Program-made: the position numbers and the translations under genes
Shown: piece after piece, positions 1 through 64,000 of the stretch
Numbering within the stretch: position 1 is the first letter of the stretch
Layout of the letters: each line of letters opens with the position of its first letter
Assembly (NCBI GenBank): GCA_029379385.1
Contig: CM055608.1
Coordinates: 26,348,350 to 26,412,349 of the forward strand
Reading direction: 5' to 3'
Length of the DNA stretch: 64,000 bases
Source of the DNA: Quillaja saponaria
Taxonomy: Eukaryota > Streptophyta > Magnoliopsida > Fabales > Quillajaceae
Notes under the pieces: model-generated
Databases searched by the model: none
What the model was told of the DNA's origin: nothing
What the model saw: only the letters and a program-made list of their open reading frames with translations

Positions 1-2173
1 TTCTCTCTCATATATATATATATATATTATTTTAGTTTTCGTTTTATCTTTTTTAACCGGACTAGACATTTAAGTTGATTGATTCAACAGGGTTGATTGG
101 CTATGTCAAGTCAATCTTGGTCAACTATTATTATAGATTTTAAGACTATTTGAAATAATACCTCGATTCAACCGGCAAGACCAAGCCTTAAAACATTATG
201 ATGCTGTATATGGATATATCACTACCTTTGGTATTTTGTTCTTCTTCGCTCTCATTTTGTATCCTTTTCATTTATTTATGAAATTGGGGAGTTTTCCCTT
301 CTCATCCTCTTCAAAATATCACTTGCTTTTACCTTCCTTATTATGTCATAACAGACCTCATCTTTCAGGGGAATTAAAAAATAAATAAATATAAAAGGCA
401 AACTTTCAATCATTGATCACAAGTGATTTGCTCCTCTATTTTATTCACATGTAATTTTGAGATATCAAATTATCTACATGTGAGTTTATCTTTCCATTTA
501 TTTTTGTAACAAATAAATTAATTAAATGATTGTGTTTAAACATTTTAGCAAATAATGCCGAAAATCACATGTAGGTGTCCTTTTGTATGATCACGAAAAC
601 CACATATGAATAAGATGAAAATCAATAAAAGTATATATTTTGATTTATAATAAATAATGAAATTATTATTCAAAAATTAATTGAATGAGATGGTGACACG
701 TTTATTCATTAAATATTTTGACATAATATATCCTTGATATCACATAACATGACATTTTTTTTTTTAAAAAAAAAAAAAGAAAAAGAAAAATGATGAGAAT
801 TGAACATTTGACCTCTCCAATAAAATAACAAATTAATAACCACTTTTATAAATCAATTACTTATTACATCAATTGAAATTTAAAAAATTAACTTACATTT
901 AAGATTGCCTAAAAATATCTAAACAAATTTCATATTTTTAGATTTTATAATCTACTAAATTGAGTTTGAACTTTTGAAGTTAATCAAAATGTAAGATTGA
1001 ATGTGGGTGGAGAAAAAAAAAATTGAAATTTCAGCCACTATTGTTAAAAAAAAATAAAAACTTGCCATTTTCAAAATCATCGATATCAGGTTGAAGAAAT
1101 TAAATAATTTTCTTGTATGTTAAATGATTTTTTTTAATTTATTAAAATCTTATCAAAATAAATTTTAATGGAAGAAATAGAATTAAGAAAAAAAAAAGGG
1201 TGGGAACAGTATGAAAAATGAACAAAAACTTATATTGGAAAAAAGTAATCATTTTTTTTTTTACCACATAAAGATAGAAACAATTAGAGTAAGAGTAAGT
1301 TTAAATTGAGTTTTTGATTAGGTGAGATGTAGAAGTGTGGTGAGTTAGAAAAATAAATTAATAATCTCACAAACTAATTTTTTTTATTTTTTACAAACTT
1401 AGTTTAAAGTAAAATTTAGTTGAAGATAAAAAATAAATTTTCCTTGCATCGCACTTTACTGAAATTATCTATTACATATTAAAGGAGAATACTCCTCACA
1501 TCTAGTGTGGACAGTCTAAAAAAATATCACAAAACAGTTAGAATCCTATATACTAATATGGACCTATAAAATTTCAAGAAAGTGCCGCATCATAATATTA
1601 ATATGTTGTATTTGTTAGCGACAAACTTCTATTAATAGGTTCATTCATTATTTAATTATTAAAATTCACAAACTTTTCATTTTTTCATTTTTTCACTTTA
1701 TCCTAATTTATTGCTTTTTATATTCCATATCTTTTATATTTTTTATTCCACTTTTCATATTTCAATACCATAAGATTTTTATTATTATGTTAATTCTAAT
1801 ATTTTAATTCATCTTGATTCGATACTTATAATTATAGTTTATTTATTTTGAAAACGTATTATTTATTTGGTAACAGTCACATGATCCAGTAGTCTTCCCG
1901 CTTTATCATAATTTCTTAATTTTTCTTATTTTAACTCTTCCATTTCCATCTCGCTTTTAATATTCTACTACTATATAATATTGTTAGTCACATTTCAAGG
2001 TTTTTTTTTTTTTTTTTTTTTCATATATATATATCATTACCTTCTGTACTTTACAATAACAAAAAATCGGCTCTCTTTCTAAAGTTGTATATTTCCATTA
2101 TCAAGTGAACACAATCATTTAACCTTAAACGTAAATGTGTGTTGCATTATCTCCTTCTCCTTCTTCTTCTTCT

Positions 2174-2207
<34 letters not shown>

Positions 2208-2539
2208 CATCTATATTGTATTGTGTATATTTGATATTTTTGAGATAGATTATTTGATAATATTTAGATTTACAATTTATGAAATAATGTGAGTAATTTT
2301 GTTTGGGATGACAATATTTAAACTATAATATTTTCTAGAAACAATTCAAACAAAATCCGTGAATTTGAACAAATTATAAACTAGTCAAATGAATAAATGA
2401 AAGAATTTTCTACTTGGTACTCTGTAAGAATATTTGTTAAAGTGTAATAAAAGTAATTTTTTTAATTTAAAATATTTTTTTATAAAAAAGTAACTCATTA
2501 ATTATATATCAATGAAATCATGACTAACATTTGAAATAA
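1..2539. other. AT-rich intergenic DNA, no gene seen
   Basis: I see no coding region, RNA gene or recognisable element here. The stretch is very AT-rich, with long T and A homopolymers (for example near 2000-2022 and 2175-2207), short TA runs and a CTT microsatellite at about 2155-2177. No open reading frame of useful length is present. Confidence 0.6.
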
Positions 2540-3434
2540 ATGTTAAAAGGGAATCCTAACATACACCTATGTGAGTGTATGTTATCAATGTAGACTCTTT
2601 TAAGTGGATAAAAAAAAATCATCATTTACTTATTAAAACTAATTAATTTTTAAAAGATATTTTAATATTTTAAATATAAGACACATTTAATGTTAAATAA
2701 TATCTCTCTCTGTATTAATGATTAATTATTTCTCTCTCCTACAACCAGATTTTTTTTTTTTTAATTTCTCAATTCATGGCTAATATAAATCTATTCATGA
2801 CAGTTTTTACACATCTTGAATATTTTGCTTTTAATCCTCTTTCTTTCTTTTTCGAAGTAGTTTAAATTAAAATTTTTTTAATAGTGCATGGAGACCAAAG
2901 AAGCAGGTGTGTGTGCCAAATTAGTATTCACATTTTTTTTTTAAATTTCAATTAATTCCTACATATTTTTTTTTGGATCAAATATTTCCAATATGAAGTA
3001 GTAGGCATTCAAATTCAAAACAAGTTCTTTTGAAAGAACCTTGGACCAGGCCAAGGAATTTAATTTTCGCACACACCTTTTTTGGTCTCCTTGCACTATC
3101 TAAAATTTGTTAAATTTAAATCACTTAAAATAACAAGGGAATTAAAATAAAATATTCAAGATGTTTGAAAATTGTCATGGATAAATATATATTAGCCACG
3201 AAATGAGAAAATTTTAAAAAATATATTATTTTAGGAGAGAGAAATAATCAATTATTAATGAAAAGAGATATATTATTCAACATTAAATGTATCATATATT
3301 TAAATACTATAATACATTTTAATGATTACTTAGTTTTAACAAGTAAATGATGATTTTTTTTTTTTCCATTTGAAAAAATAGACATTGATAACATATACTT
3401 ACATAGGTGTATATTAGGATTCCCCATGTTAAAA
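2540..3434. mobile_element. MULE-like foldback element with long terminal inverted repeats
   Basis: The body is 2549-3425. The left end begins GGGAATCCTAACATACACC and the right end, read on the minus strand, begins GGGGAATCCTAATATACACC. The inverted similarity continues for about 380 bp on each side, roughly 2549-2930 against 3040-3425, with landmarks such as ATCATCATTTACTT and GGAGACCAAA in both arms. The 9-bp sequence ATGTTAAAA lies directly outside both ends (2540-2548 and 3426-3434). Long inverted repeats plus a 9-bp target duplication are the pattern of Mutator-like elements. There is no transposase frame, so it is non-autonomous. The target duplication is seen directly; the superfamily is inferred from it. 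Confidence 0.8.
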
Positions 3435-3769
3435 ATATTTTCTTAATAAGTGTCTTTACCTCACTCGTTGGAAAAGCTCAAAGGATTTGCTTGAATGTAT
3501 GGAATTGGACTGACCAATTTCAATTTTTTAGTTTGAGATATATTTTAGAATTGAAATTCTAATTTTTAAATCAATTACAAAATTCAAAAATAAATATAAA
3601 GACTCTTATTCAATTTTAATGGATAGATGCTAAAAATTACAATGCCAACCCATTTTATACCACATAGTGCTAGGTTGTCATCCACGTGTCAGTTGTCACC
3701 AACTGCCACATGTCACCACCCTAGAAGACTTTATCGATGATCACCATCACATGAAAATCACCTAAGACG

Positions 3770-4140
3770 GAAATGATTATTACATCACTGCTTGAGACTT
3801 CTAGAGATAACAACAACAACAAATGGAAATGATTATCATTATTGTCAGAGATCATTGAAGACGATGACAATTGTCACCGCTAAGACAGCAACCCCTACCG
3901 AGATGCTAGGAACGACAATCACTATTATCAGAGATGTTGGAAACGATGACCACCACTATTGCCTATTGGAGACCGTTAGAGGCGAGAACCATTACCATCT
4001 AAGACTTTCAAAGAGACAAACCACCACTAGGAATAGTCGAATAAGACCATCACCATTGGAACCTCTAGAGATAACGAATGTAATAATCATAGATTGCCAC
4101 AAAACAATATATATATATATACCGTTAGAGATAGAAGGCA
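3770..4140. repeat. Degenerate short-period repeat, trinucleotide-rich
   Basis: Loosely similar phrases of about 30-40 bases recur, built around AGAGATNNTNGAANACGATGAC followed by CAC/TAT triplets. Examples lie near 3848, 3898, 3930 and 3968. The repeat creates a 130-codon frame on the plus strand (3792-4184) rich in Thr, Ile and His with no domain. I treat that frame as a by-product of the repeat, not a gene. Confidence 0.4.
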
Positions 4141-5143
4141 AAACAAGCGAATTTTATTGTCCATCATCGTTAAAAATTATTTGAAACACAATTCAGATTG
4201 TAATTTAAATTTATAAATTATAATTATAATAAAACTAAAATTAATTTTTATAGTTTCTCAATTTTAATTTCGCCAGCCAAATGGACCAAATTGATATTGA
4301 CTCAAAATAAATAATAACATGACCTTACTTCAGCTAACTAGCCCACAACTAACTCCTTAATAGTTAATACCGATCTCAGACGAATCGCCAATGAGCACAG
4401 CCTCTTACAATGGCACTGAATAATGAAAAGGAGTATCAAGAAAGAATAGTGCTGCCGTACTTGTCACTAATTATATGAAATCTCACTCGTCACTCACATA
4501 TGAAAAAGCTATAGAAGATGAAACTTTTTATAGGGTATAGCTAGGTATATGATTCCTCGTGCCAAATATACCTTTCAGGTTATATATTTGTTTAGCAAAA
4601 AATAAAAAATATACCTTAGACCGCTCTAGTGTCACATTTCCAATCTGTAATTGTAGTTTCTAATTAAAGCCCAAAAGTAGTCAAGCAAATATTCATTCAT
4701 AATTCTTTTTGCCATTTTTTGGCCAAAGCATTGGGGACAATTCCTTAAACTATAAAGGAAGTTTTTGAAGTTAATATCATCAACAAGCATCTTAAAATAA
4801 TTTGAATAGTTTGAATTTTGATACACAATAAATGTATAATTAAGGTTTCATAGTTGAACTAAACTTTTGTAGGACATCTGTAATGTGATTTAGGAGTTAG
4901 TACTCTGATTCCAAATATTTCTTTTGTTGCAATATCAGAACCTAAAACCTCATTCCAAATTTCACCACATCCTTACTAGTTCTCAATATTTCTTACTTCA
5001 CAGCCTTGTTATTGATATGGAAGGAAAAAAAAAAGGAAAAAAAAAGAAGAGAGCTCTTATTAGTTACTAGCTAGAGACAAAAACAGAGCTTTGTAGTGGT
5101 AAGCTAAGTTCACAAGGAAATATATATATATATATATACTCTC
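4141..5143. other. Intergenic DNA upstream of the putative lncRNA
   Basis: No gene is recognised. A TA run at about 5120-5139 is followed by TATAAAA at 5144-5150, which could be an alternative core promoter for the non-coding RNA downstream. Confidence 0.4.
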
Positions 5144-5239
5144 TATAAAATCTAGTTCAGGGCTGCCAAAAAGGAAATGGAGGAGGAAAGGAAGAAAAGG
5201 GGAATGTCACATGTGAAGGTAGCAAAAGAGGTTCCAATG

Positions 5240-5247
5240 GCATATCC
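5240..5247 (+). promoter_or_regulatory. P1BS-like PHR1 binding site
   Basis: The sequence GCATATCC fits the palindromic P1BS consensus GNATATNC bound by PHR1-type MYB-CC factors, which activate phosphate-starvation genes. It lies about 120 bp upstream of the TATA-like box at 5366 and 480 bp upstream of the miR399 mimic site. One 8-bp match alone is weak. Its position next to a miR399 mimic is what makes it credible. Confidence 0.5.
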
Positions 5248-5365
5248 TAGGGAAGATGCCAAATTTGCAATATCCCTTTCTCTATTTTTTTCCTATTGCT
5301 CTTTCCTTTTAAGTTCCATTTAACCAAAAAGTTAACCCACATTACTAATTAAGTCATCTCAACCT

Positions 5366-5372
5366 TTTATAG
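5366..5372 (+). promoter_or_regulatory. TATA-like box for the putative lncRNA
   Basis: TTTATAG lies between a pyrimidine-rich stretch and an A/C-rich leader, a typical plant TATA context. It would place the transcript start near 5395. A stronger TATAAAA at 5144-5150 is the alternative and would put the P1BS box inside the transcript. Confidence 0.35.
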
Positions 5373-5721
5373 CCCTCATGACCAAGCAAATACTATAACA
5401 ACCACTACAACATTCATAATCAAACCCTCTTATTACTATTACTACTCCACCATCCCACTCCATCATCATGTAAGGCATTTGCTCTTTTCTGCAGCCACCG
5501 GCCGGCCACACCCTGTCAGTACCTGATCTGTTTATGGATCCAGTTTCTTCAAACTTGTCTATCAGTAGGGGATCCATGTGGTCGGTTGTGTTACACTTCA
5601 TGCTCATAAGGTTAGGAATGGAATGTTTAAATGAGTGGGTGGTGGTAGAAACAAGAGAAAGATTGCCGGAAACTGAATTCGTTACTTCTATTGAGAGCTT
5701 TTTTACTCAGTTCTCTTAAAA

Positions 5722-5743
5722 GGGCAACTTCGATCCTTTGGCA
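5722..5743 (+). promoter_or_regulatory. miR399 target-mimic site with central bulge
   Basis: The 5' arm GGGCAACTT (5722-5730) and the 3' arm TCCTTTGGCA (5734-5743) are complementary to miR399. They are separated by CGA, which leaves three unpaired bases opposite the miRNA cleavage position. The same arms and a 3-nt insertion define the conserved IPS1/At4 motif. The opposite strand does not match a mature miR399, because the bulge is extra, so this is a mimic and not a MIR399 gene. Confidence 0.85.
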
Positions 5744-5888
5744 TTTTCATTTCCTGGGAATCTCATTTCATTTCGTTGTGATTTCGAATTCTCGAGGAAA
5801 CTCAAACATGGTTGATCCAGATTTTTAATTATGTATTTTGGTTTCTGTTTGTGTTGTAGTATTAATGTTATGCTGGTACTAATTAGCC

Positions 5889-5894
5889 AATAAA
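5889..5894 (+). terminator. Poly(A) signal of the putative lncRNA
   Basis: AATAAA, followed closely by overlapping AATAAT and AATAAA-like hexamers to about 5901, lies about 150 bp past the miR399 site. It would give a transcript of roughly 520 nt, in line with the family. Confidence 0.4.
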
Positions 5895-5949
5895 TAATAA
5901 ATCAGGTCTCTGATCCATATATAGTTTGAGCTATCATGCCTACAATTAC

Positions 5950-7061
5950 CATATGTAGCTAGCTAGGTCTGTGACTCTGTGAGACTGTGACTGGTCTGTA
6001 CTGAGTTTGGGCATTGTAGTACTCTTGTTATAAGTAATATTTGAGCATGTAATTTGCTTGATTGTTGTGCTTGTTATATATGTTTATGCAAAGCTTGTAT
6101 TTACTAATTGGAAAATAATGACATAAAGTACAATTTAAAATTTCTGTGTCTGCTAATTATTTTGCTGGTTTGAGTTGGAGGATTTCTATATTTTTCTTTC
6201 CCCTTTCTTCAAATATTCAATACATTCTTTTATAGATTGAGCGAAGTGTTTGGTAACTAAAGAGACTTAAATACTGGCAAATGTGTACTTTTGAATTATA
6301 TAACTAATACTGTGAGATCATTGGAGGGTTCTGGTTGACAACTACATATATGGGGCTCTATATGCTACCATTGTAATAGTAATTTGAAACTAGTATTCTC
6401 TGACCTTTGAGTTTTGAATTTGTAATAGCTCTATCCAAGATTTTTCATTCATTTTTGGTGAGTGCCTTTCAATACAAACATATGGTATCTGGGAGCATCT
6501 CATAATCCTAACATTAACATTTATCTTATTTTTTTAAATTATATTTGTTCTTAAAGTTTCGATTAGCATCAAGAATCTAAGATCATGCATATATGGTTAC
6601 ATTCGTCTGAAATATAATCACATAAAGCTAGAACTTTGAATTCTATCATCAAAGTAACATGGTGACTTACTGCTTAAGTTTCTAGTCATGACTATTAATC
6701 AAGCATGTCTTATATTCATCGGATCCAATACAGATTGGACTGAGAAAATTGAAATACTGATCATGTTCAACTATATATAATTGGGATATTTTTACATTTT
6801 CAACTAGGATTGAATTATCGATCTAGTAATAACATATTCCAAGTCAACAAATCTATTTGTGTGCATTAATTTTTCAGTTTATTTCAGTATCAGTAAGTAG
6901 AAGATTTGTTCACTTGTTGAGACTTAAGACTAGAAAAGGCATGAGCCTCTTTTTTTGTCAATAGTAGGAAAAAGGGTTGGGAAAAGATAAATGGGGCACA
7001 GACTATGATAAGCACTCTAGAAGTCGATTCATGTGGGCAGCAAGGATTAAATGATGTCTTA
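5950..7061. other. Intergenic DNA, no gene seen
   Basis: I recognise no coding frame, RNA gene or element boundary in this stretch. It contains only short AT-rich motifs. Confidence 0.5.
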
Positions 7062-7069
7062 CCACTTAG

Positions 7070-7413
7070 CAGGGGTGCAAATGAACATAGCCATTTGTGA
7101 ACAAGATTGTCAAGGGCTCATTTGACCTCGGGTTTTTTTTTAAATAAGCTGAGCTAGACATTTATATTCGGACTCATTTATTAAATGAGCCGATCCCAAA
7201 CTTTACAAAGTTGGGCTCATAAGCTTGCGAGCCAGACTCGTTTAATATATATATATACAGAGTCAATTCATGAACAAGATTGTTAAGGGCTCATTTCGAG
7301 CTTGGTTTTTTTCTAAACAAGCCGAGCTTGACATTTATGTTCGGACTCATTTATTAAATAGATCCCAAAATTTACAAAGTTTGGCTCATAAGATTGTGAA
7401 CCAGACTTGTTTA

Positions 7414-7454
<41 letters not shown>

Positions 7455-7757
7455 AGATAATTTAAGATTAATATTTATTTTTTAAAATTATTTAAGTAGA
7501 GTTATTAAATAAATATTTATCCAGTTGTATTATATAAAATATAATATATTATATTTACAAATTATTTTAAATTAGAAAAAAAAAAAATTTGGTTCATGAT
7601 CTCTTAATGAGCTGAGCCCATACTTAGACATGAGATCACGAGCCAAGGTTCCCGAGTTTTTAATAAACATGATCCCATCTTGAGCCCAACTAAAAATTGA
7701 AGAGCCGAGCCAAACTTTGTCAAAACTCAGCTCAACCTCGGATCGTTTGCACCCCTA
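7070..7757. mobile_element. hAT-type MITE
   Basis: The ends are CAGGGGTGCAAATGA (left) and TCGTTTGCACCCCTA (right), inverted repeats of the type common in plant hAT MITEs. The flanking 8-mers are CCACTTAG (7062-7069) and CCACTAAG (7758-7765), a 7/8 match with the 8-bp target duplication of hAT elements. The body repeats itself: about 7090-7255 resembles 7270-7430, both with phrases such as GGGCTCATTT and CATTTATNTTCGGACTCATT. A TA microsatellite lies at about 7415-7450. No transposase is encoded. Confidence 0.75.
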
Positions 7758-8182
7758 CCACTAAGCTATAATTAGCTTGTGGTGGCATGTAAGAGCTCCA
7801 TTTAATGATCAGAATATAATTAACTTCTGTCAGACAAGTTTTTCCAACCCTAGAGGAAGAGATCATTAGTAGTGTATTAATATGTCAAAAGACAATTTTC
7901 ATCCCGACATTGTATTTGTTGTTTCGTAAAGACCCAAAATAATGACGAGTAGAAGTGTAAAACTCAAACATTTTAGGTTCAAGATGAATGTTGTGAGGGT
8001 GTGCTAAAAAGGGTGTGGATAAAGAGATGGAGTTTAAATTTAGAATAATTTGTATTACCATAATTCTATCGTAGAATAACTTCTAGATATATTAATTATT
8101 GGTTTTTCGAGAGGATGCTCTAAGAATTTGGATTCTCTTAGTTGACACATGAAGTTATGTTGAAAAGAGAAATACATAATAC

Positions 8183-9763
8183 TTTCTCCCCTTAAAGTTT
8201 ATTGAAAGGATACTAAAATTGAAAATTTGGGAAATTGACAATTTTCTTCCAACAAAAAGTAAAATTACACACCCATCTCTTGAGGTTTACTAAAATGACA
8301 AGATCCAAATTTTGAAAAAAATCAATACTTCATTCCATGGGATGGGATGGATGTGAAATTAATGGTACTGTAAGATAATTTTAGAAAAATACTAGAAAAG
8401 TCATACTTTTATCTTTGAAATACCAAGAAATCCTATTTTTAATTTTCTTTTTTCAAAACAGTTCTAAATACTTGTTTTTTCTATTTGTCCAGTTTTCTTC
8501 TTAATATAATTAATACATCATTTTAGTCTCAAATTTTTTTTTTTTACTTTAACATATAACTTTTAATAAAATAGAAAAAGAAAATGTTTGGCACATGTAT
8601 AAGTAAAACTAAGGTTGAATATTAAATAAAATAAAATTGGATTTTTCTTTCATTTTTATGATATGAACGACTATAAAAATATAAATTTGAAAGATAAATG
8701 CAAGCACATGAAACAAAAAAAAGACAATTAATTCATATAATTCTACTCATTAGTTTGAATATTAAATAAAATAAAGTTGAACTTTTACCCTATGGTTAGT
8801 TTTTTTTTTCTTCCTTAGCAGTACATTATGACTTTAGCCTTAAATTTTTTTAATTTGAATATATTATCTAATAAAAAAGATTAGAAATATTTTACATCTA
8901 TAAATGAAATAAAAAATTTTAAGTAAATTTCTAAAGAGAAAAATAGAACTTATAAGTATCACTAAAATTCATTAAGTCATTTTGATAACTTTATAAAGAA
9001 AATTATCTACCAAAAAAAACTTTAAAAGAAAATTAAGTCACACTTTTAAGATTTTCATTCAAAATAAGACATAAATTGAAATAATTTTTATCATATTTAC
9101 TCATTCTAATTATTATTTATTAATTTTTACGTTAGTTAAATAGAAATTAAAAACAAATAACATAAATTTTGAAAAATAATAAATTTATGATATAATCGTT
9201 AATTAAAAATAAAAAAATTAATAAATTATTTTCATCTTGTCCTTTCATATTTTTTCCCAAAAACTAAAAAAAAAACAATTATTTTCATGAGTAGAGTTAT
9301 ATAAATCAAATGCATATTTTCTCATCAAGTGGTTGAACTTATTTTTAAGTTCATATAAATTTATATTTTTATGTTGTTTATATCTTAAGAATTTTAAAAA
9401 AAAAATCTAACTTTATTTTATTTAATATTAAAACCTAGCTATTTCTACTTATACATGTGTCAAATATTTTATTTTCTATTTTAGTGTTAAAAAAAATTAG
9501 ATTAACATGATGTATTAATTAGTATTAAGAAAAAAAAGTAGATGAAAGAAATTATATAAAAAAAATAAGTATTTCAAAATCATTTGAAAAGTAAAATAGT
9601 ATTTCTTTTAAGACAAAAGTATATGACATTTTAGTATTTTTCTAAAATTATTTGTAACTTCAGTTAACTTGCCATCTACTTCGGGTAGGAAAATATTAAT
9701 TTTTTCAAATTTTAGATCATATTATTGTTTTAATAAATTTTAAAAGATAAGAGCGTAATTTAT
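8183..9763. mobile_element. Long-TIR transposon, non-autonomous
   Basis: Sequence from about 8258 to 8690 is the reverse complement, with divergence, of about 9340 to 9763. Matching landmarks include TAAAATTACAC/TAAATTACGC at the tips, ATAATTTTAGAAAAATACTA, ATTAATACATCAT, CACATGTATAAGTA and ATATTAAATAAAATAAA. About 650 bp of AT-rich DNA lies between the arms. An extra degenerate copy of the left tip precedes it at about 8183-8250. I could not fix a target duplication, so the superfamily is open. A relative is present at 15094-15260. Confidence 0.6.
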
Positions 9764-9824
9764 TTTAAACCATAATTATTAAAAAATTATTTTTTGAGTT
9801 TAAGTTTGTTCATTATATGTACCT

Positions 9825-10187
9825 TTACTCGGTGGATTCTCCAGGCGCGTTTCTCCCCGACTGTGATATTAGTGCTAATGGTTCCTTGGGAAGAGTGACG
9901 TTACATGGTGAACTTTGGTAGTGACTCCCATGGTAATGGTAGAGTAGTGGAGTTGTTGAATAGCAGTGACTCTCAGCTGCCACTTGGTTGAGTGGGCTTT
10001 TTGGTTTCGTACATAATAGATCATGAGCAGTAAGGCGCGAGTTTGGGCTCAAGGAGAAAGCTGCCAGACATGTGCAAAAGAACTCAGTGGATTTAGGAAG
10101 AAACAGTGGCACGTGTTTAGGATAAGCATGTGGTCTCTCAATGGAGCAGTAAGAGGCTAAATAATAAATCACAACAGATGGTAGCAT
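9825..10187 (-). other. Unrecognised 120-codon open frame in a GC-richer island
   Basis: A minus-strand frame with Ser, Leu and Pro-rich sequence lies in a stretch clearly richer in G and C than its surroundings. I recognise no domain, signal or family. It stands alone between a transposon and an LTR element, so it may be a decayed exon or transposon fragment. Confidence 0.2.
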
Positions 10188-10295
10188 GGACTCTTGTCCC
10201 TGTCCGAGGGAGAGTCATGGTAATAGACCCATATGTGAAAATGGAGAGATTATTGACATTTTAAAGATTTCTCATTTGAAGAAAAACAAGAGTTA

Positions 10296-10484
10296 TGTTA
10301 ATACAAACACTAACAAAGCTCAATAAGTCTAGACCTACCTAAAGGTCTTACAAATACAAGCTCTCACACTCTCAAAAAAGTTAAATCTCTCTACACTTGA
10401 GCTCTCTCCTTATTTATCTAAGACTGATTTGAGCTTCGGAGTGCTCCTTGCAGGTCTCCAGCTTGGACAAATCCAACATTAACA
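10296..10484 (+). repeat. 5' LTR of the LARD-like element
   Basis: 189 bp, TG...CA ends, close copy of 13445-13649. The right copy is longer chiefly because the phrase CTCCAG is repeated three times near its end. Confidence 0.85.
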
Positions 10485-10582
10485 TTGGCGTCGTCTGTGA
10501 AAAATTCATATGATTCGAATTTCCTAACCTCCACGCAGCTCTCCAGGTCCCCATCTCGCCAAATCAATGTACCAAGTTTCTT

Positions 10583-10960
10583 GGTCGCCAGATTGGGTGC
10601 ATGGGCTAGCTGCTATACCAATCAATTTTCAGGCCAATTCCGGCAACCTGACAACTTGGGAGACCACTCGAATCGAAGCTGCCGACCTCACAGGTCATCC
10701 CGTCCAAACTGTCACCTCGCGGAAGTCTTCATGCACGGCATTAAGATGCTGCACTCCGCCAGGTCGCCAGTTTTTGGTGCATGGCGAGTTGCTGTTCAGG
10801 TCCTTTTTCAGGCCAATTCCGACGACCTGAGAACTCGAGCGACCACTCGAATTGAAGCTGCCGACCTCACAGGTCATCCCGTCCAAACCGGTAGCTCTCC
10901 GGATCATGCAAGCCCTCCCACGCGTGGCTACAAGAGGCGACACTCTGCTAGTTCGCCAAC
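10583..10960 (+). repeat. Tandemly duplicated GC-rich block in the LARD interior
   Basis: A block starting GGTCGCCAG at about 10583 recurs at about 10763, a period near 180 bp. It contains CAGGCCAATTCCG and a long identical stretch GCCGACCTCACAGGTCATCC. A third, partial start lies near 10950. The frames crossing it (10485-11042 plus, 10695-10976 minus) follow the repeat and show no domain. Confidence 0.7.
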
Positions 10961-11968
10961 TTTGGGAATAGCACATGCCTCTCCCAACTCAGCCCACCAA
11001 GAGCCCAGCCCAATAAAAGTGCAGATCTCCAACTCGGGCTGACAAACAAAGCCCACCTATGTCGGCCCAAATCCAAACAAAGGCTAGGTTATCTATTTTG
11101 CTATCTGGTCCCTATACTTCATATATATTATGGTAATGACTCATATATTTTATATATTTACAAAATTGGCTCAAATATTTAAATAATTATAATTTTGAAC
11201 TGTTAATTTAACTATATTTCACATTCGGGTCAAATATATTTTTAAATTATATAAATGGCCCAAATGTTTATATATTCACATAATTACCACATATCTTTTC
11301 ATATTATCAAATATGCCCTTATCATTTATATTATTTACATAAATGATTCAAATTAATTGCACAGTAGTCTAGAGGCTTTTATATTATCATTAATTGACCG
11401 AAGTAATTCTAGAAAATTACATATAGGCCCTAAAATTCTTTAAATGGCCTAAAAAATTTATAATTTTACACAAATTGCTTGCAAACTTCTATGTTCTTAT
11501 AGAAACTCCTGTCAAATGTATATCTTCATGTAAATCTGTTAGAATCGAATGCTCAGCTTAATTTATGTCTGCTTAATTATTGGAATACATGTTCATCAAC
11601 AACAAAAATATTCCAAGTCTTGAAAATATTATAAGGCCGAGTCGCCTAAAAACACCATAATTATAAAGCCACCACAAAAATGACCCGGTCACTCACTTGA
11701 CAAAATAATGGGCGTCTTAAGTATAATGGACCAATAATTCACCTCGCCTACATCTTGTACTTTGTAGCATGACAAAAATGATAATTACAATGCAACTATA
11801 TCTTTGACATATTATTGTATGTTCAGAAAGCATATTATTACATGTTCACCATCACATGTGGCTAATGAATTTTTCTGTTGAGATCGGTCGTTTAGCCACA
11901 GTTGCAAGAAATTTCTGCAGGTAAAGTTGAAAGGGAGAGGAATAGCCCCCCAAAACCAATCAAAAAGA

Positions 11969-13119
11969 AGATCTCCAAACCCGGGTGCGGTTGAGGTTCA
12001 CCTGGTCTATTCAACGACCCCGACAGGGAACTCGACCCCCCGGTGCTCGCGGTTAGGCACGCGAGGCAGCCAGGTTTTCACCTGCGGTCCGAGCCTCTGC
12101 TGAGTCTCCAAGATCTCCAAAACCCGGACGCGGTTGAGGTTCACTTGGTCTATTCAACGACCCCGACAGGGAACTCAACCCCCCGGTACTCACAGTCAGG
12201 CACACGAGGCCGCCAAGTTTTCACCCGCGGTCCGAGCCTCCGCCGAGTCTCCAAGATCTCCAAAACTCGGGCGCGGTTGAGGTTCACCTGGTCTATTCAA
12301 CGACCCCGACAGGGAACTCGACCCCCCGGTGCTCGCGGTCAGGCAAGCGAGGCCGTCAGGTTTTCACATGCGGTCCGAGCCTCCGCCGAGTCTCCAAGAT
12401 CTCCTAAAACCCAGGCGTGGTTGAGGTTCACTTGGTCTATTCAACGACCCTAACAGGGAACTCGAGCCCCCGGTGCTAGTGGTCAGGCACGCGAGGCCGC
12501 CAAGTTTTCACCCGCGGTCCGAGCCTCCGTCGAGTCTCCAAGATCTCCAGAACCCGGGCGCGGTTGAGGTTCACCTGGTTTATTCAATGACCCCAACAGG
12601 GAACTCAACCCCTCGGTGCTTCCGGTCAGGCACGTGAGGCCGCCAGGTTTTCACCCGCGGTCTGAGCCTTCACTAAGTTTCCAAGATCTCCAAAACACGG
12701 GTGCGGTTGAGGTTTACTTGGTCTATTCAATGACCCCGACAGGGAACTCAACCCCCCGGTGCTCGCTGTCAGGCACGCGAGGCCGCCAAGTTTTCACCCA
12801 CAGTCCGAGCCTCCGCCGAGTCCCCAAGATCTCCAAACCCAAGTCGACAATGGTCGAGGTTCGTCTGGTCCATCCAACGACCCTGACAGGGAACCTGACC
12901 TCCTCGGTGCTCGTGTATCAAGCACGCGAGGCCAGCCAGGTTTTCACCTGAGGTCCGAGCCTCCGCCGAGTTAGATCTCCAAAACCCGGGTCGAAAACGG
13001 TCGAGGTTCACCTGGTCGATCCAACGACCCTGACAGGGAACTCGACCTCCCCGGTGCTCGCGGATCAGGCATGCGAGGCTGCCAGGTTTCCATCCTGCGG
13101 TCCGAGCCTCTGCCGAGTT
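11969..13119 (+). repeat. Eight-copy 143-bp tandem array
   Basis: Units start AGATCTCC at 11969, 12111, 12254, 12397, 12541, 12684, 12827 and 12973, so the period is 142-146 bp. Each contains GGTTGAGGTTCACCTGGT, GACAGGGAACTCGACC, a GTGCTCGCGGTCAGGC phrase and GGTCCGAGCCTCCGCCGAG. The last two units differ most, with an extra GTCGAAAACGG-type insertion. GC content is far above the surroundings. Several open frames cross the array on both strands only because the repeat lacks stops. Diverged copies of a short sequence around TGAGATCNNNNGTTTA flank the array at about 11870-11930 and 13210-13275. Confidence 0.9.
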
Positions 13120-13444
13120 CGCTCGCAAAAGGTCTGTACTCAAATATTTAACTCTCCAAAGGTGGACTCTAGTACTGCATGTCTTTTTAATTGTAAAGTA
13201 TATTGTTTTACCCTTATATGTGCCTAACAAATTTTCTTTTGAGATCAACTGTTTAACTATAGTTGCAGGGAAATTTCACAGCCCAAGACAAAGGAAGTTA
13301 GAGCTACAAGCTCACCCTAACGTCACAAGGCTTGGAGCCAAAAGCTCGTCCACTAAGAAAAAACTCAATTAACACTGGTTATGCCCTTAGATGACTTCAA
13401 GTCCGAGTCACTTCATTCCTCGAACTTGTTTTTGGGGGGACTTG

Positions 13445-13649
13445 TGTTAATACAAACACTAACAAAGCCCAATAAGCCCAGACCCACCAAAGGCCTTACA
13501 AATACAAGCTTTCACCTTCTCAAAAAAGTTAAAGTCTCTCTACACTTGAGCTCTCCCCTTATCTATCTAAGACTGACTTGAGCTTCGGAGTGCTCCTTGC
13601 AGGTCTCCAGCTCTCCAGCTCTCCAGCTCGGATAAATCCAATATTAACA
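13445..13649 (+). repeat. 3' LTR of the LARD-like element
   Basis: 205 bp copy of 10296-10484, preceded by the polypurine tract and ACTTG, and followed by the AGTTA target duplication. Confidence 0.85.
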
Positions 13650-13686
13650 AGTTAGTTTGACGTCGAAGCAAATAAAATAAGAAAAT

Positions 13687-13720
<34 letters not shown>

Positions 13721-13764
13721 AATAGATTCTCAACCTACATATTTAAACTTTTGGATTCAAATTT

Positions 13765-14390
13765 GTTACCTAGCCTTTACTTGGTGTATAATGAATTGGG
13801 TTGCTGATTAATACGCCAGCTCCAATTTTGTGTGATTAAAAGTTTTCAAATCCTGAAACCCCAACCCTCATGCTTTCTTAGTTTTTCACAAGTATTCCCA
13901 TTTTAACCAATGTAGTTTCCTATCATTTGTATTTTGGCTCCACCAAAAGTAACTCGTCATGGAATTTAGTTCATCACACAAGCTCATAGGAAGCTTGAAA
14001 CAATTCAAAGAGCAGGCTAGTAAATCTTGGGCAACTGATTTAATAGAATATCCTTCCTTGCTTTAGACAAACAAATTTCCTTAACTCGATCTCAAATGTT
14101 GGAAGCAATTATTTTTAGACCATCCAATCTGATTAAGACTGCCCCAAGTAACGTTCACAAAAAGTTACAGTCCGAACATTTAGAGCAGTAAGAATTTACT
14201 TTCGAATGTGTTGTAGGAAAATTAATTAGCACTAAACACAACCATATACTTCCCATTGTTTATTAACTGTCCTTGAGCAAGTCCCATAATGATGCAAGAT
14301 CTCATACACCACTCTACATTCTGTTACTGAAGCCTTGCCTATCATCTGCGAAAAGGACATGTGAAAAACACAGAAAATCAGAACATTGTT
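13765..14390 (-). pseudogene. LINE reverse transcriptase fragment, decayed
   Basis: Read on the minus strand, 13765-14100 gives recognisable L1-type plant LINE sequence from the end of the reverse transcriptase: LPMSLCDELNSMTSYFWW, then DRKLHWLKWEYL, then an equivalent of the KKAGGMGFRDL block (KKAWGWGFQDLKTFN). Stops and frameshifts interrupt it. Nothing upstream of this part of the polymerase is preserved. A TA microsatellite (about 13690-13716) separates it from the LARD element. Confidence 0.65.
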
Positions 14391-14399
14391 AGATTAATA

Positions 14400-15090
14400 T
14401 TACTTTAATTACAAAATGTGATTTTTTTAAAAAAAACTAAAAAAACTAATGCTTTCTTTATATCGTCTCAGTTTTTTTTAGTGAATAGTGTCGAGACTAA
14501 CTTATGTGTACTTTGATTAATTACATTTCTAATAAAACAAACAAGACATCTATGTTAGAACTCTGGATTACAAATTCATAAGCCATTACTATATATATTA
14601 ATTGCAATAAATATTTCAAGAATGATAACTAAGTTCATCTTATTTATTTATTTTTATTAATGTTAGCTTTGTGGTTTCAAATGCCTGCTGTATTCCAGAA
14701 AGATGAAAAAGAAATGAAGTGAAATAATGTTAGGGTTATATTAATGAGAAAGCGTGAAAACAAGTATTAGTAAGAGGGTGTGAGCTAAGATGGAGGTGCT
14801 AGAATAAGAAGTCTTAGATTTGAGTCCAATCATTGACAAATGCGTAGTACATTTTCTCATTAGTTGAGTTGTTTGTCTCAGTTTAGGTGTGGATCTTTGG
14901 AATTGTGATATTGTTTGAAATGAGAGAATCTTTTTTTAATACCATAATTTATGATTAATAAAATATAAATAAGATCTCTGACCAAAAAAAAAAAAAGATT
15001 AATTGTCTTTTTTTCTTAATTTGAATACTTTTTCTTCTAAAAGTCCTCAATTTATAGGATTATATAAAGCTATATAAATATTGTGAACAA
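14400..15090. other. AT-rich intergenic DNA
   Basis: No gene or element boundary is recognised between the LINE fragment and the next transposon remnants. Confidence 0.5.
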
Positions 15091-15093
15091 ACT

Positions 15094-15260
15094 ACACTTC
15101 TGATCTCCCTTGAAGTTTAGTAAAATGACATTAAGATTCAAAATTTGAGAAATTTAATACTTTCTTTCCTTAAATAAATGAAAAACTAATGGTCTTAATT
15201 ACAAATAATTTGAGGAAAAAAAAAAAACTAAAAAGTTATGCTTGTATCTCCAAAATATTA
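15094..15260. mobile_element. Single-arm remnant of the 8.2-9.8 kb transposon family
   Basis: The phrases CTTGAAGTTTAGTAAAATGACA and CAAAATTTGAGAAATTTAATACTT match the left tip of the element at 8258. Only one arm is present, so this is a truncated copy or a solo TIR. Confidence 0.5.
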
Positions 15261-15280
15261 GAAAGTCTTTTTGTTGTTGC

Positions 15281-15638
15281 TAAATTACACTTTTAGTCCT
15301 TATAGTTTGACCCAAAGTTTAGTTTAGTCCCTTGTAATTCCAAAATTCAAAATATCATCCATATAGTTTTAAAAATCATGCAATGTGATGCTTACCGCCA
15401 ATGCCCATCATATTTAACTAACGGGGATCATGAATGATGATGTGGCAAACATGTGTCAATGTGGTCCATAATCACGTGGCATGCCACGCCACCTCCGTTA
15501 AGTTAAATCTAATGAGATGTGACGACATGGACATATTATCTGGTTTTCAAAACTATAGGGATGACATTTGACTTCTTGAATTATAAAAACTAAGCTGAAC
15601 TTTGTGATTAAACTATAAGGATTGAAAGTATAATTTAA
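15281..15638. mobile_element. Palindromic MITE, about 360 bp
   Basis: TAAATTACACTTTTAGTCC at the left pairs with GGATTGAAAGTATAATTTA at the right, and the inverted similarity runs inward to a centre near 15455-15485, where CACGTGGCATGCCACG lies. This is a nearly complete foldback with no coding capacity. A half-copy of a related element with the same TTAAATTATA...GTCC start lies at about 15682-15860. Confidence 0.65.
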
Positions 15639-16009
15639 CTTTTTTTCTCTTCATATGAGTCCTAGTACTTAATTTTTTGTGTTGTTAAATTATAGTTTTT
15701 GTCCATTTAATTTGATTCATAATTTATTTTAGTCCCTATATTTTAATTTATTGTAATAGAGTCATTCTAATTAAAAATTACTTCAAGTGGGTTCTTATCG
15801 TCAAATTCCATCCAAATTAATTTAAACCAAGGTGATGTGGACAAAAAGAAGAGGATGGAAAATAACTTGACAAATGATACGGCTAGTGGACGAATAAAAA
15901 ATTAACACATGGCTTAAAAAATATTAAATAAAATTCTCAACTTATATATATTTTTTAAATGAAACATAATATTTAAAAAATAAAAATATATACTGAAAAA
16001 TAAAAAATA

Positions 16010-17671
16010 ATCCATAATTTCTTTCCCATTGAAGTTTGCAGATGATTTATTTCTTTTAGTATAGACAGATTCTTCTCAAATCTTGATTATTAAACAATGT
16101 CTTGACTCTTTTTGCTATTCTTCTGGAAAGAAAGTCAATGCTAGCAAAACTGTTCTCTCTTCTGTTGTAGGAATATCCATTCAGTGAAAGCTAATAATAT
16201 GGCTAAAGAAGCTGAATTCCATCTAACTCACAATTTTGGTTAGTATCTGGGTATTCTGATGGTTCATGGAAGAGTTACTAGGACTTAGTTTCATATTGTG
16301 GAAATGGTTCAACAACAACTCTCTAATTGGAAAGCAAAGTTTTTATTGCTAGCCAGCAGGGTTATGATAACTTAGTATGTTATTCAAGCTCTTCTATTTA
16401 CTTAATGCAAACAGTGAAGCAGCCAACTTTTATTTGTGAGAAAATTGATAAAACTTGTAGAAACTTTATTTTGAGAAAAACTAATTAGTGTAGATGGACT
16501 CATTTAATAAGTTGGTATGCAATCTGCAAACCCAAGTTACATGGTGGGCTCAGTGTTCGCTCTCTCCGTGCTACAAAAGATGCTTTCCCAATGAAACTTA
16601 GTTAGAATATTGTTCAACATCCTTCAGAGTTTTAGGTGTCAGTTTTGCAAGCTAAGTATAGCACACCAAAAGATTTTAAGACAAGTCATGTTTGTAATGT
16701 TGGCGCCTCCCCTCTTTGGAAAGCTCTTTGTGTTGTGTGGTGTTATTGAGTGAAGGTACGCAATGAAATAATATAGGAAGATGGGAAATTAATCCATCCG
16801 GTTTTAGCATGATAATTGGTTGGAAGGTACGAGTTCTTTTGTTAATCATCTTACTACCTTACGTCGAATTAATTATATCTCTAATATAGTGACAATTGCG
16901 TGATTTCTGGTGATTGGGATATGCACAATATTTGCACATATCTTCCCACTGATATTTGCTTAAAAATTAAAGCCACGTTGCCCTTTAGAGATGGCGAAAA
17001 TAATCGTTTAGTGTATGGTCAAGACCGTACAGGGCATTTTTCCATCTAATCATCCTATCATTTTCTTTCTTAAGTTCATCTTCAGTGTGACATTCTGGAT
17101 GCTTTGGTGATGGAGGAATAAAATACCATTTGAAGTAGGTTTTAAGCTTCCATGGAATCCTATTTGGGTTATTATGAACTTTATTGGTAAGATTGACCTA
17201 GCTAATGATTTTCTTCCTTATTAGGCCGTAAAGTGAAAAATAAGACATGCTTTAATTTTTGGATAGCTCTAGAATATGGGTGGATGAAATTGAATATAGA
17301 TGGGGTGGCAAAAGGATCTCATGGTTTAGCTGGGGTAGGGGCTCTTTTTTGGGATTCTTTTGGTCAATGGAAAGGTTGATATGTCAAATTGTTGGCATTG
17401 CAATAACTATTTGTGCTGAGTTGCAGGCAATTTTAAAAGAGTTATTGTTAGCTTGGAACTTGGAATTTTGTAAGATTATTTTGAAAACTAATTCAATGTT
17501 ACTTATTCAATTAATTAACATGGAGACAGGGAGCTTTGATGCTAATGCAACTCTGGTTTCTTAGATTTGTGATATTCTACATAGAGATTGAATGGTTAGG
17601 ATACAACATATTTTTCACAAAGAAAATTGCTATGCAGATTGGCTTGCCAACAATGCAATTATTGAAAAACT
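16010..17671 (+). pseudogene. LINE relic: reverse transcriptase and RNase H
   Basis: The plus strand shows FADDLFLLV, the reverse transcriptase catalytic motif, near 16036, followed by SGKKVNASKT, typical of plant L1-type LINEs. RNase H-like sequence follows: MKLNIDGVAKG near 17285, then AELQAILKELLLAWNLEF, and ENCYADWLANNAI near 17620-17660. Numerous stops and frameshifts break it. The relic runs directly into plastid-derived DNA at about 17672. A possible continuation of its C-terminal tail appears at 22430-22660, after the plastid insert and a Copia element. Confidence 0.7.
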
Positions 17672-17935
17672 GTCGCAATTCACAAGGTTCAACAAGCAAT
17701 CAATATTTCACGATCAAGAGTGGTACTCTTTGTAGTAGCGGTCCTTATATATCGTATTAACAATCGAAAGATGGTTGAAAGAAAAAAATCTCTATTTGAT
17801 AGGGTTTATCCTGTACTTATGAATTCCATTGGACCTAGAAATGATACATTGAAAGAATCTTTTGGGTCTTCCAATATCAATATGTTAATTGTTTCGCTTT
17901 TGTATCTTCCAAAAGGAAAAAAGATCCAGAGTACC
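17672..17935 (+). pseudogene. ycf2: ycf2 N-terminal fragment, frameshifted
   Basis: One frame gives [14 protein letters not shown] and, after a frameshift near 17718, another gives [20 protein letters not shown] and then [19 protein letters not shown] and [13 protein letters not shown]. These are consecutive parts of the Ycf2 N-terminus. Divergence from the functional gene and the frameshift mark it as a dead nuclear copy of some age. Confidence 0.85.
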
Positions 17936-18169
17936 GGGAAAAAGTAAAATATTTGATAGAAGAACGAGAGATCATTTTGAACAACCTGTTATAATAAGAA
18001 AGCCTTATATCTTGAAAAATAAGGTCATGAAATTTCGATTTATTTATCTCTTATTTCACATATAATAGATTTGCTTGAATTGATACATGATTTTCTTTTA
18101 GTCTTTTTTAGATCAGATCTCCTGACCATGATTTTCCTACCCCTAGAGGGAAAGGTCCTTCCTTTTTTG

Positions 18170-18287
18170 GCTGGTTGTGAGTGAGGAAGGGTTCGAACCC
18201 CCGATACCGTGGTTCGTAGCCACATGCGATTTAAACTGGGGAAAAAGGATTTGCAGTCTCTTGCCTTATCTCTCGGTCATGCTACCA
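18170..18287 (-). pseudogene. Chimeric plastid tRNA remnant: trnC-GCA 5' part fused to trnR-ACG 3' half
   Basis: On the minus strand, 18287 to about 18229 resembles plastid trnC-GCA through the anticodon arm (GACTGCAAATCCTTT, with the CCCCAGTTTAAATC T arm). It then changes without its acceptor stem into GTGGCTACGAACCACGG, the anticodon arm of trnR-ACG, and that tRNA's T arm GGGGGTTCGAACCC. Neither half makes a complete cloverleaf, so no tRNA is expected from it. Confidence 0.75.
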
Positions 18288-18495
18288 AAACGAAAAAAAT
18301 ATATGAAAATAACCCCTCCCCCCAAAAGGGGGGGGGGGGGGTACTTGTTTCTGATGATAACTATACAAATAGATCTTATATATCATATATATATATATAA
18401 TAAAGTACCGCATGAGTGGATATATAAGAATCCAAATATGTCAATTCACTCATGTTACCCTATGGTTGGAATTTCTATAACATTGGCATTCTTCT

Positions 18496-18676
18496 TGTTG
18501 AATATAAGAAGAATGTATATTCAGATGATTATTAATGTACAAGAGGGAGCCTCTATTTATAGGCTAAAATGTTTACCTAACATAGTGAACCTAGACTAAA
18601 TATCAACCAAATACGTAATAGAAATTACACATAAATAAGGAAATTTGACCCACTAATTAAGCTGTCTACTCTAATA
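18496..18676 (-). repeat. 3' LTR of the Copia element
   Basis: 181 bp. On the minus strand it carries a TATAAATAG box at about 18553-18561 in the context GCCTATAAATAGAGGC, the LTR core promoter. The terminal TG has become TA. Confidence 0.9.
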
Positions 18677-18683
18677 CTCCCCC

Positions 18684-21600
18684 TCAAGTTGGAGCATAAA
18701 AATTATATGTTCCAAGCTTGTTGCATAGATATCGCAGTCGGTTTCCTGCCAAAGATTTTGTGAATAAGTCTGTTAACTGATTTTCTGATTTTGCATATGT
18801 AGTGTTGATTGTATTATCCATAAGTTTCTTACGAACAAAATGACAGTCAACTTCTATATGTTTTGTTCGTTCATGAAAGACTGGATTTGATGCAATATTT
18901 AATGCAACTTGATTATCACATACTAACTCCATAGGCTGTGAGTGCTGAAATACAAGTTCGTCTAATAGATTTTTCAGCCAAACTAACTCAGCAGTGGTAT
19001 GAGTCATGACCCTATATTCAGATTCAGCACTGGATCTTGCAACAATAGTCTGCTTTTTGCTTTTCCATGAAACAAGATTTCCACCCAGAAATATACAGTA
19101 TCTTGTAGTAGATCTTCTGTCAAATTGAGAGCCTGCCCAATCAGCATCGCTATAACCTTGAACTGGAGTAGAATTTTGTTTATGGACTAATGTATGACCA
19201 CGACCATGTCCTCGAACTAGAGTGTGTCTATGATTCTTATATAATAATCCCTTTCCGGGTGCAGTTTTAAGGTATCTTAGGATATGAATAACAGCATTGC
19301 AATGAGATGTTCGAGGTTGAGAAAGAAATTGCCTAACCATACTATTTGCAAAAGCAATATCTGGTCTAGTGCCTGTGAGATAATTCAGCTTACCAACAAG
19401 ACGTCTATATTGCTAAAGATTTGTCAGTAGCTCCCTCTCATCTGATACAAGTTTAGTGTTGGGATCCATAGGAGTATCTACAAGTTTGGAATCCAACATA
19501 CTTATATCACTCAAGACATTCAGACAATACTTTCTTTGAGAAAGGCAAATACCCAATTGTGATCTTGTAACTTCAATGCCCAAGAAGTATTTTAGCTGTC
19601 CTAAGTCTTTAGTTTGAAACTTAGATTGTAGGAATGATTTCAATTGCCGAATCCCATAATTATCATCACCTGTAATCACAATATCATTCACATATACAAT
19701 TAAAAGAATTTTTCCATTAGGTGTATGTTTATAGAAACTGAGTGATCAACAGTACACATCTGAAGGCCAAAACTAAGAACAACTTCACTGAATCTACCAA
19801 ACCAAGCTCTAGGCGATTGTTTTAAGCCATATAGAGACTTTTTCAATTGACACATCATACTGGATTCTCCTTGAGCAACAAAACCAGGTGGTTGTTCCAT
19901 AAAGACTTCTTCATCAAGATCACCATGTGAGAAAGCATTTTTGATGTCCAATTAATAGAGTGGCCAATCAAAAATAGCAGCTAGAGATATAAATACCCTG
20001 ACAAATATAATTTTAGCTACAAGAGAGAAAGTTTCTGAATAATCCACACCATAGACCTGAGTGTAGCCTTTTGCTATCAATCTAGCCTTTAAGCGATCAA
20101 CAGAACCATTGGGATGAACTTTTATGGTGTATACCCATTTACATCTAACAGTGGATTTTTCAGAAGGTAAATAGACAAGTTCCCAAGTACCATTAGTATG
20201 TAAGGCATTCATTTCATCAACCATGGCCTGCCGCCACTTGGGATGAGCAAGAGCATCATTGGTGGACTTTGGAATAGAAATAGAAGACAAAGAGGAGACA
20301 AATGCATAATAGGGTGAAGATAAATGATGATAACTCAAAAAGTATAAATAGGATAAGGATTACGAGTTGAACGAGTACCTCTTCGTAAAATAGGTAGTGA
20401 AGTAGGATCCGAGGCACGGGAAGGTTTTGGGACAAAAGATGAGTCATCAGGTACATCAACAGTGTCTGCTGGAAGATCAGGTAGTAGCGCAAATGATGCA
20501 TGGTCATTTGGCCCAAGATAAGGAACCAGAAGAGCCTCAGAGATAGAAGGTGACTCTGGAATAGTCGAGGAAAAGAATGAAGATTCCTAAAAAAATGTAA
20601 CATCAGCGGAGATAAAGTAACGATTCTTATCTGGCAGTAACATTTATACCATTTTTGAAGGCGAGAATAACCCAAGAAGATGCACTTAATTGATTTGGAA
20701 AAGAGTTTATCCTGTCCAGGTGTTAGATCATGAACAAAACAAATGCAACCAAAGATACAAAGCGGAAGTGAATATAAGGGATGATTAGGAAAGATGATAG
20801 AATATGGAATTTTGTTATGCAATGTAGAAGATGTCATACGATTAATAAGGTAGCATGCAGTAAGTACAACATCACCCCAAAACCGAAGTGGAATATGACC
20901 ATGAAGTAATAGAGTGCGAGCTGTTTCAATTAAATGTCTGTTTTTGCGCTCAGCAACTCCATTTTGTTGAGGGGTGTGAGAATAAGATGATTGATGCAGC
21001 ATACCTTGAGATGTCATAAAGTGCTAAAATGATGTAAAAAAATATTCACATGCATTATCATTACGCAAAATATGAATAGAAACACCAAATTGTGTTTTAA
21101 TTTCAGCACAAAACTGTTGGAATATAGAAAATAACTCATAACGATTTTTCATTAAAAATAACCACGTGCAACGAGAATAATCATCAATAAAGGTTACGAA
21201 ATACTGAAATCCCAAAGATGAACTAACACGACTAGGACCCCAAACATCAGTATGAATAAGATGAAAGGGAGACTCTGCTCTAAAACGAATATGATTTGGA
21301 AATGAAGAACGTGTGTACTTGCCAAGCTGACATGATTCACAATTTAAAGATGACAGAGATGACAAACGAGGAACCATCTTCTGAAGCTTAGATAGACTAG
21401 GATGACCTAATCAACTGTGAATGAGAATATGTGATACATCTGTAAAGCAAGCCACTGAAGATGTAGGTAGTGTGGTAAGATGGTAGAGGCCATGTGACTC
21501 ACGCCCTGTGCCAATCGTTCGTCCCGTACATCAGTCCTGTATAGTAAAAGAATCATCAATGAAAGTGACAGAACAATTGAGAGAACGAGTCAATTGACTA

Positions 21601-22036
21601 ATAGAAATCAAACTGAATGAATATTCAGGGATATAAAGCACATATTCTAAAGGCAAAAAAGATAATGGTGTAGCTTGACCTATACCTTTAGCAATGGTTG
21701 TAGAGCCATTAGCTATAGTGACAGTGGAAAGTGATGATGGATTACTAATACTAGAAAAAGTTTGGGATTACTAGATATGTGATTAAAGGCACCAGAATCA
21801 AGAATCCAAGTGTCAGAAGGGGTCTGAGAAAGGCAAGCGACAGAATTACCATGAGAAGATTGCTGGGTAGCTTGATACTGTAGGAACTTATAATATTCAG
21901 TAACTGATAATGAGACATTAATAGGCTTGTCTTTAGATGGTGAAACTTCAAGTGAATTGGCTGATTGAACAATGTTAGCTGTAGTAATAACAGGGGATCC
22001 AGAAAACACAAAGGTAAAAGTACTAGGTTTTGACAT
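18684..22036 (-). pseudogene. Copia pol remnant: protease, integrase, reverse transcriptase, RNase H
   Basis: In minus-strand order: the protease motif WILDSGAFNHIS (near 21800), where the usual Ser-Asp after Ala is Phe-Asn; the pre-integrase SCQLGKYTRSSFP and the integrase core with HTDVWGPS, TFIDDYSRCTWLF and HSSYSHTPQQNGVAERKNRH (21377-20940); the reverse transcriptase with KARLIAKGYTQVYGVDYSETF, DIKNAFSHGDLDEEVFMEQP and LYGLKQSPRAW (20338-19700); and RNase H with SDADWAGS, SSAESEYRVM and VCDNQVALNIASNPVFHERTKHIE (19340-18690). Stops and frameshifts split it into at least six frames, and the normal YVDD motif has decayed with them. It cannot make a working polyprotein. Confidence 0.9.
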
Positions 22037-22193
22037 ACCGATTTCAGATTTTTCAAAGGTAACCGATGAACAGTACCCTCGATGAACAATAATTGTACTG
22101 CTGGAATGAAACGCAGCAATAGAGAGACACGCTGGAAAGAAACACAGAGAAAAATAAAAATTAGTGTTTTTTTCTCCCTAAGCTCTGATACCA

Positions 22194-22388
22194 TATTGAA
22201 TATAAGAAGAATGTATATTCAGATTATTATCAATGTACAAGAGGGAGCCTCTATTTATCGGCTAAAGTGTTTACCTAACATAGTAAACTAGACTAAATAT
22301 CAACCAAATACGTAATAGAAATTACACATAAATAAGGAAACTATAAATAAGGAAATTTGACCTACTAATTAAGCTGTCTACTCTAACA
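22194..22388 (-). repeat. 5' LTR of the Copia element
   Basis: 195 bp, longer than its partner by an internal duplication of about 14 bp in the ATAAATAAGGAAA region. It ends next to the primer binding site at 22182-22193. Confidence 0.9.
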
Positions 22389-22429
22389 CTTCTTAGCAAG
22401 AATTATTGAAGTAGGATAATTTCTAAGAG

Positions 22430-22660
22430 GATTTGAAAAGTATTATGGCATTAACATTTCCAAGGTTAGGCAAGGCTTAGCTCAGGACCCCATTACTCAT
22501 TGTATTTGATTTGGTATTAACTCCTACTTCGATAGCCCACCTCCAGGGTTGGATAATATTCTTCTTGGCAATTCTTTTGGGTTGTCTTTACTTCGCATTT
22601 ACTTAGCATTGTTTTTCTTTCTTTGGGCTTTAACCCCATCTTTATACCCAAAAAGAATTA
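22430..22660 (+). pseudogene. Probable LINE C-terminal tail
   Basis: The plus strand reads INSYFDSPPPGLDNILLGN, then LALFFFLWALTPSLYPKK. This resembles the short proline-rich tail and 3' end that follow RNase H in plant L1-type LINEs. It could be the end of the relic at 16010-17671, split by the plastid and Copia insertions. Alignment to a complete LINE would decide this. Confidence 0.4.
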
Positions 22661-23106
22661 ATATATATATATATATATATTATAATATTAGATCTATATG
22701 AATTTAATAGATAAATTCAAGCACTTATTATCCTTATTTGTTGGTAGGATAATATGAAAAGAAAGGATGTTAACATCTTATTTATTTTCATAAGTTTTTA
22801 TTCTTTCATTAATGAATATATCATAAATTTATTTTAATTTTCTTTTAAAATTTATATTAACTGATTTTTTGACAATTTTCTACTTAATTAAATATTTTAA
22901 ATCTAATTATAAAAAATACAAGGGTTAAAATGGTAAAGAGATGTTCCAATTTAAAGTCCAACATTTATTTGGAGAAAAGATTTTAAAGTTATTTAATATG
23001 AAGATTCAAACCAATGGTAGTCAAAACCGAGTGAAGATTCAAACCAATGGTAGTCAAAACCTGCCCAACCCACCTTGGACCTCTAGATTCAAAAATAAGT
23101 TTTTAC

Positions 23107-23610
23107 TAGGGGTGTTCATGGGTTGGTTAAAGTGACCAAACCAACCCAACAGTTGGTTATGGTTGGTTTATAAAATTTATCTTCTTTAATCGAAATCAAA
23201 CCGAATATTTTATATATATTCAATTTAAATAGCAATTATTAATATTATTGATTATTTAATTTTATATGTATTCCTATTTTTAAAAAACTAAAATTTCTCT
23301 CTTCATTTCTAAATTTATTAAAATCTTATTTGTGAGGAAACAAGTACTAAATATATGTTTTATACTTTTTGGATGTTTCAGGGTTTAAAAATATATTTTT
23401 ACATTTGAAAATCTTGAATTTAGTCTAAACCCCAATAACAGAATAACCACCCATAATCAAACTGACTTAAGAATTCGAGTTAATTTTGGATATCAAAACT
23501 ATATAAGCCGATGATGGTTATATTCAATTATAAACTGTGTTATTTGGGTTGATTATAATTTTTTTCAAAACTGAACCAAACCGAAACATACCAAACCATG
23601 CACATTGCTA
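23107..23610. mobile_element. hAT-type MITE, degenerate
   Basis: The left end is TAGGGGTGTTCATGGGTTGG and the right end CCAAACCATGCACATTGCTA, a known kind of hAT MITE terminus with several mismatches. The 8-mers outside are GTTTTTAC (23099-23106) and ATTTTTAC (23611-23618), a 7/8 target duplication. The interior is AT-rich and non-coding, with ACCAAACC/GGTTTGGT-type phrases toward both ends. Confidence 0.65.
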
Positions 23611-23629
23611 ATTTTTACCCATTATACTA

Positions 23630-24305
23630 TTATAATTATTGAAATAAAAATATTTCTTAAATAAATACATACTAATTGTCATAATTATTTAGCAAAAATA
23701 TATAATTAAGTATTTTATATAAATTCAATATATTTCTTTTTGTGGTTGAACATTTGACCTTTAACCTTCTCAATCTTATGGGTTGATGTCCGGACCGAGT
23801 CTGCAAACCTTAGTTTTTAGTGGTACGTATAAGCTATATATATATATATATATATTTATTTAATTGTCACTAAGAAATTCAATTTACTATGTACAAAGTA
23901 TTTTTTTTTCTATTTTATTAGATATAATATATTAAAAATAAAAACAAAAAAATCTAGGTTAACATAACATTTTTCTAAATATTCTACCAAGAAAATAAAT
24001 TCAAAGTAGAGGATAATATAGGAATAATTATGTATAAGATTCATTTGGAAAGAAAAAACTAAACATATGTATTTTGGTACTTTGAAGATACACGCATGAC
24101 TTTTTAATACTATTTTATAACAACGTTATTTTTTCATCCATTCAAGGGGGTGTTGATTTCCCAAACTTTGAATCTAGTGTCATTTAAGTAAAACTCATGG
24201 GTTGGGTAATTAATCAATGTAATTCAGCAACACATACATGTAAAATGATTGATAATTTCTCAAACACTAATTCCCCTTTTAATAATTGATAAATTATTTT
24301 ACAAT
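23630..24305. other. AT-rich intergenic DNA
   Basis: No gene is recognised. A TA run lies at about 23835-23852. Confidence 0.5.
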
Positions 24306-24309
24306 AATT

Positions 24310-25950
24310 TATCATCATATCAGAAAGTAATATGTATAAAACATTAATCATTGAGAAAAATGCAATGGAGAAAAGATTACAATTATACTTTAAATCACAT
24401 ATAATCACACACTTGTATTAATGAAAGTAGTGTGCATAGGCTAGATTGGTGCGACGGTTATTGTATAAAAAAATAAAAATATTAATTTATATTCTCAGGA
24501 TAATGCTAAAGATGAAATATGATGTAAGATTACATTTTTAATTAGCTATACATGTGTAATACACACAAGCAGTACATATTGAATTAGTTTGACAGTCATC
24601 GTGACTATCTTTCACTAGTCAATGGTATTTTCTCAGGATTTCTTAACAAAATTGGCTCTCAAGAAACTCACGGTTCCAAGAAAGTAAAAATTAATCTTTG
24701 AGAAAAATGCAATAGAGAAAGACGATGATTATGCTTTTAATTACATGTAGTCACACACTTTTATCAATGAAAGTAGTGTAGATAGGTTAGATTGGTGTCA
24801 CAGTTGTTGTATAAAAAGTCAAAATATTAATGGTTATTTTCAGGACAACGCTAAAGTTGAAATATGATGTAACATTGCATTTTAATTAGTTATACATGTG
24901 TAATACATGCAAGAAGTACAAATTGAATTAGTCTAACTATAATCGCAACTATTTTTCATTGGTTAATGATATTTCTCAGGATTTCTTAACAAAATTGGCT
25001 TTCATGAAACTCTTGGTTTCAAGAAAGTAAGTTAAAATATTAATTGTTATTCTCAAGAAAACGCTAAGATGAAATATGATGTAAGATTGTGTTTTTAATT
25101 AGCTGCACATGTGTAATACATGCAGCAGTACATATTGAATTAGTCTTATTGTCGTTGCGACTATCTTTCAAAGGATATTTCTCAGAATTTCTTAACACAA
25201 TCGGCTCTCATGAAACTCACAGTTTCAAGAAAATAAGGGCTTACCATCATATGAGAAAGTAATATGTATAAAAACATTAATCTTCGAGAATAATGCAATA
25301 AATATAAGATGACAACTATACTTTTAATCATATATAGTCAGACACTTGTATCAATGAAAGTAGTGCACATAGGTTAGATTAGTGCAACGGTTGTTATATA
25401 AAAAGTAAAAAATATTAATTGTTATTCTCATAACAACATCAAAAGATGAAATATGATGTGAGATTAAGTTTTTAATTAGCCATACATGTAATACATGCAA
25501 GCAGAAGATATTGAATTAGTCTGACATTTGTTGCAACTATCTTTCATTGGTCAATGATATTTTCTCAGAATTTCTTAACAAAATTGACTCTCACGAAACT
25601 CGCAGTTACAATAAAGTAAATGCTTATCATCACATGGGAAAGTAAAACGTATAAAACATTAATCTTCGAGAAAATTGCAATATAGTAAAGACAACGATTA
25701 TACTTTTAATCACATATAGTCAAACACTTGTATAATGAAAGTAGTGCATATATTTTTAGGTTAAAGCTAAAGATGAAATATGACATAAGATTACGTTTTT
25801 AGTTTTACATGTGTAATACATGCGAGCAGTATAGATTGAATTAGTTTGATAGTCGTCGTTACTATCTTTCATTGGTCAATGATATTTTCTTAGGATTTAT
25901 CAATAAAATTAGTTCTCATGAAAGTCACGATTTCAAGAAAATAAATGCTT
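24310..25950. repeat. Five-unit tandem array, about 340-380 bp period
   Basis: Units begin near 24310, 24679, 25021 (shortened to about 205 bp), 25226 and 25606. Recurring phrases include AGTAATATGTATAAAACATTAATC, CACTTGTATNAATGAAAGTAGTG, GATGAAATATGATGTAAGATT, ATACATGTGTAATACATGC, TTGAATTAGT and TTTCTCAGGATTTCTTAACA. Units have diverged by substitutions and small indels. The array ends about 270 bp before the pyrimidine-rich leader of the IDM1-like gene, so it occupies the distal promoter region. I find no coding content. Confidence 0.85.
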
Positions 25951-26217
25951 ATTAAACTAACCGCATTCCTCACGAGCGGTGGTTAAAGAAGGAAGTCAAA
26001 AAATATGTTGGGATGAAAATTATTTTCCTTTTGAAAAGCTTTGAATATTAGATTTGTATAATTCCAAATTAATATTAATTACTATCCTAAAAAAATAAAA
26101 TTTGTTCATCCAACAAAGATTGGGTGAAGGGCTATAATGGTCATTTCACGTAGCTTTTAATTTCACACTTTTATTTACGGATCTGCCATTTGCCCCGTCC
26201 AAAAATTCCTTTCTCTT

Positions 26218-26631
26218 TTGCCTTTCTCTCTCCCTCTTTATCTCTCTCTCTCTCTCTCTCCTTTCTTCTTCAGTTGCTCAGTTCACCCTTCAATACCAGT
26301 GAAAATCGTGGACCCAACCCATCTCTCTCATTCATCTCCATTTCTCTTCAAAAACAAAATCCATTCTGAAGAAAAAGAAAGCAGGAGGAAGAAAACCCTC
26401 TCCAAAACCCTAAACTGCCCAGTTCTAAATTCACACACCTTTCTTCACTTTCCTCTGACCCCAGTTCAAATTTTTTTACTTTTCATGCCCTCATCTGATA
26501 TCTGGTATAATTGCCTCACTCAATCCTCATTTTAAACTCCTAAAGTTTCAACATTTTTTTTTCAATATATATTTCTTATTTGGTTTTTTTCAGATTTGGG
26601 GACAGATTTGTGAGAATACTTCAAAGAGGCC
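26218..26631 (+). promoter_or_regulatory. 5' leader region of the IDM1-like gene, probably with a leader intron
   Basis: A CT-rich tract (about 26240-26262), common at plant 5' leaders, starts this region. A polypyrimidine stretch followed by CAG at 26591-26593 is a good 3' splice site just before the last 38 bases of leader, so a leader intron is likely. Its donor may be GTATAA near 26504. The upstream frame at 26218-26535 starts before the ATG of the gene and has no domain; I take it as leader sequence. Confidence 0.5.
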
Positions 26632-29600
26632 ATGAAGCAAGAATTGGATTCAATTATGGTGGAGATTCAATCTGATGACCATGGTGACTCGCTCGGTCCA
26701 ACTAGTGGGTCAGAGACTGCAACTCAGACTGAGTTTCGGAAGAATTTTTGTATACAGGTTTCTGAGAATGCCCGTAGTAAAATAGTTAAAGGTTCTGTGG
26801 TGAACGGTTTTATTGTTTATACTCGAGATAGGAAGTCTAGGACTGGCGTGTATAATGGATTTTCTGAGAATGAGAAAACTAAGAGACATAAGACGTCTGA
26901 AGAGCCTGAGATTGATGAGAACCTTCCTGTTGAGGATGATAGAATGGAAGAAGAGGTAGGAAACTTAATGGGAGATGGGGTGAATTGTAATTCTGAAAAA
27001 CTTATGTCTCATGAGAAGCCAGAGTGCGAGCCTGCACAGTCTCTGGCTGTGGAACATGGCTCTGAGGAGAATTCTGTAGTCATTGTTAAGAGTAGTGATT
27101 TAGAGAAAGAATTTCCGGAAAAGACATTAAAGCGGTATACACGATCAGCATTAAAGTCAAAGGTTGGCTTGACTGGCTGTGTATCAGAACCTGTTCAAAA
27201 TGCAAGCCCAAAATTAGATGGGAAGGTAGCTTCTTTAAATGCATTATCAACTCCGAAGAACAAGCTGGAATTGAAGATGTCGAAGAAGATTGTGCTGACT
27301 AAGAAGCCTATGACAGTCAAGGAGCTGTTTGACACTGGTTTACTTGATGGGGTTCCCGTAGTTTACATGGGTGGCAAAAAGGTTATTTTCTAATACCAAT
27401 CCTAACTACATCTGTGCTTGCGCCTGTAAAGTGGGCGATGCTTAAATGAGTTATTGATTTGTACGTGACTCTATGAAAATGAGCACAATTAACATTTTAG
27501 TAACAGAATTGCAAGTTGATGGCTTCTTACACAAGCTTTTATGGTTGATAGATAAAACTTTCAAAAACATTCTCTGCTTGATATCTGTATGAAAATGTTG
27601 AGCTACATACTCTACCTAGTGGTTAATATTGTTGAAATATTATCACAGGCATCAGGTCTCCGGGGAATTATTAAAGATGGGGGAATACTGTGCTCGTGTT
27701 CTTTGTGCAATGAACGCAGGGTGAGTATATGTTTTTCTCTGATTTATATTATTTTTGTATAACTGCTATTTCTTGAGCCTTTGCCTGCCTTCATTTATTT
27801 CCCCTTCTTGCTTTTACTGATGTAGGTTATTCCACCTTCCCAATTTGAGATTCATGCTTGTAAAACATACAGACGAGCAGCACAGTATATTTGCCTTGAG
27901 AATGGAAAGAGCCTGCTTGAGCTATTGAGAGCGTGCAGGGGCTCTTCTCTGCATACGTTGGAGGTGACAATTCAAAACATTGTATATTCTTTGCCAGAAG
28001 AAAAATACTTTACTTGTAAAAGATGCAAAGGTGAGGTTTTCTTATGTTAATTTCTGATCCATTGCAATCTTTTGATAGCAAGTTATTCTGTTAATGTGTG
28101 ATCATTTTAATTTGTTTTTATCAGCAAGCATTTAGAAAACATTTAAAAATTTTAACTTTTTTTTTTTTTGTCATTGTTTTGGACAATTTGTCATCTAGGA
28201 TCATTTCCTCCTTCCTGTGTGGCAAGAGTAGGGCCTATATGCGATTATTGCATGGAGGCCAATGAATCTCAAAGCAGTCCAAAGGCAACTGACGACATAG
28301 TCAGGTATTGAATTCTTTATGAGTTACTTTATGGAGCTTTGATTTGTGTTTTTCAACTTGGAAATCATGATTTTTTTTGAACTTGCGTAACTAGCTAATT
28401 TGGTTTCTTCTTAGCAATGTTTTCTTGTCAATTTTTATACAATTTCAAAAACAACCATTCCCTGTATTATATATATATATGTTATAACTTAATAATTCTG
28501 GTAATGCAAAATTTATAAAATAGCGTGGTTTATGTGAAGTACAAATTATGTTGGTTGGCTGCCTGATATCAATGTTCGAGTTGTCTAGTATTTCATACGG
28601 GATCAGAGAGACAACCATTTATGATTCAAGCGTAACATACTGAAAGTTCATCTCACATGAACTTGCACGTGGAACACAAACATAAAAAAACACAACACAA
28701 GTCATAAAAATTACACTTAGTCAGCAATTCCTGAAATTTGGAGGATGCCTTGTCCTATATCTGTGTACTTTCTCTCCCTCTTGATGAAATTTCTTTTCTT
28801 ATTAAAAAAGAAAACTGTTATTGAAAAGAAAACTTTTGAGACTTGAACTAATTATCATCTAAATAACCATTCTTTTACTATGTTATCAAGTATAAGAAAC
28901 AACCAAACTAAGTGTTGCCTTGTAGCCACATGTAAAGAGTTTTATGACATACCTTAAAGTGACATGGCAATTCAAAATGGACAACATCAAATCTAGGATT
29001 CATAGGGAAAAAAAACCTTATGGAAGGTACAATGTTTTGTTTTTAATCAATATTTTTCATTTCTGTTTTGTTTATTATTTCTTGTCCTTCTGTTTGCTAT
29101 GTTATAGGTCACCTGAATCAGTGTTAGTCATGAAGTCATCCCCTAGATCCACATTGCGTGTCGCTTCACAGATTAAGGATCATTGGAAGACAAGAACGAA
29201 GTTGGTATTTGTATCTATTATATTTTCCATATATCTGGAAAGTTTTCTCTGTACTACTTTTGGTCAGTCAGCAGCCTACTTTATTAATTTGGCTGGAATC
29301 TTATGCATATGAATAGTTGAAATCTTCTAATAATTAGGTGATTGGTGTTATTACAATGAGTTTTTCTAACATGCGCTATAAGGGCACTGGTTAAGGTGTA
29401 ATAAATGTATTCTTTGTAATTTGAAACATTTAAATTGAGTAAATCATTAATTACGTAATACTGAAATTGTAGCCAACCGCTATATTAAATATGACAAAGT
29501 TTCCATATATATATATATATATATATCATTTCTTATTAACTTATATTGCCTTCAACTATGTCATTTAAGGTCATCAAAACGTGTTATCAGCTCAAAGATC

Positions 29601-31084
29601 TCCAAAAGCGCCTCTGTGGTTATCGCACCACAGAATAAGAGTCTCCAGAAAATGAAGAAGTTTGTATCTACTACTACTTTTGACCATTGGTGCATTTAGG
29701 ACAAGTTGTTTCCTGGTGAATTGTAATCAACTTATTCTTCTTTCCTTTATCTTCTTAAAATAATTGTTTCTTGCAGGTCATCAACACCAGCTTCGGAATT
29801 GAAGTCCTCCATAAGTTCTGTAAAGAGTTCCTATTCTAAACATAATGTTCGGTGGAGGTTCACAAAAAAGTTAGTTATTTTCTTTAATTATGTTTTACTT
29901 TTTTTGGCTTGTGTTTTGCTGCTGGCTTTAGTTTCTGAATCTTTTATCATCAATGAAAAATCGAAAATCTCTACTTGTTCTTGAATGTCTTTTTTTTTTT
30001 TTTTTTCCCAGGCATCAACAGTTGCATAAGTTAGTTTTTGAAGATGATGGATTGCCCGATGGAACAGAAGTAGGATATTATGCACGTGGACAGGTTGTTT
30101 GTATGTATGATTTTATATATAAATTTCTACTTTTTTATATGTATGACCATGTAAATTAATTCATTCTCATGAACAGAAACTGCTTGAGGGCTACAAAAGG
30201 GGCTCCGGAATACTGTGTCGATGCTGTAACAGTGAGGTATTTCTCTTTTCTGCTTGCTCTTGTAAGTTTGTAGGTGATACTTGAGAATTTATAAATTGTA
30301 TTGGCAATTCCTAATTGAAATTTAATTTACAGATCAGTCCATCACTGTTCGAAGCTCATGCAGGCTGGGCTTCTCGCAAGAAACCGTGGGTTTTTGTTTA
30401 AAATATTCAGTAGTTTTTTAACTTGAGTCTGGTGTCTGGATTTTTGACAGTGCCTATGTTTTTGGCAGCTATGCATACATCTACACTTCAAATGGTGTGT
30501 CTCTTCATGAATTTGCATTATCTCTCTCGAAAGGTCGCAAGCACTCTCCTGAGACTAGCGATGATTTGTGCATTATTTGTAAAGATGGTGGAAATCTTTT
30601 GCTTTGTGATGCATGCCCAAGGGCGGTCCATCAAGGTCAGATATAAACTTCGATTTATATAATGCATAAATTGTATAGATTAGTGATATGTGAATTGCTT
30701 TGGGAAAGAATAATGAAGATGCTCAAAAGAACTACCACAACATATTCATATTTCCAACATCCCCTTCTATTCCCCTTCCTTCAAGAACAAATAGAAAATG
30801 AAAGAAACAGTAAGTACAAGTTTCTCTATTGTGCCGTACTATCAGACTGGTCTGTGATATCCATGTGTTTATTCGTCATGTTGAATGAAATACTGTTAAC
30901 TTTGCCATGTTTTCAGTCACTTTGATTATACAGCATTTTTGACCAGGATGTTTTCTCAGTCATTATAGAGTATTGTTGTTGACATATTGCCTGACGGGTT
31001 TGGACTTACATGAGAGATTTTATGAGGATTAACTATGGTATATTTACCCCCACACATCAGAAACAGGCTTCTTGGGTACTCAAA

Positions 31085-31130
<46 letters not shown>

Positions 31131-34100
31131 TGATTTTCCATCATAACATACTATTTAATTATTATAAAATAAGATTTAGTATTGTTTTGACATACATATG
31201 ATATTAATCAATTATTTCAAACAAAAGACTGAACCTTCTTCCTGACACTTTGATTTTGTTTTATGTTCATTATTGATTGAGTTGCTGGCATCATTTGAGA
31301 AGAAATTTTGCTTCTCTCGATTCGTTGCTGGATAGTGGCTTGCCCAAGTAGAATTTTATGTTGTTTGTGTTTTTATTGGTCCATGCAGAATGCGCATCTT
31401 TATCTAGCATTCCTCGTGGTAAGTGGTACTGCACATATTGCCAGAATATGTTTCAGAGAGAAAGGTTTGTAGAGCACAATGCCAATGCTGTTGCAGCTGG
31501 TAGGGTTGCAGGAGTTGATCCTATAGAGCAGATAACCAAGAGATGCATACGCATTGCCCAAAACATTGAAGATGAGTTTAGTGGATGTGTGCTTTGCAGG
31601 TTATGAATATGTCCCAGTCAGAAATTTGAAGCTTGTTGGAAAAGTCTTTATCTTCATATTGCTTCTTATAATGACAATTTGTTGCATGTTCTTTAATGCT
31701 ATATTTTTTAATATATCAATTATTGTATATAACTGCTTGCTAAGTGAAGCATACATATATATAATAACATAAGAAAAATACATTGTTACACGCAGGTATT
31801 TTGACTTTAGCGCATCTGGATTTGGTCCTCGCACAGTTATACTTTGTGATCAGGTATCAATATTAGTTCATTTCGCAGAATGTCATATATGAGGTCTCAT
31901 AAGTCAGCATGAAGTGTCACTTTTGGTTAAGGTCCCTTGTTCATCTATGGATATAATAATGGCGTGCTTAGTTCTTGATTGAAGCAAGCATTGACCAGCT
32001 AAGGGGTTGCATCTTTTGTATACTGAATGACTAGCAATTCACCTCTTCTGTTTTTTCTTCTCTTCCTTGTGCTCTAGTGCGAAAAGGAATATCACGTTGG
32101 CTGTTTGAGGGATCATAAAATGGCATATTTGAAGGTACGTAGTTTTCTCATTTTCTTCTTGATAGATCCATTAAATATGCATTAGTCAGTATGAAGCCAT
32201 ATCCCGTCAACATGCAAGTATGCAACCCTATTTCTGGAACAAAATGATGATGCAACTTGTACAACAGGAGTTGCCACAAGGGAAGTGGTTTTGTTGTTCA
32301 GACTGCAAGAGAATACATTCTACCTTGCAGAATCTGCTTTTAAGTGGAGCAGAGAAACTCCCAGACTCCTTGTTGTATGCTATCAAGAAGAAGCAGGATG
32401 GGAAAGGTTTAGAATCTGCCATTGACATCGATGTAAAATTTAGAGTTATAAACAGAAAAACTGCTTCTCCTGAAACCACACCATTGCTTTCAGAGGCTGT
32501 GTCAATCTTTCATGTACGTTCTTCCCATCCCGCATCAATTTTTTGTGTGTTATTCATCTCAAGCTATATTCATATTTTTTTTTATTTTGGTTCCAACAAT
32601 GTAAGCTGCTGAGTCCAATTACTTTGTGTCATGAGTGTCCTTAATATGCATAGGATATTCATTTATTTTTTATCATGTAAATATCTCTGATGAAGTATTT
32701 TCTTCATTTTTTTTAGCTTTCTAATGAATTAAAATGTCAGGCAATAAATAGAGCCCTGTTCCCTTAATGTTGACATTGAAATCACCATAAGAGTTACCAT
32801 TTTATGTCACTTGAAACCGATTGCACCATTTGATGAAAGCATGCTTTTATCTTCCATTGAAGCTATAAGTCTTATGAGGGAAAAGCTTTACAATCTATTT
32901 TAGGTTGCTAAGTCAAGCAAATGCAATTCTCAAAAGAAGAAGCATGACTTGAAAAAATTAGTAAATTTTACTTCCAGGAATATCTTGGTGATTTGCATGT
33001 ATGAGATTGTCAATGTTTAGGCTGGTGATCCTTTGATTTTAGGTATGATTTTATTTGCACTTGTCTAGGATTAGTTACGTGGCTGTTTATATGTACTGTG
33101 TACATATGTGTGTGTGTGTGTGTATGTATGCCTATTGTAATTGTAATAGGATTGTGTTCTGATGCTAAGTATATTGAGTTTAATGTTTAAGTAATTTGCT
33201 ATAAGGTCTTATTGTATTCAGAATGATTTTCTTTCTGGGCTCTTCTTGTTTGGACTTCAGAATTTGTGAGAATTTACATGTTTGTATAGCCAACATAGTA
33301 AGAAAATGCATGCAGGCTTGGGAGCTGCAGCCTGAGTTTTATGGGACTCGATGACTTTAGGGTTTTGATTGGGATACCCCAAGAATGGGGTTTGATATTT
33401 ATGGGTGATGAGACGCACATGTGGGATATCCTTGGTTAATCTATGCTATATAAACAAATCCTTGGAATCCTCTATTGTGTGGAATCTCTTTGGGGCTAAC
33501 ACCACGTGCTTTAGCACATTCCATGAGCTATCATAGATTTTTGGTGATTTTGGCCGTTGTTTTTGTTGTTTAGGCTACAGATTGTCCGGTTATTAGTTTC
33601 ATTTGATTTGATATTATAGGATTGATGAGTATTATTCTTATTCAGAAACTCTTCTTTTGATAGGACTATCATAGTATATATCTTCAGTGTTATTCTTGTG
33701 CTTCTATTAAAGGCTTGTAACTAGAATTCTTTGTCTTTTATTAATGTAATATTCCGAGTTTTATCTTCTAATGATTAATAGGCATTAAACTCTTCAAGTG
33801 AAACTCTTAGAATGCAGGGTGGACTCCAATATTTACTCATATTTCACATATCATCTACTTCTTCTGCTGTTTTTCTTCATCTCCTCCATTCCTTTTGCTC
33901 CATATGCAGATCAAATTTAAGTTCTATTCAATCTTAAACAATCTCTTCTACAAAATCTTATACCAGCCCTTGATTGATTTGCATTGAATCTAAAAATGAT
34001 ATTCAGAGGTGATTGTGTTACTGTTTGCAGCCTGAAACATTACCCTTGTTCTTAATTTGTACTCTATGTTTGAAACTTGAACCACATTACTTTAGCTACA

Positions 34101-37100
34101 ATATACTTAACTGAAACACAGATATGCCCCTATGTGAGGTGTACTGGTATCGGATATGTATTCAAATAAAGCGACCCAATCCCTAAAGCTACATTTTTCT
34201 CAAATGAAAAATTTGCAGAACCCTAATTCCCTAAGTTTTCTCATTCTATCTGTTTTCTGTTAGGGGTTGATGATTCTGAATCTGAAATTTTCAAGGCTGA
34301 GTGACGCTCTCTCCTTCTCACTCTCTTCCTTGATCTCACAGTTGGAGATTGTCTGATCTGGATCTCACACGGCTTAGAGAGTCATACTGTTGGGGCTAGG
34401 CTGTTTTTTTTCTTTTTAACCTGAACCAATTGCAATTTGTTATTTCAGTTAGGTTTTTTTTTTTTTTTGCTTAAAAAAGAACAATTGCAATTTGCTGAAT
34501 AATGAGTGCTGACTATAAATTTTTTAATTTTCTATTTCAATTAGGTTTTTTTTATTTTTTATTTTTAACTTCTTTCAAAGACTATGTAATTTTTTTATGT
34601 TTATTATTCGTCTTTTATTTCTTAATTTGAATACGTAATAAGGAGATATATAAGAACATTAAGATAAAACACATCGAAGAGAAAATGAGAGAGAACTACT
34701 TACGTTGGTTTGGACATATCCAATGTAGGCTAGTGGACACCGTAGTTAGGAGAAGTGACTTGGTGTAGGTGGTAAGTGGTAGGTGTTAGACGAGTTAGAA
34801 AGATATTGAACCTTACATGGGGGCAGTCATTGAGAAAGATTTGAGTGCTCTAGGCATTACTGAAAACGATGCTTTGGATCGTTGCGAATGACGGAAAATG
34901 ATTAATAGAGCCGACCTCAACTAGTTTGGGATTTAAGGCTTAGTTGAGGTGAGTTGAGTTCATTAAGACTATGATTATGATTTGAAATAAATAAAATCTT
35001 TTGATAGTAATATTTGTGCTTTTATTATTAGTTCTAAACTGTTTATATTTTTTGTGAAAATAAATAGTATTTTTTTGAAAATATTTAATTCGATGTATAC
35101 TGGATGTGCTTCACAGTTAACCCCTCAGTTTTAATTATGTAAGCAATTATTTAAATCTAAGTTTGCACCCTCAAACCTTTTAACTAGCTGATGCCAGCAG
35201 AATACACAACTTTTGTGTCTTTTCTGTGTCCTCAACTTGTTTATCCCTAAAGCTACATGAAATTCAACCGTCTCCCTTTCCATAACTCCACTTTCTTGCT
35301 ATAACTATTGAAGATGCAATTTGATCCTGGGTCCTTACAAAGACACAAGCAAATTTTACTAACTGAATTTGCTAGCACCTTCAATGCACGTGTCTTTTCC
35401 TCAATTATCCATTTTTCTACTTAATTCTTGGAAAATTACTAGCTTAATGTTCACCTTATTTTAATCTGCTTCTGGTACAATGAAGAAGCTTTACCATCTT
35501 GTGGAGAATAGGTTATTCTGCTGGGGTTTGTATAATCTTATTTGGGATTGCACCTTCCAAATCAGTCATAGTTTAATTGTCTAGATATTCAATTGTGACC
35601 TTGTCATTGCCATGAAACATTCTGGGGCTGCCAGTAATGATTTGGAGATACGTTCTGTTCTCTTCCTGTTTCTGTCCGGAGACTGTTCTTTACTTCTTTA
35701 GTCCTCAAGCCCCAGGACAGTTCTCTAATATCCTAGCGTCAGCATTTAAAGAAATTTTGTGGAAACCATTTTAGTAAATGTTGGTGGCAACATTAATTGG
35801 TGGAGAATCTAAGCCTGGTGCAACCTGAGTATTCTGATTGTTTTCTCCAGCTTTTGTCAGTTGCAATTGCTTTTTACTACTTGTTCATCAACTACTAGCA
35901 GTGCCATAGTGGTTCACCTACTCCAACCTTTGTTGTGTTTATAAGCATTATTGTGTTTTATGGTGTCCAAATATGAGTGTGTTTTAGTGATATCAATTCA
36001 AAATTTCAAATTCATCACTTGGCATGTTGGTATGCAATTTATTATGTTACAAGTGATGCTTTAATCTCTTGCTCTTATGGTAATGAGTGCACACAAGAAA
36101 AATAGTAAATTCTCGTATTGTTATGAAAGTGATTTTTATTGGTGCAAGATTATGTTCAAATGAGGTTTATATTTCAGGAATGCTTTGACCCTATAGTTGA
36201 TTCAGAGAGTGGATGTGACCTTATTCCAGTGATGGTAGACGGGTGAGATTTAAGTTCTTATTCCTAGATTCATTCATGCTGTTTCTTTTATTCTTTAACA
36301 TTTTCTTTTCTTTTTCACCTCTGGTAAGAAATTAACATTCATCTTTCCCACAAGTACAGAAAGAAAATAAGGAACCAAGATTTCAGAGGAATGTATATTG
36401 CGGTACTAATGGTCAAGTAAGAAGTGGTTTTGCCTCTATGTTGTCTGTTGTCAAACCCAAAGAACATTGTTCACATACTCTTTCATTGGTTACAGTTCAT
36501 CAGTGGTATCAGCTGCAATTCTTCGAGTTTTTGGCAGAGATGTTGCAGAACTCCCTTTAGTTGCAACAATCAATGGTTGCCATGGGAAGGTGAGTGACTG
36601 ATTTGTGAGTTTGGTAGCTTCTTCTAGTATCATGTTTCTCGTTACTTCTGTTGAAGGTCAGACCATGCTTTGGATAAAAGATTGTTAACTCTTACATGTA
36701 TGAGTGCATTCGCTTTTCTCTGGAACGATAATAGTACCCTCAGTTTTGATTTTGTTGGCTTTACCTTAACAGGGCTACTTCCAGACATTGTTCACCTGCA
36801 TTGAGAAGCTGCTGGCTTTCTTGGAAGTGAAGAGCATTGTTCTCCCAGCAGCTGAAGAAGCAGAATCCATATGGACAAATAAATTTGGTTTCAAGAAGAT
36901 AAATCCGGACCAGGTGTGTATATTTCTGTATTTTACCCTGTAACTTTGCTAATTGAATGTAACTGCCTTGTGTCAAACTTTTGTGAAATTGTAGTGCTGC
37001 TTGTCTACTAAGGCTTCGTAATCTAGCTTGTTGCATGTTTTTTTTACCTTTAATAAAATTTAACTTGTGTATTGTGCTGCAGCTTATCAACTACAGAAAG

Positions 37101-37187
37101 AACTGCTATCACATGGTGACCTTCAATGGAACTTCCATGCTTCAGAAGATGGTTTCTCGATGTCGTATTCTCAATGTTTCATCATGA
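26632..37187 (+). CDS. IDM1/ROS4-like PHD-finger and GNAT acyltransferase protein, 20 coding exons
   Basis: Coding exons: 26632-27381, 27649-27720, 27826-28030, 28199-28304, 29108-29200, 29570-29659, 29777-29869, 30012-30093, 30177-30236, 30333-30385, 30469-30635, 31389-31599, 31796-31853, 32078-32134, 32268-32513, 36178-36242, 36360-36416, 36496-36589, 36773-36913, 37083-37187. Every junction is GT-AG and phases agree, giving 934 residues. Residues 1-225 are charged and probably disordered. TDBD-type domains lie near 230-310 (MTVKELFDTGLLDGVPVVYM) and 475-560. A Cys4-His-Cys3 PHD finger spans 569-608 and a second, longer PHD-like unit 657-712. A GNAT domain follows at about 740-890, with the acetyl-CoA loop around CHGKGY (850-855). 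The family is nuclear; Arabidopsis IDM1 acetylates histone H3 to aid DNA demethylation. The order matches At2g36720-type proteins. Catalysis and specificity are inferred. Confidence 0.93.
31080..31128. repeat. TA microsatellite in intron 11
   Basis: About 20 uninterrupted TA units in the intron between exons 11 and 12 of the IDM1-like gene. It generates short Ile-Tyr frames on both strands that are not genes. Confidence 0.9.
32514..36177 (+). other. Long intron 15 of the IDM1-like gene
   Basis: This intron of about 3.7 kb separates the second PHD unit from the GNAT domain and is by far the longest of the gene. It starts GTACGT and ends TTTCAG. It contains an RTE-type LINE fragment at 34670-34975 and otherwise no frame or RNA gene that I recognise. 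Confidence 0.85.
34670..34975 (+). mobile_element. RTE-type LINE 3' fragment inside an intron
   Basis: The plus strand reads KMRENYLRWFGHIQCRLVD, then VVRRSDLV, then EKDLSALGITENDALDRCE. This is the stereotyped C-terminus of plant RTE-clade LINE polymerases. It is followed by the terminal phrase CAACTAGTTTGGGATTTAAGG and GCTTAGTTGAGGTGAG, the normal RTE 3' end with a degenerate TTG-type tail. Stops are present. It is 5'-truncated, sense-oriented to the host gene and confined to the intron. Confidence 0.75.
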
Positions 37188-38880
37188 TTTTGATTTTCAA
37201 TCTTCTCTTTTTGGCCGGTTTTTATACATGTGTGTACTTTTGCTATTTAAATTTACCCTGAACCATAAACACCAACTTTTTATGCATTTGTGATATCATT
37301 GAAATGCTCCAGTCATTTCACCAAAAAAAAAAAAGAATATGCTCATTAGAAATTGTTGGGTTTGCTTATTTTGCAAAAGGCGTCAACCCCAGTGAGAAAA
37401 TACATGTTTCGGACCCCAATTTTCAATCTATGTATATATAACATGCCGTTTCAGAGAGAAATTAATCATCAATGCTTTTTCTTATTTCTAAAATGAACTT
37501 TTGGTTTTATAGTTATATTACTTGCAGGTTTTTTATTTTATTTTAATTTTTTATTCCATATGTTAATAATATTAATAAATAGGTTAATCTAACAAGATAC
37601 ATTTATTAATTGTATTTAAATAAAATACCTGTTTATTTTACAGTTTTGCATTAGGATTAAATTTTTTAACACGATTAATAAACTTGTTGGGTTAAAGTTG
37701 GCTTAATTATGTCAACTAAGAAGGTTAACAAGGTATGAACTTGATATTCAAACACAAATTGCCACATTTTACACATAATTTTAGGTTATATATATTAAGA
37801 GTGATGTGTAAGTGGAATGAAAGTCTTGATAGGCTTTGTTATTAATGGTTGCGGTGTTTGAACTAATGTACTTGAGAAAAATGTTGTAATACACACAGCG
37901 TTGGATCGCCAGTAATTAATAAGTAATAATATACTATATATTATCCCATATACAAAAACCAGATGATAAGCTTGGCAAGAAAGATACAGACGAGGTCTCA
38001 TCAAACGTCAGTGTTAATGTGTTACAGTCATCGGGTGAGAGAAGTCTGAGTCACCCATTGTGGATTTGATTGTGTCCTGAATGTTCTTAACAGTTAATAT
38101 CAGGGAATGGTGAGAACATGGGTTTTTCATATAAAACCCAAAAATTACAGATGGCTTGTTTTTCTTTTGGATCATCAAAAGAATATTGAGAGTAACAAGA
38201 GATATTTTTGGGAAATAATTTTGGATATAGTATCAAAACTCGAAATTCTTTATGACTAAATTATATAAGGAGTTCTTGTCATTATTTATTTTTATAATAA
38301 TAATTTTTCTATCGAGTGTCCTTGATAAGATATAATAAATAAGAAATTTAGGATTTGAAATATTCTACAAATAATAAAGTATTTATCTTACAACACTAAA
38401 TCATGGCTAACGACTATAATAAATAATATAAAATTTCTATGTTTAGTACTTTAACAAATGCTTTAAGAGCACTCATTAGAAAAATTCTTAACTAAAATAA
38501 GTATCAGTAAGATGAGTCCCAATAAAACATGTGTAAAATCAAAACCTATTTATAAAATTGTTTTAGTTTCGGAATGGATAATTTACTTTTAATTAGATAG
38601 AAAATGTGAATTAATCTAAGTGCGTAGAAAACTGGCTTAAACTATTTGATTGTCTAAACTTAATTCAATTAAGTCTTAAATTCTAAATTAGTTGATCCTA
38701 CTCTCTTCTCCTATGAAATCCTTACTAAAAAAACATCAAAATACAAAGAGTTTTTGGCCTGGCAATATTAAATCCTTTTTCATACATACTAGAATAGAAA
38801 AATGAAATGACTTAAATTACAAGGCGAAGTGAATATCTCTCCAATAAATCTTTATTGACAACTTAAACTTTATGTACAGA
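37188..38880. other. 3' flank of the IDM1-like gene and intergenic DNA
   Basis: The 3' UTR starts here, and the next gene ends on the opposite strand at 38907, so the two genes converge. I see no other frame of interest; the sequence is AT-rich throughout. Confidence 0.5.
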
Positions 38881-38883
38881 GGT

Positions 38884-38988
38884 AGATTGTTCCATAACAT
38901 GTTGAATTAAGAGTGCATTAATGTTAAGTTGAGATGAGATTGTTCCATAACATGTTGAATTAAGAGTGAAATGTTAAGGTGAGATGAT
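38884..38988 (-). repeat. 53-bp tandem duplication across the UGT stop codon
   Basis: The phrase AGATTGTTCCATAACATG plus TTGAATTAAGAGTG occurs at 38884 and again at 38937, with flanking GTTAAG..GAGATG in both. The period is 53 bp, not a multiple of three. The second copy is read in another frame, so the protein gains about ten C-terminal residues (SHLNLTLMHS) after the family-typical HVMEQ. Confidence 0.85.
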
Positions 38989-40409
38989 CCTTTTTCCTCT
39001 GTAGCCCTTCTTGCAGTCTCTCCAAGTTCTCTTGCTCTATTTCTTCTCCTCTCACTTTCTTCATTTCCATCCATCAACAATATCTCTATTATAGCTTCCT
39101 TAATTCTCTCTTTCTTTATCAAGACTCCAACTTTCTCTTCCTCACCCCACCTTACCGGAATCTCAACGCCTATCCGAACACCGATCTTTATAATTTCGAC
39201 AATAAACTTTTCATTGAAGAATTGCTCAGCAAATAAAGGCCAAGTTATCATTGGGACCCCAGAGCATACTCCTTCAAGTGTTGAGTTCCAACCACAGTGT
39301 GTCAAGAATCCTCCAATTGCAGGGTGTGACAATATTAGAACTTGTGGTGCCCATCCTCTAATCAAAAGTCCCCTGCCTTTGATCCTTTCCTCAAAACCCT
39401 CTTCTAAAAACCACTTATCTAGCTCTGAATAATTTTCTTTTGCAGTTTTCACTACCCAAATAAATGGTTGTTTTGATGCTTCTAAACCTAAACCAAGTTG
39501 AATCAATTGGGCAGGGATAAGGCGACATAGGCTACCAAGGCAAGCATAAATCACTGACCTTGATTTCATTGAGTTAAGCCATGCCAAACATTGTTTCTCA
39601 TCAATTGTGGCTTTGTTACCTCTGTCAAACTTGTCCAAATTTTCCTTGTTACACAAAGAGACAGGGCCTATGCACCAAACCTTTTTGTTAATAGCCGTCT
39701 CATACTCCTCAGCACACCCATGTTCTAATTCTTCAAAGCTATTCACTACAACCCCATAAGCTGACAATTCAGCCTCTCTAATCTTGTCCCGGAAATCGTC
39801 TAAATCAGGCAGAGTAACAAATGTACCTGGAAGCTGTGCTCTTGTTATTTCAATCCTCTGGGGCAGCCCGGGCACCACGAAAGGTTCCAAGTCGGAAGTG
39901 ACAGAATTGTGGGCATTGTAGAGTTTGACATTATGAGAACAAAGTAATGAGAAGCAGCACATCCCATGGAAAACAATCCTCGGAATTTTGAACCTTTGAG
40001 CTGTAATTGATGTCCAAGATAGGCATTTGTCTGATATAATGCAGCTTGGTGGAGGAGTTTGGTCTTCTAGGTACTGTTCTAATGGTTCTTGTAGCATATC
40101 AAGAGCATTGTAAAATTTTCTGAGTAAATTTCTTGAAGGTAAAATGTCAAGATTCTCACAGCCAATTGGAAGTCCTACTTGTTTGCATGGAAATGGGATT
40201 TGTAGGAGCTGAATTGGAAGCCCTGAACTATTTGCTCTATGAATACTTTGCTCAAATCTTGAGGCATTGTATGGGGTACTAACTAATGTGACAAATATAC
40301 CTCTCTCTGCAAATAGCCTGGCCATGTCTATCATGGGAATCATATGGCCTTGTGCCATCAATGGGACTAAGACAAAGTGAGGCTGTTTCTGACAGGATTC
40401 TAAATCCAT
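38907..40409 (-). CDS. UDP-glycosyltransferase, UGT73C-like
   Basis: A single exon of 500 residues, normal for plant family 1 glycosyltransferases. It transfers a sugar, usually glucose from UDP-glucose, to a small hydrophobic acceptor in the cytosol. The catalytic His is H22 in AQGHMIPMIDMAR and its partner Asp is D127 in IISDKCLSW. The 44-residue PSPG box runs from W353 to Q396, including HCGWNSTLEGV and ending FAEQ. The final Gln is the residue usually linked to glucose preference, and W374 favours UDP-glucose or UDP-xylose. Blocks such as RIVFHGMCCFSLLCSHN, YGVVVNSFEELE, VWCIGPVSLCNKEN and VIYACLGSLCR are typical of UGT73C, whose members act on flavonols, brassinosteroids, zeatin or triterpenes. 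The acceptor cannot be told. The start codon precedes the conserved HFVLVPLMAQGH block. The last ten residues come from a 53-bp tandem duplication over the original stop. All key residues are present, so it looks functional. Confidence 0.95.
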   Translation of the reverse strand: MDLESCQKQPHFVLVPLMAQGHMIPMIDMARLFAERGIFVTLVSTPYNASRFEQSIHRANSSGLPIQLLQIPFPCKQVGLPIGCENLDILPSRNLLRKFYNALDMLQEPLEQYLEDQTPPPSCIISDKCLSWTSITAQRFKIPRIVFHGMCCFSLLCSHNVKLYNAHNSVTSDLEPFVVPGLPQRIEITRAQLPGTFVTLPDLDDFRDKIREAELSAYGVVVNSFEELEHGCAEEYETAINKKVWCIGPVSLCNKENLDKFDRGNKATIDEKQCLAWLNSMKSRSVIYACLGSLCRLIPAQLIQLGLGLEASKQPFIWVVKTAKENYSELDKWFLEEGFEERIKGRGLLIRGWAPQVLILSHPAIGGFLTHCGWNSTLEGVCSGVPMITWPLFAEQFFNEKFIVEIIKIGVRIGVEIPVRWGEEEKVGVLIKKERIKEAIIEILLMDGNEESERRRNRARELGETARRATEEKGSSHLNISLLIQHVMEQSHLNLTLMHS

Positions 40410-41280
40410 TTGCAGAAGGAGTGGCTGATGAAAAATTGTGCTGAAAAGATATTAGTGTAAATGAAATAGAAATCAGTACAGGTATTTTGGATTAATATTG
40501 GGCAAAGTCTTGTAAAGTGAGCTTGACTTGGAATGGTTCAAAAACTACTCCAACTGGGCTAGTTTATATTATGCATAATTTGCAACTTCTTGGTAATTGA
40601 AAACCACAAACAAACTAAAATACCAATCAATTGCTTGACCCAAACTTAAATTCTGGGTTTGATTCAGTCAACTGTTGCGTGAGTAATGAAGGAAATGATA
40701 CTTGTTATCTTGTGCATGTGGGTGAGATATTTCCATTTTCCATTTATTGAATCAACATTCTATGTAACCCGATCAAACTGTTATCCCTATCTCTCTCTCT
40801 ATATACCTATCTCTCTCGTATATATTTTATTTTGTATCTTTTGACGATATTATTTTAAACTTTATTTAATATTTAAACTATAAATTTGACCATGTCTATA
40901 CGATGTCATGAGATAACATGTATATATTATAAGATGGAAATCATATTTAATTATTTTCAATTTACTTAGAAGTAATATAGTCCAGATTAAGGAAGTTTTT
41001 AATCTGTTTTTCTTTAAATTTAAACAAATAGTCTAATAATAACAAGAACTTGACCTAGAGATTTTTTTGGGCCAGTGGAAAAAAGCCTGCTCGACTTTCT
41101 TGTATTGCATGACAAGCTGTAAATTAAATCCTGACCCTTCTGATTAAGAACGGGACAGATTAGGTGGTTAGCTTTCGGATCAACCAATGGGCCAACAACC
41201 TTTTTTTTGGGTAAGAGACATCCAACTACTTTCACCCTAACTTTTTCTTCTTCTTTTTGGGACAAACCCCAAACTTTTTC
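40410..41280. other. Upstream region of the UGT gene
   Basis: This is the probable promoter side of the minus-strand UGT. A CT-rich and TA-rich stretch lies near 40790-40830. No sure core promoter motif stands out. A minus-strand 81-codon frame (41020-41265) has no domain and I do not call it. Confidence 0.4.
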
Positions 41281-41289
41281 GTTCCTTTA

Positions 41290-42000
41290 GTTTCTTGATG
41301 AGACTTCACTTGAGTAATTTCTAGATTGGCCCATTAAATTATGGGGCCTTGATACAGTATGTTTGGTAGGCCATTAATCATTGAAAATGACAAAATTATA
41401 ATCACGAGGCTTTAATAGGTGAGGATTTATTATTTGAATATACGATATTGTCAAAAGTCAAAAGATATGGTTCGTTATCCTACACTCATTTAGATAAATT
41501 TCTAAGAGTATGTTACATATCATATCTCTCCCTCCACAATTGAAGGCTATAAATTCTATTAAGAGCTAAAACTTATCCCTACGCAATTGCATTATATACT
41601 ATCATAGGGAAGAACTCTTCACTTTAATCATCTTTGATGATAAGTGGGTAATGTATAAGAAATTTAACAGTGCTACTATGTGAGAATATATGACTTTCTT
41701 TGACCACATTAAACCTATTTAAGACATTCCTTAACATTAAGGTTGGATATCAATCATATGTCTCATAATATATGCATCAGTCTTATCTTCCTTGACGTTT
41801 TGCTTACTATCCTCAACGCTAGTGGCTTGATTAAATAATCAACCAGCTTTTTCTCTTAATAATATCAAATTCATGGATGCACAATTTCATTCATCAACTG
41901 CCTAATTTTGTTTCTTAATCTGATGTGTTGACTTTTCCAACTGTATAATTTATTTTTTGTTCAAGTTATGATAGCTTGGCAATCACAATGCAAAAATACA
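41290..42000 (-). pseudogene. Copia relic: RNase H end and downstream region
   Basis: On the minus strand, 41990 to about 41830 reads HCDCQAII, then SWKSQHIRLRNKIRQLMNEIV, then EKKLVDYLIKPLALRIV. This is the end of a Copia RNase H, where the usual motifs are HCDSQA, GKSRHIRLRHN..RQL and NLADPLTKGL. Four stops lie within 60 codons. The following 500 bp, through GGAGGGAGAG near 41525-41535, would be its 3' UTR and LTR region, but no partner LTR was found. Confidence 0.6.
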
Positions 42001-42067
42001 ATCAAAACTATTTTTCACTACAATAATATGTCTATTTGTCATTTTTAAGGTAATACATATCATTTTG

Positions 42068-42330
42068 CACAAATATACCTCATTGTATATCGACAATGTA
42101 TAATCATTCTAAATTTATTAGTAAAAAGTGTCCCATCTCAACACCAATATACCTCATGGTATATAAGGAATGCAAATTCATTTTAATTTGAGCACCATTA
42201 TACCCTATTGTATATTAGGAATGCTTAAATCACTCAACTTCAACAATATATACCTCATTGTATAATAGGAATGTTACTATTTCTCAATCTCAGCATCATT
42301 ACATAATAGAAATGTCTCTAATTCTCAATC
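42068..42330. repeat. Degenerate minisatellite, about 50-bp period
   Basis: The phrase CAATATACCTCATTGTATAT..AGGAATG recurs with cores near 42076, 42150, 42201, 42251 and 42297, so the spacing is 74, 51, 50 and about 46 bp. It lies between the Copia RNase H relic and the Gypsy LTR. No function is apparent. Confidence 0.6.
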
Positions 42331-42770
42331 TCACACTTATTGCCACCATTGACAAATCATATATATATATTTTTTCAACACATTTTCAGTACACAATTTA
42401 TTGATAATAATTTTAACACAGTTATTCTCAAGAGGCAACCAATAAGAGATATTTAAATATAACCAAAAGAAAAATATAAAACTAAATCACAACGACTTTT
42501 CCTCTTGGTTCTTAACATAATTTATCTTCTCATTAAAAATATTTATGCATTTAATTAACAATCTTTTTTTTTTTGTTTTCTTCTCAAGAATATCTCATTC
42601 TTGCGATCGCCATTTATTTTAATATTGCAAATACCACAAAGGTATTTTCCATCAAATAGCATATATATGTGCATATAAATAGATTATAAATTCTTTTTCT
42701 CTTTGTCTTCTAACAATATTGTTTTTCTATAGAAAACACAAATTAATATTCATCACAATTCATTCTCTCT

Positions 42771-43753
42771 GATATTGACTGTGGTTAATAAGGGCCAAAA
42801 ATATGAAATGTTTTCGAAAAATAGTTTTCATGTTTAAAATTAAAGTCCAGGTGCACCTAGGCTACTTGAATTTGAAAGTTGATATGAGTTATTCTGATTC
42901 CAACAATTGTTTTGAATACAATTGGAGTGCTCAGCCCCGGTGGGATAGATTTGTGTACGGAGAATTAATTGTTGTGCCTGACGCATAAATTCCTGGTGGG
43001 AGAGATATTGTTATGCGGGGCTGACTTACTCGTTAGCCCTTTGATTGTTAATTGGTTACTTAATTACTGGTTTACTTGTATGATTTGTTTTCCATCTTGA
43101 AATTGTGAATTGGGTGAACTGTGGTCATATAATCCTGATATTAACGTATGTGCATAAAGAAATTTAAATATGAGTTTTAAATTATGATATATGTGTTGTA
43201 TGATGCTGGTACTTATAGAGTACATGATTTGCTCGTTGGGTCCTTGTGACTCACCATTTTCCTTTGTGGTTGTTTTTTTTAGTTTTCCAGAAAATCGTTA
43301 TTGATCACTATAGAGTTGCTATCTGCCGACTTTACTGCCGTAAGGTATATTTCGGAGATTGCACACTTGGATCGTATAGGCGATATTTGCAGTAACTCTA
43401 AGTGGTATGCATTATAGTTATATACATACTGAGTCCACTATAGTGATTACATCTTTTGTTAGGAGCAAAGCTCCTTTGTATTTGCTGATATTTTAATTTA
43501 CTATTGACTTTGTAACTAGGTTGTTTATATTATAGGTATGTTCCACCGTACGGGGAACCTCTACCAATATTTTCAGTAATCACTTTATGTTTAATTGTCG
43601 GTACTATATTTTATTTTAACTTTATAATATTTTGACAGTATTGACTATAATGTATTTTTAAGTTGTGATGTATACTACTTGCATATTCAGGGTTACGAGG
43701 GTATGGACACCTATTCCTCTGGCTAGTCATACCTCTATTTTAGGGGTGTGACA
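42771..43753 (+). repeat. Truncated 5' LTR of the Gypsy element
   Basis: Matches 50536-51492 with moderate divergence, for example the shared phrases AAAGTCCAGGTGCACCTAGG and TATGGACACC. The first 1.76 kb of the LTR is missing. Confidence 0.85.
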
Positions 43754-43952
43754 AGTTGTTATTAGAGCATGGTTAAAGGTCTGTGACTGCAAGTAGGGAA
43801 TGTTATTGCTTAGTTTATGTATGATACTCGGGACATATGTGGATTTAGTGATGCGTTCTAATTGTCCTGAAACCCCAAGTTATGATTAAGGCATTGTCTT
43901 TTATTTTATCTTATAATGTACATTAAAGTTTTGTGTACTTGTTTAAGATATA

Positions 43953-46900
43953 ATGCAAAGAAGTGACTGTATTGCTGGCCGAGAGGAGCAACAGGAAGTT
44001 GGCTCCGATCAGGGATTTATTGATCCCCAGACACCTGCAGTTAGAGGCAGGTGTCAACGAGGACACATTAGGGGTAGATCTTGAGGCAGGGTTGCTAAAC
44101 TAGTTCAGGCAGTAGCTTTTGGTATCGACATGGAGCAGTTAGTGCAGGGATTAGACCGTATTCAAAAGGCAGTAGGTGATTTAGTTGGGATTTTGGCCCA
44201 ACAACAACAAGCTCAGTAGCAACCATTGATAGTTCCCCCTGTTCAGCCGCAGCAAGAGGCAAACCCCCCAGCTCCAGTTTAGTAGGATCGGGGGGTATTT
44301 ATGACATTACAAGATTTTAGAAAGATACAGCTGCCGAGATTTTCTGGGGTTGATCCAGTTCAGGATCTTTATGCTTTCCTTGATGAGTCAGACTGATTGT
44401 GTATAGCTTTGGGATGTGATCCCATCCATGCAGTTGAGTTGGTTAGCTATCAGTTACACGATGTGGCTTATGATTGGTATAAAACATTGGTGCAGCGACA
44501 GATTGAGCCTACTCTACTGATGTGCCAGAGTGCAGCAGAGCTTTTCTAGATTGCTTTTTACCTGAGAGTGTGCAAGACAAGCATGCTCATGATTTTGAGT
44601 GATTGGTGTAAAGTGAGGGTATGTCAGTAGCGAAGTATGAGACTCGATTTACTCGACTGTCTCGTTTTGCCCCTTATTTGGTCGCCACGAGGAGATGAGG
44701 GTGAAGAGATTCATGCATGGATTGAAGGATTATTTATTCAGATAAGTGTTTATCTCAGACACTACTACTTATACACAAACTGTGGATGCTGCTTACCTAT
44801 TTGAGACTAAGGTGGTGGAGAGACAGATGGAACGGGAAAGTCATAAGAAGGCAAGGCGGAAGGGTTCATCGACCTCTTAAGCTAGCAGTTCAATGAGGCC
44901 TGAGGGTGAATCTACCTCTAGGCAGAGTTCATTCAGAGGAAATTTTCAACCAGGTAAAAGTCAGATGAGGCGAGGTTCAGGAGCTTAGTTTCAGGGAGGA
45001 TCGTTAAGCGGACCCCTATCATATGAGTTCCCTACGTGCTCTATTTGTGGCTATAGGCATACTGGGTAGTGTAGACTAGGGACATGTGCATGCTTTAAAT
45101 ATGGAGTGATGGATCATCATATTAGAGATTGTCCACTGTTAAGGTCAATCCACTTCATTCGGAACCTCTTTGTCGGTTTAGGGTAGACCTCCACTTCCTG
45201 CAACACCTACGAGACCTCCAAGGTGCGTGGTGGTTTCTCTAGGGGTTATTCATCGGTAGGGAGAGGTCAGGCCTGAGTCTATGCTCTGACGACTCAAGAC
45301 ACCAGGCTTCTAATGCAGTGGTATCAAGTAATTTGTTTGTTTTTTCCATTAGTGCTAAAGTGTTATTTGATTCAGGAGCTACTTATTCCTTCATCTCACC
45401 ATATTTTGCTTCTCGTGTGGGGAGAGTTGTGATGCCTCTTGAGATCCCTCTAGCAGTTTTAACCCCGTTGGGGGAAATTATCTTAGCAGACCATCATATA
45501 TCTTTGTGCAAAGTTCTTGTAGGGGATGCTAATTATCTAGCAGATTTGATCATTCTGGATATGCTGGAATATGATGTGATTCTAGGCATAGATTGGTTGT
45601 CTGATCATCATGTTGTGGTAGATTGTTGTGATAAGAGTGTTAAGGTCAGCATCCTTGCCAAGCTGACTGTTACTGTTCAAGAGGGATCAGAGTGAGGTTC
45701 CTCGCAATTTAATTTTAACTATTCAGGCAAGACGACTTATCAGGAAGAAGTATCAAGCTTATCTAGCTTTTGTCAGAGATACTTAGTTAGAATGTCTTCC
45801 TTTAGATCGTATTCCAGTAGTAAAGGAGTTTTTTGATGTTTTTCCAGAAGAGCTTCTAGAGCTTCCTCCCGACCATAAGATTGAGTTCGGCATTGAGTTA
45901 TTACCTGGCACTCAACCAATTTCTCTTCCCTCCTATAAAATGGCTCCTAGTGAGTTAAGGGAGCTTAAAGTGCAACTACAAGATTTGCTAGATAATGGAT
46001 TCATTCATCCTAGTTCATCTCCTTGGGGTGCTCTTATTTTGTTTGTTAAAAAGAAGGATGACTCGTTTAGATTGTGCATCGATTACTGACAGTTAAATAA
46101 GGTCACAGTTAAAAACAAGTATCATATCTCCAGGATTGATGACTTATTTGATCAACTACAAGGAGCTCAGTGTTTTTCTAAAATTGATGTTCGTTCAGGA
46201 TATTAGCAGCTTCGAATTAAGAAAGAAGATATTTTGAAAATTGCTTTTCACACTCGATATGGGCACTATGAATTCTTGGTTATGTCTTTTAGGCTTACTA
46301 ACGCTTCTGCAGTATTCATGGATATGATGAATCGGATGTTTGAGCCTTTCTTGGACCAATTTTTTATTGTTTTCATTGACGACATTCAGGTATACTCTCG
46401 AAGTAAAAAGGAGCATGAGTAACATCTTTGTATGGTATTGCAAACACTTAGGGAAAATAAGCTTTATGTTAAATTCTCTAAGTGTGAATTTTGGTTAAAT
46501 CAGGTGAATTTTCTGGGGCATGTAATTTTTAAAGAAGGCATTCGTGTAGACCCAAGCAAGATAGAAGCAGTTCAAAATTGGCCTTGACCAACAAATTTAT
46601 CTAAATTTGCAATTTTCTGGGCTTAGTAGTGTATTACAGGAGATTTATAGAGAATTTCTCCAGTATTGCTGTTCCTTTGACTTGACTGACTCAAAAAGGA
46701 GTCAAGTGTTTGTGGTCCAAGACTTGTGAAGAAAGCTTTCAAAAACTAAAAACTTGTTTGATTGTATCTCCTATCCTTGTACTTCCTTCTACTATGGGTA
46801 AGTATATTGTATTTTGTGATGCTTCTCGTATTAGACTTGGTTGTGTTTTGATATAGGATGGAAGAGTTATAGCATATGCTTTTAAACAACTAAAAAAGCA

Positions 46901-48695
46901 TGAGGTGAACTACCCTACTCATGATCTTGAGATGACAGCAATAATTTTTACATTAAAGATATGGAGCATTACTTGTATGATGAGACTTTTGAGATTTTCA
47001 CAGATCACAAAAGTTTTAAATACATTTTTGATCAGAAGGAGTTGAATCTGAGACAACTTAGATGGATTGAGCTACTGGAGAATTATGACTGTTCGATTTC
47101 TTATCATCCAGGTAAAGCAAATGTGGTTGCCGATGCTCTGAGTAGGAAGTCTATAGGTAGTCTATCCCATTTGTCAGCTATGCGTAGTCAGGTAGTCAAA
47201 GAATTGTAGCAATGTATGGTTGAAGGAGTTAAATTCGAAGTGTCTCCTCAGGAGATATTGCTAGCTCATGTTCAAGTGCAATCCACTTTTGTGGAAGCCA
47301 TAAAAGCATCACAAGCAGTTAATCCAGAGGTGATTGCTGAAAAAACTAAATGTGAGCAAGGAATTACTGGTGATTTTAGGGTGGATGGTGAAGTGGTGTT
47401 GAGATATGGTGATAGGATGGTGGTGCCACCTGATTTAGAGTTGAGTAAGAAGATTCTTGAAGCAGCTCATTGTTCATCATATGTTATGCATCCTAGTTCT
47501 TCTAAAATGTATCAGGATTTAAGAAAATTTTATTGATGGAAAGGTATGAAGCAAGATGTTGCTGCTTTTGTTGCTAGATGCTTGGTGTGTCAATAGGTGA
47601 AAGCCTGCGGGGATGTTACAAAAACTGGACGTTCCAGAGTGGAAGTGGGAAAAAGTCACCATGGATTTTGTATCGGGACTTTCTAAAACTCTTAGGGGTT
47701 TTGATTATATTTGGGTGATTGTTGATCGTTTGACGAAGTTTGCACATTTCTTTCTAGTGAAGACCACTTACTCAAAACATCAGTATGCGAAGCTGTGTTT
47801 GGATAAGGTTATTTCATTACATGGAGTACCAGTTTCTATTATTTTTGACTAGGGTGCTCAATTTACTGCGGTATTTTGGAAATCTTTTCAGGAGACTCTT
47901 GGTACTCAGTTATTATTCAGTATTGCTTTTCATCTGTAAACTGATGGACAATCGGAAAGAACGATACAAACTTTGGAAGATATGTTGTGAGCTTGTGTGA
48001 TGGATTTTGAAGTAGCTAGGACCAGCATTTTCTATTAATAAAGTTTGCTTATAATAACAACTATCATAGTAGCATTCGGATGCACCATTTGAAGCATTGT
48101 ATGGTAGGAAGTGTCAATCTCTAGTTGGTTGGTTTGAGATGGGCAAGCATCAGTTGTTGGGGCTAGAGTTAATTCAAGAGGCTGTGGAGAAGGTTCAGGT
48201 GATTCATGATAGATTATGGACAGCTTAGAGCTAACAGAAGTCGTATGCTGATAATCGGATAAGACAGTCGAAATTTGATGTGGGTGATCACGTGTTCATG
48301 AAGATTTTTCCTTTTAAAGGCGTTATGAGATTTGGTAAGAAGGGTAAATTAAGCCCAAGATTTATTGGGCCTTTTCAAATTCTGGACAGGGTTAGCACAG
48401 TGGCGTATAAGCTGGAATTACACCCGGATTTGAATAGGGTGCATCCAGTATTTCATGTATTTATGCTTCGAAAATAATTGTTGGACGAATCTCATATTTT
48501 ACAAATTCAGGAGGTGCAAGTGAATATGGACCTGATGTATGAGGAACAATCAGTGAAAATTATCGATAAACAAGTCTGTAAATTTCGAGCGAAGAATATT
48601 CTTTCGGTAAAAGTTTTATGGCAACATCATGTCGAAGGTGAAGCTACTTGGGAATCTGAGAAGGAAATGAAATGACATTATCTATTTTTATTTGA
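43953..48695 (+). pseudogene. Gypsy gag-pol remnant
   Basis: Gag begins at an ATG at 43953 and includes LQDFRKIQLPRFSGVDPVQDLYAF (about 44305-44375), with stops. The zinc knuckle near 45100 reads CFKYGVMDHHIRDC, where its second Cys is Tyr. Protease: AKVLFDSGATYSFIS near 45360. Reverse transcriptase: [32 protein letters not shown], and FIDD at the catalytic site (46370). RNase [15 protein letters not shown] and [16 protein letters not shown] (46990-47150). Integrase: VTMDFVSGLSKT and WVIVDRLTKFAHF (47655-47750). The chromodomain part is KVLWQHHVEGEATWESE near 48610-48660. At least a dozen stops and frameshifts break it, so it is inactive. Confidence 0.88.
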
Positions 48696-48771
48696 ATAAT
48701 CCAGGTAAACGATATACCTTTATAACTCTCCCTTTCGTAATTCAGGATGAATTTCTTTTTAGGGGAGAGAT

Positions 48772-50212
48772 TGTTATAACCCGATAATTAAATGTGTGCG
48801 TTAGAATCTTCGTATGCAATTGTTATATATATATATATTATCATTGGTTGATTGGTTGCACTAAATAAGAAAGTTATATGTGAATTTGACATAGGTACAA
48901 TTTTATTAATGTGTATCATGCATGTGTGTATATATATATACTATATATATAGATGCATAAATATCTTATAAGGATTAATGTAAGCCACAAACATTTTCTT
49001 ATTTTATTCCGTTTTAGTTGACTTTTTTTTTTTTTTTTTTTTTCATTAGTACACGGTTTTCTTGTTTTCCTTTTTGCTTGCTTTCTTTCTATCGACCGAC
49101 TCCTATTTTTGCTCTATCCTGTCTTGGCTTCTCCTGTTGTTAAACTAGTTGATTTTGTGGATGACCGAGGGTGTGTTTCTTTGGGTATCCACGCTTACTT
49201 AGTTAGTGAGTTGTCTGGTTCTTTTCTTTTGGTAGACGGTGAAGTGAAGTTAAGGGGGTTTGAGGGCTAAAAGTCAGTTTAAGCAAGGGTTATAGTAGTT
49301 GAAGAATTTAGCTCTCTTCAGACTCAATCCTCTCTTTTTCTTGTAGATGTATGTGATTTGGGGTTTGGGAACCAAACGGGTGGTGGTGTACTAGGATTTT
49401 AGTGGCTGATTGAAAGAGGAAGGCAGGGTCCTGCTCGGTGGTAGATCTTTCCCCTGCTTCACCGTTGCTTCTCCTTCTTGTAACTCAGCTGGATATGATA
49501 GTTGTAGCTACCGGTTTCATGTTGTTGTGTGTGTTGCTGTGAGGAGAGGGAAGTCAAAAATGAGTTGTTTTCAGCCATAAGGAGAGTGGGTACTGGTAGC
49601 TGATTTATACTTTGTTTTCGGTCTCTTGTGGCTGAAATGGTTAAAGGTATATCCTCACCTTTGAGATGCAACCGTGTGGGTGGAAAGATAGCCAAGTGTG
49701 GATGTAGGAAGTTAGGAAATCACTTGTTACTATGTATACATATATCATATGTTCATTGGTTAGTGAATTAACTTAAGAACAAATTGAAGGGAATGAAAGG
49801 AGGATTATATGAATTAGATATAATAGTAAATCTAATTGTATTCTTGGAAGAAAAGTTTAAATTAAATAGTTAGTTCATTTGGAATAATTTGTGTAAATTG
49901 AATTTTGGTAGCACATTAGTTAAATTGTAATTAACTTGAAAATAGTTATGCATGTAAAAATTAATTTACACACATAAGCTAAGTTGAAGTATGTGTTAGT
50001 TGTTTGTAAATTACTTTAACGATTTAAGTATTAATATTTGTATAACAATCTATCTATTTATATTTTATTATTTATATACTAAATTAGAAATATGAAAGTT
50101 AAAAGAATCAATGTTAGGCTATAAAATTAGAATTTTAAATGATGAAATTAAACAATTTTACCTTATAATAGTAAATAGAGTGTTTGGAAAGAGATTAGCT
50201 TTTAAGAAAATG

Positions 50213-50256
<44 letters not shown>

Positions 50257-51492
50257 TGTAAGATGATGATGATTTTATAGAAGTAATTACATAAGGATCG
50301 CTCTAAATAATATATAAATTTATGATTTTCAGCTCCAGAGCGTGTCGAGGATATTCCGACAGCAGTGCAGGCTAGACAAACTGACGAATCACATTGTTGA
50401 GCCTTGTGAGTGTATTATGTAGTTTATGATTACTAGATTATTATGTGCAATTATGTGTACATTTGAATTGATACGTTATAATAAGAATTAAGCAAATGAG
50501 TGATTTCAGTGATTTAATTGAATGATATATGATTGATATTGACTGTGGTTGATAAGAGCCAACAACGTGAAATGTTTTCGAAAAATAGTTCTCATGTTTA
50601 AAATTAAAGTCCAGGTGCACCTAGGCTACTTGAATTTGAAAGTTGATATGAGTTATTCTGATTCCAACAATTGGAGTGCTCAGCCCCGATGTGATGAATT
50701 TGTGTAAGGAGAATTACTTGTGTGGGGGTTTAAATACTCCGTAGGAGAGATATTTTTATGCGAGGCTGAGTTATTAGTTGGCCCTTTGATTGTTAATTGG
50801 TTATTTAATTGCTGGTTTACTTGAATGATTTGTTTGCCATCTTGAAATTGTGAATTGGGTGAACTGTGATCATATGATCCTAATATTCACGTAGGTGCAT
50901 AAATAAATTTAAATATGAGTTTTAAATTATGATATACGTGTTGTATGATGCTGGTACCTGTAGGGTACATGATTTACTCGCTGGGTCCTTGTGACTCACC
51001 CTTTTTATTTATGGTTTTTTTTTTTTTTTAGTTTTCCTAGAAACCGCTATTGATCACTATAGAGTTGTTACCTGCCGAATTTATTGCGGTAAAGTATATT
51101 TCGGAGATCCTACACTTGGGCGATATTTGCAGTCAATCTAGGTGCTATGCATTATAGTTAGATACATACTGAGTCCACTATGGTGATTATATGTTTTGTT
51201 AGGAGCGGAGCTCCTTTGTATTTGTTGATATTTTAATTTACTATTGCTTTGTAACCAGGTTGTTTATAATATGGGTATGTTCCACCGTATGAGGAATCTC
51301 TGCCAATATTTTCAGTAATCACTTTATGTTTCATTTTTGGTACTGTATTTTATTTTAACTCTATAATATTTTGACAGTATTGACTATAATGCATTTTTAA
51401 GTTGTGATGCACACTGCTTGCATATTTAGGGTTACGGGGGTATGGACACCCATTCCTCCGGCCAGTCATACCTCTATTTTAGGGGAGTGACA
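48772..51492 (+). repeat. 3' LTR of the Gypsy element
   Basis: 2721 bp with TG...CA ends. It contains a TA microsatellite at about 50216-50252 and a T-rich run at 49021-49043. The minus-strand frame at 49459-49695 has no domain and I do not call it. Confidence 0.85.
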
Positions 51493-51498
51493 CTCTCT

Positions 51499-53550
51499 TT
51501 GGCACAACCAAAACGTTAATAAGTGTCACAAGTGATAAAATATTTATACATTTTACTATCAATTCAATTGAAATATAATTTATTTTCATATAACATTTTG
51601 TATTGTAAATACAAAGTTTATTTATTTATTTAATTTTTTTTTTTTTTTTTTTTGCATTTCTCTCAATTTTGGTGGTTAACAAATTTCCACAGACAATAAT
51701 AATAATTTCTCCAAGATTGAGATAACATCTATCAACAAAAAATAGCAAGCACATATGTATTTGTTTTCATTCTAGATTTTTTGGATTTTGGAATTCACAA
51801 GTTCAAATATGTTGCTCCTCACGTAGCAAGCGTAATACTTATTTTATTTTTCATATACATTCATCAACATCTCCTACAAAGAGATTCTCAAAATTTGCCT
51901 TTAATAAAAGATGTTCTAATCATACATGACAACATGTATGCTAATAATTAAAATTGTCCGAAACATATAGAGATAATAGTCACCTATAATTTTAACAATC
52001 TCAAAACTGTCAAGTAAGTGGATAAACTACAAGTAATTAGATGTTTGTTTATATCATTATTTTTTTATTTCAGAATCTATAATTCCATTCTTTGTTGTTT
52101 ATTACACAACAATTACAAATATTCACTATCAATTACTTTTAATATAATTTTCACAATCTCTCTTAGAAAGGAGTTTCTCAAACACAAAAAATTAATTTTG
52201 TGCATACTAACAATCTTTTCGTTTTGTTTGTTTGTTTTTTTTTTTTTTTTTTTTTTTGTCAATCTAACCTTTCAATTAGGATGATAAACTCCAAACCATA
52301 AAATTTTCTTCTCACAAATTTTGTTAGTCACTTGATTCTTTCCCCAACATATATGTAAACTTAACCAAATAAAATTACACAAATCACAAATAATCATCTT
52401 GTTTCTTTTTTTTTTTTTCCTAGAAAATTCACATGTACACCCTACAAAATTTTATATCATCATCATAAGAATATGATTGATTCCATTCCAAGAAAGATGA
52501 ACACATAATCATCAAATTTTATATATTTTCTAACTCACACCAATTATACAAAAAACAAATTGAAATCATCAAATATAAGAAATAGATTTGGTTAAAATCT
52601 AAAACTTCCTTAATTTGATTTTTCCATCTAGAAAATTTTTTCTATCATTGAAAATTTCAATTTGGTAAAAACCAAGAATTATCTTGTCAATACTAGAATA
52701 CTTGCATCCATCTCAACTTTTAAGATTGTTCGAAATATTGAGGTAAATACAAATATTCTAGTTTCGCACAAATTTTGTATCACAATAAATTTAATGATAT
52801 AGAAATGAAGGGTTTTAAGATGGAAATATAATGTCACAAAAACATGCATTAGGCACTATCCTTAAAGGTTAATTTCTATCCTCTAGGAGTATATATGGTG
52901 CATAAAGTTTTAATGAGCAAATCTTCTAGAAGTAGATTATGGATTGTTTTCTAATATTTGCATACAAGATTGAGAATCTTAGAAAACAGTCACAGTTTTT
53001 TCTTAACAAGATTTGGATAAGAATATGGAATAAAAAAAAATATGATAGTAATAATGTTAAAATGGTTATAGTTAAAATTGTTATATAATGGTTATATTAT
53101 ATGCTCTCTTTATATGAGAAGATTAGTAACGATCATTAACAGCTATATTCCAACAACCATATTACAACATATATATTCTAACGACTATATTCCAATAGTT
53201 ATATTCTAATGTCTATATTAAAAATAAATTTGTAATACTCAAATTAATTTTTCAATTATTAATTCACAACATATGAGATTGCCCAAGATGCATTTAAAGA
53301 AGGCTGTCTTGGAGATGTAAGAACCTGCATAAGCAAGATGATTAATTTGAAGTTGACATTTGTTGATGTGGTTTGTAGAAGTGAAACTGTAGGCTGGTAT
53401 TCCTGATTCTGCGCCACCTTTTAAAATTTCAGTAATGGGACACAAGGATGGCAGTATAGGACCACAACTCAACATGTTAGAATTCACATATTTTGTCCAA
53501 GTTGTATTTCACCCAGAATGAATGGCAGAAATTGTCATATTATTGACAAA
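51499..53550. other. AT-rich intergenic DNA, probable old transposon debris
   Basis: Long T runs (about 51630-51652, 52230-52257, 52408-52420) and AT-rich sequence resemble the flank to the left of the Gypsy insertion. I recognise no gene. The small minus-strand frame at 53239-53487 shows no domain. Confidence 0.45.
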
Positions 53551-53725
53551 TCTATCTACATTTTAAAAGAGCAAGTTTTGAGAATGTGAGGGAGCCCCTC
53601 ACTGTATAATCTACAGTGGGGTTTTCCCTCACTGTGCTCCCTGTTCATATGGAGAAATTGTTCATGTACTGCTGCTTACCTTATTTTTGCTGTTTATTGC
53701 TTCCCTTCATTGTCTGTGGAGCAGC

Positions 53726-53825
53726 TGATTTTGGGGAAAATTTTCTTAAAGGAGGAGAACCAGATTTTCAGGGATTGATTTTGGGGAAGCTTTTCTTAAA
53801 GGAAGAGAACTAGATTTTTAGGGAT
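53726..53825 (+). repeat. 50-bp tandem duplication
   Basis: GATTTTGGGGAA..TTTTCTTAAAGG followed by AGAGAAC.AGATTTT.AGGGATT occurs at about 53726 and again at 53776, with a few substitutions. It lies just upstream of the proteasome-subunit fragment. Confidence 0.75.
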
Positions 53826-53950
53826 TTTAAGGAAGAAATTGATTGTCCTTACTGCATCACTTTCCTCAAGTCCCTGTGTATTTTTTCTTCTATGAGGAGT
53901 AAGAATCCAAGACGATCAACGAGAGAAACCTAAAGGAATAGATCGTGAAC

Positions 53951-54309
53951 ATGGAGTGCGTTTTTGGACTAGTCGGGAACAAATCTCAATAGCAGAGGCA
54001 GATACTTCGGTCCTAAATCCAACATAGTAGATCACGATCCTTGATTCTCAAAAGCTCATCACCGATAGTAGCCAGCCTTGAAGACAGGTCCTTCTTTTTA
54101 TTATTACATCATTCTTTATCTCATAAGTTTTCTTCTTTATCTTAAAGATTAGCATTTTATGAATACAAGAGTTGTAATTTCAATGCAGAGTTCAATTTAC
54201 TGAGGACATAAAGAAGCACATAGCTTTATATCAGTTTCGTAACATTTCCTTGACCACTATTGTTGCTTCCAACTTCACCTGTAGGGAGCTTGCTACTGCT
54301 TTGTTTAAG
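53951..54309 (+). pseudogene. 20S proteasome beta subunit (PBD, beta type-2) fragment with intron
   Basis: The first segment, 53951-54087, starts MECVFGLVGN, the exact N-terminus of plant PBD subunits. After a frameshift it gives EADTSVLNPT, two stops, then ILDSQKLI, matching the AADTS...ILDSHKL stretch. It ends at a GT donor. The second, 54189-54309, follows a CAG acceptor and encodes VQFTEDIKKHIALYQFRN and ISLTTIVASNFTCRELATAL, close to RVQFTEYIQKNVALYQFRN. The join restores the D-R-V codons across the splice site. The later two-thirds of the subunit is not found. Because the intron is kept, this is a DNA-level duplicate or captured fragment, not a retrocopy. Confidence 0.85.
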
Positions 54310-54548
54310 GTATGGTTTTTTTTTTTCCCCTCTATTTGTAACCAATTACTCATTTAGTTATATGAAGAAGTTTTCTAATGTAAAAGCACTTCTATTGTTT
54401 GAACTTTAAACAATGACACTATGTGGTTTTCCCAGAGATTTTCATTGCGTAAAACTTTACAAAACTGGAATTATTCTTATGATAGAGCCCTACCCATGCT
54501 AGAGGTGAATGTTCTTGGCTGACTCTTATCTAAGCAATTGTTCTGAAC

Positions 54549-55562
54549 TATGAAATAAAATATAATAAGGAAAAGATTGTGGCCTTAATTGATATCTCAA
54601 AGCCTACACCCATAAGCTTTATTTATAGTAAATAATAAAACATAGACTTACACATTTAAACAATATGAGACTACACAATACAATAATATTATATTCCTAA
54701 TACTCCCCCTCAAGATGGAGCATATAATGCTCAATCTTGTACAAATAAACCCAATTACCAATCTAACACTCCCTTTTACTTACAACAATATAGGTGAAGT
54801 TTCAATCTGTTTGATGAATATATTGGTACCCATGAATAGTACTCCCCTTCAAGATGGAGTATATAATACTCAATCTTGTACAAATAAAACCCAATTACCA
54901 ATCTAACACTCCCTTTTACTTACAACAATCTAGGTGAAGTTTCAATTCGTTTGATGAACATATTGGTACCCATGAATAGTACTCGTGTTGGTTGGAAAGA
55001 GACACAACCGAATTTGCCAGAAAAATAAAAAGAGCACCGTTGAAAAAATGCACAACGGGATTTTCTAAAAAAATAAAAGGAGCACCGTTGGAAAGAGACA
55101 TAACGAAAAGTTCATGAAGGTACTGTTGAACTATCAAACTCTTTGAGTCGTCAAACCCTAAATAGGCTTGAAAAGAGAAGAGAAGTGAGTTGTCTTTTAG
55201 ATGAAATAGATAATTAGGGATAGAAAAGAGGAAATAATGGGGCTTGAATGGAAAAAATAACTAGGTTTAATGATAGCTGGCGGCAAACCCCCTTTTTTTT
55301 CTTCTTCTTTTTCTTCATGTGGTGGCCAGATAAAAGAAAGAGAAGATTAGGGTTCTTTTCAAAATTGGGCCAAGATCGGGCTTAGGTTTCAAACCTTCTC
55401 TGTTACCATGTTAAATAAAATAGAATAAGGAAAGTATTGTGGCCTTGAATGATATCTCAAAGCCTACACCCATAAGCTTTATTTATAGTAAATAATAAAA
55501 CATAGACTTCCACATTTAAATAATGTGAGACTACACAATACAATAATATTATATTTCTAATA
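54549..55562 (-). mobile_element. Mini-Copia element, about 1 kb, no coding capacity
   Basis: LTRs of 154 bp lie at 54549-54702 (3') and 55409-55562 (5'), flanked by the target duplication TGAAC (54544-54548 and 55563-55567). On the minus strand the primer site TGGTAACAGAG (55398-55408) directly follows the 5' LTR and a polypurine tract CTTGAGGGGGAG precedes the 3' LTR. The interior is only 706 bp. It retains leader-type sequence and a duplicated 3' end but no gag or pol. It is either a TRIM or an internally deleted Copia mobilised in trans. Confidence 0.88.
54703..54980 (-). repeat. 138-bp tandem duplication spanning the polypurine tract
   Basis: The block from CTCCCCCTCAAGATGGAG to TACCCATGAATAGTA occurs at about 54703-54840 and again at 54841-54980, with small differences. 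Each copy holds a polypurine tract on the minus strand, so the element has two tandem tracts. The left one, still CCCCCTC, abuts the LTR; the other has mutated to CCCCTTC. Confidence 0.8.
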
Positions 55563-55569
55563 TGAACAA

Positions 55570-56625
55570 TTGGTCGAAGTTACTGAGAATACTGGAATTT
55601 ATTAATCACCATAGAAGGTTGATAAAATCTTTGCATTATTTATCAGTTTTCTTCTTTACTGACCCATTTGTGTTGATGTTTTCTTTCTCTCAAGGTAATT
55701 AAAATTTTTTTTTTCTTATAACTATCAGTTGTTCTCTAGGTTCTTACACAATTGCTTTCTTTTAACAACTAATTCTACTGGGTCTTTAAGATCTCTTCTT
55801 TAAATGATGATGCATGTATTGTGTTGAACTTCATAGCTGCATTTAGACTGACCATCAGACAAGAGATGGAAAATAATTAAAACAGCAATGAAAAGCAAAG
55901 GATTCCTTTCTTGATCGGTCAAGAATTAGTTTAGGTTTTTACTTTTGATTTCTTCATTGTCTTTTGAAATATCATATTTTTTTTAATACCATTTCCAGTA
56001 TTAGCCCTGTTTATTTTTATAGAAATTTACAATATTGTAATTTACAACATGTTCAAGTGTGGTTAATGTAGGCATTTGAGGTTAAAAAAATAAAATAAAA
56101 TTGGATAGGGCTTTTACAAAAAAGAAAAGGGTAGAAAGTAATAAAAAAAATATTAACTCTAATTGATAGTAGATAACCCTTCAAGAATGTTTTATGATTG
56201 TTTTGTGTTCCTAGATAAGATTATACACATTTATACGAGAATGGATCCTGTAATTTTGACAAGACTTTTACAATGAGATGCTTCTAAAGCTTTGATACTA
56301 TTATTGAAATATGTAACTATCATGTTTCTTTGCTTTGTTTATGTAGCTGAATCCATGCTATATAGATTGCTCTTAAGGGATCCTGTAAATTTTATGTGAA
56401 AAAAACATGTTCTTTTCTTCTTGCAGGTTTATAAGTTAGATTTGATTGAACTGTTTACTTGGTTGTGCTCAGGATGTGATGATTTTACTAAAGAACTGAG
56501 GTTGGTGCATTAAGTTAACTTTTCATGTTTGAGTAAGTGCATATGTAATACTTGAGTTTTTATGTGATAATGTTTATACTTCTTTAAGATGCCCTGACAA
56601 CATTTTTTTTCCTCTTTTGCTTTGT
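55570..56625. other. Intergenic DNA with no assigned feature
   Basis: A short exon-like open stretch at about 56429-56500 is preceded by CTTGCAG and reads VYKLDLIELFTWLCSGCDDF. I cannot assign it. The rest is AT-rich. Confidence 0.35.
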
Positions 56626-56633
56626 GTATTTAG

Positions 56634-56985
56634 ATTGGAAACAAGAAGGCATTGTAAGCCCAATTAAAGATCAAAGCCATTGTGAATCATGCTAGACATT
56701 CAGGTTAGCTCGATTTTAATTCAGAAAATATATGTATATATATGATATAAAAAAAATTCAAGTTGCTGATAATGATGTGTTCAGAAAATGTATGTTTTCT
56801 AACTAATAATGAATCATATCATTTGTTCATACTTTTAATTTCGCAACTCTTACCTTAATTTTAAGCCTTCTGTACCTACTGGAGCTCTCTAGGTAATTTA
56901 TACTCAGGCATTTGGAAACAACATATCTCTTTCAGAGAATCAGCTTGTGGATTGTGTTAATGCTTTCAATAACATTTGCTATCAT
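56634..56985 (+). pseudogene. Aleurain-type cysteine protease fragment, two exon remnants
   Basis: The first remnant (56634-56703, between an AG acceptor and a GT donor) reads DWKQEGIVSPIKDQSHCESC, then a stop where the conserved Trp follows the catalytic Cys, then TF. The family has [24 protein letters not shown]. The second remnant (56878 to about 56985) reads TGAL, a stop, then YTQAFGNNISLSENQLVDC and NAFNNIC, matching the TGALEAAYTQAFGK.ISLSEQQLVDC block. The downstream half with the catalytic His and Asn is not found. The splice sites survive, so this too came as genomic DNA. It is clearly non-functional. Confidence 0.85.
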
Positions 56986-57569
56986 TTAGTCATGGTGGAT
57001 TAAATTTTTCATAATTAACTTTTTTTTTTTATTTTAATTTTCATTTGGGTGATACATAAGTTATCCAATTTTATGGATATTATGTTTTTTATTGAATGAT
57101 TATTAGTGAAAGTTTTTTTTAATTGAGGAGGGGAATGGGGGAATTAATCTCCAAGTAGGCTTCTAGGAGAGACAACTCTTGGACCTTTTAGATAACAGGG
57201 AATGCTAGGTGATGTTAGACCACAAGGGTCTTGGCATTATTAGTGTAAGTTCATGGCTTCTACATACTCAACTAAGATAAGATAAATTTTAGTCCATAAG
57301 TGTACAGGTGGTGGATGGTTAACCATGTTCAACTAGAGAAGATAAGTTTATTTTTTAATTTTTAAAAAGAAAGAAAGAATATGGTTAAGTAAATTGATTT
57401 ATGGACAATAAGCATGTTTGATTGATATGTGTGTTAGTATCATCTTCGTACACTATTACTAATTGATGGCTTTGTTTACTAAATTGAATTTATAAACTTG
57501 CTCTCCACTTGTAATAATTGATTTTTCTGTTGCCTTCTCTCAATCTCAAAATAGTGCAAAAAAATAGAT

Positions 57570-57587
57570 TTACTGACCAATCTTTAT
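57570..57587. repeat. LINE target duplication, left copy
   Basis: TTACTGACCAATCTTTAT. The right copy starts at 60648 (TTACTGAC) and is completed at 61489-61498 (CAATCTTTAT), because a TRIM inserted inside it and duplicated CTGAC. Confidence 0.75.
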
Positions 57588-60500
57588 TTATTTTAAGAGA
57601 TAAGATATGACTTATCTATTAAATAAAATCATCAGATATAATTTGTAAGATATCAGGGGGAACATGCTTCACCCAAATACAGTTAACATTAGCTGAAAAA
57701 GAGCATCATGCTAAATAGTAGGCTACTTTATTACCAGTTCTTCCAGTATGTAAAAACTAAAGATGTTGGAAGCATCTAATTAGATCTTTGCAATCCTGGA
57801 CCAATCCACCAAAATAGTTGTATTTGAACTCTTTGAGCTAGGATGGCATCAAAGAGTATTTTGCAGTCCGTTTTAGCAATAACTTTATATATCCCAAGAT
57901 TTATAGCAAAGCAAGGCCTTTACGTAGGGCTATTGTGTCAGCTACATGAGGTTCCACATAGATCTCATCATGCCAAGTTGCTACTCCAATTGGTCTACAA
58001 TTTGTGTCTAGGATAATGGCTCCGTAGCCTACTGCTTTTTGACCAAATATTGCTGCATCCGCATTTAGCTTTAGAATATTTGGAGGGGGTGCTTTCCATT
58101 TAGAAACTTGAAGCCGAGCAATGACATTATTAACCCTTCTATTTTCTCTTTTATAATCCTCTGAAAAGCATCGAGCTTTGATGTTTAATGTTCTGGAGTT
58201 GGGATCTTTTTCCTTCAAACACCAATGAGCATCGGGCTCTCCAAATACTCCATAAGGTAACAACAATGACTTCTAACTGGTCTTTGTCCAATTGCGAATT
58301 ATCCAGATGACAAGGAAATCAATATCATCAACAGCACCTGGGAAGCTCATGTTAATCAAATTCCAAACCTGCCGTGCATAGGAACATATAATTAATACAT
58401 GGAAACTAGTTTCCTATTCACCACAACCTACACAATTGCTACCCAATTGGACACTTCTTCGATTCAAGTTGTGTTGGACTGGAATTATATCATGTACTGC
58501 TCTCTATATGAAGTGTTTTACTTTGGGCGAAATGCTTAAATCCTAGAGTCTTCTCCAAATCAAGTTCCTTTCCATGTCATCTGAATTGTTTTGTCCAATA
58601 TGAGCTGTTAGCAGCATATGGTATGCACTTTTCACGATGAATATTCCATCCTTAGTTCTGTGCCAGATGAGTTGATTAAATTGTCTCCCTTTATGCAGAG
58701 GAATATTTTTTATTTAAGTTTCTTCGAAAAGCATGAAAATTTAGTTAATTAAAGACTTCCAGCAACGAAGATCATGATCAATAAGTTCACTCCTACCCAA
58801 ACTCCGAACATAAATTATAGTCTGAATTTTATTCTTTCCATTTCATTATTTCATAATCTAGTTTCAAACAAGAAGATTACGTTGGGAACTTCAATTCTAC
58901 ACAGCTTGTGTAATGCATTAACTACATGTAGGTTCCCAAGCCCATGACAATTCCAAGCTATTATTTTCATGCTATCGGCGGGTCTAACTACCAGCCTCCA
59001 CCGTTGGAATAGTCTTTCATAGTATGAGTTTCACTTCTCCTTTTGTCTCTTTTCTATACCCGAATCTTCTTCAGGAAATGAAGGCAGCTCCTCTCCTGCT
59101 TTTCGTTTGCCAGATACAGAATTAACCACCTTTGTGTCTTATGGTTGATGTGAATGTTTGACTCGTTTCCAAGTCTTAGATGCTTGAAATATAATGTGTT
59201 TAGGTTTTGGGTGTTTGGGAAAGAGTTGGTGGAGATTTAGGTAAAGATGATTCAAAATATATTAGAACTGTTGTGAGATGAGCTGTGTTCAGTATGTTTT
59301 CTACAGTATGAGATTGCTGATTACTGGGCTGGTTATTGGCTCTTGATTTAAATGTAATGAGGACTTTTGGTGGGGTGTGGGGATATCAATTGGTTGAAGG
59401 TTTGAAACTTTGGTATTGCTATTGAGGTCAAAAGACTTAATGCCTATCAAGACAGATTCAGTTGAAGCATTTAGTGGACCGGTGTGCTGGCTGACTTTGA
59501 ATGCTAATTTGTGAGGGTTCATGATCATGTGCCTACAGGTGTACCGGTCTACCTGTATTATGGGCAATTTCTTTCTGAATATCATGAGCAATATTGAAGT
59601 TGCTTGAAAGCACATGCTTGGCTACCCTTAGATTGGAAGTACTACTATTCCTCTGGTCTGTCAACTTCAATTTTCTAAGAGGAGCTCTTAACCAGACACC
59701 ATAAAGTTGAACTTCTTCATCATTTGGGTGCTCTTTCTCCACTTCACAGTCTTTCATCATATGTCCTAAGGTGCCACATTCATAACAAAAGTTTGGGAGC
59801 CTTTCACATTTGAAGCAAGTCCAAAAGCTATCTCCATTTTTAGCTTTTACCATTGTTCCTCACTTCAAAGGTTTGTGGACATCAATCAAAACCTGAAACC
59901 ATACATAAGTGTTCCACTTATAATTGTCTGAAACCATACATAAGTGTTCCACTTATAATTGTCAGATATCAATCTCCATTAATCATTTTACTTATTTCAA
60001 CAATTATCTTGATATTTCTTTAACCTTGGCTGTTAAAAGGTAGATCATAACATTGAACACAAAAAGGAACCATAGAGAATACTATCTTTGAAGGTTGTTC
60101 ATTGCCAACCACTTTTGTCAAGATGATAACATGATTATTGAAGTGCCAAGGTTCATTTTGCAAAACACGCTCCTTATCTTTCAAATGGTAGAAATGAAAG
60201 GCGAAAGTGTTCTTCTCCATCTCTTTTATATCCACTCCATGTTTTACATTCCAAATCAGCTTGATTGTGTTCATGAAGGCCTGGCTATTAAAAGAGTTAC
60301 TCGTCCATAATTTCCCAAATAAACAAAGTAGGGCACCCGGGTTGGAGCAGGCACTATCTTCCTCCTCTAATTCTACAATCTCTACTTCTTTCTCCATTGC
60401 TTACAACTCATTTCTAATACCCGACTCCATATTTTGAAACAAAACAATGAAACTAGCACAAGGCTAGACAAAATACCCACTCCTACGGAAGGAAAGTTGC

Positions 60501-60647
60501 TAGGCACCATGATTCTTACAAAGAAAAGCAATGGATCCCACAAAGGGAAAGTAATAGAACTATAATTCCCACTAAGAGAAAGAAAACTAGCACTAAGCTA
60601 GAAAGTGCCCATGAGGGAAGAATTAAAATTTCACTTGGGTCTTTTTC
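57588..60647 (-). mobile_element. L1-type LINE with a large internal deletion
   Basis: In minus-strand order: ORF1 starts at 60397 (MEKEVEIVELEEED), with a DUF4283-type domain (60397-60020) and a zinc knuckle CYECGTLGHMMKDC (about 59795-59754). The endonuclease starts at about 58972 with MKIIAWNCHGLGN, followed by VPNVIFLFETRL. It then breaks off near 58850 and jumps to the end of the polymerase: LRCWKSLIN, IFIVKSAYHMLL, and a zf-RVT domain with RAVHDIIPVQHNLNRRSV, CVGCGE and HVLIICSYARQVWNLI (58560-58340). RNase H-like sequence follows: LKLNADAAIFGQKAVGYGAI and HVADTIALRKGLALL (58080-57901). Most of the endonuclease and all of the polymerase palm, about 3 kb, are missing. The target duplication on each side and the T-rich left end fit target-primed insertion in the minus orientation. 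Confidence 0.85.
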
Positions 60648-60655
60648 TTACTGAC

Positions 60656-61483
60656 TGTTATAATATGTTTAGTATTAAGTTATGTTGGGTGTTAAGTCCC
60701 ACATTGTTTAGATTAGTAAGTCTTATGTAATTGCTCTATTATAAATTTAAAGTCTTAAAGTAGTCTTGGAATAATCCAAGCTACTACTATTTCCTTTTAT
60801 TTATATATATTTTACATGGTATCAAAGCAGGTTTGATATAAATGCAAGTTTAATCTTGGGGCTGCCACCTCTCCTTTTTGGCCGCAGCCCCGAATAGTTT
60901 TGAAGCTCTTGATGTTGTTAGTTTTGAGGTTTTTGTCGAAGTTCGTCTTTATGTTTGTTGGTTGATTAGTCTTTTGACACAACCCCCATTTGAAGAGATT
61001 GAAGAATTTTCAACATTCTCTGCTCGTTATCACTGATTCCGGAGTTGCCTTATCTTGGTTTCCGACCAGAGAAGTTATCCGCAGAAGTTGTTGCCAATTT
61101 GGCATTTTACGTTGGTTATGAACCAACAATTCAGTTTGAGACACATGTTGTTTGTGTCATTTTTTTTTAGGCACATGTTATTTGTGCTGTTCTCGTTCTC
61201 TTAGACACAGAGTGAGTCGAGTGAACTTGATGTAATTTTTTGTTAGAGGGGAGTGTTGAGAGTTTTGATACTTGGGATTATACTTGTACAAGCTAGAGCA
61301 TATATATATATATGCTCAAGCTTGAGGGGGAGTGTTAGATTATGTTTAGTATTAAGTTATGGTGGGTGTTAAGTCCCACATTATTTAGATTAGTAAGTCT
61401 TATGTAATTACTCTATTATAAATTTAAGGTCTTTGTGTAGTCTTGGAATAATCCAAGCTACTATTATTTATATATATTTTACA
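60656..61483 (+). mobile_element. TRIM retrotransposon, 828 bp
   Basis: LTRs are 60656-60816 and 61333-61483, starting TGTTA and ending TTTTACA, with the target duplication CTGAC at 60651-60655 and 61484-61488. The primer site TGGTATCAAAGCAGG directly follows the left LTR and resembles the initiator-tRNA-Met site. The tract GCTTGAGGGGGAG directly precedes the right LTR. The 516-bp interior has no open frame of note. This is the defining set of TRIM features. It inserted into the right-hand target duplication of the LINE, so it is the younger of the two. Confidence 0.93.
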
Positions 61484-61498
61484 CTGACCAATCTTTAT

Positions 61499-64000
61499 CT
61501 TTCCGATTTATGTATAAAAGTACAATAAGCGATAACCTTTTCTATTTACTAAATCCTCTAAGTTAGAGTATAGAAATAATCAAATGAAGATTATGTCTAT
61601 GAATTATTAATCTTTATAGTTGTAGATGCTAGATGGTGTTTACAACGATTGGTAATCTCTTTACTAATCCAACTTGAAGTTCATCCAAGCCACTTATAGT
61701 CACTCATACCCCATGTTGACAAATACTAGTTTTCTAGAGATCTGCTAAATGATTCTTGAAATTTTTTCTTGCCCAATGGTGTCATTGTTTTTATGTCTAA
61801 TGATGACTTATTGTGGAGCTTTACCTTTTCATTTATTGTTATTTTTTCTCTTAATTTTGTATATATTTATAGTAGTTGATTTGTATTATTGGATTACTTT
61901 TGAAACTATTGTCTCTCTTTTAGCACAAATTCTCTTTGTTTATGCAGATTTGTACAAAAAGTGGTGATTAAGAAAGAAAATGTAGAGAAAGGAACTTGGT
62001 GCAAACTTTATTAGTTAATTTTTTCAGGTAAACCTACATTTTACTGCAAATTCAATAACTTTTAAGATTTTTTTGAACCCACCAAGGAGTTTGATTTTTC
62101 ATGAACTCTTTAGAGAAATAGTGAGCGACTTGTGCTATCTTTCTTTGCTTTTAACTATGTAGTATTACTTCCACATCTTATTCTTTTTTTTTTTTGTTAC
62201 CATCAATGGCTGTTAGTTTTACTCTTATGATTTTTTTATATAGTGTATATTAGATTTTTGGTTCTCTCTTTTGCTCAAGTTAATTTATTTATTGTCTTAG
62301 AAACATGAAGACATTTAGGATACCATCAGTTTTATTGATAATACAGAGACACAAAGGCTTTAAGTGTGAAGTTTCAGTAGTTCAAACTTAAGACACTACT
62401 AAAATGAGAAAATATAGTTATGTGGGAGGAATTGTGATTTGTTTTTTGGTAAATCCTTGCTTACTGTCCTTTTCCTTTTTTTGTTTCTAGATAGGTTAAT
62501 ACTGGTCAAGATGGCTTACATATTCATTTGGCATTGATGATAAAGACCATCTTGAAGATGCCATTTATCGAACTCTGTGGTGCCATGAACTTGGAATGTG
62601 ACACATCATTTAAGTTTTTCCATCTCCTTATTGCATTGAGGATCTCGTGACTTTTGAAATTCTTGCAGATAGATCTACAAAAAATAGGCCCAGTTTTGGA
62701 ATTATGATTATTATGTTGTTCAATTTTTCTTCTTTTTGGCCAAATTTTTGTTTTTTGAATTACGCTATAAATAAAATTCCTGTACGTATATATTGGATTT
62801 GGTTCACCATTGATAAAAAGTGTTCCTCACAATTTTATTTAGACCCTATCTCGGATGATGATCTTCAGGCCATGAAATCTAAGGTAATTGATCTTTAAAC
62901 ACTATATTTTCTTTACAAATTTCATGTATAATGCTGTCATATGAAGAATCCATCTGGTCCAATCTATCGAGAGTAGTTGTGATTAAGGAGATTCTATTGA
63001 CTAAATTGCAGGAAAATCATGCATAAAACCCCATTATTTGTATTTGTATCCAACTTCATAGTTTGTTTTAATACAAGTTGATTCCTTTGATGATAAAGAA
63101 GAAATTTTTTGAACCGTTGATGCATGTATGAGATTTTGTTTGAGAAATTTATATAACTTTTTTGATTTGTTTTAATCTATTTGTATTCAATCTCAATTTA
63201 ATGTCCCTCTATGAGGTTATTTTCTTTTTGGTATTTGACTTTTACTACAACTATGTTTTTGGCGATTCTTTTTGACTTCTTTTGTAAGCTGGCTTCAATT
63301 TCAGTTCTTTTTATGCATGAGAAGTCTCAAATGGAAGATCCCCTAACCTGGTAAAACTAAATGATATATGAAGTTGGATGAGATTATGTCATACAACCAT
63401 ATGCATTTAAGCCATGAAACATCAAAAATATGAGAATGAATTGTAGGTGCTTAAAATCAATTAAGATTATTATAGAAAGCTTTTCATCTGAAATTACATT
63501 GGTATTTATATGGAATCATTTCTTCTTCTGTAGTATGCTGAACATGGCCTAAGCCTTCTACAAATCAAAACTTTCGTTTTGTTCATATTTGAAGTTTAGC
63601 ATAAGCTTTTAAATTTTTGCAGGACTGGTTTGTGAAGTGATTTAATGCTGTAGTGTTTGAAAAAAAACTTGAATGATATGCAACAGAACTTGAATAGGGG
63701 AATTGAATTATTACCTAGCAATCCAGATGCTGAATTTATTACAGCAAATCAAATCATTGTGAGAGGGCTAAATTTATTCTGAGAGGATTCTGAATATACA
63801 CCGGCATGGGTCGTAACCTAGCAGCTCCCAACTACATTCCAATTTTGGAATACAAAGTCCAATGAGCAAATACAAAGAAGAATTCATTTACTGTGGTGCC
63901 AGCAATGAAATTCTGAGTAGAGAATTGCCCCAAATCCCACATTGCAATTTATTTTTTTGGACAACACACCAATCGGATCCATTAGCAAGTTTGTTTATGA
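61499..64000. other. Intergenic DNA; an exon-like stretch near 62.5 kb not identified
   Basis: No gene is recognised. Around 62500-62600 one frame reads LTYSFGIDDKDHLEDAIYRTLW, which looks exon-like and is preceded by TTTCTAG, but I cannot name it. The frames at 61749-61967 and 62647-62898 show no domain. The last kilobase has only AT-rich sequence. Confidence 0.35.

Follow-up and report, generated by a model that had tools for sequence, protein, structure and literature searches.

Phosphate-starvation target-mimic RNAs of the TPSI/Mt4 (IPS1/At4) type carry a bulged miR399-complementary motif, and the criterion by which we recognise it here was taken from an earlier study (PMC3441763). Tomato TPSI1 and rice OsIPS1/2 belong to a family with a conserved 24-nt motif, described as two parts three nucleotides apart (PMC9118565). 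In Medicago truncatula, Mt4 / PDIL1 is an Mt4-like phosphate-responsive lncRNA, reported as a miR399 mimic sparing PHO2 (PMC5854128). At the promoter level, Bustos et al. (2010; PMC2936532) define a motif B (GAWGATNC) and report its close linkage to P1BS, the PHR1 binding site, in Arabidopsis, Medicago, tomato, poplar and maize genes related to IPS1. In their study, an Arabidopsis IPS1 promoter with a mutated motif B no longer responded to phosphate.

Here we analysed a stretch of 64,000 nucleotides from Quillaja saponaria, the soapbark tree of the family Quillajaceae (C4:26348350-26412349, hereafter the window), against the 351.8-Mb genome (213 contigs). On its plus strand the window contains GGGCAACTTCGATCCTTTGGCA, where a CGA bulge is flanked by two miR399-complementary arms, that is, the ~23-nt complementary motif, bulged by 3 nt opposite positions 10/11, that marks target mimics (Table 1). 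A decoy of two arms and a bulge had been claimed in an earlier reading made from the letters alone (the sequence-only reading), and its bulge lies precisely where that reading had placed it. The same bulge bases, CGA, are probably those of At4, and Arabidopsis IPS1 probably has CTA. We consider that the locus is very probably a TPSI/Mt4 (IPS1/At4) phosphate-starvation target-mimic RNA gene (probability about 0.93). This identity, already proposed by the sequence-only reading as IPS1/At4/Mt4/TPSI1 type, is supported by the decoy, the P1BS, a motif B which had gone unmentioned, the lack of homologues and Pfam matches for the two ORFs searched, a paralog with the same parts, and the miR399 and PHO2-like genes found elsewhere in the genome.

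Table 1. Coordinates of the decoy gene and of related loci. Plain numbers are window positions; C numbers are contigs of the genome.
Feature	Position	Strand	Remarks
P1BS (PHR1 binding site) GCATATCC	5240..5247	+	aligned counterpart on C3: GTATATCC
Motif B (GAWGATNC), reading GAAGATGC	5252..5259	+	4 nt downstream of P1BS; equal spacing at 4 loci
115-aa ORF	5362..5706	-	
TATA-like box TTTTATAG	5365..5372	+	TTTTATTG in the paralog
AUG-UAA start-stop inside CATGTAAGG	5468..5473	+	common to the C3 paralog (L009); upstream of the decoy in both
61-codon ORF	5534..5719	+	ends 2 nt before the decoy
Decoy GGGCAACTTCGATCCTTTGGCA	5722..5743	+	two arms and bulge
Decoy 5' arm GGGCAACTT	5722..5730	+	pairs miR399 positions 19-11; position 11 is G-U
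Bulge CGA, 3 nt	5731..5733	+	opposite miR399 positions 10/11
Decoy 3' arm TCCTTTGGCA	5734..5743	+	pairs miR399 positions 10-1
Poly(A) signals AATAAATAATAAA	5889..5901	+	AATAAA at 5889 and 5896
Locus B (L009), duplicate of the window gene	C3:29269785		
Locus C (L011)	C4:11107143	-	bulge TGA
Locus D (L012)	C1:2114231-2114310 (site C1:2114289)	-	P1BS and motif B, TATAAA box
Locus E (L055)	C1:1292548		4-nt bulge, P1BS within 280 bp
Locus F (L056)	C12:1171990		4-nt bulge, P1BS within 280 bp
Locus G	C2:5757354		
Cleavable-type site array (L053)	C5:7659445-7659929		5 sites
Cleavable-type site array (L054)	C13:10000628-10001175		4 sites
Further cleavable-type site	C4:30001387		
Further cleavable-type site	C7:18930225		

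The decoy occurs once on the plus strand of the window and has two exact copies in the genome, the second being the duplicate on C3. Allowing up to three mismatches gave six matches in total, against one for a reversed-pattern control. With the varying position of the bulge left free, neither viral_contigs nor the prokaryote genome_contigs gave an exact match. The decoy was predicted to be no more accessible than with shuffled flanks: 31 of 60 shuffles reached or exceeded the observed value for the window gene, as did 33 for the C3 duplicate, 54 for locus C, and 13 and 27 for the first and second sites of locus D. The window, decoy gene included, gave 0 matches to Rfam at the gathering score, which we take as uninformative because Rfam is not known to contain an IPS family. 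Literature searches with the letters of the decoy motif returned no relevant paper, and those combining Quillaja saponaria with miR399 and related terms gave no mention of the species among the matches listed.

Pairing was tested with seven of the 10 distinct mature-like miR399 21-mers found in the genome. The sequence-only reading had suggested pairing with the species' own miR399 as a check, and the predicted duplexes are best with the two GAGTTG forms, L022 (-33.0 kcal/mol) and L023 (-32.7 kcal/mol), where the 3-nt CGA bulge falls between positions 10 and 11, position 11 is a G-U pair, and the sole arm mismatch is terminal (position 21 for L022, position 1 for L023). The other five of the seven forms mismatch the decoy additionally at position 13, and three of these five do so at positions 20 and 21 too. 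Pairing is predicted to be weaker for L015 and L017, which are GATTTG forms (-26.4 and -26.5 kcal/mol, compared with -33.0 for L022). L022 and L023, the best decoy partners, score under the Rfam cut-off for MIR399.

Upstream of the decoy, P1BS and motif B are closely linked, as in the described promoters. The P1BS and the poly(A) signal that had been claimed are both present; the TATA-like box claimed with them is present too, but it is not fully conserved in the paralog and counts as moderate evidence. A P1BS alone is weak evidence, given that one is present in 15% of the 500-bp segments into which the window was divided with overlap, and a P1BS followed by motif B within 25 nt occurs once on the plus strand of the window and 0 times on the minus strand. 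The element GAAGAT[GT]C, always 4 nt after P1BS, was spotted by comparing loci A-D (A being the window gene), independently of the published motif B. With the published definition, the pair lies upstream of loci A-D but is missing upstream of E, F and G, giving four of the seven decoy-like loci. Across the whole genome and both strands, P1BS and motif B within 25 nt gave 681 matches versus 392 for the control; the pair on its own is thus no rarity and counts only jointly with a decoy, and we rejected it as a diagnostic elsewhere. The strict form P1BS-N4-GAAGATKC had 13 genome matches versus six for the reversed control, but loci A-D, the very source of the pattern, account for four of the 13.

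These figures bear on the idea that the motif is a chance resemblance, or a piece of another transcript such as a minus-strand gene, to which an overlapping 115-aa ORF on that strand lends some substance. Searches with this ORF found neither a homologue nor a Pfam domain, and a minus-strand gene, named beforehand as an alternative that would refute the decoy, was rejected on that ground: protein evidence for one was not found in the ORF searched. Moreover, there are just two exact motif copies in 352 Mb, and a correctly oriented P1BS with motif B within a 500-bp upstream region would arise by chance at about 0.0005 per locus (an estimate from the 681 genome matches). We regard this explanation as extremely improbable.

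The plus-strand ORF raises a different question, namely whether the locus is chiefly a small-peptide gene in which the decoy is secondary, since the 61 codons stop so close to the decoy. No homologue and no Pfam match were found for this ORF either, and its paralog begins alike (MDPxSSxL) and diverges in frame after ~9 residues. A peptide-coding role was rejected on these grounds; the ORF is probably not a functional protein, and a gene that is chiefly peptide-coding is hardly credible. The absence of a conserved protein, as originally claimed, is thus borne out for the two ORFs searched, one on each strand. Further upstream, the AUG-UAA start-stop inside CATGTAAGG also resembles a 5' splice site, and CATGTAAGG presumably occurs in Arabidopsis IPS1 as well.

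The duplicate on C3 aligns with window positions 5148-5898 at 73%, with 569 of 748 ungapped positions identical (76%). The longest identical run measures 43 nt (window 5707-5749, plus strand) and spans the decoy; a simple calculation puts the expected number of runs this long at about 0.0014 for 76% identity. P1BS, motif B, the decoy and AATAAA are all retained in the duplicate, and the TATA-like box is partly conserved. A non-coding gene whose decoy and promoter are under selection would be expected to show this pattern. At a larger scale, window positions 26120-40695 match C3 colinearly, bar a few short or repeated off-diagonal matches, and the two genes sit in colinear duplicated blocks. 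Elsewhere in the window, a UDP-glycosyltransferase (73D1-like; 38910-40451, minus) has an 85% identical duplicate on C3; this is its best match apart from the window protein itself, a Quillaja saponaria protein that maps to C3 at 100%. The ORFs at 18687-21410 (minus) and 45243-47533 (plus) resemble, by eye, pieces of retrotransposon polyproteins.

The existence of two near-equivalent copies in the genome would also suit a decaying duplicate, in which the C3 copy is functional and the window copy no longer transcribed. Against this, the 43 nt over the decoy and its flanks remain identical, compared with 76% on average, and P1BS and motif B are also retained in the window copy. We therefore consider decay of the window copy unlikely, and prefer to see it as a target-mimic gene in its own right.

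A miR399 decoy gene of this kind should coexist with its miRNA and its target, and the genome holds both the cognate miR399 and a PHO2-like target. With the Rfam model, at least 11 MIR399 hairpin loci were found at E<=0.001, at least six of them above the gathering score; these counts are lower bounds, 45 of 18,208 first-look candidates having been scored. Nine of the 11 loci yielded at least 11 mature-like 21-mers (10 distinct), some from opposite strands of one hairpin. Nine of the 11 hairpins have a P1BS no farther than 400 bp to either side, a contrast somewhat flattered because the background of 15% comes from shorter segments (500 bp, in the window). Cleavable-type miR399 sites gave 17 matches in the genome, six of them inside MIR399 hairpins, and include the arrays on C5 and C13 and two further sites (Table 1). 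Exons downstream of both arrays encode UBE2O-type SH3 domains, with a ubiquitin-conjugating domain (UQ_con) on C5 as well, as expected for PHO2/UBC24, and the two genes are accordingly classed as putative PHO2/UBC24-like genes. The nine PHO2-like sites read GGCAAATCTCCTTTGGCA, to which L015 and L017, both GATTTG forms, fit perfectly over their positions 1-18.

A wider bulged pattern (GGGCA, 5-9 nt, TCCTTTGGCA) had nine matches in the genome versus none for the reversed control. One of these (C13:12138665) falls in the MIR399 hairpin L015; the other eight lie at seven loci, labelled A (the window decoy gene), B (the C3 duplicate) and C-G (Table 1). Locus D has two tandem decoy sites, with 57 nt from one start to the next and bulges of 3 and 4 nt; the sites are copies of each other (a 50-base match, 80%). 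Locus G, which lacks a P1BS over 900 bp upstream, is probably a chance match. Loci E and F have related short acidic ORFs upstream, with a common acidic run ending DRI, and locus C has an acidic ORF loosely similar to these (all by eye). Loci A-F have bulges of either 3 or 4 nt and also vary in how many sites they carry and in miR399 isoform fit. Among the literature matches listed, no report of natural tandem miR399 mimics was found, which is not proof of absence. This wider decoy family, including the two-site locus D, is more unusual than the window gene itself. If all six decoy loci (seven sites) are transcribed, it is conceivable, though we hold it doubtful, that different decoys buffer different miR399 isoforms, A and B favouring the GAGTTG forms over the PHO2-fitting GATTTG forms.

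From the features of the locus we infer that the window gene is transcribed and induced, escapes cleavage and sequesters miR399. When phosphate is scarce, P1BS would be occupied by a PHR1-type factor, with motif B helping, and the promoter so switched on would yield a polyadenylated RNA of ~500 nt, with a start placed near 5395 and an end near 5920. Both arms of this RNA would pair with miR399, while the CGA bulge, lying where slicing takes place, would block cleavage. The decoy is accordingly proposed to hold miR399, so that PHO2 mRNA would be partly spared.

We regard the window gene as a well-founded addition to a target-mimic family that is already well known. Annotation based on proteins easily overlooks genes of this sort, and the window gene has no Rfam match at the gathering score. 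Together with its duplicate, its promoter module, MIR399 and the PHO2-like genes, it makes up a candidate phosphate-signalling circuit in a woody non-legume member of the Fabales. Variant decoys within one genome could also be used to test how bulge, site number and isoform fit set the strength of a decoy.

Compared with known systems, the window gene resembles Arabidopsis IPS1 (AT3G09922) and At4 (AT5G03545) in having a decoy whose 3-nt bulge faces positions 10-11 (as described in PMC3441763), a P1BS closely linked to motif B in its promoter (PMC2936532), and no long conserved protein. It differs in the number of P1BS, with one within 900 bp upstream of the decoy versus two reported for the IPS1 promoter in that study (PMC2936532). 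The host of Mt4 / PDIL1, Medicago truncatula, belongs to the Fabales, as does soapbark, and the likeness to this lncRNA is one of description. Tomato TPSI1 and rice OsIPS1/2 are likened to it by their described motif. Finally, the artificial short tandem target mimic (STTM) finds a natural counterpart in locus D on C1, with its tandem sites, whereas the window gene is a single-site decoy.
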